A DNA stretch of 64,000 nt from Natrarchaeobius chitinivorans (GTDB lineage Archaea > Halobacteriota > Halobacteria > Halobacteriales > Natrialbaceae). Shown one piece after another: positions 1-64,000 of this stretch. The position numbers and the translations under genes were made by a program. The first letter of the stretch is position 1; every line of letters begins with the position of its first letter. The stretch is from contig NZ_REGA01000005.1 of NCBI RefSeq assembly GCF_003841505.1, forward strand, positions 62,001-126,000, read 5' to 3'. The notes under the pieces were generated by a model. It ran no database searches, was not told the origin of the DNA, and worked only from the letters and a program-made list of their open reading frames with translations.

Positions 1-27
1 GTTGCAGGGAAGGATGGTGATGAGCTG

Positions 28-1836
28 ATGTGTGGGATCATCGCCCGGGTCGGTCATGACGAGGCCACGGAGACGCTGCTCTCGGCTCTCGAGAACCTCG
101 AGTATCGAGGGTACGACTCGGCCGGGATCGCCGTCCAGAACGGATCGGGAGTCAAGGTTCAGAAGTGTTCGGGAGCGGTTTCCGAACTCAAATCCCGACT
201 CGACGACCGTCTACACGGTACCGTCGGGATCGGTCACACTCGCTGGAGTACGCACGGTCCTCCAACCGACGAGAACGCACACCCGCACACGGACACCGTC
301 GGCGACGTAGCCGTCGTCCACAACGGCGTCATCGACAACCACGACGAACTCAGAGCCGAACTCCGCGAGAAGGGCCACGTCTTCGACAGTGACACCGATA
401 CGGAGGTCATTCCGCACCTCATCAACGAGCACATAGAGCGGGGGATCGACGCCGAACGAGCCATTCGTTGTGCCGTCGACGAACTCGAGGGCAGCTACGC
501 GATCGCCGCCATCGTCGACGGTGAGGAACGCGTCTACGCGGCCCGGAAGGGTTCCCCCCTCGTCCTCGGACTCGCGGACGGCGGCTGGTTCCTCGCGAGT
601 GACGTCCCGGCCTTTCTCGAGCACACCGACGAGGTGATCTACCTCGAAGACGGCGATTTCGTCGTGCTGGAGCCGGAAACCTACGCCATCACCGATCTCG
701 AGGGACGACCGGTCGAGCGATCGACCGACACCGTCGACTGGGATCCCGGCGACGCAGGCAAAGGCGAGTACGACCACTACATGCTCAAGGAGATCCACCA
801 CCAGCCGACGGCGCTCTCGAACACGATCGATGGCCGCGTCGACGACGGGACCGTCGCGTTCGAAACCCCCCTGTCGCAACTAGTTGCGAATATCGAAACG
901 GTCCAGCTCGTCGCTTGCGGGACCTCCTACCACGCGTCGATGTTCGGTGCGCAACTGTTTCGCTCGGCGGGAATCCCGACCGAAGTGATCCGTGCGAGCG
1001 AGTACGAGGCGATGGCCGGACCGGTCGACGAGCGATCCCTCGTGGTCGCGGTCACCCAGAGCGGCGAAACCGCGGACACGCTCGATGCAGTTCGCAAAGC
1101 GGCCGGGCGCGGAGCGAAATCGCTCGCGGTCACGAACGTCGTCGGTTCGACCGCCGCCCGCGAAGCCGACGAGGCGATCTACATCCGGGCCGGTCCGGAG
1201 GTCGGCGTCGCCGCGACCAAGACCTTCTCGTCACAGGCGGTCACGCTCGCGTTGCTCTCCCAGCGACTGGCCGGCGCCGTGCCCGACGCGACGCCGCGGG
1301 CCGACGGGAACGCGATGCTCGAGGCGCTTCCCGACCTTCCGGCCCACGTCGAGACCGTCCTGGAGACCAGTCGGGCGGACTCGCTCGCACGCGATCTGCT
1401 CGAGGACCGATCGTACTTCTTCCTCGGCAGCGGACTCGGCCACTCGGTCGCCCTCGAGGGCGCACTCAAGTTCAAAGAGATCACCTACGAACACGCCGAG
1501 GGGTTCGCCGCCGGCGAACTCAAGCACGGCCCGCTCGCGCTGGTCACCGAGGAGTCGCCGGTGTTCGCGGTCTACACCGCAAGCGAGGACGAGAAGACCG
1601 AACTCAACGCGACCGAGGCCCAGTCCCGCGGCGCGCCAGTCGTCGCCGTCGGCCCGAACGATCACCCGCTCGTCGACGACGCCGACGCGCACCTGTCGGT
1701 ACCGGACACTCATCCGGTCTGGACCGCCTTACTCGCGAACGTCCAGCTACAACTCGTCTCCTACCACGTGGCGGATCTGCTGGGCCGACCGATCGACAAA
1801 CCACGAAACCTCGCGAAGAGCGTTACGGTCGAGTAA
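28..1836 (+). CDS. glmS: Glutamine--fructose-6-phosphate aminotransferase
   Basis: Cytoplasmic enzyme making glucosamine-6-phosphate from fructose-6-phosphate and glutamine, the entry to UDP-GlcNAc and amino-sugar surface glycans. The initiator Met is followed directly by Cys2, the nucleophile of the class-II glutamine amidotransferase domain, with HTRWSTHG near residue 70. Two SIS sugar-isomerase domains follow: CGTSYHAS near 296 and SQSGETADT near 344 are the sugar-phosphate loops, and the tail ends KSVTVE as is usual. Its 602 residues are the normal length. GGTGAT at 16-21 is a plausible ribosome site. A TGA in another frame at 26-28 overlaps the ATG, so an upstream gene may end here. Identification is secure. 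Confidence 0.97.
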   Translation: MCGIIARVGHDEATETLLSALENLEYRGYDSAGIAVQNGSGVKVQKCSGAVSELKSRLDDRLHGTVGIGHTRWSTHGPPTDENAHPHTDTVGDVAVVHNGVIDNHDELRAELREKGHVFDSDTDTEVIPHLINEHIERGIDAERAIRCAVDELEGSYAIAAIVDGEERVYAARKGSPLVLGLADGGWFLASDVPAFLEHTDEVIYLEDGDFVVLEPETYAITDLEGRPVERSTDTVDWDPGDAGKGEYDHYMLKEIHHQPTALSNTIDGRVDDGTVAFETPLSQLVANIETVQLVACGTSYHASMFGAQLFRSAGIPTEVIRASEYEAMAGPVDERSLVVAVTQSGETADTLDAVRKAAGRGAKSLAVTNVVGSTAAREADEAIYIRAGPEVGVAATKTFSSQAVTLALLSQRLAGAVPDATPRADGNAMLEALPDLPAHVETVLETSRADSLARDLLEDRSYFFLGSGLGHSVALEGALKFKEITYEHAEGFAAGELKHGPLALVTEESPVFAVYTASEDEKTELNATEAQSRGAPVVAVGPNDHPLVDDADAHLSVPDTHPVWTALLANVQLQLVSYHVADLLGRPIDKPRNLAKSVTVE

Positions 1837-2369
1837 TCCCCGGTCGCCGCCGACGCTCACGACGCCTCATTGCGGACCGTTTTCCCGATCCGGTACGTAT
1901 CGGTCGGTTCATGCCTACCGCGGGAAATCGCCTCACTTTCGACTCAGGCGCCTCGACTCTCTCGTACGGATCAGTGTCGCGTTTCACCGGTGATCGCTCG
2001 GATGGGGTCGGCGATCACCGGTAACGATCGACACCGGCCCCTATCCCCTCGGTCGTGATCGCCCGGCGTCGATCGAGCCGTCAGGGGGGTGATGTCCGTT
2101 CGTCGGACGGACCGTTCCCTTCGGTTCACGGGCAACACCCGGCGGCGGACGGCCGGCCACGGCGGAGATTCGACGCGTCCGGTCTCGAGAGATCACAGTC
2201 GGTGCGTGTACGGCCCGATCCGATCGGAACAGTGAATCGCTCACTCCGAGAAGTCACGTTTACTGCACGGAAGCGAACCGCGGGACGCCGACGACGGTTG
2301 GGATAGAAAACCGTCGAACAGCGGGACGTCGACGGTTGGGATAGACGAACGAAGTGGTTCGAACGCGGG
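1837..2369. other. Intergenic, no gene seen
   Basis: No convincing gene. The stretch holds a hairpin element (1965-2037, listed separately). Near the 3' end of the next gene there is a short direct repeat: a GC-rich unit ending in GACGGTTGGGATAGA occurs at 2280-2307 and again, slightly shorter, at 2321-2345. Open frames here are the GC-rich shadows typical of haloarchaeal DNA. Confidence 0.6.
1965..2037 (+). repeat. Hairpin repeat element, copy F
   Basis: A 73-bp element about 130 bp after glmS. It starts TACGGATCAGTGTCGCG, has a perfect 9-bp stem CGGTGATCG / CGATCACCG around a 15-base loop (CTCGGATGGGGTCGG), and ends GACACCGG. A second copy lies at 19982-20051 with the outer arms reversed but the loop in the same plus-strand direction. 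It may act as a 3'-end signal or be a small non-autonomous mobile element. Confidence 0.7.
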
Positions 2370-3365
2370 TCAGTCGTCGCCGTCGTCGTGATCCTCGTCT
2401 CCTCCCTCGAGGATCAAGAGGATTTCCTCGTCGTCGCCGTCGATTTCGACGTCCGCCTCGTCTTCGCCGCCGTCGGCCTCGGCGGTGACGTCGTACTCGC
2501 CGTCCTCGAGTTCGAACTCGGCCACTCCGTCGTCGGTTGTCTCTTCGTAGCTGTCACCCAGAAGTCCCCGCTCGGCTACCTCGACGACGGCGTCCTCGGC
2601 GTGGCTGCCGTCCTCGGTGACGACGGTTACCGTCAGTGTACCTCGCTCGTCGCCGCCGTGTTCGTCGTCATCGTCGCCCTGATTTTCTTCGTCGTCGCCG
2701 TCGTGATCCTCGTCTCCTCTCTCGAGGGTCAACGAGAGTTCCTCGTCGTCGCCGTCGATTTCGACGCCCGCCCCGTCCTCGTCACCGTCGGCCTCGGCGG
2801 TGACGTCGTACTCGCCGTCCTCGAGTTCGAATTCGGCCACTCCGTCGTCGTCAGTCTCGTTGTTCGTTCGCTCGTTTGCGTTCGCACCACCGGCGACCGC
2901 TACGGACGCGCTCTCGACGGGGTCTCCGTCCTCGTCCTCGACGGTGACGGTAAGAACGTTCAGGTCGTCAGTCGAGTCGTCCTGGTCGCCATCGCCGACT
3001 CCGTCGTCATCGTCAGTATCGTCGTCTGCACCCCCTTCGTCGTCTGTGCCGGTGTCGTCGTCCGTGTCGGTTTCGTCGCCCTGCTCGTCCTCGTCTGCGA
3101 CGTCGTCACCGTCATCTGCGCCGGCTCCGTCGTCCGCACCGGTCTCGGCGTCCCGGTCGTCGGTCGTTTCCGTTCCGGTCTCCGTACTCGTCGGGTCGTT
3201 CCACCCGTCACCGATCGAATCCACCGTACTCGAGACGGACACACCGCTCGCTGCGAGTGCCAGTCCGGCGACGAGCAGGCCGACGCCAGCGACGACCAGA
3301 ACTATCTGGAGGCTGGTCTGAATCGATCGCGTCTTCGCGTCGTGTCCGCGGGAATTCCGGCGCAT
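2370..3365 (-). CDS. Membrane-anchored acidic protein with two regulatory-like beta domains
   Basis: No known function. The 331 residues begin with a short basic segment, then one hydrophobic helix (about 19-40) that is either a membrane anchor or an uncleaved signal. A roughly 90-residue Asp/Glu/Thr/Gly linker follows, and then two copies of an 80-90-residue unit resembling carboxypeptidase-regulatory-like (Ig-like) domains. Both units end in near-identical blocks around GVAEFELEDGEYDVTAEAD, separated by another acidic spacer. The DNA of the two units is also very similar, so the duplication is recent. It is probably an extracellular stalk protein exposed to high salt. Stand-alone gene with repeats on both sides. 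Confidence 0.75.
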   Translation of the reverse strand: MRRNSRGHDAKTRSIQTSLQIVLVVAGVGLLVAGLALAASGVSVSSTVDSIGDGWNDPTSTETGTETTDDRDAETGADDGAGADDGDDVADEDEQGDETDTDDDTGTDDEGGADDDTDDDDGVGDGDQDDSTDDLNVLTVTVEDEDGDPVESASVAVAGGANANERTNNETDDDGVAEFELEDGEYDVTAEADGDEDGAGVEIDGDDEELSLTLERGDEDHDGDDEENQGDDDDEHGGDERGTLTVTVVTEDGSHAEDAVVEVAERGLLGDSYEETTDDGVAEFELEDGEYDVTAEADGGEDEADVEIDGDDEEILLILEGGDEDHDDGDD

Positions 3366-3888
3366 AGTGAGTGAGTTCGTCGGTTCGTGGACTAACTACG
3401 GGTCTCGCGCTTCTCGTACTGCCGGACAGCAGTCAGTGCGACGTCGATCGCGAATTCGCGGCCGTCGCCATCGGAGACGCACGCAGGAGGGCGACCGATC
3501 GACACATCGTTCTGTCCGACAGTATCAGAATTCGAGCCCGGAGTGACGGCGGACGTCGGCGTTCGTGTCCCGGGAGATCGGGACGCCCTTCCGGACCGGC
3601 TCTTCGGGTCGGAGTTCGTCGGCTTCACGGCAATTCTCGACTCCGTTCGGCGTAGCGCACGTGAGGGTTGCATTTCGAGAACAGTTTCTCACTCCACGGG
3701 TTCACTATACGGTTGTTAAACCGTTCCAGCGGTGAGACTGACTGGGGTCTCGGCTGGGAACGGGTCGTGTTCGCACCGTCCGTCGGGATGGCACGGATCG
3801 CTGGCGAACGTGGCTGCGGGATCGACGCGTCCGTCCCTGGTACGTTTAACTGCCGTATAGTATCGAACGGGGAGCTCTCAGTGAACGT
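3366..3888. other. Intergenic with one repeat element
   Basis: Divergent spacer between two oppositely oriented genes. It contains repeat copy A (3417-3524). A TATA-like CGTTTAAC lies at about 3842-3849, roughly 45 bp before the downstream ATG, so that gene probably has a short leader. I see no gene in the rest. Confidence 0.55.
3417..3524 (-). repeat. 108-bp MITE-like element, copy A
   Basis: One of three equal-length (108 bp) copies. Termini are imperfect inverted repeats: TACTGYCGGACAG at one end and CTGTCCGGCAGTA at the other. The interior is strongly conserved, including GCCGCGAATTCGCG and GTCGCACTGACTGCTG. This copy is inverted relative to copies at 5737 and 8018. It shares with the 8018 copy the flank CGAGAAGC just outside one end. 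It carries no transposase, so it would have to be mobilised in trans if it moves. Confidence 0.85.
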
Positions 3889-5736
3889 ATGGCAGATTAC
3901 GCGCTCGCGTTCAAACCGGCGATCGGGCTCTACGGACAACACGACCCAAGCGCCGTTCTCTTCGAAGACGGAGTCCCCGTGTTCGGGATCGAGGAGGAAC
4001 GACTGACGCGGCAGAAACACGCGCCGGAGACGTTCCCGATGAACGCCATCGTCGCCTGTCTCGAGCACCGGGACCTCGAACTCGCGGACGTCGATCGCAT
4101 CCTCCTCCCGTACGACCCGCGGCTCCGATCGCGGATCCGCTCGCACTACGTCCGCGATGCGTTGCGAGCCGAGGGGCTTGCGAGAAAGATCACTGCCCTC
4201 GAGCGAACCGCAATCGACGCAGTCAGGAGCCGCCTGCGGCCCACCGGCATAGTCGAGAGCCGTCTCGCGGAGATCGGGACCCCGGTCCCGCCGATCGAAC
4301 TGCTCTCACACCACCGGTGTCACGCCGCGAGCGCGTTTCACCCCTCGGGTTTCGAGGACGCGCTCGTCCTGACGATCGACGCGAAAGGCGAGTTCGACTC
4401 GACGGTCGTCTGGAGCGGACACGAAGGCGGACTGACGCGGGTCCACACCGACGAACACCCGAACAGCCTCGGGTTGTTCTACGCGATCGTCACCGAGTAT
4501 CTCGGCTACCGGATGTTCAACGGCGAGGGGAAGGTGATGGGACTCGCGGCGTACGGCGAGTACAACAGCGATATCGACCGAACGTTGCGCGATCTCGTCG
4601 ACGTCGGGGCGGAGTACGACGTGACGGACCTGACCAGGCGGTGGGGGACGGGCCACGGGGTCGAACGACTGGAAGAAGCGTTCGGGCGGCCGCGAACCGA
4701 CGAACCCGGCTCGTTCGACCAGTGGGAGAAGGATCTTGCGTACACGACCCAGAAGATCCTCGAGGAGATCGTCCTCGACGTCGTCCGGGCGTACGCTTCG
4801 CGGGTCGATTCGACGAACGTCGCGCTTGCGGGCGGCGTCGCCCTCAACTGCAAACTCAACAAGCGAATCCGTGAACTCTCGATCGTCGACGAGACTTTCG
4901 TCCAGCCGGTCGCACACGACGCTGGACTCGCACTCGGTGCGGGCTGGGCGCTCCAGCGGCCGGCCGACGTCGACCCGCTATCGACGGTCTACTTCGGCCC
5001 CGAGTACGAGTCCGACGAGATCGAGGCGGAACTCGAGACGAACAAGATCGACTTCGCGCGGCCGGAGAACGTCGAACGGTACGTCGCACAACGTCTGGCC
5101 GAGGGGGCGCTGGTCGGCTGGTTCCAGGGGCGATCGGAACTCGGACCGCGAGCGCTCGGTGCCCGAAGCATCCTCGCGGATCCACGCTCGGCCGAGTGGC
5201 GCGACCGCGTCAACCGGTTCGTCAAACACCGCGAGCAGTGGCGTCCGTTCGCACCGTCGATCCTGGAAGACGCCGCAGCGGAGTTCCTGATAGACGCCGA
5301 ACCCGCGCCGTTCATGATCGATACGTTCGACGTGCGACCGGAACGCGCCGACGAACTCTCGGCCGTCGTTCATCCAGCTGACGGCACGACGCGGCCACAG
5401 ACCGTACGTGAGGATCAACACCCGCGATACTACCGCTTGCTGTCGGCGTTCGAGGAGATAACCGGCGTGCCGGTCCTGCTCAACACCTCGTTCAACGATC
5501 GCGGAGAACCGATCGTCAACACCCCGTCGGAGGCGGTGAAAGACTTCTACGGGATGGGACTCGACGTTCTCGTCCTCGAAGAGTACGTCCTCGAGAAGAA
5601 CACGGCTCGTCTCCCGCCCGTCGAAGAGGGGAGTAACGGCCGTGAACCGCTGTCGAATCTGGATCCTCTCGCCGATCGAACCGACGGCGACCGGTCGGAA
5701 TCGTCCTCGAGTACGCGAACGGTCCTCGACTCCTGA
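3889..5736 (+). CDS. Carbamoyltransferase, NodU/CmcH family
   Basis: Predicted O-carbamoyltransferase that moves a carbamoyl group from carbamoyl phosphate, through carbamoyl-adenylate, to a hydroxyl of a sugar or secondary metabolite. The N-terminal Kae1/TsaD-like ATPase fold is visible: HDPSAVLFEDG near 21, EEERLTRQKHAPETFP near 40, the His-rich LSHHRCHAASAFHP near 140, and LAGGVALNCKLNKR near 312. The C-terminal carbamoyltransferase lobe has GWFQGRSELGPRALGARSI near 410 and VPVLLNTSFNDRGEPIVNTP near 525. The 615-residue length is normal. Near glmS and polysaccharide-type genes, so a surface glycan is a reasonable acceptor (inference). The TGA stop coincides with the first bases of repeat copy B, so the serine-rich C-terminal tail may be a by-product of that insertion. 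Confidence 0.9.
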   Translation: MADYALAFKPAIGLYGQHDPSAVLFEDGVPVFGIEEERLTRQKHAPETFPMNAIVACLEHRDLELADVDRILLPYDPRLRSRIRSHYVRDALRAEGLARKITALERTAIDAVRSRLRPTGIVESRLAEIGTPVPPIELLSHHRCHAASAFHPSGFEDALVLTIDAKGEFDSTVVWSGHEGGLTRVHTDEHPNSLGLFYAIVTEYLGYRMFNGEGKVMGLAAYGEYNSDIDRTLRDLVDVGAEYDVTDLTRRWGTGHGVERLEEAFGRPRTDEPGSFDQWEKDLAYTTQKILEEIVLDVVRAYASRVDSTNVALAGGVALNCKLNKRIRELSIVDETFVQPVAHDAGLALGAGWALQRPADVDPLSTVYFGPEYESDEIEAELETNKIDFARPENVERYVAQRLAEGALVGWFQGRSELGPRALGARSILADPRSAEWRDRVNRFVKHREQWRPFAPSILEDAAAEFLIDAEPAPFMIDTFDVRPERADELSAVVHPADGTTRPQTVREDQHPRYYRLLSAFEEITGVPVLLNTSFNDRGEPIVNTPSEAVKDFYGMGLDVLVLEEYVLEKNTARLPPVEEGSNGREPLSNLDPLADRTDGDRSESSSSTRTVLDS

Positions 5737-5844
5737 TACTGCCGGACAGAACGATGCGTCGATCGGTCGCCCTCCTGCGGTCGTCCCCGGTGGCGACGGC
5801 CGCGAATTCGCGACCGACGTCGCACTGACTGCTGTCCGATAGCA
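5734..5844 (+). repeat. 108-bp MITE-like element, copy B, overlapping a stop codon
   Basis: The core 5737-5844 matches copies A and C along its whole length. All three copies are preceded by TGA, giving TGATAC at the boundary, and here that TGA is the stop codon of the carbamoyltransferase. The far end is more diverged (CTGTCCGATAGCA) than in A and C. Confidence 0.85.
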
Positions 5845-5959
5845 CGACAGTCGGGACCCGTCGGATCGGCAGTGTTGATCGCGACCGTCGATCGTCGCGC
5901 ACCGTTTCCTACCCTGATATCGTCGGGGCTTTCACGCGAAACGCAAAAGTAGGAACTCG

Positions 5960-7852
5960 TCACCCGGTGATTTCGACCGTCCAGTTGCCGTCCGCGTGGA
6001 CAGTTATCCAGGCGGCCCCACCCGCGCTGTACGACCGGTTGCTGTCGAACGGGCCGCTCTGATTGATGAGCTGCTCTCGGTGTCCGTCAGCACCGATTCC
6101 GTCGACGACGAACTGCCCCTCGCCGTCGTGTGTCGCTTCCAGGGTGACGTCGCCTTCGGTCAGAAACGGGCCGACGAACGAGGATCCGGACCCCGATGCG
6201 TCGACCGGCAGGGTCGCGAGGTCGTCCGCGTGAACCGCCGGCTGATCGACGACGACCGTCCACTCCCCGTCGGCCTCGACGACGAGTCGGTAGGTGCCTC
6301 CCACGACGGGGACGATCGATTCGCTCGATCCCGTATCCGAACCCGCCGCCGGAAGCATCCGCCGGTCGCTGTCGTCGACCGCCACCAGTTCCACGCCGAG
6401 TACCGGATCTCCATCCCCGGCGACCTCGAACGTGGCGATCCCCTCGAGGAGGTCGAACGTCGACGATTCGGCCGATCCCCTCCCGTCGATCGTGTGGTGG
6501 CGGCCACCGTCGAGAATCGTCCCCTGGAGTTGCTGGGTGGGCTCGCCGGTGGTGCCGTCGCCGCCCATCGTCCCGTCGATCACGTCGGACGGCGTGACTA
6601 CATCGAGGCCCCGGTGTTCGAGGTGATCCAGCAGGTGTTCGAAGTCCGAAAGCGACATGCTGTTCGCGTCGCCGTCCGCGTCGTCCGCGACGACTTTCGG
6701 GATGCGAAGCGCCACGAGTTGATCGTACTGGTCACAGAGGTTGATCGCCCGGCGCACCCCACCGTGGAGGTCGGGCCCCCAGATCAGCGGCGACAGGTGG
6801 ATCCCGGTCGGCGGCACACCGGTCGGGGAGGCACCGAACAGGAACGCCGACTCGTAGAGGTCCCGGACGACGGTCTGGGTGGCCTGGTCCATCCGATCGT
6901 CCGGGACGAAGCAGTGACGCGAACCGGCGTCGAAGCCGAGTTCCGCGAGATCGTCTCTTTTCCTCTCGAGGATCTGTCGGCGACGATCGTCCGGCATCTG
7001 GGTGAGCGGCTGATCGCCGGTCGGGTACGAACAGACGTCCCAGCCGCGATCACGAAGGCGACGCAATTCGTCGGCGTTCATCCGTCCGCTCCCGCCGATC
7101 CTGTCCGGGTCGACTGCCGCTGTGGCCGCCCAGCCACGCTCCTCGAGTCGGTCCGCCGCGAGGTCGTAGTGGGATCTGAACCCCCCGTACAACGCGAGAA
7201 TCGCCTTCCCGTTGTCGGCCGCTTCGGTTCGTCTGAGATCGTCTGCCGCGAACCGGGTCGGGCCGTTTTCGGGTCCGACCGCGACGACGTTCAGCCGGCG
7301 GACGTCGGTGAGGTCCGGATCGCCGTGTTTCTGGATGTATCCGAAGTCGAGACGCAGCCAGCCCTCGTACTCGTCGGGAACGTCACGAATGCTGGTGAGG
7401 TGGTCGCCGCGTTCGGGTGCCATGAACTCGAGGTGGATCCGATCGACCGACTTCGCCTCGATCGCCATCGAGACGTCCCAGCCCTCGAGGTCGAGGCCAC
7501 GAGGAAAGTCGATCCGCATCGCAGCCCTGTCTTCGTCGCCGTCGACGGCGATCGCCTGCGTGCCGGTCGGCACCTCGTCGGTGACGGTTTCGATATCGCC
7601 GACCACCGCCTGCCACTCGTTTGCCGACTCGAAATCAGAGACGACCTCGCCGGCTTCGATCGCCGGCCAGGAATCGTCGGAAACGGGGTCACTCGAGCGT
7701 TCACCGGTTTCGACAGCTTCGCCGTCGGTCGAATCGACGCCGGGGCCACTTTCGTTCGCCCGACCAGTCGACCGAGGGTCGAGACAGCCTGCGAGCGCCG
7801 TCGTGACGCCGAGTGTGGCCACCATTCGTCGCCGCGAGAGGGGTTGATCCAT
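5960..7852 (-). CDS. Tat lipoprotein with sugar-binding-like and diverged polysaccharide-deacetylase domains
   Basis: Exported lipoprotein, 630 residues. The chosen start (7852) places a Tat signal, SRRRMVATLGVTTALAGC, at the N terminus; AGC is the lipobox. A jelly-roll carbohydrate-binding-like domain lies at about 65-200, a NodB/polysaccharide-deacetylase fold at about 205-410, and a C-terminal region with two Trp-containing beta repeats. The deacetylase part has lost its metal ligands: the family's TFDDG is ALYGG here, the usual SHP motif is SYP, and the catalytic-arm APFGR-like segment is VPDDR. It may therefore bind sugar without cleaving it. The upstream 29 residues in frame are dropped because they precede the signal. 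Next to a secreted lyase-like gene on the same strand. Confidence 0.8.
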   Translation of the reverse strand: MDQPLSRRRMVATLGVTTALAGCLDPRSTGRANESGPGVDSTDGEAVETGERSSDPVSDDSWPAIEAGEVVSDFESANEWQAVVGDIETVTDEVPTGTQAIAVDGDEDRAAMRIDFPRGLDLEGWDVSMAIEAKSVDRIHLEFMAPERGDHLTSIRDVPDEYEGWLRLDFGYIQKHGDPDLTDVRRLNVVAVGPENGPTRFAADDLRRTEAADNGKAILALYGGFRSHYDLAADRLEERGWAATAAVDPDRIGGSGRMNADELRRLRDRGWDVCSYPTGDQPLTQMPDDRRRQILERKRDDLAELGFDAGSRHCFVPDDRMDQATQTVVRDLYESAFLFGASPTGVPPTGIHLSPLIWGPDLHGGVRRAINLCDQYDQLVALRIPKVVADDADGDANSMSLSDFEHLLDHLEHRGLDVVTPSDVIDGTMGGDGTTGEPTQQLQGTILDGGRHHTIDGRGSAESSTFDLLEGIATFEVAGDGDPVLGVELVAVDDSDRRMLPAAGSDTGSSESIVPVVGGTYRLVVEADGEWTVVVDQPAVHADDLATLPVDASGSGSSFVGPFLTEGDVTLEATHDGEGQFVVDGIGADGHREQLINQSGPFDSNRSYSAGGAAWITVHADGNWTVEITG

Positions 7853-8235
7853 GTCGGTGTGACCTCTGGTTCCTGTGGACTTGCTAATGAGGTGGGTAAA
7901 CCGTTGGCACCAGCAGAAAACGCCGATCAGACTCGTCAAAACGGCACTGCCAGCCCTCAGATGGAAATATCAGCCACCAGCTGTAACTGATAGGCACCGT
8001 ATCGGATGCCGTTGTGATACCGTCGGACAGAACGATTCGACGATCGGTCGCCCTCCCGCGGGCGTCTCCGATGGCGACGGCCGCGAATTCGCGATCGACG
8101 TCGCACTGACTGCTGTCCGGCAGTACGAGAAGCAGGTGGCGACGGCACTACCGATGGAAACGGTCGACGCGTCGGTTCAGCGAGCTCGAGGAGTGACCCC
8201 CTGATCACGCGTGTCGGCGTGGTGGGCCGACGCTG
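7853..8235. other. Intergenic with repeat copy C
   Basis: Spacer between two minus-strand secreted-protein genes. Apart from the 108-bp element at 8018-8125 I see no gene; small open frames run through the repeat in the same frame as in copies A and B but have no start support. Confidence 0.55.
8018..8125 (+). repeat. 108-bp MITE-like element, copy C
   Basis: The closest match to copy A (reverse complement), differing at only a handful of positions in the first half. It is flanked by TGA on the left and CGAGAAGC on the right, the latter also seen beside copy A. It lies about 110 bp 3' of the lyase-like gene. Confidence 0.85.
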
Positions 8236-9252
8236 TCAACAGCCGTCCCCGAACGTGCCGTTTACCGCCATCGAGTGACGGTCGTAATAGGCATAGAGGT
8301 TCCGAGGTGAGACGTACCGGCCGCCGTAGTAGCCGGCGGGGCCGGTGGTGTCGATGACGTTGTCCTCGAGGTCGGCGGTAAACCGCAGGTCACGGCGGTC
8401 GTAGATTCGGTCGCCGTCGAGCCAGTACTGAAGGATGCCGTCGTCGTTTGCTCGGCCGCTCGTGACCGTGTTCACGCAAACGTAGTACTCGAACTCGTAC
8501 CACCGTCCCGGAACGATTTCGGCCTCCTGTACGGTGTACTCCTGCCCGTCGAGGAGATAGTCGTGGTCCTGGTACTGGTCCATGTGGTACGTATGCGAGA
8601 GGAGAGCGAACGGTCCGTCCGGTTCGCCACCTCTCGTCGTAACGTACAGCCGATTGCTCCAGCCGTTCGTTCCGTCCGGTTCGCCACCTCTCGTCGTAAC
8701 GTACAGCCGATTGCTCCAGCCGTTCGTTCCGTCTGGGACGCCGCCGCCCGCACTCCCCTCTCCCAGCGCCATCGCACAGTTCCAGAGTCGACAGTTCGAC
8801 GGATCACGACCGGGCATCTCCCAGCCGGTATCGAGCGCGAACTGAACCCGGCCGTTGAGTTCTATCACGTCCTCGCCGAGATCGTAGTGCGTGCTCACAC
8901 CCCAGCTCTGGTCTTCGCGCATTCGAATCTGGAGGGCGCTGTCCCCAGAGTACGTCGGACTCGAGACGAGCGAGATATTCTCGGGGTCGCCGTTCGATCG
9001 CCAGTAGACGTCGTCCCAGTCGTCGTACGCGTCGTAATCGAGGTGGATCTCGTCGTCCGGTCTGTTACACCCTCCTCCAGCTTCGTTCGCGCTTCCGACG
9101 CCAACTCCGGCCGAGCCGAACAACCCGGCGACACCTGCGACTCCACCGAGACGGAGCGTCCGACGGCGACTCAGGCCGTCGTCCGTCGTCCGTTCGCCAC
9201 CGGTTCTCGTGCGGTCATCTCCAGTCGTCCGATCGGTATGCTTGTCCGTCAT
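8236..9252 (-). CDS. Secreted Tat protein, putative polysaccharide lyase (concanavalin-like fold)
   Basis: The start at 9252 gives a Tat signal: GLSRRRTLRLGGVAGVAG within the first 50 residues. The mature part (about 270 residues) is rich in Trp, Tyr and Asn with blocks such as WGVSTHYDLGEDVIELNGRV, YHMDQYQDHDY and PGRWYEFEYYVCVNT. These resemble haloarchaeal proteins annotated as polysaccharide (glucuronan-type) lyases with a jelly-roll fold; I cannot confirm the active site. A 57-bp unit is tandemly duplicated in frame (8615-8728), repeating 19 residues around TNGWSNRLYVTTRGGEPDG. That would lengthen one loop or strand, and may change or destroy activity. Confidence 0.7.
   Translation of the reverse strand: MTDKHTDRTTGDDRTRTGGERTTDDGLSRRRTLRLGGVAGVAGLFGSAGVGVGSANEAGGGCNRPDDEIHLDYDAYDDWDDVYWRSNGDPENISLVSSPTYSGDSALQIRMREDQSWGVSTHYDLGEDVIELNGRVQFALDTGWEMPGRDPSNCRLWNCAMALGEGSAGGGVPDGTNGWSNRLYVTTRGGEPDGTNGWSNRLYVTTRGGEPDGPFALLSHTYHMDQYQDHDYLLDGQEYTVQEAEIVPGRWYEFEYYVCVNTVTSGRANDDGILQYWLDGDRIYDRRDLRFTADLEDNVIDTTGPAGYYGGRYVSPRNLYAYYDRHSMAVNGTFGDGC
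8615..8728 (-). repeat. Perfect 57-bp in-frame tandem duplication
   Basis: Two identical 57-bp units, the second starting at 8672; the bases after it (CCGTC at 8729) begin a third partial match. There is no sequence divergence between the two, so the event is very recent or maintained by gene conversion or slippage. Confidence 0.95.
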
Positions 9253-9612
9253 GCGATTTCGGCTCCTCCACCGTCGTACAATAGTATTCGATCGCTGGGC
9301 GAAAGTAACGGGCGAATTCGCTCGAGAGCCGTTCAGCTGCCGAATTCGGCCATCCAGTAGCGTGCTCCTTTCGAATCGTTCGGGATCGACAACAGTTGCA
9401 GCGTCTACAACCGTTCGGTCTCTGGACTCCCGATCGGTTTCCCGTCGTCTCGATAGGACGGGCATCGCGGTGATCGTTGACACACGCCTCATACGGATTA
9501 CTGTAACTGGTTACCGGCGCACCCGCGACCCGGGCGGCGGGTGCGCCGGCAAGGACTTACAGTAAACCGTATCAGAGCCTCGAAAGCGAATCTACCGGTG
9601 ATCTCACAGCGA
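9253..9612. other. Intergenic with hairpin element E1
   Basis: Upstream region of the lyase-like gene and 3' region of the next gene. It holds the 82-bp hairpin at 9491-9572; nothing else is recognised. Confidence 0.5.
9491..9572 (-). repeat. Hairpin repeat element E1
   Basis: An 82-bp near-palindrome. The left arm begins ATACGGATTACTGTAACTGG and the right arm, read in reverse, begins ATACGGTTTACTGTAAGTCC. The inner stem is GC-rich (CCGGCGCACCCGC paired with GCGGGTGCGCCGG). It lies 41 bp after the stop of the upstream minus-strand gene, with the CTGATACGG end facing that gene. Same architecture as the element at 15069-15148. Confidence 0.75.
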
Positions 9613-10458
9613 CTAATCTGGATCGACTCCAGTGACGTTCTCTTCGTCCCCGTCCAACATCGACGAACTCCCCGCCACGCTATCCGTCTCCTCCCATTCG
9701 GTACCGTCCGACTCAGTTTCGAACGCCTGACCGACGCTGTCGCCGGCGACCGACTGGGTGATTTCGGAGGCGTCGGGGGTGTCTACGTCGGCTGCACGAT
9801 CGGCCTCCGATCGAATTTCGTCGAGGTCGTAATCCTCGAGCGGATCATCGTGGCCCTCGAGGGAATCGTTGCGGTCCTCGAGCGAACCGTCGTCGAGTTG
9901 CTCGACGGTCGTCGTCGCGTCGGTTGCCAACTGTTCCAAGATTCGCTGTTCGGCGGTCGCGACCGCTACCTGTGACCTGTACTCCCCGTAACTGATCTCG
10001 CCGTTCTCGTAGGCACTGTCCAGATCCGCGCGCAATCGTTCGAGCTCGTCCAGACGGTCGTTGACGTCGGTTAGTTGATCGCTGGCAACGCCCGCCCTGT
10101 CAGCGTCGGTCTGTGCGGATGCGACCCGGATGCCGTACGCTCGTTCGGCTAGTTCACCGTTCAACTCGGCTTGCTGGACGCCGACGACGCCGGCGAGCTG
10201 TTCGCCCGGTTCCATCTCGGCGTCGTCCTGTCTGTTGTCGGTCTGTCTGTCGTCGGTCTGTCGGTCGTCGGTCTGTCGGTCGTCGTCATGTCTGTCGTCG
10301 GTCTGGACGCTCCCGGCCGCCACGCTGTCGCTTTCGGGGGCTCCGAGATCGGCGACCGCGAGCGGTACCACCGCGATCGAAACCGCGAGCGCCAGTACCA
10401 GCAAGATCGACGTAATTCGCGTCACGATATCCGTCTCGTTGGATGGCGTCTTATACAC
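9613..10458 (-). CDS. Exported haloarchaeal coiled-coil protein with Gln-Thr-Asp-Asp-Arg repeats
   Basis: 281 residues with an N-terminal signal (ITSILLVLALAVSIAVVPLA, about 16-35). A run of five-residue DDRQT-type repeats (about 54-77, a 15-bp DNA repeat) follows, then a helical region (about 85-180) with heptad-like leucines, ending in an acidic, disordered tail. Haloarchaea often encode such a protein beside a membrane HTH protein, as here. It resembles the family I know as DUF7096. The role is unknown, probably envelope sensing or structure together with the next gene. A GTG at codon 12 is an alternative start. Confidence 0.7.
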   Translation of the reverse strand: MYKTPSNETDIVTRITSILLVLALAVSIAVVPLAVADLGAPESDSVAAGSVQTDDRHDDDRQTDDRQTDDRQTDNRQDDAEMEPGEQLAGVVGVQQAELNGELAERAYGIRVASAQTDADRAGVASDQLTDVNDRLDELERLRADLDSAYENGEISYGEYRSQVAVATAEQRILEQLATDATTTVEQLDDGSLEDRNDSLEGHDDPLEDYDLDEIRSEADRAADVDTPDASEITQSVAGDSVGQAFETESDGTEWEETDSVAGSSSMLDGDEENVTGVDPD

Positions 10459-10585
10459 GGGCGATGGTTATTCCGATTCAACGACTTCTACCGCGGTTTG
10501 GACGGTACTCAACGACGTCAACGATCGGAAAATGGAGGAAACGATCCGCCGGAGTCGTGCGGTTTTGGCGAACTCCACGTCCGAA

Positions 10586-11716
10586 TCAGTCTTCTGACTC
10601 GTGATCGTCCTCGTTTCTCTCCGGCAACGTGAGCACGTTTTCGCGGCCGAGACGGAACGATTCGAGTTTCCCATCCTCGCGAAGTCCGCTGACGACCTTG
10701 CTCGTTTTCGCGTCGGTCCACTCGAGTTCGGAGACGACGTCCTGTTGTTTGATTCGGCCCCCCTTCGTTTCGAGCAGGCGCAACACCCGCTCTTCGTTGC
10801 TCAAAAACTCTTCCGGGAGCGTTCGGTCGTCGTCGACGGTTTCGCCGGCCGTCGACTTCCCGGTCGATAGTTCGCGGTGGTCGCCCGCCTTGCCATCCTC
10901 GCTCGCGTTTCGCTTCCGTCGATACCAGAGCCCACCTCCGAGTGCAGACGCCCCGAAAACGACGATTCCGATCGCGAGAGTCCGGAGTGACTGGCCCGTC
11001 GACCCGCTCGAGAGGACGATTTCGGGTTCCCCGGAGATGAAATCGGTCTGTGACCCGTACCAGATCGTGGCGTGATCGCGCCGTTCGTCCGGTTCGGGAC
11101 TCGCACTCGCGAGTTCATAGTCCTCGGGCCACGCGATCAGCAGCCGGCTCCCCTCCTCGAGGTACAGTCCTTCTATCGCGTCCCCGGCCTGCAGTACCGA
11201 CTCGTCGACGGCCGCGAATCCGTGCCAGTCGAACGTGTACCTGACGATGCCGAAATCGCGTCCGACCGTCTGTCGGTCGGTTTCGACGGCGAACCCGTCG
11301 ATGGCCATCTCACGATCGGTCGCATCACCGGCGGCGGCGACCGTCGTGTCGATCCGGTCGGCGAATCGCGTCAGGTACGGCTCCGGATCCTCGTCGATGT
11401 CGTCGCGGATGGACTCGAACGCCTCGATCGATTCCTCGTCTTCGAGGCGGACGAAAAACTCCACGGTCCACTGTGCGGACCCGTTCTCGAGCAGTTCGAC
11501 GTCCATCCTGACCTGATCTGCATCGACGTCTTCCGGGGTGCTGGAGGAGATTGACGCCGGTTCACTGGTCTGGACTGCGTCCCGGGTTCGGTCGTCCGTC
11601 GCGCCGACGATCGAAGCCGATCCGGACATCACGATCGAACTCGCGAGAACGAAAAGCACGAGACGGACGATCCACCCCGGTCGAACCGTTACGGTCCCCG
11701 ATTGTCGCCGGTTCAT
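10586..11716 (-). CDS. Membrane protein with extracellular domain and cytoplasmic winged helix
   Basis: Predicted membrane-bound sensor or regulator, 376 residues from the ATG at 11716. A signal helix (VRLVLFVLASSIVMSGSAS) is followed by a secreted domain of about 200 residues and a transmembrane helix (LRTLAIGIVVFGASALGGG). The basic cytoplasmic linker leads to a C-terminal winged helix-turn-helix (about 310-365) with NEERVLRLLETKGGRIKQQ and the recognition-helix segment TDAKTSKVVSGLREDGKL. This arrangement is common in haloarchaea (DUF7345/DUF7343-like). It is probably co-transcribed with the downstream exported protein 127 bp away. The in-frame 38-residue extension is rejected for lack of signal context. 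Confidence 0.8.
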   Translation of the reverse strand: MNRRQSGTVTVRPGWIVRLVLFVLASSIVMSGSASIVGATDDRTRDAVQTSEPASISSSTPEDVDADQVRMDVELLENGSAQWTVEFFVRLEDEESIEAFESIRDDIDEDPEPYLTRFADRIDTTVAAAGDATDREMAIDGFAVETDRQTVGRDFGIVRYTFDWHGFAAVDESVLQAGDAIEGLYLEEGSRLLIAWPEDYELASASPEPDERRDHATIWYGSQTDFISGEPEIVLSSGSTGQSLRTLAIGIVVFGASALGGGLWYRRKRNASEDGKAGDHRELSTGKSTAGETVDDDRTLPEEFLSNEERVLRLLETKGGRIKQQDVVSELEWTDAKTSKVVSGLREDGKLESFRLGRENVLTLPERNEDDHESED

Positions 11717-12221
11717 TTCAGGAGAGAGAAGAAGAGAAGATCGCATCCACCAATCACGAACTGCAGTATACGATGCCCCGTCAATACCTTTTTGATAATC
11801 GTTGGGCAAGCCCCACACTGAATCACACATTCATACTAAAATATGAAAAGCTCAGCACAATTGGCGGATAGAACCGTAACGTAGTGGACGCATCGTCGCC
11901 TAGCGCCCGAACGACACGGAACGGACCGTCCGCTCGGTTCGAGAGCACTCCTGGGGGAGACGAGAGCTACTCTCGCGGTTGCCATGAATATCGTAGCCAC
12001 TGGACGTCGATCCACACCTGCTCGCACGAATGCTGTGCGATGGGTGTGTAAATAGTTCCGGTTGTTACTTCCGATCTGAGTACCCCGTTGGCTATCGGTC
12101 GACGTGACGTCGGCGCTTTCGTCGCGTGCAACGGACTTACCGTGGACGTTAACGCCGGTGTCCCAGCGCGAGACGGTTTATGATTCCGATAGCAAAGAGG
12201 ATAGATTGCGACCAGCCACTG
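11717..12221. other. Divergent intergenic region
   Basis: 505 bp between divergent genes. A TATA-like GGTTTATGA lies at about 12175-12183, consistent with a short leader for the plus-strand gene. An AT-rich segment (11781-11850) precedes the minus-strand gene. No gene or RNA recognised. Confidence 0.5.
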
Positions 12222-14159
12222 ATGTCAATGCGAAACGAAACCGTCGAATCGCTCCCGGCCCGGATGGCGATCGTTCGGCGATCGGTGTCTTCGGCGGTCA
12301 CCACGTACGCGCCCGTAATCGGATTCCTCGCGGCCCTCGTCCTCCTCGGAATCGCCTTCAGGGAACATCTCGACTTCTCCCAGCAGCCCCTCGAGCCGTA
12401 CCGGATGTTCTTCGAGCTGCTCGTCGCGGGGCTGGTCATCTCACTGCTCAGAAGTAAAGTGGGCCTCGTGACCTACGGGATGTTCGGCCCGATCGTCATC
12501 TCGTTTATCCTGATCGAGAGCGGACTGCTCTGGGGACTGGTGTTGTTCGTGAACGTCTTCCTGATCGCCCTGGCGACGTACCTGGTTATCCAGCCGTTCC
12601 GCCTCGGTACCGCCCACCGGATCTGCGCGCTCGTGATGACCGTCGCCATCGCGATCACGACGTTTCACATCATGAGCGACAACGGCACGCTTCCCCAGGA
12701 GGTAAACGCGCTGCAGGCGTTTTTCCCGGCGATCATCACCGCGTGGTACGCCGATCGGTTCGCCCGCGAACTCACGGAACGCGGCTGGCGAGCGCCGGCG
12801 GTCCGATTTAGCTGGACGATGGTCGCGATCGTCGCCGCCTACGCCGTCGTCGCGAACGGAACGATCGTCACGTGGTTCATGCAGACGCCCGAATCCTGGG
12901 CGTTCGTCTTCGCCGCGAACGTCTACCTCGGTGCACAGTCTTCGACTCGCCTCAAGGAGTATCTCCGCTTTTCGAACGTCTACGGACAGTCGCGATTCTC
13001 CGTGCTCAGGGCATCGGTGCGGGCGCGACTTCACAACGCGAGGGCCCGTCTCCGCGGACTCTTCGGAGCGGAAACGTCGCGCGTCGAACCTACGTCGGTC
13101 ATGGCGATGAATCGCCGAAACAGGCTGATCAAGCAGTACAATCCCCAGCACCTCTATCCGGAACTCGACAAGGCGTCGATGAAACGCGCCTTCCACGGAA
13201 CCGGCGTTCCGACGCCCGAAACGTACGCCCTCGTCGGATCGCTGAGCGACCTGTCGACGGCAGAAGAGATCATCGACACGCGAGACGAGTTCGTGATCAA
13301 ACCCGACAGCGGATACGGTGGCGAAGGAATCATCGTCGTCAACGGCCGAACTGAAAACGGTGACTTCGAAACGTCGAAGGGACGGAAGACACCCGAACAA
13401 CTCCTCGCACACACGCGCTCGATCGTGGAGGGGCAGTACGATCCCATGGGCCTCGAGGGCGTCGCGGTCATCGAAGGGCTGGTCCACCCCGACGATCAAC
13501 TGCTGTCGATCGCTGGCCAGGGGGTTCCGGACGTCCGCGTGATCGTCTTCAAAGGCTACCCGATCATGGCGATGACGCGACTGCCGACCGAGGAGTCAGA
13601 CGGCGCGGCGAACCTTCACATGGGGGCGGTCGGCGTCGGTCTCAGCATCGCGGACGGCAAGGCGTTGGGCGGCTACCAGAGTACGAACAAGTGGTTCGAC
13701 GACCACCCCGATACGGGCGTCGATCTCGAGGCGTTCTACGTTCACAACTGGGGGCAGATCCTCGACACGGCGGTCATGGCCGCCGAGGTCTCCCGGCTCG
13801 GGTACACCGGTGTCGACATCGTGGTCGACGAGACGGAGGGCCCGATGGTCCTCGAGATCAACGCCCGACCCGGCCTCGGAATTCAGAATTCGACGTTCGA
13901 CGGCCTGCTCGAGCGAACGGAGTTCGTCGAAAAGCTCCCCGACTCGTTCGATCTGAAGTCGCCAGGCGAGAAGATCGAACTCGCCAGAACCTGGGACCGT
14001 GTCGACTGGACCGAAGATGCGATCGAGCTCGAAGCGCAGTGGGCCCGGACCGACGCCGATGCCGATCGATCCGTGCGTACCGGGGATCCAGATCACGAGC
14101 GGAAGCGCGAATCAGCCGATGGCGAGACTGACGGGCAAGAGGAGGTGATCGCCCGATGA
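12222..14159 (+). CDS. Seven-TM protein fused to RimK-like ATP-grasp ligase
   Basis: Roughly 645 residues in two halves. The N-terminal half (about 15-230) has around seven hydrophobic helices and resembles the membrane domain that in bacteria is joined to an inactive transglutaminase (7TM_transglut). The C-terminal half (about 295-570) is an ATP-grasp domain like the alpha-L-glutamate ligase homologues. It has EFVIKPDSGYGGEGIIVVNG as glycine-rich nucleotide loop, PDVRVIVFKGYPIMAMTRLP, and the metal-binding MVLEINARPGLGIQN. Bacteria usually encode these as separate neighbours, so the fusion implies a ligase working at the membrane on an unknown acceptor. The tail is acidic. Starts at 12180, 12222 and 12228 are all possible; 12222 follows the TATA box best. 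Confidence 0.8.
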   Translation: MSMRNETVESLPARMAIVRRSVSSAVTTYAPVIGFLAALVLLGIAFREHLDFSQQPLEPYRMFFELLVAGLVISLLRSKVGLVTYGMFGPIVISFILIESGLLWGLVLFVNVFLIALATYLVIQPFRLGTAHRICALVMTVAIAITTFHIMSDNGTLPQEVNALQAFFPAIITAWYADRFARELTERGWRAPAVRFSWTMVAIVAAYAVVANGTIVTWFMQTPESWAFVFAANVYLGAQSSTRLKEYLRFSNVYGQSRFSVLRASVRARLHNARARLRGLFGAETSRVEPTSVMAMNRRNRLIKQYNPQHLYPELDKASMKRAFHGTGVPTPETYALVGSLSDLSTAEEIIDTRDEFVIKPDSGYGGEGIIVVNGRTENGDFETSKGRKTPEQLLAHTRSIVEGQYDPMGLEGVAVIEGLVHPDDQLLSIAGQGVPDVRVIVFKGYPIMAMTRLPTEESDGAANLHMGAVGVGLSIADGKALGGYQSTNKWFDDHPDTGVDLEAFYVHNWGQILDTAVMAAEVSRLGYTGVDIVVDETEGPMVLEINARPGLGIQNSTFDGLLERTEFVEKLPDSFDLKSPGEKIELARTWDRVDWTEDAIELEAQWARTDADADRSVRTGDPDHERKRESADGETDGQEEVIAR

Positions 14160-14392
14160 AGCGAGCCACGTTCGGTTCGGTTCTCGTCTTCGTCGGCCTG
14201 TTGCCGGGCGTGTTGCTCACCGACGGGCTGACGGTGTCGATCGACGTACCGACTGTCGTTTCCCACCTCGCCGGCAACCCCGTCATCGTCGACGTTCCGT
14301 TGGCCCTCTTCGTCGGCATTCCGACGCTGTTTACGCTGTTCGTCCTCGCCGAGGCAACCGGTCACGTTCGCGAGCGGAAACCGCCGAGTTGA
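14156..14392 (+). CDS. Small two-helix membrane protein
   Basis: 78 residues. Its ATG overlaps the upstream TGA (ATGA), so it is translationally coupled to the ATP-grasp fusion. Two hydrophobic helices (FGSVLVFVGLLPGVLLT and a second near PLALFVGIPTLFTLFVLA) surround a short loop, and the C terminus is basic. No family recognised; probably a partner subunit of the membrane ligase. Confidence 0.7.
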   Translation: MKRATFGSVLVFVGLLPGVLLTDGLTVSIDVPTVVSHLAGNPVIVDVPLALFVGIPTLFTLFVLAEATGHVRERKPPS

Positions 14393-15068
14393 TCGAGTCG
14401 GGGCAGCGTACGCTTCGGGCCGTCATCGCTGAAGCCGGTTTCCCTGGAGGACGTCGTCTCGAGCGGTATCGGTACGTGAAACGCGGTGTCTGTCCCTCGA
14501 GACTTCGAAGCCGGGCCCACCCCGTCCGGTGTCATGGCCGATGTCGACGAGTATCCTTGGCCCCGGCCACGCCTCGTGCTATCCAATCCCCTCCTTTTGA
14601 GGACCGAAAGTCGATTAGTTCCTCGTGATCTCGATCACATGTGTGAAGTGGGACCTATTCTACCATCAACTGTTGCTGTAGTGTGGATATAGGACAATAT
14701 CGATGCCGGGTATATCGGTTATGGTCGACGATCAGTGGAGATGATCCACTCGCAGCTCGGGTGTCCGTGCCGACTTTTGATCGAACTTCGAACTAATCGA
14801 CGATTTCCCTAGCCTCATTGTCAACGAGAGATACGGTTGGAAATGGTCGAAATACCGCTTTCCTCAACCTCGAACAATCCGGACAGCGTGACCGACGAAA
14901 GAGTCGACGACTACGCCGGGGGCTGTCGTCTGCACCTATACCGTTGTGTATCACGTTGTCCGAGCAGTATTGTATGTGATCAACTTCATTGTGGGCCGAT
15001 AATACTGGTGTGATTTGCGTCAATTCCTGTTTGGACCCTCCAAAATCGGAGGTCTGTCGTCGTCAGTC
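14393..15068. other. Intergenic, no gene seen
   Basis: About 680 bp, moderately AT-rich from 14640 on. No frame has family resemblance, a credible start or halophilic composition. It may hold eroded sequence. Confidence 0.5.
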
Positions 15069-15148
15069 ATACTACCGGCTGTAAGTCATTCAAGATTCTC
15101 GCCGCTCCGGGGTGGCGAGAATCTTGACACAGTTACAGCCGGCAGTAT
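15069..15148 (-). repeat. Hairpin repeat element E2
   Basis: An 80-bp near-palindrome. One arm reads ATACTACCGGCTGTAAG, the other (reversed) ATACTGCCGGCTGTAAC. Both continue into a perfect inner stem CAAGATTCTCGCC around a short GC loop. It lies 70 bp 3' of the amidase gene with its CTGATACTGCC end facing that gene. The end matches the 108-bp MITE-like family (CTGATACTGCCGG), linking the two groups. Confidence 0.75.
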
Positions 15149-15217
15149 CAGCCGACGAATTCGCTCTGCTCGATCGAGTTCGATTGCCGGTGGGAGGATT
15201 TTCCCGACCCTCCGACG

Positions 15218-16639
15218 CTAGCGGTCGTAGTAGTCGATCCACGGCCGTTCTCGCTCGAGTGCGGCGGCCGTAGTGATAACCGCTTCGTCGTCGAATCGCG
15301 GGGCCACGATCTGAACGCCAACCGGCACTCCGTCGACGAGTCCGGCCGGTACTGACGCGGCGGGATGGCGAGTGAGGTTCAACGGCCACGTCAGCAGCCA
15401 TCCCAGCGGGCCGTACGGTTTCCGTCCGTCTATCGTCTCCGGGAGACCGTCAGCGGATTCGAACGGAGGGACGGCAAGCGTCGGGGTGACGAGGACGTCG
15501 TACTCCTCGAAAACCGCCTGGACGGCACGGAACAGTTTCGACCGCGTTGCGTTCGCCCGTTTGTACTCGAGTGCGGTTCGCGTCCGGCCCGTTTCGATAC
15601 GGTCGATAACGTGATCGTCGACGAGATCGCGACGTGCCAGCGGATCGATTCCGTGAGCCGTGTGCAGGTCCTCCGCGAGGTCGGCGTACATGATCTCGAG
15701 ACCGGTCATGATCGCGTCCTGGGCGTCGTCCCACTCGTCGAAGTCGAGACTCGTCCGTTCGACCGTCCCACCGGCGTGCTCTAGGCTCGCGACCGCGTCG
15801 CGTACGACACGACGGACGTCGGGATCAACCGGCGCGCCGGCGAACTCGGGAGCGTACCCGATTCGGAATCCGTTCGTCGAGCGATCGGTCGCCTCGAGAA
15901 ACGCCGGGTCGTCGGGAGGGCTGAACGGCTCCGCTGGATGGGATCCCGCCATCACGTCCAGTGCGAGCGCCGCGTCTTCGACCGTTCTGGCGAGCGGTCC
16001 GCTACTGACGTGCGGGAGGTCGTATCTGTACGCGTTCGGACGGAACGCCTGTGGAACCCGCCCGGGAGTTGGATAGACGCCGACGACGCCGCAGGCGCTC
16101 GCCGGAATCCGCACCGATCCCGCGTGGTCGGAACCCTGTGCGAGGGGGACGAGGCCGGCGGCGACCGCGGCCGCGCTTCCGCCTGATGAACCGCCGGCGG
16201 TTCGGTCGGGGGAAAACGGGTTTCGAGTTCGACCGGCGAGCGCGTTGTCGGTTACGCCCTTGGCGGCGAACTCCGGCGTGTTCGTCTTGCCGACGACGAT
16301 CGCCCCGGCGTCTTCGAGACGAGTGACGAGCGGGGCGGACCGGTCGGGAACGAAATCGGTGAACGCGCGGGAGCCGAACGTGTTACGGACTCCGGCCTTG
16401 TACGCGTAGGCGTCTTTGATCGCGACGGGAACGCCGTGTAGCGGGCCGAGATCGTCTCCGTTCTCGACGGCGCGTTCAGCCTCGAGAGCGCGCTCTCGTG
16501 CTTTCTCCGATATCACCGTAACGAACGCGTTGTGGTCGTCGGCCTCGATCCGATCGAGGCACTCCTCGACGACCCGAACTGGTGACCGATCGCCCGTTCG
16601 AATCGCTCGAGCGATTCCAGCAGCGGTGGTCTCGTCCAT
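15218..16639 (-). CDS. Amidase, amidase-signature family
   Basis: Hydrolyses a carboxylic amide to acid and ammonia; natural substrate unknown. The Ser-cisSer-Lys triad is visible: Lys in GVPVAIKDAYAY (about 74), cis-Ser in TAGGSSGGSAAA (about 150) and nucleophile Ser in DHAGSVRIPASACG (about 174). The 473-residue length is typical. It is similar in architecture to GatA, but there are no GatB/C-like neighbours, so it is more likely catabolic. Transcribed divergently from the flavin reductase gene, with a triple 26-bp repeat in the shared upstream region. Confidence 0.9.
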   Translation of the reverse strand: MDETTAAGIARAIRTGDRSPVRVVEECLDRIEADDHNAFVTVISEKARERALEAERAVENGDDLGPLHGVPVAIKDAYAYKAGVRNTFGSRAFTDFVPDRSAPLVTRLEDAGAIVVGKTNTPEFAAKGVTDNALAGRTRNPFSPDRTAGGSSGGSAAAVAAGLVPLAQGSDHAGSVRIPASACGVVGVYPTPGRVPQAFRPNAYRYDLPHVSSGPLARTVEDAALALDVMAGSHPAEPFSPPDDPAFLEATDRSTNGFRIGYAPEFAGAPVDPDVRRVVRDAVASLEHAGGTVERTSLDFDEWDDAQDAIMTGLEIMYADLAEDLHTAHGIDPLARRDLVDDHVIDRIETGRTRTALEYKRANATRSKLFRAVQAVFEEYDVLVTPTLAVPPFESADGLPETIDGRKPYGPLGWLLTWPLNLTRHPAASVPAGLVDGVPVGVQIVAPRFDDEAVITTAAALERERPWIDYYDR

Positions 16640-16708
16640 GGGTGTGATTCGCAGGCACCCGTGAAATATCTACGCGTTGGGAACCCCGCGTTCCGTCGTA
16701 GTCGGGAC

Positions 16709-16786
16709 CGCAGTCGGCAAGTGGTGGTGTCGATCGCAGTCGGCAAGTGGTGGTGTCGATCGCAGTCGGCAAGTGGTGGTGTCGAT
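16709..16786. repeat. Three perfect 26-bp tandem repeats
   Basis: The unit begins CGCAGTCGGCAAGTGGTGGT and is repeated at 16709, 16735 and 16761 without mismatch and without spacer. It lies between the divergent starts of the amidase (16639) and the flavin reductase (16900). It could be an array of regulator sites or a slippage repeat. It is not a CRISPR array, because there are no spacers. Confidence 0.95.
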
Positions 16787-16866
16787 ACTGGTCTCCGCTC
16801 CCACCGAACTGACTGCCGGCCGTTGTAGCGCCGATGAAACGAGTAAGGGTCGAACCCGGGGAATGA

Positions 16867-16875
16867 TTTTTAACG
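16867..16875 (+). promoter_or_regulatory. TATA box for flavin reductase gene
   Basis: TTTTTAACG centred about 30 bp before the ATG at 16900, implying a leaderless or nearly leaderless mRNA. Confidence 0.6.
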
Positions 16876-16899
16876 ACCTGCATCGATATCTCACTCGAG

Positions 16900-17382
16900 A
16901 TGATAGATACGAATGCGTTTCGCCAGACGCTCGGCAACTTCGCGACCGGCGTGACGGTCGTGACGATGAACGACGGCGGTGACGACCACGCAATGACGGT
17001 CAATTCGTTTTCGTCGGTGTCACTCGATCCGCCGCTCGTGGCGTACAACGCGGACAAGGGGACCGACTCACACGATTTTACGGCGAGGGCTGAAAACTAC
17101 GCCGTCAACGTTCTGGGTACAGATCAGGAGTGGTTATCGAATCGATTCGCCGGTGAACACAAGGAGATGGACGACCCGTTCGAAGACGTCGATACCACTC
17201 GCGGCGAAACCGGAGCGCTCGTGTTCGAAGACGCCATCGCGTACCTGGATTGTTCGCTCGCGGCCAGCCACGATGCGGGCGATCACACGATCTACGTCGG
17301 CGAGGTACAGGAGTTCGGCGTCAACCGCCCGTCGGCCGACCCCCTCACGTTTTTCAGGGGCGAGTACGGCCGTATCGAGTGA
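16900..17382 (+). CDS. Flavin reductase-like FMN-binding protein
   Basis: 160 residues of the flavin-reductase-like (split-barrel) family, which binds FMN and commonly supplies reduced flavin to two-component monooxygenases. Visible family features: FRQTLGNFATGVTVVT at the N terminus, AMTVNSFSSVSLDPPLVAY near 28-46, and the closing HTIYVGEVQEFGV near 130. The luciferase-like monooxygenase at 21947-23326 is the obvious local partner. A good TATA box at the right spacing supports this start. Confidence 0.88.
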   Translation: MIDTNAFRQTLGNFATGVTVVTMNDGGDDHAMTVNSFSSVSLDPPLVAYNADKGTDSHDFTARAENYAVNVLGTDQEWLSNRFAGEHKEMDDPFEDVDTTRGETGALVFEDAIAYLDCSLAASHDAGDHTIYVGEVQEFGVNRPSADPLTFFRGEYGRIE

Positions 17383-17647
17383 TCGGAGCTTTTGTCCATC
17401 GTTGCCGGTGTACCCGCGGTCCGTCAGCGCTCACACCGGTAAATCGGTACGACAACCCTATGGGGCGGTCCGCTGTCCGGTGGGACCGTTCGAACGTGGT
17501 ACTCGAACACGCGCCCCGAACGGGGATACTCGAACCTGCCCCAACGGGTGTCGGAGTTCCCCCACCGGCGAACCGAAGTCGTCCTGAACATTTATTATTC
17601 GTGTCATCCAGGTAGTGGTATGGTACGAGGTCACAGTAAGGTGAACC

Positions 17648-19810
17648 ATGAGTTCCAGTACTGACGAACCACTAACACTCGAGTCCGTCGACCCGGTCAC
17701 GTTCCAGATCATCAAACACCGCCTGACCCAGGTCGTCGACGAGGCGGTCGAGACGCTCAAACGGGTCTCCGGGTCGCCGAACACCAACGAGGCTCACGAC
17801 CTCATGATGGCGTTGTACACGGACGAAGGCGACCTGCTGACGGGAGGGGTGGGATTCTTGCACCACTACATCGGCGCGTCGCGGGCGACGAAACACGTCA
17901 TCGAGTACTACGGCGAGGACGTCAACGAGGGCGACGTGTTCCTCCTCAACGACCCGTACACGGCTGCGTTTCATCCTCCGGACGTCTACATCATCTCGCC
18001 GATCTACTACGACGGCGAACTGCAGGCGTTCGCCGCGAATTTCGTCCACGTCAACGACGTCGGATCGGTCGATCCGGGCGGATTTTCACCTAACTCGACG
18101 TCGATATTCCACGAGGGGTTCCAGACGCCCGGGCTGAAACTCGTCGACGCTGGGGAGATGCGCCAGGACGTCCTCGATACAATCCTCAACATGAGCCGCG
18201 ACCCGGGGATGCTGGAACTGGATCTCCGATCGCAAATCGCCGCGACCAACGTCGCCGAAGATCGATTCAAGAGTCTCCTCGAGGAGTACGGGGCGACCGA
18301 CGTCACCGCCGTCGGCGACGAACTCATCCGCCACACCGAAAACCGGATTTCGAAACGCCTCGAGGACCTTCCGGACGGCAGATGGGAAGCGCGCCAGTAC
18401 GTCGACTCGGTCCCGGAGGACGAACTGTTTACCGTCGAACTCGCCCTCGAGAAGGAAGGCGACTCGCTGACCTTCGATTTCGAGGGGACCGACGAACAGG
18501 CGGAGTACGGCATAAACTGCACGTACTGGGCGACCGTCGGCGGCGTGCTCGCCCCGTTGCTCCCGCTTTTGTGTTCAGACATGACCTGGAACGACGGGTT
18601 GATTCGCCCGCTCGAGGTGAACGCGCCGTCGGGAACGCTCGTCAACGCCGAGCGGCCGGCTCCGATCTCGATCGCGACCGTCGCGACGCTTCAGGTCTGC
18701 AACTGCCTCTCGTCGCTCGTCGTCTCGAAGATGGTCGGCTCCAGCGACGAGTACGCCGACCGATCCACGGGCATCTGGCACGGCGCTCACGGCGGGTACA
18801 TCGTCGAGGCGACGGTCGACGGCCACACGAACGTCGACGTCATCACGGACACCTACGCGGGGGCTGCCGGCGCTCGAGCGTTCGACGACGGCGTCGATCT
18901 CGGCGGAGAACTGGTCAACGTCGTCTCCCGGTGGGCGAACGCGGAACGCCACGAGAGCACCCTTCCGATCGCCTACCTGTACCGTCGTTTCGTAGCGGAT
19001 TCGGGCGGCCCCGGAGAGTATCGAGGCGGCGTCGGTCACGAGCACGCGATCGCCCCCGTCGGCGACGTCGACTCCTTCGAGACGGTCACCTTCGGGCGAG
19101 GCGTCGACGTTTCGGCCTCCACGGGCGTCTTCGGTGGCTATCCCGGCTGTACGACGGAGTACACGGCCTACCGGGATACCGACGTCTGGGCGGAGGAGAC
19201 CGATCTCCCGCCCTCGAGCGAGACGCTGGAGTCGGCCGAAACGGAGTCCGCGGTCTGGGGGCAGACGCCGTTCGAGGTCGACGACTTTCTGCACGTCCGC
19301 ATGGCCGGATCCGGCGGGTACGGCGATCCGCTGCGACGCGATGCCGATCGAGTGGCTACCGACGTCGCAGCCGGAAAGATCACGCCCGACTCCGCCCGCG
19401 ACGTGTATGGCGTGCCGGTGACCGCCGACGGAGAGATCGACGGCGACGTGACGGCTCGTCGCGACTCCATTCGAGAGGCGCGCCTCGCCGAAAGCGAGCG
19501 AGGAGAGCCACCGATCGGTCGTCTCGAGGCCGAGTCGACGGACCGTCGGCTGGGTCCGTACCTCCCAGTCGTCACCGACGGCGACGCCGAGTACGTGGCC
19601 TGTGAGTGTGAGACCGTTCTCTCGCCGGCGACGGAGTCGTGGAAGGATCGAGCGGCGGTCCGTGAACGCGACCTGTCGAACGCCGGCGCGGGACGGGACG
19701 TGAACTCGGACGTGATCCTCCGGGAGTTCGTCTGTCCGTCGTGTGCGACCCTGCTCGACACGGAAGTCGCGGGTGCCGGTGATCCGTACCTCGAGTCGCG
19801 TCTCTTCTGA
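17648..19810 (+). CDS. Hydantoinase B/oxoprolinase-type subunit with C-terminal zinc-ribbon tail
   Basis: 720 residues. The main part (to about 590) is HyuB-like: DPVTFQIIKHRLTQVVDEA near 14, GGVGFLHHYIGASRATKHV near 63, and GDVFLLNDPYTAAFHPPD near 95. Members act with HyuA on hydantoins, 5-oxoproline or, in acetone/acetophenone carboxylases, on ketones. The extra 130 residues end in a CEC...CPSC cysteine set like the small gamma subunit of acetone carboxylase, a plausible fusion. No HyuA lies beside it; the only one in the window is truncated at 64 kb. GGTGA five bases before the ATG and a TATA-like TTTATTATT at about 17590 indicate a leadered mRNA. Confidence 0.85.
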   Translation: MSSSTDEPLTLESVDPVTFQIIKHRLTQVVDEAVETLKRVSGSPNTNEAHDLMMALYTDEGDLLTGGVGFLHHYIGASRATKHVIEYYGEDVNEGDVFLLNDPYTAAFHPPDVYIISPIYYDGELQAFAANFVHVNDVGSVDPGGFSPNSTSIFHEGFQTPGLKLVDAGEMRQDVLDTILNMSRDPGMLELDLRSQIAATNVAEDRFKSLLEEYGATDVTAVGDELIRHTENRISKRLEDLPDGRWEARQYVDSVPEDELFTVELALEKEGDSLTFDFEGTDEQAEYGINCTYWATVGGVLAPLLPLLCSDMTWNDGLIRPLEVNAPSGTLVNAERPAPISIATVATLQVCNCLSSLVVSKMVGSSDEYADRSTGIWHGAHGGYIVEATVDGHTNVDVITDTYAGAAGARAFDDGVDLGGELVNVVSRWANAERHESTLPIAYLYRRFVADSGGPGEYRGGVGHEHAIAPVGDVDSFETVTFGRGVDVSASTGVFGGYPGCTTEYTAYRDTDVWAEETDLPPSSETLESAETESAVWGQTPFEVDDFLHVRMAGSGGYGDPLRRDADRVATDVAAGKITPDSARDVYGVPVTADGEIDGDVTARRDSIREARLAESERGEPPIGRLEAESTDRRLGPYLPVVTDGDAEYVACECETVLSPATESWKDRAAVRERDLSNAGAGRDVNSDVILREFVCPSCATLLDTEVAGAGDPYLESRLF

Positions 19811-19981
19811 TTGGCGGGGGGTTAGCGTCCCGGCTTTTCTGATTACCAGCGAGTTACCCCCTCGATTTTCTGATTGCCGGTGAGTGGGTGTCTCGGTTCT
19901 TCGGACCCCGGCGATTTCGACTCCCGATCGCCCCGGCGGCAGGTAACTCTCGGGGACGTTCGTCTCCACGATTCAGACGGA

Positions 19982-20051
19982 CCGGTGTCTTGTAGCGGTG
20001 ATCGTTCGGACGGGGTCGGCGATCACCGCTCCAACGCAACGCTAATCCGTA
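19982..20051 (-). repeat. Hairpin repeat element, copy S
   Basis: 70-bp relative of the 1965-2037 element, reading TACGGATTAGCGTTGCG on the minus strand. It has the same perfect CGGTGATCG stem and a loop TTCGGACGGGGTCGG in the same plus-strand direction as copy F, although the outer arms are reversed. The TGA stop of the adjacent SDR gene (20052-20054) forms part of its CTGATACGG end. Confidence 0.75.
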
Positions 20052-20870
20052 TCAGGCTAACCCGCCTGCATCCACCGGCAGCGTCACTCCCGTCACGAAC
20101 CGAGAATCGTCGCTCGAGAGCCACAGTACCGCGTTCGTAACGTCGTCGGCCTCGAGACGTTCCCCCGGCTCGAGGGCGTTGTATCGGCCGGCCCAGTCGG
20201 TTCCGGACTCGAGTACCGATCGGGTGTCGTCGTCGTACTCGTCGACGGCCTCGGTTCGGACGCCGATGGGGCTGACGGCGTTGACTCGAATTCCGTGGTC
20301 CGCGAGCTCGAGGGCGAGCGTCCGCGTGGTCGAGCGGACGCCGAACTTCGAGGCGCTGTAGGCCCCCAGTCCGGGAACCGGCTGATGGCCGAAGAACGAT
20401 GCCGTGTTCACGATCCGCCCGGCCGATTGGTACTCTTCCGTCTTGCCGTCTTCCCTCCGGTCGCTCGTTGCACCGGTCTCGCGCATCTGCCGTGCGACGT
20501 GTTTCGCACAGAGCCAGGTGCCGGTGAGATTGACCTCGAGGACGGACCGCCACGTCTCGGCGTCGAGTTCCGTGAGCCGACCGGTGCGTGCGATACCGGC
20601 GTTGTTGATCAGGACGTCGATCCGTCCGAACCGATCGACGGCGGTGGCGACAGCTGCTTCGACGGCCGCTTCGTCCGTGACGTCACACGGTGTCCAGAGC
20701 CCGGAGGCGCCGCGGGAGGTAATCTCCGAGACGACCGGATCGGCGTCCTGTACGTCCGCGAGGACGACGTCGGCCCCTGCGTCGGCGAACGCGAGCGCGT
20801 GATTGCGCCCGAGGCCGCGGGCACCGCCGGTGATCATCACGACGTCGTCGGTGAAATCGTAGGTCGCCAT
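20052..20870 (-). CDS. Short-chain dehydrogenase/reductase
   Basis: NAD(P)-dependent oxidoreductase of the classical SDR type, 272 residues. TGGARGLGRNHA (about 14-25) is the dinucleotide loop, NNAG near 90, Ser in NTASFFG near 154, and YSASK (about 168) the catalytic Tyr/Lys. The substrate is likely an alcohol, ketone or cyclic ketol. The stop is three bases before the next gene's ATG region, and the two genes form an operon with the upstream hydrolase. A 20-residue insertion around SDRREDGKTEEYQSAG is unusual for the family. Confidence 0.9.
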   Translation of the reverse strand: MATYDFTDDVVMITGGARGLGRNHALAFADAGADVVLADVQDADPVVSEITSRGASGLWTPCDVTDEAAVEAAVATAVDRFGRIDVLINNAGIARTGRLTELDAETWRSVLEVNLTGTWLCAKHVARQMRETGATSDRREDGKTEEYQSAGRIVNTASFFGHQPVPGLGAYSASKFGVRSTTRTLALELADHGIRVNAVSPIGVRTEAVDEYDDDTRSVLESGTDWAGRYNALEPGERLEADDVTNAVLWLSSDDSRFVTGVTLPVDAGGLA

Positions 20871-20873
20871 CGG

Positions 20874-21701
20874 TTACTCCTCGAGGAAGTCGAGCAACAC
20901 CTCGAGACAGCGATCGGGCTGTTCGATCTGTGCGCAGTGGCCACAGTCCTCGATCACTTCGAACCGGGTGTCGGCGTCGTCGGAGATCTCGTCGTGGACG
21001 GATCGCATCTTGTCGACCGATTTGAGGACGTCGTCGGCTCCGGCGACGACGAGCGTCGGGACGTCGATCCGATCGTACCGGTTGCTCCGTCTGAACGTTC
21101 GATCCTGTTCGAACGGCGGTTCGAACCGGATCGCAGCCGTGGCTTGCCACTGGCCGGGAACGCGGCTCATCTCGACGCGCCGATCCAGGTAGGACTCGTC
21201 CCACCACTCCTCGGCGAAGAGGACGTCCAGAATGTCCGCCATCGCGTCCCGGCTGCCGTCGAACTCCGTGAGGATGTCCTGGAACTGATCAGGCGGGCCG
21301 CCGCCGCCGCTGATCGACACCGCCTTCTCGATCGGCCACTCGCAGGGAGCGGGTTCGCTGGCCACGCTGAGGACGTCTCCGCCGCCCAGCGAGTTGCCGA
21401 CGACGTGTGCCTGGTCGACACACAGCGTCTCGAGGAACGCGCCGACGTGGCTTACGCGGAGGTCGAACTGATCTTCGAAACTGAACAGCTTTTCCGTGTG
21501 GCCGTAGCCGATCATATCCGGCGCGAGTACGTGATACTGCTCGGCGAGTCCGTCGATGATCGCGCTCCAGCTAAACTCGGCTGCCGCGCCGAACTCGCCG
21601 GAGTGAACTAAGAGGACGGTTTCGTCGTGGTCTCGCCCCGCTTCGAGGTAATGCGTTCTGATGCCGTTCACGTCGACGTAGGCCGTGTCGTAAGTCGTCA
21701 T
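20874..21701 (-). CDS. Alpha/beta hydrolase, C-C hydrolase-like
   Basis: 275 residues from the ATG at 21701. The nucleophile elbow is GNSLGGGDV (about 106), the acid Asp is in VVAGADDVLKS (about 222) and the base His in EDCGHCAQIEQPDRC (about 255). The pattern is like meta-cleavage-product and other carbon-carbon or ester hydrolases; the oxyanion HSGEF near 40 replaces the usual HGxG. It is probably the first gene of a two-gene operon with the SDR. GGTGA lies just before the ATG and a TATA-like CATATAAC at about 21738-21745 (minus strand). The longer GTG start (21725) is less likely. Confidence 0.85.
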   Translation of the reverse strand: MTTYDTAYVDVNGIRTHYLEAGRDHDETVLLVHSGEFGAAAEFSWSAIIDGLAEQYHVLAPDMIGYGHTEKLFSFEDQFDLRVSHVGAFLETLCVDQAHVVGNSLGGGDVLSVASEPAPCEWPIEKAVSISGGGGPPDQFQDILTEFDGSRDAMADILDVLFAEEWWDESYLDRRVEMSRVPGQWQATAAIRFEPPFEQDRTFRRSNRYDRIDVPTLVVAGADDVLKSVDKMRSVHDEISDDADTRFEVIEDCGHCAQIEQPDRCLEVLLDFLEE

Positions 21702-21912
21702 TCCGTCACCGTGTTCAGGACTCACCGGCAGTTCAGTTATATGTTATGCCTCGCCACCCCACGCCTGCCGGTTACTGGGGGAGCGTCCCGGACTCGAGGC
21801 GACGAATCTGTCGGCTCTCGAGGCCGATGCCGGTCATCGCCGCCGGTGGCGACCGACTGTTCTTCGCCAGTGGTGACAATGAACCGACGCTTGTTATGTC
21901 GCGTGTCGACGA

Positions 21913-21923
21913 TACACTTATTT
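21913..21923 (+). promoter_or_regulatory. TATA-like box for monooxygenase gene
   Basis: ACACTTATTT centred about 28 bp before the ATG at 21947; it supports that start over the earlier ATG at 21896. Confidence 0.5.
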
Positions 21924-21946
21924 CCCACTACGAAGATGTGTGGTGC

Positions 21947-23326
21947 ATGGACACGGGTATCTTCCATAACGGCAGTACCAACGTTCCGATGAAGCGAGCC
22001 GACAATCAGGTCGTCATCCCGGACGCCACCGTCGAAGAGGTCCACGAGAGCATGCAACAGGTTATTCGAGACCAGATCCGACACGGCGTCCTCGCGGAGG
22101 AGTACGGGTTCGACCGGGCGTTTTTCACGGAACACCACTTCGAACTCGCGGGAGCGGAGTGTAGCCCGAACCCGCTGAACTCCCAGATGGCGGTGGCGGC
22201 GAAAACCGACGAGATCAAGCTCTGCCAGATGGGCAACATCCTTCCCTGGCACGATCCCATCCGTCTCGCCGAACAGACCGCAATGTTGGACGTCTACAGC
22301 GATGGGCGGGCGGAGATCGGTATCGGTCGAGGGTATCAACCCCGGGAAGCGGAGGTCCTCGGGGCGATGTACTGGGGCGGCACCTGCATGGACGACGAGA
22401 AGAACCGGGCCGTTTTCGAGGAGAAGTACGACCTTCTTATGAAGGCCTGGACGGAGGACCTCGTCTCGTACAACGGCGACTTCCATCACGTGCCACCGTC
22501 GTACACGAAACACCACCACGTACAGGACCACGCCTACCTCGAAGACGAGGTGTCCGAACACGACCTCGAGGACGTCATGGACTGGGACGAGTCCGGGGAC
22601 ATGTACTCGAGCGACACGCGAGTGTTGTTGTCGACGAACTCCCGCGTCGAACAGATTCCGGTCTTTCCACAGCCACTACAGGATCCCCACCCCCCGATCT
22701 GGATGCCCGTCGTCTCGCCCCGTTCGACACGGTGGGCCGCGAGAAACGGCGTCAACGGCGTCATCACGCTCGGTCCCCGATCGCGAATCAGCCCGGTCGT
22801 CGAGAGCTACTACGACGCCGCCGAAGAGGCTGGGTGGCCGGACAGGCGATCCGAGCACGACGGCGAACCGTTCGAGTACGGCTGGGATAGCGAGCGTCAG
22901 CGCGGCCTCGGGTTTTACCGTCTGCTCTTCAACACCGACGTCGCAACGGAGGAGACGTTCGAGCGGTTCAAACTCGGTGCGGAGGCGGTCTGGGATCACC
23001 TCGCGTCCTCGTACAGCGCGGAACTCCTGTTGAACCTCAGCGACGAGGAAGTCGAACAGTTGCGATCGCGTCAGGATCTCGACGAGGACCAGCCGGTGCG
23101 AGCCGACTTCGATATTCTCGAAAAGAAGAGCATCGCGGTCACCGGGAGCAGCGAGGAGATAATCGACGAGATCGCGAGCATCAAAGAGAGCGTCGGATTC
23201 ACCGACCTCAACCTGATCGGCTACTTCGAGGCCGCAGGACTGACCGGCGAGGAAGCGGACGAACAACTCCGTGCGTTCGGCGAAGAGGTTGTCCCGTACC
23301 TGGACGAGGAGTTCCCGAACCCGTAA
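21947..23326 (+). CDS. Luciferase-like flavin-dependent monooxygenase (LLM class)
   Basis: 459 residues of the bacterial-luciferase superfamily, which uses reduced FMN and oxygen (or, in relatives, F420). Visible: EEYGFDRAFFTEHHF near 48, PWHDPIRLAEQTAMLDVYSDGRAE with GIGRGYQPREAEVLG near 120, and PPIWMPVVSPRSTRWAARNG near 250. An acidic insertion (about 190-225) is typical of halophiles. It is predicted to work with the flavin reductase at 16900. Beside an SDR, a C-C-type hydrolase and amidases it suggests oxidative ring or side-chain breakdown of an amide-containing compound (inference). An in-frame start at 21896 would add 17 residues. Confidence 0.88.
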   Translation: MDTGIFHNGSTNVPMKRADNQVVIPDATVEEVHESMQQVIRDQIRHGVLAEEYGFDRAFFTEHHFELAGAECSPNPLNSQMAVAAKTDEIKLCQMGNILPWHDPIRLAEQTAMLDVYSDGRAEIGIGRGYQPREAEVLGAMYWGGTCMDDEKNRAVFEEKYDLLMKAWTEDLVSYNGDFHHVPPSYTKHHHVQDHAYLEDEVSEHDLEDVMDWDESGDMYSSDTRVLLSTNSRVEQIPVFPQPLQDPHPPIWMPVVSPRSTRWAARNGVNGVITLGPRSRISPVVESYYDAAEEAGWPDRRSEHDGEPFEYGWDSERQRGLGFYRLLFNTDVATEETFERFKLGAEAVWDHLASSYSAELLLNLSDEEVEQLRSRQDLDEDQPVRADFDILEKKSIAVTGSSEEIIDEIASIKESVGFTDLNLIGYFEAAGLTGEEADEQLRAFGEEVVPYLDEEFPNP

Positions 23327-23485
23327 CTCGGCTTTCGGAGGCGAACCCTTTTGCACCGTTACTTCTGCCTTTGTACCGTTACTACCGCCTTTGATCCGTC
23401 CTCTAATTTCATCGGATTCCGCGAGCGCGCGAACGAGTCCGGTGGGCTATCGAACTACTGTCCTCGACGAGACCGACGAGATTCG

Positions 23486-23935
23486 TCACCGCACGTTGAC
23501 CGTAACGGTCGTTCCATCGGCAAGCTCGAGGCGATCACGGAGCCGATCCGGCGCGACGAGTTCGATCGTTCCCGGTCCGTGCGTGGTCCGATCCGGAACG
23601 ATGAGGTGACACGTCGAGTACGCTGTTTTCTCGGATCGACTGCTGACGATCGCTGCCCGATAACACGAGGCACCGCCGAACTCCCGGTCGCCGTCGCTCC
23701 AGGGGTCGATGCGGATCGTCCCCCCGTCGCCGTCGACCGTTCGGTCCCATCGCTTTCGGCTCGTGGCATCCAGTTCGACGTTCAACGTCCCCGGATACGG
23801 CTCGTATCCGAGACGGCTGCGAAACTGTTCGACGTACCCCGACAGCGAGAGGAAATCCTCGGCTGCCCGTTCTCCGGAGGTCACGTCGCCGGTCAGTACC
23901 ACTGGCTCGCTGGCGGTCGAATCCGCTATGGTCAT
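23486..23935 (-). CDS. ribK: CTP-dependent riboflavin kinase-like protein
   Basis: Archaeal RibK makes FMN from riboflavin using CTP. The 149-residue protein shows the family core: FLSLSGYVEQFRSRLGYEPY and PGTLNVELD (about 30-58), FGGASCYRAAIV, LIVPDRTTHGPGTIELVAP, and LRDRLELADGTTVTVNV at the end. Two points are odd. The glycine-rich GLGEG nucleotide loop expected after VTSG is GERAAED here, so CTP binding may be altered. The N-terminal winged helix of the haloarchaeal regulator-kinase RbkR is also absent. ribB lies nearby on the same strand, separated by an amidase gene on the other strand. The first ATG giving the domain (23935) was chosen. Confidence 0.8.
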   Translation of the reverse strand: MTIADSTASEPVVLTGDVTSGERAAEDFLSLSGYVEQFRSRLGYEPYPGTLNVELDATSRKRWDRTVDGDGGTIRIDPWSDGDREFGGASCYRAAIVSSRSEKTAYSTCHLIVPDRTTHGPGTIELVAPDRLRDRLELADGTTVTVNVR

Positions 23936-24223
23936 CGTCGTACACCATCGTTCGTGTCCGGGTTGCTTCAAGGTTCGTGTCGCGACCGATCTGTCGACCT
24001 CTGCGGAGCATACCAGTAATCCGGTTAGATTACACTCTTCCTCGCCGATCGCCCGAACCGACGAAGGCGCTGTACTGATTCCCCTCGCTGATACGGGCTG
24101 GTGGAAGTCGATTCCGCTGGGTCCGCTCCGAGTCACGGTACCACCGACATATCGACAGTAGATCGTATGAGTCGACGCCTCCGCCGCGAGAACGAGAAAT
24201 CGAGCCCGTGTGGATGGCGAAGA

Positions 24224-24232
24224 TTTAAGATA
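24224..24232 (+). promoter_or_regulatory. TATA box for amidase gene
   Basis: TTTAAGATA centred about 27 bp before the GTG at 24254. It decides the start: it favours the GTG over the ATG at 24101. Confidence 0.6.
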
Positions 24233-24253
24233 TCGAACCGAAAGCTAGAGATT

Positions 24254-25804
24254 GTGTCACAGTTACCACCGAACGTTCCGCCGCCGACGCGCGAGCAACT
24301 CCGATCGATTGCCGAACAGTACTACTTCGACCTCGGCGAGGAGGAGCTGGCGGAGTACGCCGAGTTGATCGACGAACGAATGGCGATCTACGAGGCCCTC
24401 GAGGCCCTCCCCGAGCCGGATCTCGACCCGCAGTTCAGCTACGGGGACCGGTCGAACGGGTACAGGCCAGGGTCCGACGAGGACCCGTTGAATGCCCACA
24501 TCACGAAGTGTACGGTCCAGGGCGCCGAGGATGGTCCGTTAGCCGGGTACGACGTCGGCGTCAAAGACAACATCGCGGTTGCCGGCATCGAGATGACCTG
24601 CGGGTCGAAAGTCCTCGAGGGATACGTTCCGCGCAGCGACGCCGTCGCGGTCGAACGCGTCCTCGAGGCCGGCGGGACGATCACCTCGAAGACGAACATG
24701 GACGAGATGGCCGTCTCCGGAAGCGGCGAGATGACGCCGTACGGACCGATTCACAACCCTCGTGTCGAGGGATACCTCGCCGGGGGCTCCTCCGGCGGTT
24801 CCGCTGCTGCGGTCGTCGACGGTGACGTCGACGTCGCTATCGGCACGGATCAAGCCGGTTCGCTTCGCGTCCCGGCCTCGTGGTGTGGTTGCGTCGGGTT
24901 CAAACCGACTCACGGGCTCGTTCCGTATCGCGGCGCCTCGCCCCAGGGCCACTCCTGGGATCACCTCGGTCCGATAACGACGACCGTCGCCGACGCCGCT
25001 CGAGTGTTAGAAGTCCTCGCCGGCCCGGACGACCTCGACCCCCGGTCGAAGGCGGTCGAACCGGGATCGTACGTCGACGCAGTTTCCGAGGGCGTCGACG
25101 ACGTTCGAATCGGCGTTCTCGAGGAGGGATTCGGCTTCGAGCGGACCGACGAGGGGGTCGACGACGCGGCACGCGCTGGGATCGACGCCCTCGAGTCGGA
25201 AGGAGCCACGGTCGAAACGGTTTCGATCCCGTGGCACGTCGACGCGTTCTCCGTCACGCTCGGGATCGAAATCGAGGAGGTCGCCGCGATGTGGGACCTC
25301 GAGAACACGGGCTACTTCGCCGGCGGCGCGTACGATACGCACATGTCACAGGCCTTCGCCAACGCGCGACGCGCTCGAGCGGACGAATTCGCGCCGACGG
25401 TCGTCCTGCTTTGCCTGCTGGGCGGATATATGCGCCGCCATCATCAGGGACGGTACCACGGGAAGGCGATGAACCTCCGCCGAGAACTGACCGAAGCCTA
25501 CGACGAGGCGTTCGAGGACGTCGACCTCCTCGCGATGCCGACGACACCGCTGACCGCGTTCGAACTGGAGTCGAATCTCTCCAGAACCGAGATCGTCAAC
25601 CGGGCACAGGGCAAAGAGGGCCGGACCACCAACACGATGCCGTTTAATCTCACCGGCCATCCCGCGATGTCGATCCCCTGTGGCACGGCCGACGGCCTCC
25701 CGGTCGGCCTCATGTTCGTCGGCGCGCACTGCGACGAGGAATCGATAGTCCGGACGGCGGCGACCTACGAGTCGACGGTCGACTGGCAGGAACAGGCGTA
25801 CTGA
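24254..25804 (+). CDS. Amidase, amidase-signature family
   Basis: Second amidase, 516 residues from the GTG start. Catalytic Lys in YDVGVKDNIAVAG (about 102), cis-Ser in AGGSSGGSAAAVV (about 178) and nucleophile Ser in DQAGSLRVPASWCG (about 203). The extended N terminus (PPPTREQLRSIAEQYYFDL) resembles nitrile-pathway and aliphatic amidases rather than GatA. It sits alone on the plus strand between ribK and ribB, apparently inserted into the riboflavin locus. The monooxygenase and hydrolase genes upstream make a catabolic role likely. Confidence 0.9.
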   Translation: MSQLPPNVPPPTREQLRSIAEQYYFDLGEEELAEYAELIDERMAIYEALEALPEPDLDPQFSYGDRSNGYRPGSDEDPLNAHITKCTVQGAEDGPLAGYDVGVKDNIAVAGIEMTCGSKVLEGYVPRSDAVAVERVLEAGGTITSKTNMDEMAVSGSGEMTPYGPIHNPRVEGYLAGGSSGGSAAAVVDGDVDVAIGTDQAGSLRVPASWCGCVGFKPTHGLVPYRGASPQGHSWDHLGPITTTVADAARVLEVLAGPDDLDPRSKAVEPGSYVDAVSEGVDDVRIGVLEEGFGFERTDEGVDDAARAGIDALESEGATVETVSIPWHVDAFSVTLGIEIEEVAAMWDLENTGYFAGGAYDTHMSQAFANARRARADEFAPTVVLLCLLGGYMRRHHQGRYHGKAMNLRRELTEAYDEAFEDVDLLAMPTTPLTAFELESNLSRTEIVNRAQGKEGRTTNTMPFNLTGHPAMSIPCGTADGLPVGLMFVGAHCDEESIVRTAATYESTVDWQEQAY

Positions 25805-25812
25805 CCGCCCGA

Positions 25813-25885
25813 GAACGGCCGCGGTCCAACGGCCAGGATCCGAACGGCCGCGGTCCAACGGCCAGGATCCGAACGGCCGCGGTCC
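25813..25885. repeat. 29-bp GC-rich tandem repeat, about 2.5 copies
   Basis: The unit begins GAACGGCCGCGGTCCAACGG, at 25813, 25842 and 25871 (the last partial). It lies immediately after the amidase stop; palindromic CGGCCG cores could form stems, so a terminator-like role is possible. Confidence 0.9.
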
Positions 25886-26123
25886 GAGCGGCCGCGGGCC
25901 GACCATCCTCTTCTCGTTTCTCCTCACCGGTGGCGAACCCTCTGCTCGTCGCCGTCCGTGGTGTCTCGGTGACTCCCGGCCGGAAGTCGGGTTGCGTTAC
26001 GCTTCACCGGTAGATGCTGCGGGGCTCGAGACTCTTACTGCTACGCTCGAGGCCCTTGCTGGGCGCTCGAGGCTCCACAACCGTATTCGAGCACGTCCAG
26101 TGTACGTTCCGAGACGGCCGAAA
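25886..26123. other. Intergenic between convergent genes
   Basis: Convergent 3' regions of the amidase and ribB. GC-rich low-complexity words (CTCGAG/GCTCGAGGC) recur; no gene seen. Confidence 0.5.
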
Positions 26124-26798
26124 TCAGGGCAGATCGTTGATCAACGTCGTCCCGTCGACGAACGGGAACCCGTGTTCGTTCGCGTACTGTATCGCCGATT
26201 CACGGGATCGGGCCGCACCCGTCTCGTCGTCGACCATCTCGCAGACGACAACTGCCGGTTCCCGGCCGGCCGCGTTGGCGAGTGCGATTCCGAGTTCGGT
26301 GTGGCCCTGTCGCCTCGATAACAGCCCGTCCGCCGCTTTCAGGAGGTGGACGTGTCCCGGCGACCGGAAGGTCGACGCGAAGTCGATCGAATCGGGATCC
26401 GTAGCGGCACGACCGAGTTCCGAAATCGTCAGCGCTCGGTCGTGATCCGTGATTCCCGTTCTGGTGTCGCGGTGGTTTACCGGGAGGGAAAACGACGACC
26501 GATCGTCGTAGCCGAGGTGACCCGTTTCGCTCACCGGGTGACTGATCTCTTCGGAGAGAAACGGCAACTCGAACGCCTCCGCGATCTCGTAGGCGAGTGC
26601 GACGCAGATCAGTCCGCCCGCGTCGTTGCGGAGTCTTGAGACGTGCTGGGACGTCACAGCCGCGGCGGGATAGACCAGGTCAGTTTCTCCCTCTCGATCG
26701 TCGAAATCGTGTATCAACACCGGCTTCCCGGATCGGAACGCCTCGAGAGCTCGTTTCACTGTTCGGCGTCGGTACGCACTTTCAATTTCGCTTGACAT
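26124..26798 (-). CDS. ribB: 3,4-dihydroxy-2-butanone-4-phosphate synthase
   Basis: Converts ribulose-5-phosphate to the four-carbon precursor of riboflavin plus formate. 224 residues with all family motifs: HDFDDREGETDLVYPA (metal-binding acidic loop, about 30-45), LRNDAGGLICVAL (about 56), and LLSRRQGHTELGIALANAAG (about 165) with the conserved His. The start at 26798 is preceded by no clear TATA box. Archaeal ribB is often next to the riboflavin-kinase gene; here an amidase separates them. Functional copy expected. Confidence 0.93.
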   Translation of the reverse strand: MSSEIESAYRRRTVKRALEAFRSGKPVLIHDFDDREGETDLVYPAAAVTSQHVSRLRNDAGGLICVALAYEIAEAFELPFLSEEISHPVSETGHLGYDDRSSFSLPVNHRDTRTGITDHDRALTISELGRAATDPDSIDFASTFRSPGHVHLLKAADGLLSRRQGHTELGIALANAAGREPAVVVCEMVDDETGAARSRESAIQYANEHGFPFVDGTTLINDLP

Positions 26799-27088
26799 GT
26801 ATGTTCACCCGTTTGGGTCCGACGTGGGGCTATCCGCCACCGCGGCAGTAGCCTGAATCGGTGACACTGATTCCGTGGGTTGTGACGGTATCGGTGGTCT
26901 CGCGTCGGTCTCTACTCACCTCAAACACGCCCGCCGGTATAATGGTTGTCATATGTGGGATCGATTGCAATTTCGAGACACCGATCACGTCGGTTATCTC
27001 GCATCCACACACCGTCGATTGGGGCATTTCACAGGTTCCGTCACACTGTGACGGTATTCTCGGACTCGAATACCGGTCCGAGAGCCGT

Positions 27089-27862
27089 TCAGGAGCGACC
27101 GGGGCGGAGTTTCAACTCGACCTCGTTCGAGGCCGCAAGGAGGAGATCCGGCATCGTTTCGCGAAACCGGTCTCCTTTCATCCGCTTTGCGGGTCCGGAG
27201 ATCACGATCGCTCCCACCGGCGTTCCGTCTACGACGATGGGCGTTCCGACCGACCGGACGCCGGAAGCGGTCTCTTCGTCGTTGAACGCGATGTTCGTAC
27301 TCCTGATCTGCTCGAGTTCATCGAACAGTTCCGCTGGGTCGGTGATCGTATTCTCCGTTCGCTTCGGGAGTCCGTGGCGATCGATAATCCCCCTGATTCG
27401 CCGTTCCGGCAAGTGAGCCAGAATCGCTTTGCCGCCCGCCAGATGGTGCATCAGCTTTCGCTTCCCGACCCAGGTGCCGACCGTGACGGCGCGCTCTCCG
27501 GCGGCCTTCTCGACGTCGATCGCCCGTCCGTGCTCTTCGACCGTAAACCAGACGAGTTCCTCCGTCTCGTCGGCGAGTTGCTCGAGCGTTCGGGGGACGA
27601 CCTCCGTCGCGGCGATCCGACTTTTCGCGTACATGCCGAAGTCGAGACTCCGGAGGCCGACGCGGTACGTTCCGTCGTCGTTGACGAGAAACTCCCTGTC
27701 GTGGAGCGTGGACAGGTACCCGTGTGCGGTGCTTGTCGCGACGTCTAACTCGGCCGCGAGTTCGGCGGTCGTCGCTCCGTCCAGCTCCCGAAGCGTTTCG
27801 AATATATCGATTACCGTGTCTGCCGTCTTTATTCGCCGTCTCGGTCCGCCCTCGGAAGTCAT
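27089..27862 (-). CDS. IclR-family transcription regulator
   Basis: 257 residues. The N-terminal winged helix (about 10-72) has KTADTVIDIFETL and the recognition segment DVATSTAHGYLSTLHDREFL. The C-terminal effector domain (about 80-255) has KLMHHLAGGKAILAHLPERR and RSVGTPIVVDGTPVGAIVIS. IclR proteins usually control nearby catabolic genes in response to a small organic ligand. It faces the riboflavin/amidase side, with the AT-rich desert behind it. It is clearly related to the second IclR gene at 36463, whose composition is more AT-rich. Confidence 0.92.
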   Translation of the reverse strand: MTSEGGPRRRIKTADTVIDIFETLRELDGATTAELAAELDVATSTAHGYLSTLHDREFLVNDDGTYRVGLRSLDFGMYAKSRIAATEVVPRTLEQLADETEELVWFTVEEHGRAIDVEKAAGERAVTVGTWVGKRKLMHHLAGGKAILAHLPERRIRGIIDRHGLPKRTENTITDPAELFDELEQIRSTNIAFNDEETASGVRSVGTPIVVDGTPVGAIVISGPAKRMKGDRFRETMPDLLLAASNEVELKLRPGRS

Positions 27863-29702
27863 ACCTAGTAATCACTGTATCTATTATAAAATTCCACCCG
27901 TTCGATCCGACTCCCGACCAACCGGATAATTCTCCGGCCGTCGATTACCACACGGAGTGCCGATTCGTCTCTCGCGTTCACGGGAATGGCCGCTCGGATC
28001 CACCGCTGGCTCGAGATTCGGATATATCGATCCTTTCTCACGATCGCGTTTTCGGACTGGCGCCCGAAGGATATCGCCGTTTAGCACCCCAACGTGGCCG
28101 GTTCTCATCGATGGGTTTGATCCCGGCGGGAGAAAGCCGACCCGAAATTGGTCGACGTTCACGATTATCGAATCGCGTTGGTGTTACCGTTCCCGGCTGT
28201 TGGTATCCGCTCTTCGGCTCGCAAATCCCGCCCGCGACTCGAAATTACAACTGTATGGTTGTAATAGGTATTGGCCGATATCCGAATCGGCACGATAGGG
28301 GCGTGACGACCGGTTGAACCCCATTTAGATCATACCTCCGTGCGTCGAGGTAGAGGAAATTCGGCGCATCCCCTTGTTCACGTTCTGTGCCGCGCAAACC
28401 CACGTTCTGGACCGGACGCCGGGACCGCAATCCGATCACGACGGTGCAGATTCCGTACCGGTACCGGATACCCTTCGTTATCCGACGGTACCGACGGTGA
28501 GGAGTTTCGATTCGTCATACGCTAATTGAGCGTTTCTGTAACCGCTTCGCATCCCTTCTCTAACACCCAATATTATCATATACTTATGTGTCCTATACAA
28601 TCTTTTGTTTAGCAGACAATATTGCTTTCGGTCTACTCGTCAACTAACGTGTGAGTGGGTGCGCATGGTTTTCAGTAACGACTATACTATTCGCTAGTAC
28701 GCAGATTCAATCTCGAGGTGAACTGATCACTCATCCTCTTCGAACCGTATCCAGCGGGCACAAACACTATGTTCGCCCAATATGATTGCTTAATAGAATG
28801 GGATTAGACATAATAATATCATTAATAATAAATACAATATATGACCTATATCCCACATAGTGTTTCACATATGTAGCAATACTGACTTCGGTGAATAATG
28901 ATTTGGTATTGTTATATTTCTGAAACAGTTCCAATCGGTGTTGTACTATCACACTAATTCCCTCCCAACGTATCCGGTGAGGCGGTTCGGAACGGGTCAT
29001 GAATGACGGTCTCGGTGATGCTTCGATCGGGGGATTGGTCCGACAGAGTATATTGCAACGAATATCGAAGCCATTTGACGGCTTGTCGCCGAGTCGCCAC
29101 TTATCGATTGGGTTAAACTAAATTACCTAATTTTATATCAGACACTATTTCTTGTTCTCGAAAATGTTTGTAATAGCCACTGGCGATCGCTCCTCTCTCA
29201 TTTTGCAATCAATAACAACACCCTCGAGTGAGTCACTACTGCATACTGGACTTGAATTCTGCACACTCTTTCGATAATACCGACTTAGCGAGTCCTCATA
29301 CTGTTTACTCACCGATTGACCGACAGGACCGCGGATGGTATCGCGCTGGCATGGAAACGACGGGCGGGAGGCCGTGTCAACTGGTGATCACTCGATTCGT
29401 CACACTCTCCTCAGAATACCATTTGGTCCCGTTTCGATCGTCTGCTGGGTCGAACGCTCTGCCTCTGTCCGGTTGAGTGGGCCCAATACCCGTCGAATGC
29501 TGATAACCCATCAACTAGCCAAAACCCTTTTCACTCGGTTTACACGTTCCGAAACCCTCTGGTAGGGGTTAAAAAATCCGTCGACATTTTCGTTTCTGGT
29601 TGGTTAGAGGATTAATCACTCTTGACTTCGCCAGTTTATCGAAGAGTGCTTGTACATCCTGGGGTCCTGTACCTCCTACGTTTTGACTGCCTGTCCGGAT
29701 AA
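27863..29702. other. AT-rich gene desert
   Basis: 1.84 kb without a gene I can support. From about 28540 to 29230 it is strongly AT-rich (for example 28795-28870). Frames of 60-90 codons exist but lack family resemblance and acidic composition. It marks the step from GC-rich to AT-rich genes and may be eroded mobile DNA or an island boundary. Confidence 0.6.
27884..27891 (-). promoter_or_regulatory. TATA box for IclR gene
   Basis: Minus-strand TTTTATAA centred about 26 bp before the ATG at 27862. Confidence 0.6.
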
Positions 29703-30983
29703 TTAACGTGGGGGCCGAAGGAGAAAGCCGAGTAGTCCAGCTGCGAGAGCTAGAGCACCGCCGAGTAGAAAGGTAAGGTCCCACCCGATGAGGCCAACGA
29801 GCCACCCGACGACGCCACCGCCGAAGACGCCACCCCACATTTTACCCGAATAGACGATCGAATAATTTGCAGAGGAGTATTCTGCACCGTAGTAATCGCC
29901 AACGATGCTTGGGAAGAGTGAAAACTGGGAGCTCCAGAAGAAAACCGCAATGGCGACCATTACTGCGTATCCGATCCCTGATTCCAAACCTGCAAAAAGG
30001 ACGATCGCTAGCGTCGCTAGGCCACACGTGAGAAACGAGAGGGCGGTGACGCGTTCGCGATTGAAGTAATCAGAGATGCCACCAACGATCAGTCGACCAG
30101 CACCCGACGCCAACGGAAGAATCATCGCAGCAACGGTGACCGCTGTTACCGTCAGACCGGCATGTTCGGCGTACAGGACGACCCGTGCTGTGATCATTAG
30201 GCCAGCAGCACTGACGGCGAAAAACATGAAGTACATTACCCAAAACTGCCACGTTCGAACCATCTCTCGCCACCTGAACGTCTGTATCCCGCCGTCTGGA
30301 GCAGTGGAAGTTTGTCCATCATCATCCTCTGTCTCCTCAGAAGTGTGTTCTCTAACAGATGCTTCTATTCGCTCCCAGTCGTCAGGTGGATCCTTGAGGA
30401 TAATTGCGCCTACAAGTATACCGATGGCGATTAGGATACCCATGTTCGAGAGGGCGTTTGCGAGTGTGGATTCAGCGACGGCCCACCGGACATAAGGAAC
30501 GAACGCGGCACTTCCTGCGGCGAAGGCCATCGTCCCGATTCCGGTAGCCAGGCCACGTCTATCCGGAAACCACTTAATTGCGGTGTTCACAGCGACAGTA
30601 TAGACCATACCGACGCCGAGTGACCCGAGCCCGTAGGCCAAATAAACATGCCAGAGTGACGTCGAAAGCGCGAGTGCATAGTAGCCACTCCCGGCAAGAA
30701 TACCGGCAACGAGGGTAACCGCGCGAGGACCATATCGGTCGCGCCACCAGCCTGCAGGAAACTGGACGAGGGCCATTATGATGACGTAAACTGTAAAGAC
30801 GAAGCCGAGTGCAGAAAGCGAGACGTTCAGATCGGTGGCGAGTGGTCCTTCGATAGAGGCCCAGATGTACTGATATGGACTGACCAGCGCCATCATAATT
30901 GCGGCGGCGAAAATTTGCCACCAGCGAGAGTAGCCAAGCGATCGCTTTGCCTCCGTAGCCGGATCTGTCGTTTGTGTTCCCAT
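29703..30983 (-). CDS. MFS transporter, oxalate/formate antiporter-like
   Basis: 426 residues, twelve predicted membrane helices with an acidic cytoplasmic loop in the middle (EEDDDGQT region near 220). The motif QFPAGWWRDRYGPRAVTLV after helix 2 is the MFS loop; GSLGVGMVYTVAVNTAIKWFP and DRRGLATGIG are typical of the OFA (oxalate/formate) subgroup. Likely imports or exchanges a small mono- or dicarboxylate. GGTGA five bases before the ATG at 30983 supports that start over the longer frame. Confidence 0.85.
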   Translation of the reverse strand: MGTQTTDPATEAKRSLGYSRWWQIFAAAIMMALVSPYQYIWASIEGPLATDLNVSLSALGFVFTVYVIIMALVQFPAGWWRDRYGPRAVTLVAGILAGSGYYALALSTSLWHVYLAYGLGSLGVGMVYTVAVNTAIKWFPDRRGLATGIGTMAFAAGSAAFVPYVRWAVAESTLANALSNMGILIAIGILVGAIILKDPPDDWERIEASVREHTSEETEDDDGQTSTAPDGGIQTFRWREMVRTWQFWVMYFMFFAVSAAGLMITARVVLYAEHAGLTVTAVTVAAMILPLASGAGRLIVGGISDYFNRERVTALSFLTCGLATLAIVLFAGLESGIGYAVMVAIAVFFWSSQFSLFPSIVGDYYGAEYSSANYSIVYSGKMWGGVFGGGVVGWLVGLIGWDLTFLLGGALALAAGLLGFLLRPPR

Positions 30984-31250
30984 TGTCACCTCACTGTGGC
31001 TGGATTGTCCACAATTGTAATTCTCAAACGACTTGATGGATATCCCCTGAGTCCAAGTGGCCACTTCCAATTTTTCATTCTGTGAAGTCCCTTAAATCGG
31101 ATGTTCTGCGGCTACCACAAATAATTTATTGTTTACTAATATCCATGCCGATGATTTTCTTGAGACTACCCCGTTCTCATCGATATCTCCCCTCTACTGG
31201 TTTAAGGAGGAATCATCCGGCAGTATCTATGTCATTCTTTTTACCGACAA

Positions 31251-31260
31251 TTATTTTTAT
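31251..31260 (+). promoter_or_regulatory. TATA box for ETF operon
   Basis: TTATTTTTAT centred 27 bp before the GTG at 31282, which decides the start of the beta subunit. Confidence 0.65.
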
Positions 31261-31281
31261 CGCCATAACCACCCCACTAGT

Positions 31282-32076
31282 GTGAAAATACTGGTCGCAG
31301 TGAAAGAAGTGGCAGAGTTAGCAGAGCAATTCGATATTTCCGGTATAACGATTGGTGAAGAATACTTCCAATACGACCTCAATGAGTGGGATAGCTATGC
31401 GATCGAAGAGGCTGTTCAATTAAACGAAGCTGGTCTTGCTGACGAAGTCGTTATCGCAACCATCGGTCCTGAGCGAAGCGAAGAGACGATCCGGACGGCA
31501 CTGGCGAAGGGAGCTGATCGCGCTGTTCGAGTCTGGGACGAGGCCCTTGACGATATCGAAGTACTGGACCTCCACGGAAAGGTTGAGCTGCTTGCGGCGG
31601 TAGTCGAACACGAGGAGCCAGATATTGTACTAACCGGTGTCCAGGCGGGCGATGACCAGTTCGGAGCAACCGGTGTTGCACTCGCAGAGCGGCTCGAATT
31701 TGGCTGGGCGGCAGTCGTCAATGATCTTGAAGTAGACTCGTCAGGGGAAACTATCTCTGTTCGTCGGGAACTCGAGGGTGGAATCGAGGAACTGGCCAAT
31801 GTGGATGTGCCAGCGGTGTTGACGATCCAGACTGGGATCAACGACCCCCGGTATGCGAGTCTGCGAAGTATACGCCAAGCCCAGCGTAAGGAAATTACAA
31901 CTCTATCGCTCGAAGAATTAGGTATGAATTCCTCTGTAGTCGAATCGCCTCTTGAACTACTCGGGATGGCCGAACCTGAAACGGAAGGTACGGCAACATA
32001 TTTCGAAGGCGAACCAGAAGAAAGTGCATCTGCACTTGCTTCACTCCTTGAAGGGGCAGGGGTGGTCGAAATATGA
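31282..32076 (+). CDS. etfB: Electron transfer flavoprotein beta subunit
   Basis: 264 residues from a GTG start. MKILVAVKEVAEL opens the domain as in all EtfB/FixA proteins; NEWDSYAIEEAVQLNE and GVQAGDDQFGATGVALAE (about 115) are AMP/FAD-interface motifs, and the C-terminal region has ASLRSIRQAQRKEI. Carries electrons from flavoprotein dehydrogenases to the respiratory chain. Its ATGA overlap with the alpha subunit gene shows an operon. Local donors could be the DAO-type enzymes or the acyl-CoA dehydrogenase. Confidence 0.95.
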   Translation: MKILVAVKEVAELAEQFDISGITIGEEYFQYDLNEWDSYAIEEAVQLNEAGLADEVVIATIGPERSEETIRTALAKGADRAVRVWDEALDDIEVLDLHGKVELLAAVVEHEEPDIVLTGVQAGDDQFGATGVALAERLEFGWAAVVNDLEVDSSGETISVRRELEGGIEELANVDVPAVLTIQTGINDPRYASLRSIRQAQRKEITTLSLEELGMNSSVVESPLELLGMAEPETEGTATYFEGEPEESASALASLLEGAGVVEI

Positions 32077-33041
32077 GTATCCTAGTCGTCGCCGAACACC
32101 GTGACGGTGATCTCCGTGACGTTAGTTTCGAATTACTCACCGCTGGTGTGGAGTTGGCCAGTACGTTGGGTGACGAACTCCATGTCGCTATCATTAACGG
32201 TGACGTTGACCGGTTTGCGGCTGAGCTGAACAGCGAAGGTGTCAGTGCAATTCACACAATCGATCATGGCGACGAATTCAACCACGATGTCTATTGCCAG
32301 ATCGTCTCCGCGCTTTGTGACCGGATCGATCCCTCGTATGTAATTACTCCAAACTCGGTAAATGGACTCGACTACGTACCAGCAGTTGCTCAGGGACTTG
32401 ATCTTCCGCTGATCACAAACGTGGTTGATGTTGAGCACGACGGACGACTCCGAGCCACTCGTGAAATGTACGGTGGAAAGGTTGAGACGTCGGTCGGGAC
32501 GGAAGCTGAAACGGCGCTGCTTATGCTCAGACCAGGTGAATGGCCAACGACACACGAGCCTGGCGATGCAACTGTCGTGTCTCACGAAATCGAGGTCGAC
32601 CGGGATGCAGTTCGGTCGACCGTTACCGGTTTCGATGCTGTCGCGGCTGACGGCATTGATATCTCCGAAGCGGAGTTCATTGTTTCGATCGGTCGGGGTA
32701 TCGAAGACGAAGATAACCTCAAACTCATCGAACACTTGGTCGATATGACTGGTGGGACACTAGCAGCTTCACGGCCAATAGTCGACAACGACTGGCTCCC
32801 AGCCCATCGACAGGTCGGCCAATCGGGTAAAACTGTCACCCCAACCGTCTACCTTGCAATCGGCATCTCGGGAGCGGTCCAGCACGTTGCCGGCATGAAA
32901 GACAGCGACATCATTGTCGCTATCAATAACGATTCAAACGCACCGATCCTCGATATCGCTGATTATGCAATCGTTGACGACCTGTTCGATGTTGTACCCG
33001 AACTCATCAGGGAATGCGGTGGCGAGCCACCGGGTGTATGA
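32073..33041 (+). CDS. etfA: Electron transfer flavoprotein alpha subunit
   Basis: 322 residues, overlapping etfB by four bases. The C-terminal FAD domain is complete: VSIGRGI near 210, [12 protein letters not shown] near 235, then [39 protein letters not shown] and [21 protein letters not shown]. The N-terminal domain is more divergent than in common EtfA, which fits a specialised ETF rather than the housekeeping one. No ETF-quinone oxidoreductase is encoded nearby. Confidence 0.95.
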
Positions 33042-33147
33042 GGGTACTCTAGACACTGCATTGGCTCGATGTTCGATACGTGGTCGTGTGCATACGCGCG
33101 AGATGTGTCTCGGTTGGTTTATCACTTATGAGTTATAACACTCTGTA

Positions 33148-34395
33148 GTGCCATCGTTCGTACAACGGGTCACAGACGTTCACCGTCCTGATATCGTCAC
33201 GCCAGTTACGATCAGTCATGGTATCACAGAGTTCTTCTCAATCGCGTTTCCGCCGATCATCCCAATATTGGTCGCTGACCTCGAGATTACGTACGGTCAG
33301 GCGGGTCTGTTAGTCACGGTTTTTTTCATTATGTACTCGCTCTTTCAGTTGCCAGCGGGCGTAATTGGCGATTATATCGGAAAAACCCGGCTCATGTTAT
33401 TTGGTCTTGTCAGTATGGTCGGTGGGATCGCATTTGCTGGCTTTGCCCCCAATTACGAGACGTTGATTGTGGCTCAGGCTATTGCCGGGGTCGGTGGGAG
33501 TACGTTTCACCCAACCGGCATGTCGATAATCAGTGACGTTGAGACAAACGAAACTGAGGGAAAAGCCATGGGTGTCTTCGGGTTTGGTGGAACCCTCGGA
33601 ACCATGGCTGCCCCGCTCGTGATCGGTGGGATTGGTGAACTTTTTGGCTGGCGAATCGCGTTGCTGGTAGGTGCAACACTCGGCGGTATCATGACAGTAT
33701 TTGTCCTCAATCTGTTTGTTACCGCATCCTTTTCGACATCCGAATCTCTCCGCCCGGATGGTGGGTCGACGTTGCAAGAGCGTGGTGATACGCTACGTAA
33801 AGCGATGGCTTTTCTGACCACCAGACGGATTGCACTCTTGTTTTTGATCACGCTGTTCGTTTCTCTCCAACATCGTGCGATTCAAACGTTTACCACATCG
33901 TACATCGCTGCCGAAACTGGTGTGTCCATCTCGATCAGCAACGTGGCCTTCTTCATGTTGTTACTGGGTGGTAGTATCGCTTCGCTGTGGGCTGGTGATC
34001 TAGCGGATCGATTCGATCGATACTATCTTGGAATCGGCGCGTCATTATTCACTGCGATGCTCGTCGGAGCAACGCTTCTCCTGATGCGGTTATCTACGAG
34101 TTTGACTGTTGAGGCTCTCATTCCCGTAATGATCGTCTGGTTCATGCTCATCGGTATTGCCATGTACGTCAGCTATCCAGTAAAGAATGCTCTCGTCTCC
34201 AGTGAAGCGACTGAGGCATATAGCGGGAGTCTGTTCGGGATAATTCAGACTGGATCTGCACTCGGGAGTGCTGGCGGACCAGCTATTTTCGGATTCCTGG
34301 CGACCGAATTGGGCGTTGCCTCGGCGTTTCCAATGATCGCCGGCGCCAGTCTGATACTCTCATTGCTATTTTTACTCTTGATGGTTCTTCATTGA
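33148..34395 (+). CDS. MFS transporter
   Basis: 415 residues from a GTG, about twelve membrane helices. SLFQLPAGVIGDYIGKTRLML is split by the usual loop-2 motif; GVGGSTFHPTGMSIISD resembles the fosmidomycin-resistance/Fsr-like group. Lies 106 bp after etfA on the same strand, with a TTATAA-like box close upstream. Role: export or uptake of an organic solute; not identifiable further. Confidence 0.85.
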   Translation: MPSFVQRVTDVHRPDIVTPVTISHGITEFFSIAFPPIIPILVADLEITYGQAGLLVTVFFIMYSLFQLPAGVIGDYIGKTRLMLFGLVSMVGGIAFAGFAPNYETLIVAQAIAGVGGSTFHPTGMSIISDVETNETEGKAMGVFGFGGTLGTMAAPLVIGGIGELFGWRIALLVGATLGGIMTVFVLNLFVTASFSTSESLRPDGGSTLQERGDTLRKAMAFLTTRRIALLFLITLFVSLQHRAIQTFTTSYIAAETGVSISISNVAFFMLLLGGSIASLWAGDLADRFDRYYLGIGASLFTAMLVGATLLLMRLSTSLTVEALIPVMIVWFMLIGIAMYVSYPVKNALVSSEATEAYSGSLFGIIQTGSALGSAGGPAIFGFLATELGVASAFPMIAGASLILSLLFLLLMVLH

Positions 34396-34444
34396 TTGGT
34401 CTTTTTGTCGCTTCGGCCGTGTGATCAATTTCGAATCGATCTGG

Positions 34445-35914
34445 TCAGCGGCTGGGCCACCGTTCGATACAGATGGCTTTGTCGGTGTAGAAGTGGATCA
34501 TGTCCTCGCCTTGAGCGTGGAGATCCCCAAAAAAGGAGTCTTTCCAGCCACCAAAGTGGAAAAATGCCATCGGCGCGGCCGTCCCTGCGTTGATCGCTAA
34601 GTTCCCCGCCTCGACCTCGTGTTTGAACGCCGTGGCTTCGTCTCCTCGCTTCGTGAACAGGGAGGCTGCGTTGCCGAACCGGCTCGCGTTCGTCCGAGTG
34701 ATTGCCGCTTCGAAGTCGTCAACTGCCGCCAGACCTAACACTGGCCCAAAGATCTCTTCGCACCCAATCTTCATGTCCATGGTCACGTCACCGAAGATAG
34801 TCGGGCCGAGGTAGTTTTCGGGCATTTCGGGATCGGTCTCACGTCCGTCGAGCAGCAAGTCGGCACCTTCTTCGATACCGGTCTGGATGTAGTTTTTCAC
34901 CTTCTGGGCGTGGTCGACTGTATGAACCGGTCCCATGTCGGTTTCGGCTTTGAGGCCGTTGCCAACGTTGATGGCCTCGGCGCGCTCGACGACCAAGGTG
35001 GCGAACTCGTCGTAGACGTCCTCAACGACGACGGCAATTGGGTTGGCGAGACAGCGCTGGCCGCTGTTGGCGAACGCAGAGCTGATCGTTTGGTCGGCGG
35101 CGAATTCGAGGTCAGCGTGTTTGGAGACGATGATGTGGTTTTTGGCACCGCCCTGTGCTTGGACGCGTTTGCCATGTTGGGCTGCAGTTTCGTAGATGTA
35201 CTCGGCAACGGGGGTGGAGCCGACGAACGAGACCCCTTCGACGTCCTGATGCTCGAGCAGGGCGTTGACCGAGTCTGGGCCACCGTTGAGAAGGGTGACG
35301 ACGCCGTCAGGGAAGCCGGCTTGCTCGACGAGCGAGATCAGCTGATACGGCGTAGTAGGGTTGCGTTCGCTGGGTTTGAGGATGAACGTGTTGCCGGTGG
35401 CGACAGCGTAGGGAAGAAACCACAGTGGGATCATCGCAGGGAAGTTGAATGGGGTGATGGCTGTGAAGACACCGAGTGGTTTGCGTGGTGCGGACTCGTC
35501 GATGTTAGGAGCGGCGTTGAGGAGGGTACCGGATTGCATCATCGAGGGAATGCCACAGGCGACTTCGACGTTTTCGATTCCGCGGCGAATTTCGCCCATG
35601 GCTTCCGATTTGGTTTTGCCATGTTCGCGAACGAGAGTCTCGGCGAGGTCGTGTTGATTGTCCTCGAGGAGCTGTTTGAGTCGGAAGAGAGGTTGAATGC
35701 GCTCTTCGACGGGAGTCGTGCGCCAGTCCTGGAAAGCTTGGCGACTTTTTTCGACGGCTTGGTCGACATCCTCGGGTGTACTGAAGGGTACGTGAGTGAC
35801 CTGTTGGCCGGTCGCGGGGTTAATGACGTTCTGTCCATCGTCACCGGTGGGTGCCTGCCACTCGCCACCGACGTAATTCTGTACTGTTTCCGTTTCTTTT
35901 CGAAAATCACTCAT
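34445..35914 (-). CDS. mmsA: Methylmalonate-semialdehyde dehydrogenase (CoA-acylating)
   Basis: Oxidises methylmalonate or malonate semialdehyde to propionyl- or acetyl-CoA with CO2 release, using NAD and CoA. 489 residues. NYVGGEWQAPTG opens the protein, FNFPAMIPLWFLPYAVATGN near 150 is the family signature, QAQGGAKNHIIVSK near 255, and the catalytic Cys is in ANSGQRCLANPIAVV (about 286). Ends with the aldehyde-dehydrogenase C-terminal motif. It could close a valine, beta-alanine or inositol-type route; the neighbours do not decide which. A well-spaced TATA box supports this start. Confidence 0.93.
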   Translation of the reverse strand: MSDFRKETETVQNYVGGEWQAPTGDDGQNVINPATGQQVTHVPFSTPEDVDQAVEKSRQAFQDWRTTPVEERIQPLFRLKQLLEDNQHDLAETLVREHGKTKSEAMGEIRRGIENVEVACGIPSMMQSGTLLNAAPNIDESAPRKPLGVFTAITPFNFPAMIPLWFLPYAVATGNTFILKPSERNPTTPYQLISLVEQAGFPDGVVTLLNGGPDSVNALLEHQDVEGVSFVGSTPVAEYIYETAAQHGKRVQAQGGAKNHIIVSKHADLEFAADQTISSAFANSGQRCLANPIAVVVEDVYDEFATLVVERAEAINVGNGLKAETDMGPVHTVDHAQKVKNYIQTGIEEGADLLLDGRETDPEMPENYLGPTIFGDVTMDMKIGCEEIFGPVLGLAAVDDFEAAITRTNASRFGNAASLFTKRGDEATAFKHEVEAGNLAINAGTAAPMAFFHFGGWKDSFFGDLHAQGEDMIHFYTDKAICIERWPSR

Positions 35915-35935
35915 GCACCCATCTACAGCGAAGTC

Positions 35936-35946
35936 CTTAACATAAG
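35936..35946 (-). promoter_or_regulatory. TATA box for mmsA
   Basis: Minus-strand ACTTATGTTAAG region centred about 28 bp before the ATG at 35914. Confidence 0.55.
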
Positions 35947-36428
35947 TTTCGGTTGCGGTTCTTGGTTGAAATGGACATTGATCCATGCAATGTAATCACT
36001 CTTCAGCCGTCTCCCCCCGACGGATAACCTACTGTGATCAGTTCAAGACATCTCCAATCGGGGTTGATGGACTGTATGAACACTATTGTTTCGGTATTAG
36101 CGAATAACATCCTGCCGGCGCAAAATTGACCTGTTCGGGTTGATGAACCAGAGATTGTGAATCCCGGGAGGCTTCCCTGACAGACGTACGCGTGTAATAG
36201 TGTAGCGAAAAACATTATTCGCAGTCTACTAGAAACCATGGTTCCTACTTCTAATTGGATAACTGGCGATTCGTGGAACCACTTCAGATCGTCAGCGACG
36301 TTGCTTTGGGCTCCTGCCTTTTACATGGTCTCGGTCGCTCATCCTAATTTGACTATCGTCGGTTTAGGGCGAGTTCTAATTCGGCATCAGCGAAATATTA
36401 CCTGTCTAACAATTACAACTCTATAGCA
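35947..36428. other. Intergenic between divergent genes
   Basis: About 480 bp between mmsA and the second IclR gene. No gene recognised; likely to hold the operators of both. Confidence 0.5.
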
Positions 36429-36439
36429 AAATATAAAAA
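36429..36439 (+). promoter_or_regulatory. TATA box for second IclR gene
   Basis: AAATATAAAAA centred 30 bp before the ATG at 36463. Confidence 0.65.
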
Positions 36440-36462
36440 CACTCGACTCGTGATGTCTACCT

Positions 36463-37224
36463 ATGACCAATGAACACGAAGCAAAAGTCAAAACAACTAA
36501 AACAATCACGGAAATTTTGCGGGTGATCCAGAAAAATTCTGGATTGACCGCTTCGGAGATAGCGAATGAATTAAACATGGCCAACAGTAGCGTCCATGAT
36601 CACGTTAAGACCCTTCTCCACGAGGGGTATCTGGTTGAGTCCGACCATAAATACGATATCAGTCTGAAATTTTTGGATCATGGAGTGTACGCGAAAAACA
36701 ACATCAAAGTGTGTAGCATTGCTCAGCCTATTTTACAGCAACTCGCCGAAGAAACGGGTGAGGCAGTCTGGTTGATCGTTGAAGAACACGGACAAGCAGT
36801 ATACATCGATAAGGCGATCGGGGAAAACGCCGTACCGACGACTGGTCGGATCGGACACCGGACTTATTTGCACTGCCTATCTGGTGGTAAGTGTATTCTG
36901 GCGGAATTCGATTCGGTCCGTCTCGAACAGGTCATCGCACGGCACGGCCTCTCACCGCAGACCAAGCATACGATCAGTAGCGAGGAAGAACTCCGTATCG
37001 AACTCGATAAAGTTCGCGATCAAGGATTTGCATACAATGATGGCGAAGAAGTTGAAGGAGTCAGGGCAGTCGGAACCGCGATCGTTTGTCATGGATCTGT
37101 CATTGGGGCAATCAGTGTGTCCGGTCCAGCGACCCGATTGAAAGAATCGTGGTATCGAGACGACCTTCCAGAATTGATCATCGACGCCGCAAACACGATC
37201 CAGTTGAAAATGGAATATGATTGA
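36463..37224 (+). CDS. IclR-family transcription regulator
   Basis: 253 residues. The winged helix (about 12-75) has TEILRVIQKNSGLTASEIA and NMANSSVHDHVKTLLHEGYL; the effector domain has RTYLHCLSGGKCILAEFDSV and RAVGTAIVCHGSVIGAISVS. Divergent from mmsA and followed by the first DAO-type gene, so it is the likely regulator of the island. More AT-rich and less acidic than the IclR gene at 27089. Confidence 0.92.
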   Translation: MTNEHEAKVKTTKTITEILRVIQKNSGLTASEIANELNMANSSVHDHVKTLLHEGYLVESDHKYDISLKFLDHGVYAKNNIKVCSIAQPILQQLAEETGEAVWLIVEEHGQAVYIDKAIGENAVPTTGRIGHRTYLHCLSGGKCILAEFDSVRLEQVIARHGLSPQTKHTISSEEELRIELDKVRDQGFAYNDGEEVEGVRAVGTAIVCHGSVIGAISVSGPATRLKESWYRDDLPELIIDAANTIQLKMEYD

Positions 37225-37394
37225 TCAGGAATATTGATCAACTCGAAAGTTATATTTATTTCCTCTTCGTACTCACCGATACTGTACCAATCAATTAACA
37301 CGACTTGGTTCGGACCGCGTGATCCGTGTGTCGGCGTTAACATGAATCGCCGGCGGGTGTATCGGGCTGACAATCGGAATATCGTCTAACAACT

Positions 37395-38537
37395 ATGAGT
37401 GTAAATGAATACGAACTAATCGTTATTGGCGGTGGTATCATCGGTGCCAGCTGTGGATGGCACTGGGTAAACGCTACTAATGCGGATGTCCTCATCCTCG
37501 AAAAGGATCAACCCGCAAGTAAGGCAACCGGGCGTTCGGCTGGACATCTAAATACGTATGCGTCCCACAAATTCCCAAGCGCCATACGGGAGTACTGCAT
37601 AGAGTTCTATCAGGAGTTGAGTTGTAGACACGATGAAATCACCATTCATCACGACCAGGATTACGTTCTAGCACACTCAAGCGAAGGGGCGGATCGATTA
37701 CATCGTCTCACGGAGGCACATCCGGATACGTTCACGTACCTTGATAGCGATAATCTACAAACAACAGATGTGCCTTTCAATACGGTAGAAACGACTGCTG
37801 CGCTAACATTCGATCGTGCATTGCATTCGGATCCCTATTCGCTTACGACAGCAATGCTTTCCGAATTTCGCTCTGCAGGTGGAACACTGAAACTCGATTC
37901 CGTAACCGACATCAACACCGATGGTGACAGATTTCTCGTTAACACTACCGATGGAACTTATCGAAGCGAGTATCTAGTCAATGCGACGGGTGCATGGAGT
38001 ACACAGACCAACTCAATGCTCGACATTTCCCTCCCTATCAAAGCACGAACGAGTCAAATTGCGATCTTGAAACCGGATCGGCAGCTCGATATCCCCATGT
38101 TTCACTGTCCGGATCTCGGTCTCTATGGTCGTCAGGAACTGGGTGACGACGTGTTGATCGGTGGTGGAACGTCTTCGTTTATTCCGGATCCCAATGGATT
38201 CTCGACTACTGTGTCTGAGTCGTTTCTCGTGCATGTTTCCGAATCTTCGGATCGGATCGCCAACTCACTACGTGATGCCAGAGTGGCCGAAAGCTGGGCC
38301 GGTCGATGTACATCGACACCAGACAGAAACCCCCTCGTCGGTTCCACGTCCCTTTCTGACTATTATATCTGTGCTGGATTCAACGGTGCTGGGGTTGCAC
38401 GTGCACCGTTCGCAGGGAAACTCGTTACGGAACTGATCTTGGATCAGGATCTCTCGTTCCAGCCTGAACCGTATGCACCCTCACGGTTCAACGAAGCTGA
38501 TGACTTCAAAGTTAAAAGTCACAGTACCGATTGGTAA
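37395..38537 (+). CDS. DAO-family FAD-dependent oxidoreductase
   Basis: 380 residues with the D-amino-acid-oxidase/glycine-oxidase fold. Dinucleotide motif LIVIGGGIIGASCGWHW at about 8-24, FAD-contacting Glu in LILEKDQPASKATGRSAGH (about 34-52), and the closing STPDRNPLVGS and YICAGFNGAGVARAPFAGK near 340. Family members oxidise amines such as sarcosine, dimethylglycine, glycine or proline. Whether it is an oxidase or an ETF-linked dehydrogenase is unknown. No folate domain is present. Converges with the amidohydrolase gene, 17 bp apart. Confidence 0.9.
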   Translation: MSVNEYELIVIGGGIIGASCGWHWVNATNADVLILEKDQPASKATGRSAGHLNTYASHKFPSAIREYCIEFYQELSCRHDEITIHHDQDYVLAHSSEGADRLHRLTEAHPDTFTYLDSDNLQTTDVPFNTVETTAALTFDRALHSDPYSLTTAMLSEFRSAGGTLKLDSVTDINTDGDRFLVNTTDGTYRSEYLVNATGAWSTQTNSMLDISLPIKARTSQIAILKPDRQLDIPMFHCPDLGLYGRQELGDDVLIGGGTSSFIPDPNGFSTTVSESFLVHVSESSDRIANSLRDARVAESWAGRCTSTPDRNPLVGSTSLSDYYICAGFNGAGVARAPFAGKLVTELILDQDLSFQPEPYAPSRFNEADDFKVKSHSTDW

Positions 38538-38554
38538 TTTAGTAAGGCAGCCGT

Positions 38555-39775
38555 TCAGATAGCAACTTCTCCGCCTTTGTATACTTCGGCAATCTCGTAA
38601 ATCGCGGTGATGTCCTCCAGTGGATCCTCTTCAAGTACCACGAAATCGGCGAAGTGGCCGGAGGTGAGGCAGCCGATCGGTTCGTCACCGACCGTTTGAG
38701 CTGCGACACTAGTCGACGCCTGTATTGCTTCCATGTTGTTCATTCCAACTGCATCAACGAGCAGTTCGAGTTCGTATCCGTTCTTTCCGTGTTCCATAAG
38801 CGGCGTCCCGGTCGTATCAGTCCCCATCGCAATCGATGCTCCGGCCTCGTATGCACGAGTTATCGCGTCTATGTGCGTCTCTCGGGCTTCTCGAGATTTC
38901 CGAACGGCTTTCGTTGGCACGTCGTGTTCATCGCCGTATTTTGCGAACTTGTCCAACAGTGCGAGTGTCGTAACCAGTATTGCGTCCTTTTCGACCAGTA
39001 GTTCGATTCCTTCGTCGTCGAGGTGATTTCCGTGTTCAATAGTATCGACACCATTCCGAAGGGCGACCTTTGCCCCTTCTGCGCCCTGTGCGTGACAGGC
39101 AAGGGGAATGTCGTGGCGGTGGGCTTCTTCTGCGAAGACGCGTATCTCCTCGGGTGTAAAATGTACGTCAGTCGGATCGTCTTTCTCTGAGATGAGCCCA
39201 CCTGTCGTCATTATTTTCAACAGATCTACCCCGCGTCGGATCTGTTTTCGGGCTTCTTTCCGGCACTCGTCGGCACCATCTGTCAGTACGGAGTAAATCG
39301 GGGCGTACCCACTCGTCACCCAGTCGTAGGGCAAGCTGTGAATGTCGCCGTGACCGGCAGTTTGCGAAAATCGGAGGCCAGCAGTGTAGATCCGTGGTCC
39401 GGGAATTGTCCCCTCTTCAACGACTGTTCTCAATCCGAGGCCGGTCTTACTCCCGGCATCACGAACGGTGGTAAAGCCTGCTTGGATCAACTTTCGCAGG
39501 TCGTTGGTTGCGCGGGCAGTTCCGACCGTCGCGTCTTCCGTCATTCTAGTTTGTGGGTTGTGCGAGTTGACGCCGTGGAGGTGCACGTGGGCATCGACCA
39601 ACCCGGGGATTACCACGTTGTCGCTGTAATCGATCACCTCTGCAGATGCCGGAATGTCGACTTCCTCACGGTGTCCCACTTTCGTTACTGTGTCCTCCTC
39701 TATCAGTACGACCCCATCATCGATTGGATCATTCGACACACCGTCGATCAAGCGCCTACACGTAATGGCTTTCAT
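38555..39775 (-). CDS. Metal-dependent amidohydrolase, imidazolonepropionase/prolidase-like
   Basis: 406 residues from the ATG at 39775. Binuclear-metal ligands are all visible: VIPGLVDAHVHLHG (HxH, about 58-66), the probable carboxylated Lys in GVDLLKIMTTGG (about 175), His in IPLACHAQGAEG (about 218), His in VDTIEHGNHLDD (about 238), and Asp in AMGTDTTGTPLMEHG (about 313). Hydrolyses a C-N bond in a cyclic amide, imide or dipeptide. Placed between the DAO oxidoreductase and hydroxyacid dehydrogenase, it could open a ring to release the substrate of one of them (inference). Confidence 0.9.
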   Translation of the reverse strand: MKAITCRRLIDGVSNDPIDDGVVLIEEDTVTKVGHREEVDIPASAEVIDYSDNVVIPGLVDAHVHLHGVNSHNPQTRMTEDATVGTARATNDLRKLIQAGFTTVRDAGSKTGLGLRTVVEEGTIPGPRIYTAGLRFSQTAGHGDIHSLPYDWVTSGYAPIYSVLTDGADECRKEARKQIRRGVDLLKIMTTGGLISEKDDPTDVHFTPEEIRVFAEEAHRHDIPLACHAQGAEGAKVALRNGVDTIEHGNHLDDEGIELLVEKDAILVTTLALLDKFAKYGDEHDVPTKAVRKSREARETHIDAITRAYEAGASIAMGTDTTGTPLMEHGKNGYELELLVDAVGMNNMEAIQASTSVAAQTVGDEPIGCLTSGHFADFVVLEEDPLEDITAIYEIAEVYKGGEVAI

Positions 39776-39800
39776 TGCAGTTTCACAGTCATTTTGAAGT

Positions 39801-39810
39801 GTGATAACTA
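39801..39810 (-). promoter_or_regulatory. TATA-like box for amidohydrolase gene
   Basis: Minus-strand TAGTTATCAC centred 30 bp before the ATG at 39775. Confidence 0.5.
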
Positions 39811-39932
39811 TGGTGGAAAAACTCAATCATTTGATGTTTGGGGTGGATTTCACATTCAATTTGTCGTGCTATACCACATTATGCGATCGCTGCATGATAT
39901 TTCCGGTGTCACGACTTTCGCGTTAGTGGGAC

Positions 39933-39941
39933 GTTTTAATA
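39933..39941 (+). promoter_or_regulatory. TATA box for D-2-hydroxyacid dehydrogenase gene
   Basis: GTTTTAATA centred 28 bp before the ATG at 39965; this fixes the start well inside the long open frame. Confidence 0.65.
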
Positions 39942-39964
39942 CCGTCCGACGGAATCTTTTCCCA

Positions 39965-40906
39965 ATGGCAAACCGAGATATCGTCATCGACCCAGGTGCA
40001 TTTGTTGATCGTGGTGACCTAGCCAGACGGACGGAACAAACCGTCCTGGAAAATTCAAACGTCACCGAAACACTTGAGGCGGCATCTTCACCGCTCGTAT
40101 TCATCTCGTCGAATCGAAGTTGGTCTGACGAGTACCTTGCGGGTCTGTCTCAGAGAGACTGGGTTACAACGACCGGTGCTGGCTACGATGCCTTCCCACT
40201 TGATCAATTCCGCGAACGTGATGTTCGTTTCACCAATCAGCCCGGGAACAACGCGCCACAAGTGGCAGAACACGCGATTGCGATGTTGCTTTCGATCACC
40301 CGGCGGTTATTCCAGTTTCGAACCCAACAACAACACCGTGAGTGGAAGCGCATTTCGGAAGGAATGACACATCATTCCGGAGATGTCTGTTGTGTTGTCG
40401 GGCTCGGACACATCGGTGAGGCGATTGCGAAACGACTCGGTGCGTTCGGGATGACTGTCCGTGGTGTTAAACGATCCGCGTCGAATTACAGTGGAAACGC
40501 CGATTCGGTCTATCCGCCTACGTCCCTCCATGATGCGCTCTCTGAGGCGGGTGTCGTCATGCTCTCAGTTCCACTGACGGATGAAACCCATCACATGATT
40601 GGGAAATCCGAACTCGACCAGACCCGTTCGGATGCAGTAATCGTTAATGTGGGTCGTGGACCTGTTTTGGAGACAGAAGCAATTGTGGCCGCTATCGAGG
40701 ATCGATCGGTTAGAGCGGCGTGTCTAGACGTAACAGATCCGGAGCCGTTACCCAGCGATTCGCCGCTATGGACCTACGAAAACATTTTCATCACTGCGCA
40801 CTCGGCTTCCCGGAGCGATAAGCGAACCGGACAGTTCCTGGATGAATTTCTTCCAGCATTCGAGCGGTGGTGTACTAGTGATCAGCTCGAACACCGAATC
40901 GTTTAG
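39965..40906 (+). CDS. D-isomer 2-hydroxyacid dehydrogenase
   Basis: 313 residues. NAD loop VVGLGHIGEAIAKRLGAFG (about 143-161). Catalytic Arg in VNVGRGPVLETEA (about 228), Glu in DVTDPEPLPSDSPLW (about 258), and His in IFITAHSAS (about 277). Interconverts a 2-oxoacid and a D-2-hydroxyacid, e.g. glyoxylate/hydroxypyruvate or a longer analogue. Divergent from the amidohydrolase with a compact promoter region, suggesting joint control. Confidence 0.92.
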   Translation: MANRDIVIDPGAFVDRGDLARRTEQTVLENSNVTETLEAASSPLVFISSNRSWSDEYLAGLSQRDWVTTTGAGYDAFPLDQFRERDVRFTNQPGNNAPQVAEHAIAMLLSITRRLFQFRTQQQHREWKRISEGMTHHSGDVCCVVGLGHIGEAIAKRLGAFGMTVRGVKRSASNYSGNADSVYPPTSLHDALSEAGVVMLSVPLTDETHHMIGKSELDQTRSDAVIVNVGRGPVLETEAIVAAIEDRSVRAACLDVTDPEPLPSDSPLWTYENIFITAHSASRSDKRTGQFLDEFLPAFERWCTSDQLEHRIV

Positions 40907-41495
40907 AATATATCACACCACACCTCTCATGATTCTCGAAGAGTTCGACTTAGGAGCCTCGGCGGAGACGAGGCGAACCCAAAACCATGAGCTATCAGAA
41001 CTGATGTGTGGTTTTCTCCACTGCTACTACAGGGACATCTACGGTATCCGCCCCATCGAACGAGAAATTAGGACTGCGGTAGAAGGGACCCTCCGTGGCG
41101 GATAGAGACAAAGTTCAACGATCGGTTTTCCTTGAAGGTAGTCTTCGTAAACCAGCTTAGACATATCGCCGTCATACGATTTCTCGCTGTACTTGTGCCA
41201 ATACCGTTGAATGACGACGAGTATCTCTTTGAAGGCGTCTCTGTGATAGGAGGCGAACACACGGGTGCGTGTGGCGTGCTTGTGATATTTGGAGTTTCCA
41301 CAGTTGGGACAGAGATGCGGTTAAACACGTTGCGTCCTTCAATAGTTCCGCAACCCTTCGTGACTGGTGTAGATAGGGGTCGGGGCTAACGTATCCAGTT
41401 CATTTACTGTGGTGGTTTCCATTACCTTCTCTACATAGCCAGTAGGTATTCTACTTCCACTACTTCTCCAGACAGCACTAATCAACAAGATGCAA
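40907..41495. other. Mostly non-coding; holds a decayed fragment
   Basis: Nothing intact. A zinc-ribbon-like fragment lies on the minus strand (41053-41330, listed separately). Confidence 0.5.
41053..41330 (-). pseudogene. Decayed zinc-ribbon fragment, possibly a transposase remnant
   Basis: Reading the minus strand gives HLCPNCGNSKYHKHATRT directly after an in-frame TAA, then a coding-like stretch FASYHRDAFKEILVVIQRYW and SEKSYDGDMSKLVYEDYLQG. The CPNCGN knuckle and the lack of any start or continuation suggest a truncated DNA-binding or transposase gene. I cannot name the family. Confidence 0.35.
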
Positions 41496-41506
41496 AAATA
41501 TTTATT
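41496..41506 (+). promoter_or_regulatory. TATA box for second DAO gene
   Basis: AAATATTTATT centred 28 bp before the ATG at 41528. Confidence 0.65.
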
Positions 41507-41527
41507 CTGTTCCAATTAACGGCCTGT

Positions 41528-42685
41528 ATGCGAGTCGGAATAATAGGTGCGGGTATCCATGGCGCAGCGACAGCTTATTTCCTCAAAAAACATGGTGTAG
41601 ATGACGTGATCGTCTTCGACAAGGACCACCCTGGTAATGGTTCGACTGGCTATTCTGCTGGAATTATACGCTTCCATTATACGAACCAAACACAGATCCA
41701 ATTAGCAATGCGAGGCCACGATATCATCAAGAATCTTGAAAAGTACGTCGGTCAAGATGGGGGATTTCACAACAATGGATATCTCGTCTTATATCGCCAG
41801 CAGGACGAAAAAAAGCTGCAGGAAATAGTCTCCCGCCAACGTGCTTGCGGTGTAGACGTTCGGCTTGTCGGGGCCGACGAATTGGAATCGTACTTCTCAG
41901 GAATTTCCACTGAGGACGGCATCATCGGCGCGTACGAACCTGATGCCGGATTTGCGGATCCGTACTTGGTTACGTCTGGGTTCGTGGAGAAAGCAAAACA
42001 ACTCGGTGTGACATTCCACGTCAATACCGAGGTCACTGGCCTGTCTCGCGAGGGAGATACGGTCACGTCGATCGACACACCAACTGATACGTACAACGTT
42101 GATTACGTCATCAATGCTGCAGGTCAATTTGCAAGTAGGGTCGCAGACATGGTCGATATCTCCATTCCACTCAATCTGTGCGAATCGAAAATTGCCGTTC
42201 TCGAGTCGGAACATGAATACTCTACAGCACACCCGACGCTCGCCGATCATACAATGGCGACTGACTTTTACACCAAGCCCGAATCATCTGGTCATTTTAT
42301 CGTCGGAGGAATTGATCGACCACAGGTCGGGTTAGACGAGCGAAAAACCGGCGTCAATGAGGAGTTTCTTCTCGAAGTGATCGACCGTCTCGAGCAGCGG
42401 CTTCCATCCTATACCGATGCATCAGTCGTCGAATCGTGGTCCGGAAAACTCTCAATTACACCTGATTCGAACCTCATCATCGGCGAACCAGAGCCCCTGC
42501 AGAACTTTTACAATCTCGTCGGTGGTAGCGGACACGGATTCAAGACCGGCCCTGCCTTCGCAGAGGCTGTCGCTAAGGACATCCTCGGAAAAGATGTCAA
42601 GTACGATCTCTCACAGTATCGTCTTGAGCGGTTTGATGAAGATGACCTTCTTGATGGTGTCAGTTCGAAAACCTACAGCGTTTGA
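41528..42685 (+). CDS. DAO-family FAD-dependent oxidoreductase
   Basis: 385 residues. RVGIIGAGIHGAATAYFLKK is the dinucleotide loop at the very N terminus, followed by VIVFDKDHPGNGSTGYSAG (about 28-46). The C terminus has LSITPDSNLIIGEPEPLQN and NLVGGSGHGFKTGPAFAEA near 330, like sarcosine oxidase beta and dimethylglycine-dehydrogenase FAD domains. Only about a quarter resembles the other DAO protein at 37395, so the two probably have different substrates. Stands directly upstream of the tripartite transporter genes. Confidence 0.9.
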   Translation: MRVGIIGAGIHGAATAYFLKKHGVDDVIVFDKDHPGNGSTGYSAGIIRFHYTNQTQIQLAMRGHDIIKNLEKYVGQDGGFHNNGYLVLYRQQDEKKLQEIVSRQRACGVDVRLVGADELESYFSGISTEDGIIGAYEPDAGFADPYLVTSGFVEKAKQLGVTFHVNTEVTGLSREGDTVTSIDTPTDTYNVDYVINAAGQFASRVADMVDISIPLNLCESKIAVLESEHEYSTAHPTLADHTMATDFYTKPESSGHFIVGGIDRPQVGLDERKTGVNEEFLLEVIDRLEQRLPSYTDASVVESWSGKLSITPDSNLIIGEPEPLQNFYNLVGGSGHGFKTGPAFAEAVAKDILGKDVKYDLSQYRLERFDEDDLLDGVSSKTYSV

Positions 42686-42848
42686 TCTCAGTGGTTTTGC
42701 GCGGACTGAGTGCCATCGCGTTGACTGTCGTTTAGATCACTCCCCTATCGCACCTTCGGGGTAATTTCCACTGATTCCGCACGCTCGAATCGTGATTCGA
42801 TCCGGATTCAAACATATTTCTCCTCAAATACTAATATTAATTACAAAA

Positions 42849-42858
42849 GTTTTAAATA
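42849..42858 (+). promoter_or_regulatory. TATA box for tripartite transporter operon
   Basis: GTTTTAAATA centred about 32 bp before the ATG at 42886; it favours this start over the one at 42868. Confidence 0.6.
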
Positions 42859-42885
42859 GGCTTATCGATGATTTGGTATTGCGAT

Positions 42886-43917
42886 ATGATTACAAGTGAC
42901 ATTAAGCGCCGACGGTATATCCAGACGGTTGCAACCGGTATCGCTGGCGTAACGGTTGGAACCGCAGGCTGTGTGGGAGACTCCGGAGATACCGATTCCG
43001 ATGAGTACCCGGATGGGGACCAGTCGATTGAAGTAATCGTGCCCTTCGGTGAAGGTGGTGGAACCGACACGTATGCCCGACAGATCTTTGGGGCGGTAGA
43101 CGATCTCATTGACAACCCTATCGAGGTCCGAAACGTACCGGGGGCAGCGACACTTCGAGGCGCGTCGGAGGGATTCTTTTCGGACCCCGACGGGTACACG
43201 ATTACGGCTTTCAACCCCCCCTCGACGCCAATTTCGGCGATGATCGAGGAACCACCGTTTGAATTACAGGAATTCGAGGGAATCATGTCTCACAGTAGGG
43301 GTGCATTCGCACTAATCGCGAATCCAGAACACGAATTCCAAAATGTCCAGGACGTCATTGACCGTTTCGATGATGGTGAATTCGAATTAATGGGTGGACA
43401 ATCACCTGGCGGAATCACTCACGTTCAGGCGTTTCTAGCCCGCCAAGAGTGGGGAATTGAGTGGGATCGGTACGTCGGGTATGCGGGAGCGGCTCCAATC
43501 GCAGAGGCGCTGGCAGCTGATGAAATCCCGATTGCAATCACGTCTGAGACGGGAACGGTCGGTCCGATTGAAGAGGGAACGGTCGACCTTGTTGCCATGC
43601 TCCCGAGCGATGGAGGCGTTGTCTTCGAAGATGCACCATCCGCTGTCGACGAAGGATTTGAAGAGATGGACTTCGTTTCTCAGTTCAATCGCTGTTTCTG
43701 GTTCCCGCCAGATACTCCACAGGACGCAATCGATACGATGAGGGGTCTCCTTGAAGAAGCTGTGATGAGTGATCAAATCCAGGAATGGTCAGAAGATACT
43801 GGAAACCACATCTGGTTCCGCGATTCAGAATATGCTAATCAGGTGATGGAAGACGCTTTCGAGCAAATCCCATCTGCTGTCGACCTCGAGGAATTACGGC
43901 AAGCAGCCGAAGAATAA
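42886..43917 (+). CDS. tctC: Tripartite tricarboxylate transporter substrate-binding lipoprotein (TctC/Bug)
   Basis: 343 residues. The N terminus IKRRRYIQTVATGIAGVTVG plus TAGC is a Tat signal with lipobox, so it is anchored outside the membrane. The mature part has the Bug-family start SIEVIVPFGEGGGTDTYARQ (about 40-60), NVPGAATLRGA near 85, and LMGGQSPGGITHVQAF near 167. It captures a carboxylate for the TctAB permease encoded directly downstream. 343 residues is normal. Confidence 0.92.
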   Translation: MITSDIKRRRYIQTVATGIAGVTVGTAGCVGDSGDTDSDEYPDGDQSIEVIVPFGEGGGTDTYARQIFGAVDDLIDNPIEVRNVPGAATLRGASEGFFSDPDGYTITAFNPPSTPISAMIEEPPFELQEFEGIMSHSRGAFALIANPEHEFQNVQDVIDRFDDGEFELMGGQSPGGITHVQAFLARQEWGIEWDRYVGYAGAAPIAEALAADEIPIAITSETGTVGPIEEGTVDLVAMLPSDGGVVFEDAPSAVDEGFEEMDFVSQFNRCFWFPPDTPQDAIDTMRGLLEEAVMSDQIQEWSEDTGNHIWFRDSEYANQVMEDAFEQIPSAVDLEELRQAAEE

Positions 43918-43946
43918 ATATACCAGAACCTTATTTGTGTCATAGT

Positions 43947-44513
43947 ATGTCTATCAAACACACCGTACAAGAATGGATTGGATCGGAGCAAATCCTTCTG
44001 TTAATATTTCTCACGATTTCGACCTACATGTTCATTGAGTCATACACGTTTACCGGCTCGTATATCTTTCCCCGTTACAGCGCCTTGGTCATGATGCTGT
44101 TTGCGATCATGATGCTGGGAAATCATCTTTTGCCGGAGTCGATTCGGCGTATTACGACCTCATCAGGTGGACTCGAATCATATGCGACCGAGTCGGTAGA
44201 CAAATCTACTGAGCAGGTTGAGTCTCCGATTGAGGACGATCCGGTGGAGGAAGAACAATCTGTCGAACCAAATATGAAAAATGCCTGGATCACGATCGGG
44301 TTGATGTCCGGTTACGTCGTGTTTTCCTACCTGTTTGGGATGATGTGGATGACGCCTCTCTTCGTCGTTGCATACACCTATCAGTTCGATCAGCCTATCA
44401 AGGTGATTGTCGTTGCTACGGTTATAGCCACCATGTTTGCATACCTATTTACCACAACACTGGTGTTGCCATTGGATGAAGGAATCCTGTGGGAGGGCCC
44501 TAGATGGTTCTAG
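43947..44513 (+). CDS. tctB: Tripartite tricarboxylate transporter small membrane subunit
   Basis: 188 residues from the ATG at 43947, with four predicted helices (LLLIFLTISTYMFIES, YSALVMMLFAIMMLG, AWITIGLMSGYVVFSYLFG, and IKVIVVATVIATMFAYLF) and a long acidic loop after the second helix. Members of this family are poorly conserved; the identification rests on size, topology and place between tctC and tctA. It overlaps tctA by ten bases. Confidence 0.85.
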   Translation: MSIKHTVQEWIGSEQILLLIFLTISTYMFIESYTFTGSYIFPRYSALVMMLFAIMMLGNHLLPESIRRITTSSGGLESYATESVDKSTEQVESPIEDDPVEEEQSVEPNMKNAWITIGLMSGYVVFSYLFGMMWMTPLFVVAYTYQFDQPIKVIVVATVIATMFAYLFTTTLVLPLDEGILWEGPRWF

Positions 44514-46003
44514 AGGCACTCGGAGAAGCGGTTGCACTCATTCTATCAGGCCATACGCTATACTTTCTCATCCTCGGTTTAATTATCGGCATTTTTGTCG
44601 GTTCGCTCCCCGGCATCGGTGCTAGTCTCGGTATGGCTATCGTCTTGCCGCTCACTGTTCCTATGGAAGGAGTTGATGCAATCATCCTTCTTACAGGCAT
44701 ATATAGCGGCGCAATGTACGGAGGGAGTATCTCGGCAATCCTCTTCAACGTTCCTGGTACAGCAGGAGCAGCAGCAACGACGTTCGATGGATACGAAATG
44801 GCAAAAAAAGGTAACGCCGTTGGCGCACTCTCTACCTCGGCCGTTTCGTCGGTATTCGGCGGCTCGATGGCGTTTCTCCTCCTCATTCTTATTTCTCCGA
44901 TCATTATTCCTATTGTTCTCATGTTTGGTACTCCTGAGTATTTCCTCATGGCGATTTTCGGCTTGGCGACGATCACGATAGTCGCACGCGGTGCGATGGT
45001 AAAGGGATTCATCGCGGGCCTCTTCGGATTCTTGCTCTCGACAGTTGGAATTGCCCCCCTCAGTCCAGAAACTCGATATACATTTGGGACTACAGTTTTG
45101 TTCGATGGACTTTCGTTCATCGCCGGGCTAATTGCAGTCTTCGCTGTGGCCGAGATGTTACGACTGACAACGCAAGAAGGAAAGATAAAAGAAGAAGGTA
45201 TTACGATTTCGGGGAATATTCTTCAAGGGTTCAATACAGTCGTAAAACGGCCGATTCTTGTCGCTAAATCAGGTTTAATCGGTATGGTTGTTGGAGCGAT
45301 TCCTGGTGCCGGTGGTTCCATTTCGAATTTCGTCGCCTACATCGAGGCGCTTCGCTCGTCAAAGAATCCCGAGGCATTCGGCACGGGAGCGGCAGAGGGA
45401 GTTATCGCACCCGAGGCATCGAACAACGCTACTGTCGGTGGAGCACTCGTTCCTACCCTTTCGTTTGGAATACCCGGTAGTGGCTCGACAGCCGTGCTCC
45501 TTGGCGGTTTGATTCTCCACGGTATCCGTCCCGGACCCAACCTGTTCTCAGCGGAGTTGTTCATCACGTACAGCATCCTGATTGCGCTGTTGGTCGGAAA
45601 CCTTGTTATTCTCGTTCTGGGTATTCTGTTTATTACTCGGGCGGGATACATCACCAAGATCGACGTCCACGTGATAATTCCGATTATCATCGTGCTCTCG
45701 ATGCTCGGTGCTTACGCAATCCGCTCAAACTGGGTTGACGTCGCTACTGTGTTTCTGATCTCCATACTTGGACTGTATATGAAACTACACAACTATTCTA
45801 TCATCGCATTTGTCCTCGGGATGATTCTAGGGCCGATCGCAGAGGAAAATCTCGCACGATCACTCGATATTTCCGGTGATTCTCTTTTTATCTTCGTCGC
45901 CGAACCACTCCGAATTCTGCTAGTGCTGCTGATTCTGGTGACTGTCTTCGGCCCAATCCTCAAGCCATACATCTCCAGAGTACGAACTAGACTCGAGCTA
46001 TAG
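44504..46003 (+). CDS. tctA: Tripartite tricarboxylate transporter large permease subunit
   Basis: 499 residues and about eleven helices. Family signatures: GLIIGIFVGSLPGIGASLG near 24, MYGGSISAILFNVPGTAGAA near 71 and, in the second half, GMVVGAIPGAGGSISNFVAY near 258 and LSFGIPGSGSTAVLLGGL near 318; the two GxxPG repeats form the transport core. Driven by an ion gradient together with TctB and TctC. Highly conserved and intact. Confidence 0.95.
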   Translation: MVLEALGEAVALILSGHTLYFLILGLIIGIFVGSLPGIGASLGMAIVLPLTVPMEGVDAIILLTGIYSGAMYGGSISAILFNVPGTAGAAATTFDGYEMAKKGNAVGALSTSAVSSVFGGSMAFLLLILISPIIIPIVLMFGTPEYFLMAIFGLATITIVARGAMVKGFIAGLFGFLLSTVGIAPLSPETRYTFGTTVLFDGLSFIAGLIAVFAVAEMLRLTTQEGKIKEEGITISGNILQGFNTVVKRPILVAKSGLIGMVVGAIPGAGGSISNFVAYIEALRSSKNPEAFGTGAAEGVIAPEASNNATVGGALVPTLSFGIPGSGSTAVLLGGLILHGIRPGPNLFSAELFITYSILIALLVGNLVILVLGILFITRAGYITKIDVHVIIPIIIVLSMLGAYAIRSNWVDVATVFLISILGLYMKLHNYSIIAFVLGMILGPIAEENLARSLDISGDSLFIFVAEPLRILLVLLILVTVFGPILKPYISRVRTRLEL

Positions 46004-46014
46004 CATACGATTTT

Positions 46015-47217
46015 ATGGAACTTTTAAGTCGAGGCTCGTCAATCATCGATGATTTGTGGAGTGATGGTCGAGGGTACGTTCTCATCGCAGTCTCTGGGGG
46101 GTGGTTTCTCTCGATTGGGATCAGAATGATATACCCTGTTTTGCTCCCATATATCCGGGTTGATTTTAACATTTCGTTGACTGTTGCGGGACTTCTTCTG
46201 ACGATGCTCTGGTTCGCATACGCCCTCGGTCAAACTCCTGGGGGCATCTGGGCCGACCGGTTAGGCGAACGAAAAGTTCTTGGCTTGAGCACGCTCGTTT
46301 CCGGCGTTGCGCTCGTAATTATATCTCTTTCGAACGTTCTCACGCTGTTATTCGTAGCTACGGTACTATTCGGTATCGCAACGGCGCTCTTCGGCGTTGC
46401 ACGATTTACCGTTCTTTCCAATTTGTACACCAAAAGAGATGGAACTGCAATCGGATTGACCATGGCCGCAGGGGACGTAGGGAATGCGTTGATGCCGCCA
46501 ATTGCCGGTCTCACGGCTGCGGTATATTCCTGGCGATTCGGTTTTAGTTTCGCAATCCCGCTCTTTTTCATGATGACAGTGATCCTGTGGGTGGCAATTC
46601 CTGCCCAGTCAACGAGATCGAACGGGGTTACCAACTCATTTACCTTCGATACGTTACAGTACGTCTTTCGGAACGTATCGAACAGATCCGTTTTGATAGT
46701 TGTTTTTATACAACTTCTCGGCTTCTGGGTTTGGCAGGGATTCACCGGATTTTACCCTCTTTATTTGACCGAAGTTAAAGGAATATCTCCAGGGATTAGC
46801 TCCGTCGTCTTTGGTCTCTTTTTTATTATCGGAATTGTTATCAAGCCTGCTTCTGGTGGCGCATACGACCGCTTTGGGATCGGGTGGACAGTTATAATTC
46901 TATCGGGGACAATGGCTGTGAGCCTGTGTATGCTAGTGATTTTCGCCAACACGCTGGTGGCTATCCTTCTTCTTACCCCGTTTCTTGGTGCTGTCCTCGG
47001 GATGGCTACCGTTACCCTATCTCATTTAACAAACCTCTTACCAAAAGATATGCAAGGAACTGGTCTCGGCCTCATTAGGAGTTTCTACATTACGATCGGG
47101 TCACTTAGCCCGACTGTTATTGGCTTGTTTGCCGACTATGGTTACTTCGATCACGCTCTGCTCCTGTTCGCACTCTTTTCAATTGTTATCCTGATCGCTG
47201 CCTGGAATATTAAATAA
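46015..47217 (+). CDS. MFS transporter
   Basis: 400 residues and twelve predicted helices. FAYALGQTPGGIWADRLGER is the loop-2 motif after helix 2. It starts 11 bp after tctA, so is probably the last gene of the transporter operon. A second carrier next to a complete TTT system may export a product or take up a related substrate. Not assignable to a named subfamily. Confidence 0.85.
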   Translation: MELLSRGSSIIDDLWSDGRGYVLIAVSGGWFLSIGIRMIYPVLLPYIRVDFNISLTVAGLLLTMLWFAYALGQTPGGIWADRLGERKVLGLSTLVSGVALVIISLSNVLTLLFVATVLFGIATALFGVARFTVLSNLYTKRDGTAIGLTMAAGDVGNALMPPIAGLTAAVYSWRFGFSFAIPLFFMMTVILWVAIPAQSTRSNGVTNSFTFDTLQYVFRNVSNRSVLIVVFIQLLGFWVWQGFTGFYPLYLTEVKGISPGISSVVFGLFFIIGIVIKPASGGAYDRFGIGWTVIILSGTMAVSLCMLVIFANTLVAILLLTPFLGAVLGMATVTLSHLTNLLPKDMQGTGLGLIRSFYITIGSLSPTVIGLFADYGYFDHALLLFALFSIVILIAAWNIK

Positions 47218-47601
47218 TATTGTTTCCTTGGCCAGTTTGTGTGAAGTCACAGTTCAGGTTAGTCATCCCACTTCTCCCATCGAGTTGAGCAGTTCACCGA
47301 AATGTTAACACAATATATGAAAAGACAATGGCCACTGGACAATAGTATAAGATCTATAATAATTATCCACCTTTAGATTTCACCAATCTCATCAAATCTG
47401 AACTCCCTGATAATCCCTCTACCAGAATGTAAGGTAGAAGCTTTCTTGCTGGTTTATAGCCCTCTAATTTGTCCCTTTAGACAGTGTCTATAGTAGACAT
47501 TATATGCTCATGTTCATTTTTGTTATATGTGATCCTCACTGATCGATGTCTGAAAATGCGGATCTACATCCACCATGATGATCATGTCCTCTTTTAACTC
47601 T
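47218..47601. other. AT-rich intergenic, no gene seen
   Basis: About 380 bp of AT-rich sequence between the MFS gene and the transposase remnant; no feature supported. Confidence 0.55.
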
Positions 47602-48060
47602 TCATATATCACGAGAATGAACGCTTGCGTGGAGGTGGAACGCACTCTTCGATTCGAGAAAGAAATGAACACCATCCACGGCAATTATGATCAAATGGCA
47701 AACGTGATTGAAGTTCTCAGATAATTCGATGGATGGCCGCGTATCGCGCGAAATCCATGCGGTACGCGACTCGGCTTGAACAATTTCCCTTTGATCAATA
47801 CAAACTACTGTGGCGTCGATCTTTAGTCGCTTTATTTGTGTCCCTCGCGGATGTTTCTTGTCCCTTAACAGCTGGTTTGGCCCCTGTCGGACGTGGTTTC
47901 TGATAGCTCAATCCCGCTTCTTCGAGAAACCGCCACCAGTTCCGGATTGGGTACTTGTCACGTGAGTTTTTGTCGCCAACAGCCGGTTTGTCGGCCTCTT
48001 TCCTTTGACTTCGTTGAGTGCGCCGTGAATTTTTCGACAGAGATTTCGTTGGGATAGTAC
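47602..48060 (-). pseudogene. Broken IS630-family transposase
   Basis: Two overlapping minus-strand frames give one decayed transposase. The 5' part reads NWWRFLEEAGLSYQKPRPTG, the typical end of the IS630 N-terminal DNA-binding region. It stops at a TGA near 47812 and the remainder, in another frame, reads CIDQREIVQAESRTAWISRD, TRPSIELSENFNHVC and AVDGVHFF, matching the DDE core order of haloarchaeal IS630 proteins. At least one frameshift, and no terminal repeats found. It marks the right side of the AT-rich island. Confidence 0.7.
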
Positions 48061-48133
48061 ATTATAAATAGTGATGGCCGATAGCCTGAACATTCAGGCG
48101 ATTACTAGTGGCTCGAGACTCATCGAATAGCGA

Positions 48134-48553
48134 TTACTCGACAACTGGCCGAAATTTGGCCCCGTAGCGGACGATCCCTTCCTGTTCGTAGATCCGGCGG
48201 ATCGTGCGTTCGACCCGATCACCGCGCTCGGGGGCGTACGGGTCGCAATCGGTAAGCATTCCAGGGACGAGTACGCCCTCGTCGAGTTCGACGATAACGA
48301 CACCGATCGTCCCTTCCCGTTGCAGGTAAGACTCGAACTCGGGCGGTGCACCCTCTTCCATGACGGTTTTCGTGACGATTTCGCCCGTCCCCTCCGGTTC
48401 GACCTCTCTGAACGTAGTCAGCGACGAACACACAGAGCAGGCACCATCCGCCGGGAAGTTGTACGCGCCACAGTCGAGACACTCACCGAGGACGAAGCGG
48501 TACCGCTGTTCTAGGTTCTGCCACCACGTCGGCAAGCTGATATACGCCCCCAT
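48134..48553 (-). CDS. DUF35 zinc-ribbon/OB-fold protein
   Basis: 139 residues. An N-terminal rubredoxin-like zinc ribbon has Cys25, Cys28, Cys39 and Cys42 (CLDC and CSVC), followed by an OB-fold with GTIGVVIVELDEGVLVPGML. Members sit in complexes with thiolase and HMG-CoA synthase in archaea and with thiolase-like aldolases in actinobacteria, where they help channel CoA thioesters. Here its ATG shares a base with the stop of the HMG-CoA-synthase-like gene (TAATG), and the thiolase gene is next, so the three are one operon. Confidence 0.92.
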   Translation of the reverse strand: MGAYISLPTWWQNLEQRYRFVLGECLDCGAYNFPADGACSVCSSLTTFREVEPEGTGEIVTKTVMEEGAPPEFESYLQREGTIGVVIVELDEGVLVPGMLTDCDPYAPERGDRVERTIRRIYEQEGIVRYGAKFRPVVE

Positions 48554-49515
48554 TACGGATCACCTCCGTTCCCGACGGGGCGTGCGCGTTTCGCCGCGTA
48601 CTCGGCGTATCGGATATCGGTCGTTTCTCGCTCCCACGATATCGAGAGCGACCCCTGAAGCGCTATCGCGTCCGCACCGGATCCGTCGCCGTATCCGACG
48701 ACCAGTACGTCCGTTTCACCGCCTGCCCACGCGTCCAGTAGACCGAAAAACGGGCTTGCCGTGCCTGTATCGCCGAGGCACGCCGCCAGTTCGTAGACCG
48801 CGGGATCCGCGTCGGTGGATCCAGCGGCGCGATACGGCAGACTCCCGTTTGGAGCAGTCGGTGCGATTGCCCCTGGTGTCGTTTCCATCGCCTCGATTGC
48901 CGCCCCGGAAACTTCCGTGTACGCGCGGCGCTCGTACGCGGTTGCGCCGTACGACTCCGTGACCGTACTCCCGCGTCTCCGAAAGCGAGTGCCGGAAAAC
49001 TCTCGAGCGTACGTTCCGGTTTCTTCGAGCGTTACCGGACCGTCCGACCCGACGACGAAAGCGACCGCACCCGCTCCAGCCGCGTCGTCGATGGCGGTCC
49101 CTCGAGGCCCCTTCGGACAGTCAGTCGCGATCACCAACCCTGGTGAGTCCGGGGCTCGCACTGCCGAAAGAAGCGCCCTCGTCCCGCCACGGGTCGACTG
49201 CGTGTGGATCGACACGTCGACGGTCCCTCGCAGTCCGAGCATCTCCGCGAACTGTACCCCGACGTCTCCCTCGTCGACCGGCGGAGTCGTCGTCCCGACC
49301 GAAATTGAGCCGACGTCGTCCGCGGAACACCCGGCGTCTGCAAGCGCGCGCTCGGCGGCCTCTACGCCCATCGTGACCGCGTCCTCGTCGGCACTCGCGA
49401 CCGCTTTCGTCTCGATACCACGGCCCGCAAACGATCCGGTCGCGTTCGAAATCGTCTCGGCGTCGATGCGGTACCGCGGCGTGTACGCACCACCACCCAG
49501 CAAACTCGCCGTCAT
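48553..49515 (-). CDS. HMG-CoA-synthase-like thiolase-fold protein lacking the catalytic Cys
   Basis: 320 residues from the ATG at 49515, which overlaps the thiolase stop (ATGA). LLGGGAYTPRYRIDAETI opens like archaeal HMG-CoA synthase, then a GVEAAERALADAGCSADD helix near 50-67 and SISVGTTTPPVDEGD near 70. Where family enzymes carry ACxAGT, this protein has SIHTQSTRGGTRALL (about 102-116), with Thr in place of the nucleophile. It therefore cannot form the usual acyl-enzyme. It may be a structural or regulatory partner of the thiolase, or a changed enzyme. Shorter than the about 350-residue archaeal synthases. Confidence 0.8.
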   Translation of the reverse strand: MTASLLGGGAYTPRYRIDAETISNATGSFAGRGIETKAVASADEDAVTMGVEAAERALADAGCSADDVGSISVGTTTPPVDEGDVGVQFAEMLGLRGTVDVSIHTQSTRGGTRALLSAVRAPDSPGLVIATDCPKGPRGTAIDDAAGAGAVAFVVGSDGPVTLEETGTYAREFSGTRFRRRGSTVTESYGATAYERRAYTEVSGAAIEAMETTPGAIAPTAPNGSLPYRAAGSTDADPAVYELAACLGDTGTASPFFGLLDAWAGGETDVLVVGYGDGSGADAIALQGSLSISWERETTDIRYAEYAAKRARPVGNGGDP

Positions 49516-50681
49516 GCCCACCCCTCCTCGAAGACGTGAACGGCGACCGCACCGCCCGATCCACCGACGCTGTGGGTAAGTCCGCACGATAGATTCCCGA
49601 CCTGTCTCTGCCCCGCCTCGCCACGGAGTTGATGGAATACTTCGACGACCTGTCCGGTGCCGGTCGCGCCGATCGGATGCCCTTTGGATTTGAGCCCGCC
49701 AGACAAATTCACGGGCCGTTCTCCGTGCCGTTCAGTGGCCCCGGACTCGAGGTACTGGCCCCCCTCTCCACGGTCGCAAAAGCCGAGGTCTTCGTACGCC
49801 ATAATTTCGGCGATACTGAAACAATCGTGGACTTCGGCGAACTCGATGTCGTCCGGACCGATCCCCGCATCGTCGTACGCCGCCTCGGCTGCGTCTCTCG
49901 TCGCCGGAATGCTGGAGAGCGTCTGGCGCTGGAACAGCCCGACCCGATCGCTGGCCTGACCGGTGCCCGTGATCCGGACCGGTTTGTCGGTCAGCGACGA
50001 CGCGACGTCCTCGTTCGCGAGAAGCACGGCGCTGGCTCCATCAGAGGTCGGACAGCAGTCATAGAGGTTGAGTGGATCCGCAACGCTCGTGCTGTTTACG
50101 GCGTCCTCGAGGCTACACTCGAATCCGAGGTGTGCGTTCGGATTCATCGCCCCGTTCGCGTGGTTTTTCACTGCCACTCGCGAGAGTTGCTCTCTCGTCG
50201 TCCCGTACTCGCTCATGTGCGCGTGAGCCATGTGAGCGTAGACGCCAGCGAAGGTCATGCCGGACATCCGCCCCCACTCCGTCTCGCCGCTTACACCCAG
50301 CCAGTACCGAGTGCGGTCCGCGCTCATATCGGTCATCACTTCGAACCCGCCCGCAAGTGCGACGTCTGCGACTCCGGCACGTATCGCCAGGACTGCCAGC
50401 CGGAGTGCGGTTCCGCTCGAGGCACACGCGTTCTCGACTCGTGTACAAGTGGTTCCGTCCAGTCCGGCGTGTTCGGTCACCGCTGGGCCACTCAATCCGA
50501 GCTGTCGGCCGCCGACGCCGAGGGTGCCAACGTAGGCTTCGTCGATCGAGTCGGTATCGAACTCTCCGTCGACGGACTCGACCGCTGATTCGAACGCTTC
50601 GGTAAAGAGGGTGCGATACGATTCGTCCGGAAACGCGCCGAATTTCGTTTGCGCTGCTCCGACGACGTATACGTCTGCCAT
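49512..50681 (-). CDS. Thiolase, SCP-x/acetyl-CoA acetyltransferase-like
   Basis: 389 residues. Nucleophile Cys86 in RVENACASSGTALRLAV, His in FAEVHDCFSIAEI (about 290), His in LKSKGHPIGATGTGQ (about 335), and the C-terminal LSCGLTHSVGGSGGAVAVHV. Claisen cleavage or condensation of CoA thioesters. With the HMG-CoA-synthase-like and DUF35 genes it matches the archaeal thiolase-HMGCS-DUF35 complex in gene order. A TATA-like GTATAATCC on the minus strand at 50703-50711 is well placed for a leaderless start. Confidence 0.92.
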   Translation of the reverse strand: MADVYVVGAAQTKFGAFPDESYRTLFTEAFESAVESVDGEFDTDSIDEAYVGTLGVGGRQLGLSGPAVTEHAGLDGTTCTRVENACASSGTALRLAVLAIRAGVADVALAGGFEVMTDMSADRTRYWLGVSGETEWGRMSGMTFAGVYAHMAHAHMSEYGTTREQLSRVAVKNHANGAMNPNAHLGFECSLEDAVNSTSVADPLNLYDCCPTSDGASAVLLANEDVASSLTDKPVRITGTGQASDRVGLFQRQTLSSIPATRDAAEAAYDDAGIGPDDIEFAEVHDCFSIAEIMAYEDLGFCDRGEGGQYLESGATERHGERPVNLSGGLKSKGHPIGATGTGQVVEVFHQLRGEAGQRQVGNLSCGLTHSVGGSGGAVAVHVFEEGWA

Positions 50682-50702
50682 GGTAGTTGATCATGAGCGC
50701 TG

Positions 50703-50711
50703 GATTATACC
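50703..50711 (-). promoter_or_regulatory. TATA box for thiolase operon
   Basis: GTATAATCC on the minus strand centred about 27 bp before the ATG at 50681. Confidence 0.55.
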
Positions 50712-50904
50712 ATTTTCTATCGTTCAGTTAGGTCAAGGCACTGTTCAAAGAAGTTGGAGATGTCGATTTTCATATGTTACTGCCCAATCACGTGAATATC
50801 ACCCTCAGGAATAGATTATCCACTCCTCAAATCTAACAGAGTAGCTAAGTGGTTTTTGAAGTTAGGGCTGTTGCTACAGTGTAACCGGTTTTCAAGATTG
50901 TATC

Positions 50905-51681
50905 TTATTCGATTATTGCGACTGGTCTGATCGGCGAACCGGTCCCGTCTCGAAGCTTGAGCGGGAATGCACAGAGCGTGAAGCGACGACCGGCGACCGC
51001 ATCGAGATTCGCCATATTTTCCATGTTCAGAACTTCGCGTTCGGCACCCATGTCGTGGGCGGGATACTGTTTTGTTTCTAGTGCCGAGGAGTGATCAATA
51101 CTGGGTGCGTCGATGCCGATGTTCTTTACCCCTTCGTCGGCGAGCCAGTAGGCGGCTTCCTCAGAAAGGCCGGTGTAATCGTAGAGGTAATCGTACCGCT
51201 TTTCGGGTGATTCCGTGTCGTAGTGTTCGTCCCTGTGACCGGTATAGAGAGTAATCGCGTCCCCATCTCGAATTTCGAGGTCGTTCTCTTCTAACGATCC
51301 TTCGATGTCTTCGATTTCGATGAAATCGGAGGAATCGACGTGAGAGACGTCTACACCCACAGCGCCGGTGTAGAACGTCTCGAGGGGTGCCTCGTCGATG
51401 CTTTCGTCGCTAGTGGGATCGAGGTGAGTCATCGCGTCGATGTGTGTCGGGCCGTGTTCGCTCACGAGGACCGTCCGAACGACGGGGTGTTCCTCGTCGT
51501 CACCCTGGCGCCTCGCTTTGAATTTCCGCTTTACTGCACCGGTTTCCTCGCCTGCCTTCTGCTTCCAGGTGTGGCCCGACTCCTCATGGGTAGACGTCGT
51601 CCAGAACTGTGTTCGGGATCCTCCCGGGTACACTGGTTGGCCCTCTTCGACGTAACCGGACAAGTCAATCAGTTCGGTCAT
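50905..51681 (-). CDS. Cyclase-family hydrolase, kynurenine-formamidase-like
   Basis: 258 residues. The motif SEHGPTHIDAMTHLDP (about 74-89) is the HxGTHxDxxxH metal site of the cyclase/KynB family, with Pro in place of the second Gly. DLSGYVEEGQPVYPGG opens the protein and GIDAPSIDHS near 200 is a further family segment. Family members hydrolyse formamides, lactones, isatin or cyclic amides with Zn or Mn. In this operon context it may open a ring before CoA activation by the neighbouring synthetase (inference). A well-spaced TATA box supports the start. Confidence 0.88.
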   Translation of the reverse strand: MTELIDLSGYVEEGQPVYPGGSRTQFWTTSTHEESGHTWKQKAGEETGAVKRKFKARRQGDDEEHPVVRTVLVSEHGPTHIDAMTHLDPTSDESIDEAPLETFYTGAVGVDVSHVDSSDFIEIEDIEGSLEENDLEIRDGDAITLYTGHRDEHYDTESPEKRYDYLYDYTGLSEEAAYWLADEGVKNIGIDAPSIDHSSALETKQYPAHDMGAEREVLNMENMANLDAVAGRRFTLCAFPLKLRDGTGSPIRPVAIIE

Positions 51682-51703
51682 GAAGAAACGTATATTTGGA
51701 GAT

Positions 51704-51714
51704 CCCTTAAAACT
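51704..51714 (-). promoter_or_regulatory. TATA box for cyclase gene
   Basis: Minus-strand AGTTTTAAGGG centred 28 bp before the ATG at 51681. Confidence 0.6.
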
Positions 51715-51823
51715 ATCGTGCCGGAGGAACTCAGCGAGTGCGAACGGTTTCGTCTACTCATATTTCGGCCAATCGAACTGGTGTTACGAGCGACAAAACG
51801 GAACGGTTTCTCCAACGCAGTGG

Positions 51824-53521
51824 TCACTCTCGAGAAGTGGTTGGACCCGAGCTAGGGTCGTCTCCGTCCGCTTTCCCGAGCACGGTACGCTTTATTTTTC
51901 CCGTCTGCGTTTGCGGGAGCGATTCTCGAAATTCGACGGCTCTCGGGTACTTGTAAAGCGCCAGGTTCTCGCGTGCGTGATCCTGGAGATCGTCGATCAG
52001 CGACGAGTGAGAGGACTCAGTTTCGGAGAGAACGACGAACGCCTTCGGAACCTGTCCGCGCTCGTCGTCCGGGATGCCGACTACTGCAGCCTTGGATACG
52101 GCCGCGTGGGTTTCGAGTACCGACTCGATCTCGCCCGGACCGACGCGGTAGCCGTTGGTGACGATGAGATCGTCCTTCCGGTGGTGAAAGGTGACGTATC
52201 CATCCTCATCGATACTCCCGATGTCGCCGGTCAGGAGCCATCCTTCGTGAATCTTTGCTTCCGTCGCTTCGGAGTCGTTCCAGTATTCGCTGAAACAGAC
52301 CGGATCGTCGTACTTCACTGCTATCTCCCCGGGAACGTCCGGGGAGTCGAGGACCTCACCCGATTCAACGTCCAGAATCTGAACGTCGTGGCCGGGTCCC
52401 GCGAGCCCGTCTGAACCGGGCCTGGACTCCACGAGTTGGGTACATTCGCCGACCACGAGATTCGCCTCTGTCTGACCGTAGAGTTGGTGGATCGCCGCAC
52501 CGGAAAACGCCTCTTCGGCCCAGTCCCGAATGTCTGCCGTTATTTCGGCACCACCACCCGCAACCACACGGACGGAGCTCAAGTCTCGGCCCTCGGCGAC
52601 GTTCGCATCTTTCATTCGACGTAGGGCAGCTGGAGCTGCGCTGAAGACGGTGACGTCGTGTGATTCTATCACGTCGGCTGCACGATGCGGGTCGAACTGC
52701 TCCCGTTGATACGTAACGACCGGCAACCCATAAAAAAGGCTTGTGAAGGCGGTCGTGTAGATGGACCCGACCCACGCCCATTCGGAGGGGGTCCAGTGAA
52801 CGTCGTCGTCCCGAAGGACCATGTTACACTTCGCCGCGATAAACGACGGCAGATCGCCGAGCAGGGTCTGATGTGCGAGAATGACGCCTTTCGGCTTCCC
52901 GGTCGTACCGCTGGTATAGAGGAGAACAGCAGGATCGTCCGGAGAGGTGTGAACTGGGTCGATTCGATTCGACCCCTCAGCGACCGCTTCTCGAAGCGAA
53001 GCGTCCCCAACACCGTGGGACCGTTCGCCGACGGTGATCACCCGATCTAGGTCGACGCTGTCTCGAATCGACTCGAGCGTCGGGACGTTCGATTCGTCGA
53101 CAATGTATGCCATCGCACCAGAATCGCACAGACGGTGTCGCATTGCATCCGGACCGAACAAAGCGCTCATCGGAACCGATATCCCTCCGATTTTCCAGGT
53201 TGCGAGGTGAGCAACGAGGGTTTCGGGGCGCTGTCCGCCACAGACCGCAATCCGGTCGCCGCGGCCAATACCGTATCTTCGAAGAGAGGACGCGAGGGCG
53301 TCCGACTGCGCTCGAAGTTCCTCGAAAGTCACGGCGTAAGGGTCCGTCTGTTGGCCATCGGCGTAGACGGCGACGCGACTCTCGTCCGCGTTTGCCCATC
53401 GGTCACAGATGTACGTCGCCTTGTTGAACCGGTCGGGAATCTCCCACTGGAACCACTCGCGGAGTTCGGAGTAGTTTGCCCACCTCCGTTCGTAGAAGTG
53501 GTAGGTGTCGAGTCGATCCAT
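51824..53521 (-). CDS. AMP-forming acyl-CoA synthetase
   Basis: 565 residues from the ATG at 53521. AMP-binding motifs: LLYTSGTTGKPKGVILAHQT (about 188-207), YGQTEANLVVGE (about 330), GWLLTGDIGSIDEDGY (about 420), RKDDLIVTNGYRVGPGEIES (about 440) and the acyl-adenylate Lys in QTQTGKIKRT near the end. Closest in style to medium-chain and acetoacetyl/propionate-type ligases. Only 16 bp downstream of the E1 gene on the same strand, so co-transcribed. Activates the carboxylate feeding the thiolase branch or consumes the E1/E2 product; not decidable. Confidence 0.92.
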   Translation of the reverse strand: MDRLDTYHFYERRWANYSELREWFQWEIPDRFNKATYICDRWANADESRVAVYADGQQTDPYAVTFEELRAQSDALASSLRRYGIGRGDRIAVCGGQRPETLVAHLATWKIGGISVPMSALFGPDAMRHRLCDSGAMAYIVDESNVPTLESIRDSVDLDRVITVGERSHGVGDASLREAVAEGSNRIDPVHTSPDDPAVLLYTSGTTGKPKGVILAHQTLLGDLPSFIAAKCNMVLRDDDVHWTPSEWAWVGSIYTTAFTSLFYGLPVVTYQREQFDPHRAADVIESHDVTVFSAAPAALRRMKDANVAEGRDLSSVRVVAGGGAEITADIRDWAEEAFSGAAIHQLYGQTEANLVVGECTQLVESRPGSDGLAGPGHDVQILDVESGEVLDSPDVPGEIAVKYDDPVCFSEYWNDSEATEAKIHEGWLLTGDIGSIDEDGYVTFHHRKDDLIVTNGYRVGPGEIESVLETHAAVSKAAVVGIPDDERGQVPKAFVVLSETESSHSSLIDDLQDHARENLALYKYPRAVEFRESLPQTQTGKIKRTVLGKADGDDPSSGPTTSRE

Positions 53522-53537
53522 AGCTAGAGCGGGGGGA

Positions 53538-55544
53538 TCAAGTGAGTTTCCGGACGGTTTCTGCGATGTCTTCGTCGTCCGGAACGACTTCCTGTTCGAG
53601 CGGCGGACTAAACGGCGTTGGGACGTCGTCGATACCGATGCGCTGGACAGGGAAATCGAGATCGAAAAACGCCTCTTCGGAGATTCTCGACGACAGTTCG
53701 GACTGCATCCCGAAACTGAGCGGTGTATCGTCGACGACGACACATCGTCCGGTCTTTCTAGCGCTGGCCGCTATCGTCTCGACGTCGAGTGGGTCGATCG
53801 TTCTGGGATTTACGACTTCTACGCTGATTCCTTCGCTCTCGAGTCGTTTTGCCGCCTCGAGGGCGTTCCAGAGTTGTACCTGTGTGGCGACGACCGTGAC
53901 GTCTTCGCCCTCACGCTCGACCGCAGCCTCGCCGATGGGAAGGACGTACTCATCGGTCGGAACGGGACCAGAGCGGTTGTAAACTCCCGAGTGCTCGAAT
54001 ACCATTACCGGGTCATCACTCCGAACGGCCGCTTTGAGCAGTCCTTTCGTATCGGCCGGCGTCGAGGCGCAAACCACTTTGATACCGGGAATTGCCGCGA
54101 TCCAATTGTGCAGGGCCTGTGAGTGTTGTGCGGCGGCTTCGTATCCCATCGTGTTCTGGGTCCGAATTGTAAGCGGAATATCCAGTTTCCCGCCGAACAT
54201 GTACCGCATCTTCGCGACCTGGTTGAGCAGCTGATCACCGGCAACGCCCAAAAACCCGGAGTACATTACTTCCACTACGGGTCTCATCCCTGTTGCGGCT
54301 GCACCGAGACCACTTCCAACGATTGCGACTTCGCTGATAGGAGTGTTTCGGACGCGGTCTTCTCCGAACCGTTCGGCGAGACCTTCGAGGGTGTTGAACG
54401 TCCCGCCGCGACCGGCGACATCGATTCCCTGGAGGAACACGCGGTCGTTTTGTTCCATCTCCTCGCCGAGCGTTTGACTGATCACCTCGCGGACGGTTAG
54501 CTCTTCAGTGTCTCCGCTTTGCGGAACCGAACTCTCGTTGGCGTTCACGTTGTCGCTGTAGAGACCGTTGTAGGCCGCTTCCGGTGCCGGCTGATCGCTC
54601 TGGCGTGCAAAGTCGACCGCGTCCTGGATCTCTGCTTCGATCTCGCGTTCTATCTCCTCGTACTCAGACTCCGTGAGCACGCTTCGGTCGATGAGTTCCT
54701 GCGGATACGTTCGAATCGGATCCTTCTGTCGCCATTCGTTCAGTTCGTCTTCATCGCGGTAGAACTCCGAGTCACCCTCGTGGTGTCCTTCGAACCGATA
54801 CGCAATACACTCAATGAGGGACGGCCCCTTGCCGGCTCTGGCTCGCTCGACGGCCTCGGACGCCGCGCTATAGACGGCTTCGACGTCCATCCCATCTACC
54901 TGTACGCGGTTCACGCCGTATGGTTCACCGTAAACGGTTAAATCGTCGACTGATTCTGCCGGATGGTGGTCCTCGATGCCGGTCATCTCCCCGTATTGGT
55001 TGTTCTCGATGATCCCGACGAGCGGAAGGTTCCAGAGTCCAGCGAGGTTGAACGCTTCGTGAAATGCCCCTTGGGAGAGCGCCCCATCGCCGAAATACGA
55101 GACTGCAACCTCGTTACTATCACGCATTTTAGAAGACAACGCCGCTCCGGTGGCAATTGGAATGCCGCCGGCGACGATTCCATTCGCGCCGAGCATCCCG
55201 GCGTCGACGTCGGCGATGTGCATCGATCCGCCTTTGCCGTTGCAGTATCCAGTCTCCTTTCCGTACAGTTCGGCAGCCATTCGGTCCGTCTCGAGACCCC
55301 GTGCAATACAATGTCCGTGGCCCCGGTGGGTACTTGTGATGTAATCGTTCTCGGTGAGCGCCTGTTCGACCCCCACCGCGATCGCTTCTTCACCGATGTA
55401 CAGGTGGAGGAACCCGGGAACTTCGCCGTCGGCGAATCGGACCTGCATCTCGGATTCGAACTCCCTAATCCGTCGCATCGTACGCAGCAACTCGATCCGA
55501 TCCTGATCGTCGAGGTCGGACTGTTGCTCCTCTTGGGAACTCAT
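53538..55544 (-). CDS. Fused E1 alpha-beta thiamine-diphosphate dehydrogenase (acetoin/2-oxoacid type)
   Basis: 668 residues with the two normally separate E1 chains in one polypeptide. Alpha part (1 to about 325): RGHGHCIARG (about 74), NGKGGSMHI (about 102), and the thiamine-diphosphate motif GDGALSQGAFHEAFNLAGLW ending IIENNQY (152-184). A 25-residue linker precedes the beta part (about 348-668): TVREVISQTLGEEM, FGEDRVRNTPISEVAIVGSG and VVEVMYSGFLGVAGDQLLNQ. It decarboxylates a 2-oxoacid, or cleaves an alpha-ketol as acetoin dehydrogenase does, onto the lipoyl group of E2. E2 is the next gene upstream; no E3 gene is in the window. A good TATA box supports the start. Confidence 0.93.
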   Translation of the reverse strand: MSSQEEQQSDLDDQDRIELLRTMRRIREFESEMQVRFADGEVPGFLHLYIGEEAIAVGVEQALTENDYITSTHRGHGHCIARGLETDRMAAELYGKETGYCNGKGGSMHIADVDAGMLGANGIVAGGIPIATGAALSSKMRDSNEVAVSYFGDGALSQGAFHEAFNLAGLWNLPLVGIIENNQYGEMTGIEDHHPAESVDDLTVYGEPYGVNRVQVDGMDVEAVYSAASEAVERARAGKGPSLIECIAYRFEGHHEGDSEFYRDEDELNEWRQKDPIRTYPQELIDRSVLTESEYEEIEREIEAEIQDAVDFARQSDQPAPEAAYNGLYSDNVNANESSVPQSGDTEELTVREVISQTLGEEMEQNDRVFLQGIDVAGRGGTFNTLEGLAERFGEDRVRNTPISEVAIVGSGLGAAATGMRPVVEVMYSGFLGVAGDQLLNQVAKMRYMFGGKLDIPLTIRTQNTMGYEAAAQHSQALHNWIAAIPGIKVVCASTPADTKGLLKAAVRSDDPVMVFEHSGVYNRSGPVPTDEYVLPIGEAAVEREGEDVTVVATQVQLWNALEAAKRLESEGISVEVVNPRTIDPLDVETIAASARKTGRCVVVDDTPLSFGMQSELSSRISEEAFFDLDFPVQRIGIDDVPTPFSPPLEQEVVPDDEDIAETVRKLT

Positions 55545-55570
55545 AGCAACCGTATCTTCCGACTCATCGT

Positions 55571-55580
55571 ATATAAATGC
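55571..55580 (-). promoter_or_regulatory. TATA box for E1 gene
   Basis: Minus-strand GCATTTATAT centred about 30 bp before the ATG at 55544. Confidence 0.65.
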
Positions 55581-55770
55581 GAGGGCAAACGGAATTGTCG
55601 CTCCGTACTGCATCGGATCGTTCTTCGAACCGGCATTCTTCCGTTTACCTCGACCGGTTAGGACAAATCACAGCGATTGATCGGCAACTTATACGGTTTA
55701 CTGCACCGATTAACCGATGCGACCACCGGACGGTCGCGGCTGTACCGCCAACGACGTACAGCAGGCCGGA

Positions 55771-57453
55771 TCAACTCATCCGTCCCCACTCGAGCGAAAA
55801 CGAGACGTCGTCGGAGAGGGAGCGCTTGACGTAACAGGCCCGCTCGGACTTGGTAACCGCCTTCTCGATCGTCGTATCGTCAACGTCTGTCTCGAGTCGC
55901 AGGTCGATGTCAACCGCTTCCAGCGGACCGTTCTCTGGTTGACCGGTTACGTTGCAAGCGATACCTCCCATTTCGATACCGTCGTTTTCGGCCACCTGAC
56001 GAAGTGTCAACGAGACGCACGAACCGAGCGCGCCGAGGAGGTGATCGACCGGCGATGGTGCAGTTCCCGTTCCACCGACCGATTCCGGTTCATCGAACGT
56101 CGTTGACCCGTACACGGTGTGGTATCGGCCTGCAAACTCTCTTTGGTTTTCGACTTGAATCTCTCGATCTGAGAGATCAGCGTTTATCTCGTTGGTTTCC
56201 GGGATTTCGGCTGGTCCGGGCTGGACCGTGACGCCCTCAGAAAAGAACTCGAGGAGGCATGCAGTGTCCGTCATCATGTCGACGAGACTGTCGAGGAATC
56301 GAGCGGCGTCGGCCCCGTTGACCACTCGGTGATCGAACGACAGGCTTAGTGACATCGTTCCGTCGGCCCGAATCCGGCCAACGCCAAGGATAGCGATTTC
56401 CGGCGGGTTGATGATCGGATCGAAGTTGTCGACGCCGAGCGGTCCCAGGTTCGAAATCGTGAACGTTCCGTTCGTGAGGTCGTCCGTCGTGAAATCCCCG
56501 GACTGAATCCGTTCGGTCCGCTCTGAGCGAGCCGTGCTGACGGCCTCGATGCTTTTTTCGGTGACTGTCGGAACGACCGGCGTGACGAGGCCATCTTCGA
56601 CGTCAACCGCCACACCGACGTTCACTTCGTCGATGAGTTTGTGCTCGCCGTCTTCGTAAACTGCGTTGAACTCGGGATGGGATTTCAGACACTTTCCAAC
56701 CGATTTGATCAGGAGATCTGTCAGCGAAATGTCCACTCCTCGACTCTTCGCTGCTTCTCTGACGTTTTGGAGGACCTCGGTGTCGAACGAACGGTTCAGT
56801 GTGACGTGGACGGCATTCCGATAACTCTCACCGAGCCGTCGTCCGACCGTCTCTTGCATACCCGACGTCTCCGCGACCTCGCGAACTGTCCTCGTCGCCG
56901 CGGCGTCGTCCTCGGTGGCTTCCAGGTGATCGTCAACGTCGTCTTCAGTTACGACGCCGCCCGGTCCGGTGCCGGAAACGGTCGTAAGGTTCACGCTCCG
57001 CTCTTCGGCGAGCCGTCTGGCACCCGGCGTCGCGCGAACGTCCGTGGAGTGTTGGTTTGCTTTCTCCCCACTCTGGTTTCCACCCTCCGAACTTGCCTCG
57101 TCCGGCGATCCCGAAGCGGATACCTCGGCCTCCGATCCGGTCGTCCCCCCGTTCTCGATCACAGCTTCGCTCAGGGGTTGTCCGAGTTCGTCTTCGAACG
57201 TCGAGAGATCCTCGTCCGGGTCTGCCAGAATACCCATCGCGGTTCCCGGCGAAACCGTCGTTCCTTCTGGGGTGAGAATTTTTCGAAGCGATCCTGCCTC
57301 TCGAGTTTCCACTTCCCTTGTCGTCTTCTCGGATTCAACGAGGGCGATCACTTCGCCTTCGTCTATCGAAGTACCTTCGTCGATTTCCCAGCTCAGAACT
57401 TCACCTTTGTCCATTGACATCCCTAGCTGAGGCATGCGGATGAGATATCCCAT
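55771..57453 (-). CDS. Dihydrolipoamide acyltransferase (E2) fused to OsmC peroxidase domain
   Basis: 560 residues with domains in order. Lipoyl domain 1-80 with the lipoyl-accepting Lys43 in LVESEKTTREVE. Acidic linker, then an E1/E3-binding peripheral domain about 137-176 (ATPGARRLAEERSVNL). Acyltransferase domain about 195-405 with His375 in SFDHRVVNGADAARF; the usual Asp of HRxxDG is Asn here. Then about 425-560 an OsmC/Ohr domain with both redox cysteines, Cys479 in LLGALGSCVSLTLR and Cys540 in SERACYVKRSLS, 61 residues apart as in OsmC. Ohr/OsmC peroxidases are known to be reduced by lipoylated proteins, so the fusion puts the reductant and peroxidase on one chain. No frameshift at the junction. 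Separately promoted upstream of E1. Confidence 0.93.
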   Translation of the reverse strand: MGYLIRMPQLGMSMDKGEVLSWEIDEGTSIDEGEVIALVESEKTTREVETREAGSLRKILTPEGTTVSPGTAMGILADPDEDLSTFEDELGQPLSEAVIENGGTTGSEAEVSASGSPDEASSEGGNQSGEKANQHSTDVRATPGARRLAEERSVNLTTVSGTGPGGVVTEDDVDDHLEATEDDAAATRTVREVAETSGMQETVGRRLGESYRNAVHVTLNRSFDTEVLQNVREAAKSRGVDISLTDLLIKSVGKCLKSHPEFNAVYEDGEHKLIDEVNVGVAVDVEDGLVTPVVPTVTEKSIEAVSTARSERTERIQSGDFTTDDLTNGTFTISNLGPLGVDNFDPIINPPEIAILGVGRIRADGTMSLSLSFDHRVVNGADAARFLDSLVDMMTDTACLLEFFSEGVTVQPGPAEIPETNEINADLSDREIQVENQREFAGRYHTVYGSTTFDEPESVGGTGTAPSPVDHLLGALGSCVSLTLRQVAENDGIEMGGIACNVTGQPENGPLEAVDIDLRLETDVDDTTIEKAVTKSERACYVKRSLSDDVSFSLEWGRMS

Positions 57454-57477
57454 TCTTGCCCGATGTTCCGAATACTT

Positions 57478-57488
57478 GGTTAAAAGAA
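57478..57488 (-). promoter_or_regulatory. TATA box for E2-OsmC gene
   Basis: Minus-strand TTCTTTTAACC centred 29 bp before the ATG at 57453. Confidence 0.6.
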
Positions 57489-57614
57489 TACGCATTGCGG
57501 TGAGATTAGCCGCACACGACTGTTAGAGTAGCTCTGGATCTCCCGTGGTTGGATTCGAACGGTTCTGATCCTGCAAGGGCCCCTTCGATTACCGCCCCTA
57601 CACGTCCAGTTAGG

Positions 57615-58337
57615 TTAAAAAAAGGATAACTTATTCCGGCGGTACAGCGAGAGCTCTGGTACCGCGGAGGACTCCAGTTCCGCAGCGAACGCGATCGTCT
57701 CAGCGACTTCCTCTGGTTCGGTAATTTCCCCTTCGTCGTATTTGTCTGCCCAAACTTGCGTCCTGACTTCCGATGGGTGGACAACCGTGACGCCAACCCC
57801 TCGTTCTCCCTCGCTCGCGAAGAGACTCAGTGCGAACCCTCGAATCCAACTTTTTGTGCCAGCGTACACAGGATTTTGGGGATATGGATATTCGGCGGCG
57901 TAGCTGCTGACAAAAATGAGATTCCCGCCAGACTCTCGGAGGTGGGGCAGCGCGGCTGTGGTCGTTAGAAAACTACTGCGGGCGTTGGTCGCCTGCATCA
58001 CTTCGAAGTCTTCGACCGATGTTCGGTCTATCGTTCCGCCGCTGCTTCTCCCGACGTTGCTAATGGCGACGTCGAGACTACCGAATTCGTCGACTGCGGC
58101 CCCGACGGCGGCTTCGACGTCGTCACGGTCTGTGGCGTCGCCCGGTGCCGCTACCGCCCTCGCGCCCGTCTCCGACTCGATCGAGTCCGCGACATCTTGG
58201 AGTCGATCTTCCCCCCGCGCCATCAGAACGACGTCGGCTCCGCGTCCGGCGAGTTCGCGTGCCGTTGCCCGTCCGATTCCGGCACTCGCGCCGGTGATAA
58301 TTGCAACGTTTTCTTTTAACCGCTCTTCGGATTCCAT
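57615..58337 (-). CDS. Short-chain dehydrogenase/reductase
   Basis: 240 residues. VAIITGASAGIGRATAREL (about 11-29) is the dinucleotide loop; SNVGRSSGG replaces the common NNAG; Ser in FVSSYAAEYP (about 141) and YAGTK (about 155) complete the active site. Oxidises or reduces an alcohol/ketone, possibly the diol or ketol feeding the E1-E2 pair. It shares the AGIGRATAREL/SGIGRATARKL loop and overall layout with the SDR at 58532, so the two look like diverged tandem duplicates. Confidence 0.9.
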   Translation of the reverse strand: MESEERLKENVAIITGASAGIGRATARELAGRGADVVLMARGEDRLQDVADSIESETGARAVAAPGDATDRDDVEAAVGAAVDEFGSLDVAISNVGRSSGGTIDRTSVEDFEVMQATNARSSFLTTTAALPHLRESGGNLIFVSSYAAEYPYPQNPVYAGTKSWIRGFALSLFASEGERGVGVTVVHPSEVRTQVWADKYDEGEITEPEEVAETIAFAAELESSAVPELSLYRRNKLSFF

Positions 58338-58362
58338 GGTGTCCTAACGATCGGATAGGAGT

Positions 58363-58371
58363 GTCTTAAGC
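58363..58371 (-). promoter_or_regulatory. TATA-like box for SDR gene
   Basis: Minus-strand GCTTAAGAC centred 30 bp before the ATG at 58337. Confidence 0.5.
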
Positions 58372-58427
58372 GTTTGTACGATCGTAGTTCGCCGAAACCA
58401 GAAGCGACCAGTAATCGAATTCACAAC

Positions 58428-58530
58428 GGTACGTTTATCATTTCACTGGCGACCGGGACTTTCAACGGCAAATTGTGATGGTACGTTTATCATTTCACTG
58501 GCGACCGGGACTTTCAACGGCAAATTGTGA
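58428..58530. repeat. Perfect 52-bp tandem duplication
   Basis: The unit beginning GGTACGTTTATCATTTCACT occurs at 58428 and 58480 with no mismatch. It ends one base from the stop of the upstream SDR gene, in the spacer before the downstream SDR gene. It could duplicate a regulatory or terminator site. Confidence 0.95.
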
Positions 58531-58531
58531 G

Positions 58532-59287
58532 TTACATCCCCGAAAACGCGTCTCGATTTACCACGTCGATTTCGCCGATGGTCGCCGGAGCCGTACAAGA
58601 GGCAGCGTACGCGATGGCGTCGGCGATGTCCTCTGCCTCGAGCGCCTCCCCCTCGTCGTATGAATTTCGATTCGCGTCCCGATACTCCGATCCGAACATC
58701 GTTCGCGTGTTTCCAGGATTCACGACCGAAACGGAGACGTTTTCACGGCCGAGTTGACCGGCGAGGCTGAGTGCAAACCCTCGTGTCCACCACTTGGAAG
58801 CGGCGTAGACCGGGTATTCTGTCCGGGGAAACTTTCCAGCCGAACTTCCGACGAGTACGAGGTTTCCTGTCGACTCGATGAGGTGGGGTGTCACTTCACG
58901 GGCCGTGAAGAACATCCCGTCGACATTGACTGACGTGACTGCTCGGTAATCTTCGGTCGTCATCTCTGCGATCGGACCGCCCCGGCCCGTGCCGGCGTTG
59001 CTGACGACGACATCTAACCCCCCGAATTCTTCTACGGTCCGCGATACCATTCGTTCGACCTGACTTTCGTCGGTTACGTCAGTTGGAACTGCGAGTGCGT
59101 CTCCGTCTTCTTCCTCGCCGATCGTTTCCGCGACGGTTTCGAGGCTGTCCTCGCTGCGTGCCGCGATCGCTACGTCAGCACCCAGCGATGCCAACTTCCG
59201 TGCTGTTGCACGGCCAATCCCCGAACTCGCACCGGTCACAAGCGCTCTCGAATCATTGAAGCCGTTTTCTACAATCTTCGATGACAT
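58532..59287 (-). CDS. Short-chain dehydrogenase/reductase
   Basis: 251 residues. VTGASSGIGRATARKL (about 17-32), SNAGTGRGG near 95, Ser in VLVGSSAGKFP (about 145) and YAASK (about 160) define a classical SDR. Also has PGNTRTMF near 190, the usual substrate-binding segment. Upstream member of a tandem SDR pair. A strong TATA box precedes it. Substrate unknown. Confidence 0.92.
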   Translation of the reverse strand: MSSKIVENGFNDSRALVTGASSGIGRATARKLASLGADVAIAARSEDSLETVAETIGEEEDGDALAVPTDVTDESQVERMVSRTVEEFGGLDVVVSNAGTGRGGPIAEMTTEDYRAVTSVNVDGMFFTAREVTPHLIESTGNLVLVGSSAGKFPRTEYPVYAASKWWTRGFALSLAGQLGRENVSVSVVNPGNTRTMFGSEYRDANRNSYDEGEALEAEDIADAIAYAASCTAPATIGEIDVVNRDAFSGM

Positions 59288-59310
59288 CTACCTCTGCCAA
59301 AGTGGCCTCG

Positions 59311-59320
59311 TATATTATTT
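59311..59320 (-). promoter_or_regulatory. TATA box for SDR gene
   Basis: Minus-strand AAATAATATA centred 28 bp before the ATG at 59287. Confidence 0.65.
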
Positions 59321-59545
59321 GTTGTGGTGTTCATTCCCCGTTCTCGCCGGTTACAACTGATAGGGATTATCGTAGCCTCCCGGAGGTCTCGAAACCGGGC
59401 CCTCGACACTGTGTCTCGGTTCTTCAGCGGGAAACTATGAACTCCTACGATAATCCCTATGAGTAGTCGCCGAAATCAAAGCGGAACGGTGCCCTGTTGG
59501 CGACCGAATCAACTGATGGATGGCAGATAGGGGCGCACTTTATAT

Positions 59546-59965
59546 TTACTCGAGTTCGCTATCGTAATCGATTTCATGGCACGCTATTTGTTCTTGCCAG
59601 TGCTCGGGAACGGAAGTCGACGTTCCGTCATCGTCGTCGCGAATCGCTTGCACTGTTCGAGCTGTCGCAGCCACGTCCCCGTCTGCTCGTATCTCGTACT
59701 CCATTGTGATACTACTCTCGCCGATATTGTCGACGCCGAGCGCGACGAGCACGTCCTGATCGAGTTCAATCGGGGCTGTATAGTCGATAGCCAGTCTCAC
59801 AATCACAGTATCGGTTCGCTCTAATCGTTCACCGACGACGTCACGAAAATACTCCAGGCGTGCAGCCTCGAGATAACTGGCGTACACGGCGTTGTTCACA
59901 TGGTTCATCGCGTCGATGTCGCGATAACGCGTCTGAATTTCGGTTTCGTAATTGTACGATGTCAC
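59546..59965 (-). CDS. Acyl-CoA thioesterase, 4-hydroxybenzoyl-CoA/FadM-like hotdog fold
   Basis: About 139 residues from a GTG at 59965; the frame continues upstream to 60103 but the extra part has no family resemblance. TRYRDIDAMNHVNNAVYASY (about 12-31) carries the catalytic Asp of the YbgC/FadM type; YLEAARLEYFRDVVGE and VRLAIDYTAPIELDQDVLV follow in the usual order. Hydrolyses an acyl-CoA, releasing CoA or removing dead-end thioesters from the pathway. The start is uncertain. Confidence 0.85.
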   Translation of the reverse strand: MTSYNYETEIQTRYRDIDAMNHVNNAVYASYLEAARLEYFRDVVGERLERTDTVIVRLAIDYTAPIELDQDVLVALGVDNIGESSITMEYEIRADGDVAATARTVQAIRDDDDGTSTSVPEHWQEQIACHEIDYDSELE

Positions 59966-60061
59966 ATTCGAATCCGTTGGATTGAACGCGCAATAGTGTT
60001 TCGGCAACACCATGCGGGAATCGCTGGTAAGGGGTGCAACACCCTGCCCGGAAACCCTTTG

Positions 60062-60076
60062 TTTCATAATGTGAAA
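60062..60076. promoter_or_regulatory. Operator-like palindrome, site 1
   Basis: TTTCATAATGTGAAA, 15 bp, just upstream of the thioesterase gene. Related sites at 60554 and 60727. Confidence 0.5.
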
Positions 60077-60258
60077 TACATACTGAGTCCTCATAACCCC
60101 CAACGATCGGTATTCGAATCGTTGGTGGGAAAGTGTGTGTTCGTATGATCATTACCTCATAACGATGGCAAACGATATAAATATACAAAATAACGTACTG
60201 AACTTCCAAAGATACGGCTCGCTCCGAAACGCTGTTTGAGTCTTCGCTTTATGAAATA

Positions 60259-60278
60259 TTACAAGAGTACTTTTGTAA
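60259..60278. promoter_or_regulatory. 20-bp near-perfect palindrome
   Basis: TTACAAGAGTACTTTTGTAA, palindromic with one mismatched pair. A half-site-like GTACCTTTGTAATG recurs near 60393. Regulator unknown. Confidence 0.45.
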
Positions 60279-60553
60279 ATACTGTGCCGGTCAAGGTGTA
60301 CCACCATCCGGAACCCTCTAACCACTCGGCCTACCGAACGCCCGGCCATCAGATCGTTGATATCCAGTGAGGACATCAGCTTTTACGACCGTACCTTTGT
60401 AATGTATTGTTTCCAATGGCACTAGTGCAAAGGGTGAGCGACACGTGACGGTCCAGCCACGGTTTCAATTGTACCGAGTTGAGGGTTTCGTCGTCACTGA
60501 TACGATATCTGCGAAGCTGTTTCGGTGCCTCCGCTTCTGAACCGTCCCGACTA

Positions 60554-60568
60554 TTTCACATCGTGAAA
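60554..60568. promoter_or_regulatory. Operator-like palindrome, site 2
   Basis: TTTCACATCGTGAAA, perfect arms around a three-base centre. Confidence 0.5.
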
Positions 60569-60726
60569 TGGTGGCCGGCGGGAGTCATCGCGTTGAGAGA
60601 GCCTGGTGGATCACGATACGGTCGAGTTGGGGCTGGCTTTCTCCTCTTTGATCGTCAAAGATCCACGCGAGTATCGATCAACTGTCGGCGATCGATCGAA
60701 GACGTGATTGGGCACCCCTGACGATG

Positions 60727-60741
60727 TTCCACGTCGTGAAA
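60727..60741. promoter_or_regulatory. Operator-like palindrome, site 3
   Basis: TTCCACGTCGTGAAA, one arm mismatch relative to site 2. Confidence 0.45.
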
Positions 60742-60820
60742 CGCGGCTTGTTACCAATCAACAGATTGCTGTCCGATCAGAAACCCGTTGGTTGCAACTT
60801 TCGTCGCGTACCTGACTTAC

Positions 60821-61963
60821 TCACGAGTCGGGAACGACGGACGGAACGCCGTTCTTTTTGAGTTGAGTGGCGATCGAATTTCGTTGTATCTCGTCTGTCC
60901 CGCCCGCGATCCGATTGAGGCGGGCGAGACGATACAGATACTCCAGTTCGTGTCCTCGCACGTACCCATTCGCTCCGTTTATTTGCACCGCCTCGTCGAC
61001 AACGTGGTCGACCATACGCGCTGCGTAGAGCTTTGCGATGGACGCCTCCATCCGAGTCGGGAATCGATCCATTTCGACGGCGCGGCGTGCAGCCTGATGG
61101 GTCAGGGCACGAGAGGCCTCCAGTTGCTTTACCATCTCGACGAGTTTCCACTCGATCCCCTGGAAGTCGCCGATCGGTTGATCGAACTGCGTCCGATTCT
61201 GTGCGTACTCGAGTGCCTGCTCCAGCGCGTTTGCGGCGATGAAGTTGCATTTCGTTGCGATTCCGAGCCGCTCCCAGTTGAGCGCCTTTAGTTGTGTGCC
61301 CCCGAGTTCGTCACCGTCCAGAAGGATATTCTCTTCAGGGATTCGAACGCCGTCGAAGTAATAGTGCGCCTGGGTGTGTCCGGCCATGTTCGTAAACGCC
61401 TCGAGTTCGACGCCTTCTTTATCCAAGTCTACGACCACGGTGCCGATCCCTTCGTCGAACTTGGCCCAGACGACCGCCGCATCCGCTGCCATCCCGAAGC
61501 TGATCCAGGTTTTCTGACCGTCCACTCGGTATCCGCTTTCGACTTCTTCGACGGTCGTTGACATCGATCGGATGTCGGATCCTGCGCTGGGCTCGGAGAT
61601 GGCGACGGACACGAGACTCTCACCGTCGATTACGCCGGGGAGGTACTTTTCCTTCGCAGTTGCAGTCCCGAACAAATCTATCTGCCTTGGCGCGACCGTG
61701 TGTTGAATGTTGAATATACGGGCGGTATCAGGACAGACACGGCCGACGACCTCCGCCATCAACAGGGCATCGTACTCCGACATTCCGGCTCCCCCGTACT
61801 CCGGGTCGAAGTTGATGCCGAGAAACCCGTGGTCGGCGAGAGTTTCGAGGTTCCGCCACGGAATTTCGTCACTCCACGTGAACGCCTTCTCGTCGAATTC
61901 GTTTCTCGCCAGGTCGTCGAGGGCGTTTACCATCATCCGTTGCTCGTTGGTCAGATCGTACAT
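60821..61963 (-). CDS. Acyl-CoA dehydrogenase
   Basis: 380 residues from the ATG at 61963. HGFLGINFDPEYGGAGMSEY (about 45-64), SVAISEPSAGSDIRSM (about 118) for FAD and substrate binding, and LNRIAGGTDEIQRNSIA near the end. The Glu of the common YEGT motif is absent (IAGGT), but NWERLGIA near 225 carries the Glu used as base in isovaleryl- and long-chain-type enzymes. Branched or bulky acyl-CoA is therefore likely. Electrons would pass to an ETF such as the one at 31282-33041. A TATA box is well placed. Confidence 0.93.
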   Translation of the reverse strand: MYDLTNEQRMMVNALDDLARNEFDEKAFTWSDEIPWRNLETLADHGFLGINFDPEYGGAGMSEYDALLMAEVVGRVCPDTARIFNIQHTVAPRQIDLFGTATAKEKYLPGVIDGESLVSVAISEPSAGSDIRSMSTTVEEVESGYRVDGQKTWISFGMAADAAVVWAKFDEGIGTVVVDLDKEGVELEAFTNMAGHTQAHYYFDGVRIPEENILLDGDELGGTQLKALNWERLGIATKCNFIAANALEQALEYAQNRTQFDQPIGDFQGIEWKLVEMVKQLEASRALTHQAARRAVEMDRFPTRMEASIAKLYAARMVDHVVDEAVQINGANGYVRGHELEYLYRLARLNRIAGGTDEIQRNSIATQLKKNGVPSVVPDS

Positions 61964-61990
61964 TACTGGCCTCAGCTTTCCGTCGTGCCA

Positions 61991-62000
61991 TAATAAGGAT
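61991..62000 (-). promoter_or_regulatory. TATA box for acyl-CoA dehydrogenase gene
   Basis: Minus-strand ATCCTTATTA centred about 31 bp before the ATG at 61963. Confidence 0.55.
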
Positions 62001-62171
62001 ACCGACGTGAGAAAGACAGCCCGCACGTCTGTGCAAGTCGATTGTTGTCTGTACGCAGCCTCCCTGATTGTCGGCTTGAGGACTACTCAAGGAGCGAACT
62101 CGGGGATAGTGCGTGAGGAATACCCTGAATCTCGTACGAGGGGTAATTCGAACCCAGCCCAAAGGTGGGGA

Positions 62172-64000
62172 TTACGGCGTAATTCGATAGTTTCCGCCGG
62201 TCGTAACCGATAGTTCGCTCTCGGGTGGCAACACGACGGTCGTATTCTCGGCTTCGAGGATTGCCGGTCCGGTTATTACGTCACTGTGCCTGAGTGCGGA
62301 AGCTCGGTAGACCGCGCATTCTACCGTCCCACCGTCGAAGTACGCGTTACGTTGTGCGTGAGGCGTCACGGGGTCCGACGTCGGCTCACCACCGCTGACG
62401 ACCCCCTTTCCGGCGTCGACCTTTCCTACCGCTTCGATCCGCCAGTCGAGGAACTCAACGTCCTGTTCCATTCGGAACCCGTAGACGTCCTTGTGTTTCT
62501 CGTGAAACTGCTCAACGAGCGCGTCAAGATTTTCGGACGTGATTCGTTCGACGGGAAGTTCGACTTCTAGTTCCCAGATTTGTTCGGGGTATCGTGCGCT
62601 GACGAAGCCGGTTCGCGACCGGTTCGAGTCGGCGACGTTCATCCGGTCTAGAAACGCTTCGGCGTCCGAACGAAGGGTGGTGAGCACATCGTTTACGTTG
62701 TCGAAATCGAACTGATCACTCCGACCGAACTGGCTTGCCGTGAAATCCCGGCGAACGTCGGAGAGGATCCCCCCGACCGAACTGACGACGCCGGCCTCGC
62801 GCGGCAGAAAGACCGAATTCGCCTGCATCTCGCGGGCGATACCAACGGCAAAGAGGCCGAAGGTTCCGCCGCCGCCGAAGAGTACGTAATTGCGGGGATC
62901 GATTCCACGCTCGATCGTTAGCTCTTCGATTCCGTTGACAGATTCCTGCATCGCTCCTGCATAGATGGCGTGTGCGGCACTTCCGACGTCAACGTCCAAC
63001 GGTTCGGCGACCTCGTCACGAATCGCTTCCCGTGCGGCTGACCGATCCACGTCCATCGTCCCACCGAGGAAATACTCTTCGTTCAGATAACCGAGTACCA
63101 ATGCGGCGTCTGTTACTGTTGGATCGGTTCCGCCACGCTGGTAACAAGCCGGTCCAGGGACGGAACCCGCGCTCTGGGGTCCCACATGGAGAAACCGTCC
63201 TTCGTCGACCCACGCGATGCTCCCGCCGCCGGCCCCGACGCTCGTGACGTCGATCTTTTCGATACCGAGGAGGTAATCGTCGCCGACGGTCGCGTCCCGG
63301 GTCCGCGGAATGACGCCGTCATCGACGACGCCGATATCGATGCTGGTGCCGCCCATGTCGACTGCGATCGCGTCCGTTCGTCCGAGTTCCGCTTCCGTCA
63401 TCTCCGCCGCCGCGACCGGGAGCATCGTTGGTCCCGAGTCGACCGTCCAGATTGGCGTCTCCCGGACTTCCGAGGGATCCAGTACACCGCCGTTTGCGGT
63501 GATAACTAGCAGTTCCTCCTCGAACCCGCGGTCGTTCAACCGGCGTTCGAGATCCGCGAGGTAGCTCGACGCGATCCGAGTCAGTGACGCGTTGATCGCG
63601 GTCGATGACGTCCTTCGGTACTCCCGGATGACCGGATTGACCTCGTGACTGAGCGAGTAGGGTATCTTGGGCGCGACGTCTTCGATAATCTCGCCGATGC
63701 GCCGTTCGTGACGAGGTTCGACATGCGCCCAGAGCAACGAAACCGCGATTGCTTCGACATCGTCTCGGTCAGCCAACCGCTCAACGGCTGATCTTGCCTC
63801 CGCTTCGTCGAGCGGTGTAACGCACTCTCCTTCAGCGTTTATTCGCTCGTCGACGCCGACAGTGAGTGCTCGAGGAACGAATGGATCGGGATAATCACGG
63901 TCCCAGTCGTAGGGGTCTTCTTTCCCTCCATCGCGGAGCCACAGAACGTCTTTGAACCCCTCGGTGACGATTAGCCCCGTCGTATCTGTTTCGCCCTCGA
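62172..64000 (-). CDS. Hydantoinase A/oxoprolinase-type subunit (5' end outside window)
   Basis: Partial; 608 residues visible and the frame is open to the window edge, so the N-terminal nucleotide loop is missing. The visible part begins inside the first ATPase lobe (TEGFKDVLWLRD near its start). It includes EAIAVSLLWAHVEP, then AIAVDMGGTSIDIGVVDD (second phosphate loop) and IDVTSVGAGGGSIAWVDEGR with VGPQSAGSVPGPACY, typical of HyuA. The C-terminal YVLFGGGGTFGLFAVGIA is also family-like. It acts with a HyuB partner in ATP-dependent opening of hydantoin-like or lactam rings, or carboxylation of ketones. The partner gene may lie beyond the window or be the orphan at 17648. Confidence 0.93.
   Translation of the reverse strand, partial: EGETDTTGLIVTEGFKDVLWLRDGGKEDPYDWDRDYPDPFVPRALTVGVDERINAEGECVTPLDEAEARSAVERLADRDDVEAIAVSLLWAHVEPRHERRIGEIIEDVAPKIPYSLSHEVNPVIREYRRTSSTAINASLTRIASSYLADLERRLNDRGFEEELLVITANGGVLDPSEVRETPIWTVDSGPTMLPVAAAEMTEAELGRTDAIAVDMGGTSIDIGVVDDGVIPRTRDATVGDDYLLGIEKIDVTSVGAGGGSIAWVDEGRFLHVGPQSAGSVPGPACYQRGGTDPTVTDAALVLGYLNEEYFLGGTMDVDRSAAREAIRDEVAEPLDVDVGSAAHAIYAGAMQESVNGIEELTIERGIDPRNYVLFGGGGTFGLFAVGIAREMQANSVFLPREAGVVSSVGGILSDVRRDFTASQFGRSDQFDFDNVNDVLTTLRSDAEAFLDRMNVADSNRSRTGFVSARYPEQIWELEVELPVERITSENLDALVEQFHEKHKDVYGFRMEQDVEFLDWRIEAVGKVDAGKGVVSGGEPTSDPVTPHAQRNAYFDGGTVECAVYRASALRHSDVITGPAILEAENTTVVLPPESELSVTTGGNYRITP

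What the first reader, a model, noticed from the sequence alone, without database searches (positions are those of the whole stretch)
55771..57453. E2 acyltransferase carrying a complete OsmC peroxidase domain
One uninterrupted frame encodes lipoyl, peripheral-binding and acyltransferase domains and then an OsmC-like domain with both redox cysteines (Cys479, Cys540). It is established that Ohr/OsmC peroxidases are reduced by lipoylated proteins, including E2 chains. Joining the two would let dihydrolipoyl arms reduce organic hydroperoxides directly. Since no E3 gene accompanies the E1/E2 pair, the domain might even re-oxidise the lipoyl arm in place of E3 when peroxides are present. I do not know a described enzyme with this architecture.
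Basis: partly seen in the sequence, partly recalled or inferred. Interest (0 to 1): 0.85.

Follow-up and report, generated by a model that had tools for sequence, protein, structure and literature searches.

The report
Haloarchaeal E2 with fused OsmC domain
In many salt-loving archaea one core protein of a lipoyl-dependent dehydrogenase complex carries a second, two-cysteine redox domain of a peroxide-detoxifying family, an arrangement conserved across species that could let a metabolic enzyme pass its electrons to an oxidant, although that activity is not proven.

Summary
Window 55771-57453, minus strand, is one 560-aa frame: lipoyl, E3/E1-binding, acyltransferase and OsmC domains, with Cys479 and Cys540 both present. 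It is not a one-off. A second fusion (44% identical) lies in the same genome, and 50 of 394 sampled Halobacteria genomes hold the fusion.

In 47 aligned E2-linked OsmC domains only four columns are invariant, and two are these cysteines. Elsewhere the fused gene sits with E1-alpha, E1-beta and an AcoX-like gene, an acetoin-dehydrogenase-type set.

The OsmC domain belongs to the OsmC-like branch, not Ohr or classical OsmC: Ohr's catalytic Glu aligns with Val469, no Arg aligns with Ohr's Arg19, and no curated peroxidase model reaches its cut-off. A published esterase-OsmC fusion with both cysteines showed no peroxidase activity. "In place of E3" is unlikely: E3 is adjacent in both same-genus relatives and encoded elsewhere in this genome.

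In 11 loci E1, E2 core and lipoyl lysine are gone but OsmC keeps both cysteines, so it probably has its own activity. Most likely it is a thiol-redox (peroxidase-like) module docked on E2 and reduced by lipoyl arms, in cis or trans.

The parts
55771..57453 (-). E2-OsmC fusion gene, 560 aa
57232..57441 (-). lipoyl domain (residues 5-74), motif VESEKTT
   Evidence: Pfam PF00364
57325..57327 (-). Lys43, the predicted lipoyl attachment site
   Evidence: codon checked; Lys in 43 of 44 fusions, lost in 11 of 11 reduced loci
56935..57039 (-). peripheral subunit (E3/E1) binding domain (residues 139-173)
   Evidence: Pfam PF02817
56260..56877 (-). acyltransferase catalytic domain (residues 193-398)
   Evidence: Pfam PF00198
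56317..56331 (-). HRVVN (catalytic His375, Asn379 in place of the usual Asp)
55774..56184 (-). OsmC-like domain (residues 424-560)
   Evidence: Pfam PF02566 at 461-554; model pLDDT 95.2; Foldseek
56017..56019 (-). Cys479, aligned with the peroxidatic Cys of Ohr
55834..55836 (-). Cys540, aligned with the resolving Cys of Ohr
53538..55613 (-). E1 with alpha and beta subunits in one chain (691 aa), the partner dehydrogenase/decarboxylase
   Evidence: Pfam E1_dh + Transket_pyr + Transketolase_C

Best explanation
It is the E2 (acyltransferase) chain of an acetoin-dehydrogenase-type 2-oxoacid or acyloin dehydrogenase complex of haloarchaea, to whose C-terminus an OsmC-like two-cysteine domain was joined, probably once. 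Shown: intact domains, lipoyl lysine, acyltransferase histidine, both OsmC cysteines, partner E1, purifying selection and recurrence. Inferred: E1 loads the lipoyl arm with an acyl group, the E2 core moves it to CoA, and the resulting dihydrolipoyl arm is normally re-oxidised by an E3 encoded elsewhere. The OsmC domain is a thiol-redox side branch. Cys479 is oxidised by a substrate, most likely an organic hydroperoxide, forms a disulfide with Cys540, and is reduced again by dihydrolipoyl arms of its own complex or of other E2s. It would protect or regulate the complex rather than replace E3.
For: All four domains are intact. There are 44 fusions with both cysteines, all with His375 and 43 with the lipoyl lysine. 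Cysteine is invariant at exactly two columns of the 37-sequence full-length alignment, and both are among the four invariant columns of 47 OsmC domains. dN/dS of OsmC is about 0.06-0.3 in fused pairs and 0.18-0.25 in reduced pairs. The E2-linked OsmC clade is one side of a branch against free haloarchaeal OsmC. Where split, OsmC stays in the same cluster (L084-L086). E1-alpha/E1-beta/AcoX neighbours recur across families, and the same AcoX family lies in a bacterial operon with an annotated acetoin dehydrogenase E2 and butanediol dehydrogenase. E3 is adjacent in L099 and L137. The genome encodes E3, LipA and a lipoyl/octanoyl transferase-type protein. Lipoyl-dependent reduction of Ohr is published (PMC4486171), and solved Ohr-dihydrolipoamide complexes are among the fold matches (6ebg, 6ebd).
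Against: The Ohr catalytic Arg and Glu are not retained. No curated peroxidase model is satisfied. The esterase-OsmC fusion with both cysteines had no detectable peroxidase activity (PMC5113044). OsmC persists where the lipoyl lysine and E2 core are lost, so lipoyl reduction in cis is not essential. Several related E2s lack the domain. No peroxide-responsive regulator was identified nearby. A C7 neighbour hits MarR only weakly in Pfam and was not tested for peroxide sensing.
Confidence: 0.47

Rival explanations
1. The OsmC domain is redox-active but not a hydroperoxidase: its cysteine pair is a thiol switch that senses oxidation and tunes the complex, or it acts on another substrate (disulfides, reactive carbonyls).
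For: Both cysteines are kept while the Ohr Arg/Glu pair is absent. The nearest curated model is 'OsmC-related (seleno)protein', below its cut-off. Esterase-OsmC with both cysteines was not a peroxidase and the domain lowered esterase activity (PMC5113044).
Against: A switch acting on the complex would not explain retention of OsmC after loss of E1 and E2 core. OsmC-like MG427 does reduce hydroperoxides (PMC9262362).
Confidence: 0.28
2. The domain replaces E3: hydroperoxide re-oxidises the dihydrolipoyl arm so that the E1-E2 pair runs without NAD.
For: No E3 in the window and none next to most fused loci.
Against: E3 adjoins the complex in both same-genus relatives holding the fusion (L099, L137). 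The genome has at least two full-length E3-like genes, one in a PDH-like operon. The E3/E1-binding domain is kept and often duplicated. Lack of a nearby E3 is common where a shared E3 serves several complexes (general knowledge).
Confidence: 0.07
3. The domain is structural: OsmC proteins are obligate dimers, so the fusion crosslinks or alters the E2 core assembly.
For: OsmC/Ohr folds are domain-interlocked dimers (general knowledge) and the domain sits at the C-terminus next to inter-trimer contacts.
Against: The cysteines, not the dimer interface as a whole, are what is invariant. The domain survives without the E2 core and as a free gene.
Confidence: 0.08
4. The fusion is an accidental or decaying gene join with no function.
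For: Fission and reduction have happened several times. In L135 only AcoX fragments were called and no E1.
Against: dN/dS well below 1 in most pairs, including reduced forms, invariant cysteines, spread over several families.
Confidence: 0.02

Closest known systems
Acetoin dehydrogenase complex (AcoA/AcoB/AcoC with AcoX) and other 2-oxoacid dehydrogenase E2 chains
   Same: lipoyl, peripheral-binding and acyltransferase domains; E1 partner; AcoX-like gene next to most relatives of this fusion
   Different: no described E2 that I could find carries an OsmC domain; the window copy itself has no AcoX beside it and its E1 alpha and beta are one chain
Ohr/OsmC thiol peroxidases reduced by lipoylated E2 plus Lpd (Xylella, Corynebacterium, Mycobacterium)
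   Same: fold and both cysteines; physical link to an E2 would match the known electron donor (PMC4486171)
   Different: Ohr's catalytic Arg and Glu are absent; Ohr and OsmC models are far below cut-off; known enzymes are separate proteins
OsmC-like/YhfA branch (Ta0195 2onf, MPN625 1lql, YhfA 1ml8, PSYC_0566 2pn2)
   Same: best structural matches by TM-score (0.80-0.86, against 0.62-0.77 for most Ohr/OsmC); D-x-P...GG...P-x-[DE] signature seen in some alignments
   Different: stand-alone proteins; function mostly unknown, MG427 a reported peroxidase (PMC9262362)
Carboxylesterase-OsmC fusions (EstO/EstRM family; PDB 9wo1 is a 400-aa 'osmotically inducible protein C')
   Different: unrelated partner domain, no lipoyl arm, no detected peroxidase activity
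OsmC plus lipoylated H protein and L protein of Trichomonas hydrogenosomes
   Same: peroxide reduction through an incomplete glycine decarboxylase complex, as titled in the reference cited in PMC10332631
   Different: separate proteins, not fused; I could not read the paper itself

Membership tests
2-oxoacid dehydrogenase E2 (acyltransferase) | lipoyl domain with lipoylatable Lys | tested here: met
   PF00364 E 1.5e-13; Lys43 in ESEK motif
2-oxoacid dehydrogenase E2 (acyltransferase) | peripheral subunit binding domain | tested here: met
   PF02817 E 2e-13
2-oxoacid dehydrogenase E2 (acyltransferase) | catalytic domain with HxxxDG | tested here: met
   PF00198 E 4e-56; His375 present, Asp is Asn379 in this genus only; natural Asn in Azotobacter E2 structure titles
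2-oxoacid dehydrogenase E2 (acyltransferase) | E1 partner gene | tested here: met
   fused E1 alpha-beta at 53538-55613
acetoin dehydrogenase complex | AcoX gene in the cluster | tested here: inconclusive
   AcoX-like beside most related fusions but not in the window or same-genus loci
acetoin dehydrogenase complex | acetoin as substrate | not testable with these tools
   needs enzyme assay; substrates of several haloarchaeal complexes are unidentified (PMC8305020)
OsmC/Ohr superfamily | OsmC fold | tested here: met
   Pfam PF02566, Foldseek E to 1e-9
OsmC/Ohr superfamily | two redox cysteines in the family positions | tested here: met
   Cys479 and Cys540 align with Ohr Cp and Cr
Ohr or classical OsmC peroxidase | catalytic Arg and Glu (Arg19, Glu51 of Xylella Ohr) | tested here: not met
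   Glu position is Val469, with Asp470 next to it; no Arg aligned with Arg19 in the profile alignment
Ohr or classical OsmC peroxidase | curated model score (TIGR03561, TIGR03562) | tested here: not met
   window domain: neither model reported up to E 0.1; relatives 16-23 bits against cut-offs of 86-89
Ohr or classical OsmC peroxidase | thiol-dependent hydroperoxide reduction | not testable with these tools
   needs assay

The most novel reading that the evidence does not exclude
The fused protein makes the complex a peroxide-driven, NAD-independent oxidoreductase: substrate oxidation by E1, acyl transfer by E2 and hydroperoxide reduction by OsmC are coupled on one scaffold through the lipoyl arm. 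The lineage with split OsmC and an E2 that has lost its acyltransferase residues would be an extreme form that only feeds electrons to OsmC.
Probability: 0.12. Interest if true: 0.85.

Novelty: new variant of a known kind. Interest (0 to 1): 0.62.

Why it matters
Lipoyl-dependent reduction of Ohr/OsmC has been shown with separate proteins. A conserved fusion would show that evolution tied a thiol-redox enzyme to a metabolic E2, and it gives a defined construct to test direct electron transfer from lipoyl arms. It also bears on an old puzzle: several haloarchaeal 2-oxoacid dehydrogenase complexes have no identified substrate, with pyruvate and 2-oxoglutarate excluded (PMC8305020). The repeated loss of the E1/E2 machinery with retention of OsmC is a natural experiment on what the domain does alone. 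The public annotations I saw for related haloarchaeal E2s say only '2-oxo acid dehydrogenase subunit E2' or similar, so an added domain could go unnoticed.

Tried and rejected
Artefact or frameshift: rejected, same architecture in dozens of genomes. One-off fusion: rejected. E3-like hits of 308-313 aa beside L119/L121/L122 were first labelled E3, but their length and sequence look like Thi4-type proteins, not E3, so they were discarded (judged by eye, no family search run on them). Rhizobium plasmid hit covering residues 5-506 looked like a bacterial fusion, but the E2 there ends and an acyl-CoA dehydrogenase follows, so it is a spurious extension. Fusion outside class Halobacteria: none seen among about 240 other genomes of the phylum; bacteria were not searched systematically, because the one genome-contig scan used a Natrialbaceae-specific pattern. 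A first OsmC alignment was too divergent for that scan. A MarR-like neighbour of the C7 paralogue as an OhrR-type regulator: only weak Pfam hits, no relatives in the other loci, left open. A tRNA-like stretch upstream of the gene: no tRNA found and the motif is at chance level. Literature searches found no description of the fusion; subscription papers are mostly not held.

Full report
Observation. The gene lies on the minus strand, 57453 to 55771, and encodes 560 aa without a stop. Pfam finds lipoyl (5-74), peripheral-binding (139-173), acyltransferase (193-398) and OsmC (461-554) domains, all above cut-off. The codons of Lys43, His375, Asn379, Cys479 and Cys540 were read directly. AlphaFold gives the OsmC part a mean pLDDT of 95.2. 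The full chain shows confident domains joined by low-confidence linkers, so no statement about domain contacts is possible. Downstream, on the same strand, are a fused E1 alpha-beta, an acyl-CoA ligase, a cyclase and a thiolase; upstream are two SDR genes, a thioesterase and an acyl-CoA dehydrogenase.

Distribution. The genome is a Natrialbaceae-type haloarchaeon, with named relatives in Natrinema, Natronococcus, Halobiforma, Natronorubrum and Haloterrigena. The same genome has a second full-length fusion, 44% identical, on contig C7, with E1-alpha and E1-beta about 5 kb away. A search of 394 Halobacteria genomes with the OsmC profile gave two separate populations. E2-linked domains score about 87-217 bits; counting listed hits in open frames of at least 490 aa, 50 genomes hold the fusion, 33 in the window's family and 17 in others. 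Free OsmC proteins of other types score up to about 84. Among roughly 240 phylum members outside the class, none had an E2-linked type domain. I extracted 44 fusions and confirmed that both E2 core and OsmC lie in one frame.

Conservation. In the 44 fusions the lipoyl lysine is present in 43, the acyltransferase histidine in all, and both OsmC cysteines in all. In the 37-sequence full-length alignment, cysteine is invariant at exactly two columns, residues 479 and 540. Among 47 E2-linked OsmC domains only four columns are invariant: two prolines and these two cysteines. Nei-Gojobori dN/dS for the OsmC domain is about 0.06-0.3 across ten fused pairs. The window's genus alone replaces the Asp of HxxxDG by Asn. 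A solved Azotobacter E2 series is titled for catalytic Ser558, His610 and Asn614, so this need not be inactivating.

Neighbourhood. Most related fusions sit with E1-alpha, E1-beta and an NAD-kinase-like gene of the AcoX type, converging on the fusion gene, often beside a glyoxalase-family gene and, in Natrialbaceae, beside the two subunits of a 2-oxoacid:ferredoxin oxidoreductase. The same AcoX-like family sits in Paracoccus with E1, an annotated acetoin dehydrogenase E2 and 2,3-butanediol dehydrogenase. That suggests an acyloin/diketone-cleaving complex; the substrate is not shown. E3 lies next to E1/E2 in the two same-genus relatives (L099, L137) and a few kilobases from the fusion in L101. 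This genome has E3-like genes on other contigs and lipoate synthesis and transfer genes. So the absence of E3 from the window does not argue for E3-free operation.

Evolution. On a quick OsmC tree the E2-linked domains are one side of a branch against free haloarchaeal OsmC, consistent with a single linkage event; seven changes separate fused and reduced forms. On the slower tree the reduced forms are nested among fused ones at several places. In 11 loci E1, AcoX, binding domain and E2 core are gone and the remaining lipoyl-like domain has lost its lysine, yet OsmC keeps both cysteines and dN/dS of 0.18-0.25 in the three pairs tested. L126 (complete) and L095 (reduced) share flanking genes, so the reduction happened in place. 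In the Haloterrigena salina group OsmC is a separate 134-aa gene in the same cluster, and the E2 keeps its lipoyl lysine (in L086 the E2 frame is broken between lipoyl domain and core as called) but has lost HxxxDG. On the E2-core tree fused and unfused chains interleave (four changes), so the domain has also been lost or gained in places.

What the OsmC domain is. Profile alignment to solved structures puts Cys479 and Cys540 at the Ohr peroxidatic and resolving positions. Ohr's Glu is replaced by an almost invariant Val469 with Asp470 next to it, and no Arg aligns with Ohr Arg19 (residue roles from PMC5962072). Foldseek ranks OsmC-like structures by TM-score (2onf 0.86, 1lql 0.82-0.84, 1ml8 0.81, 2pn2 0.80) above most Ohr/OsmC (about 0.62-0.77). 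No curated peroxidase model reaches its cut-off. Literature cuts both ways: the YhfA branch was described as not being peroxidases (PMC4069020), esterase-OsmC fusions with both cysteines gave no peroxidase activity with DTT (PMC5113044), but OsmC-like MG427 is a hydroperoxide peroxidase (PMC9262362). Ohr is reduced best by Lpd/SucB in Corynebacterium (PMC4486171).

Judgement. The most likely account is a thiol-redox, probably peroxidase-like, domain kept on the E2 chain and reduced by lipoyl arms, in cis in the fusions and in trans where the lipoyl lysine is gone. The redox role rests on conservation; the peroxide substrate and lipoyl donor are inferred from family knowledge. Replacement of E3 is unlikely. 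The architecture is, as far as I could search, undescribed, but it combines two known domain families, so I call it a new variant of a known kind.

Noticed in passing
L071, L081, L087-L095 (OsmC genes near position 8000-9400 of each locus): Reduced proteins: degenerate lipoyl domain without the lysine joined directly to an intact OsmC, in place of the full fusion and its E1/AcoX partners; arose several times.
   Followed up: yes
L084 3155-4660 and 7998-8402; L085, L086: Haloterrigena salina group: OsmC is a separate gene in the same cluster and the E2 core has lost its catalytic HxxxDG (reads DARAIGG) while E1 and AcoX remain.
   Followed up: partly
L140 5584-6948, L141 4378-5721: Haladaptatus halobius and Halocatena marina plasmids carry E1-AcoX clusters with E2 chains whose cores also lack the HxxxDG motif, beside an alpha/beta hydrolase gene.
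   Followed up: no
L069 3518-6357 and equivalents: In Natrialbaceae the E2-OsmC locus lies directly beside a 2-oxoacid:ferredoxin oxidoreductase gene pair; the reduced OsmC forms keep this position.
   Followed up: no
L102 2805-16571: Nine SDR-family genes, mostly about 273 aa and 60-82% identical to each other, flank the E2-OsmC and E1 genes in one genome.
   Followed up: partly
alignment A1, linker between residues 136 and 190: Many relatives have two tandem peripheral-binding domains between lipoyl domain and core; the window copy has one.
   Followed up: no
window 53538-55613: E1 alpha and beta are fused into one 691-aa chain here, whereas the relatives have two genes.
   Followed up: no
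L133 8188-9567: One fusion keeps the E2 catalytic His but has lost the lipoyl lysine and has no E1 or AcoX nearby; it may be an intermediate of reduction.
   Followed up: no
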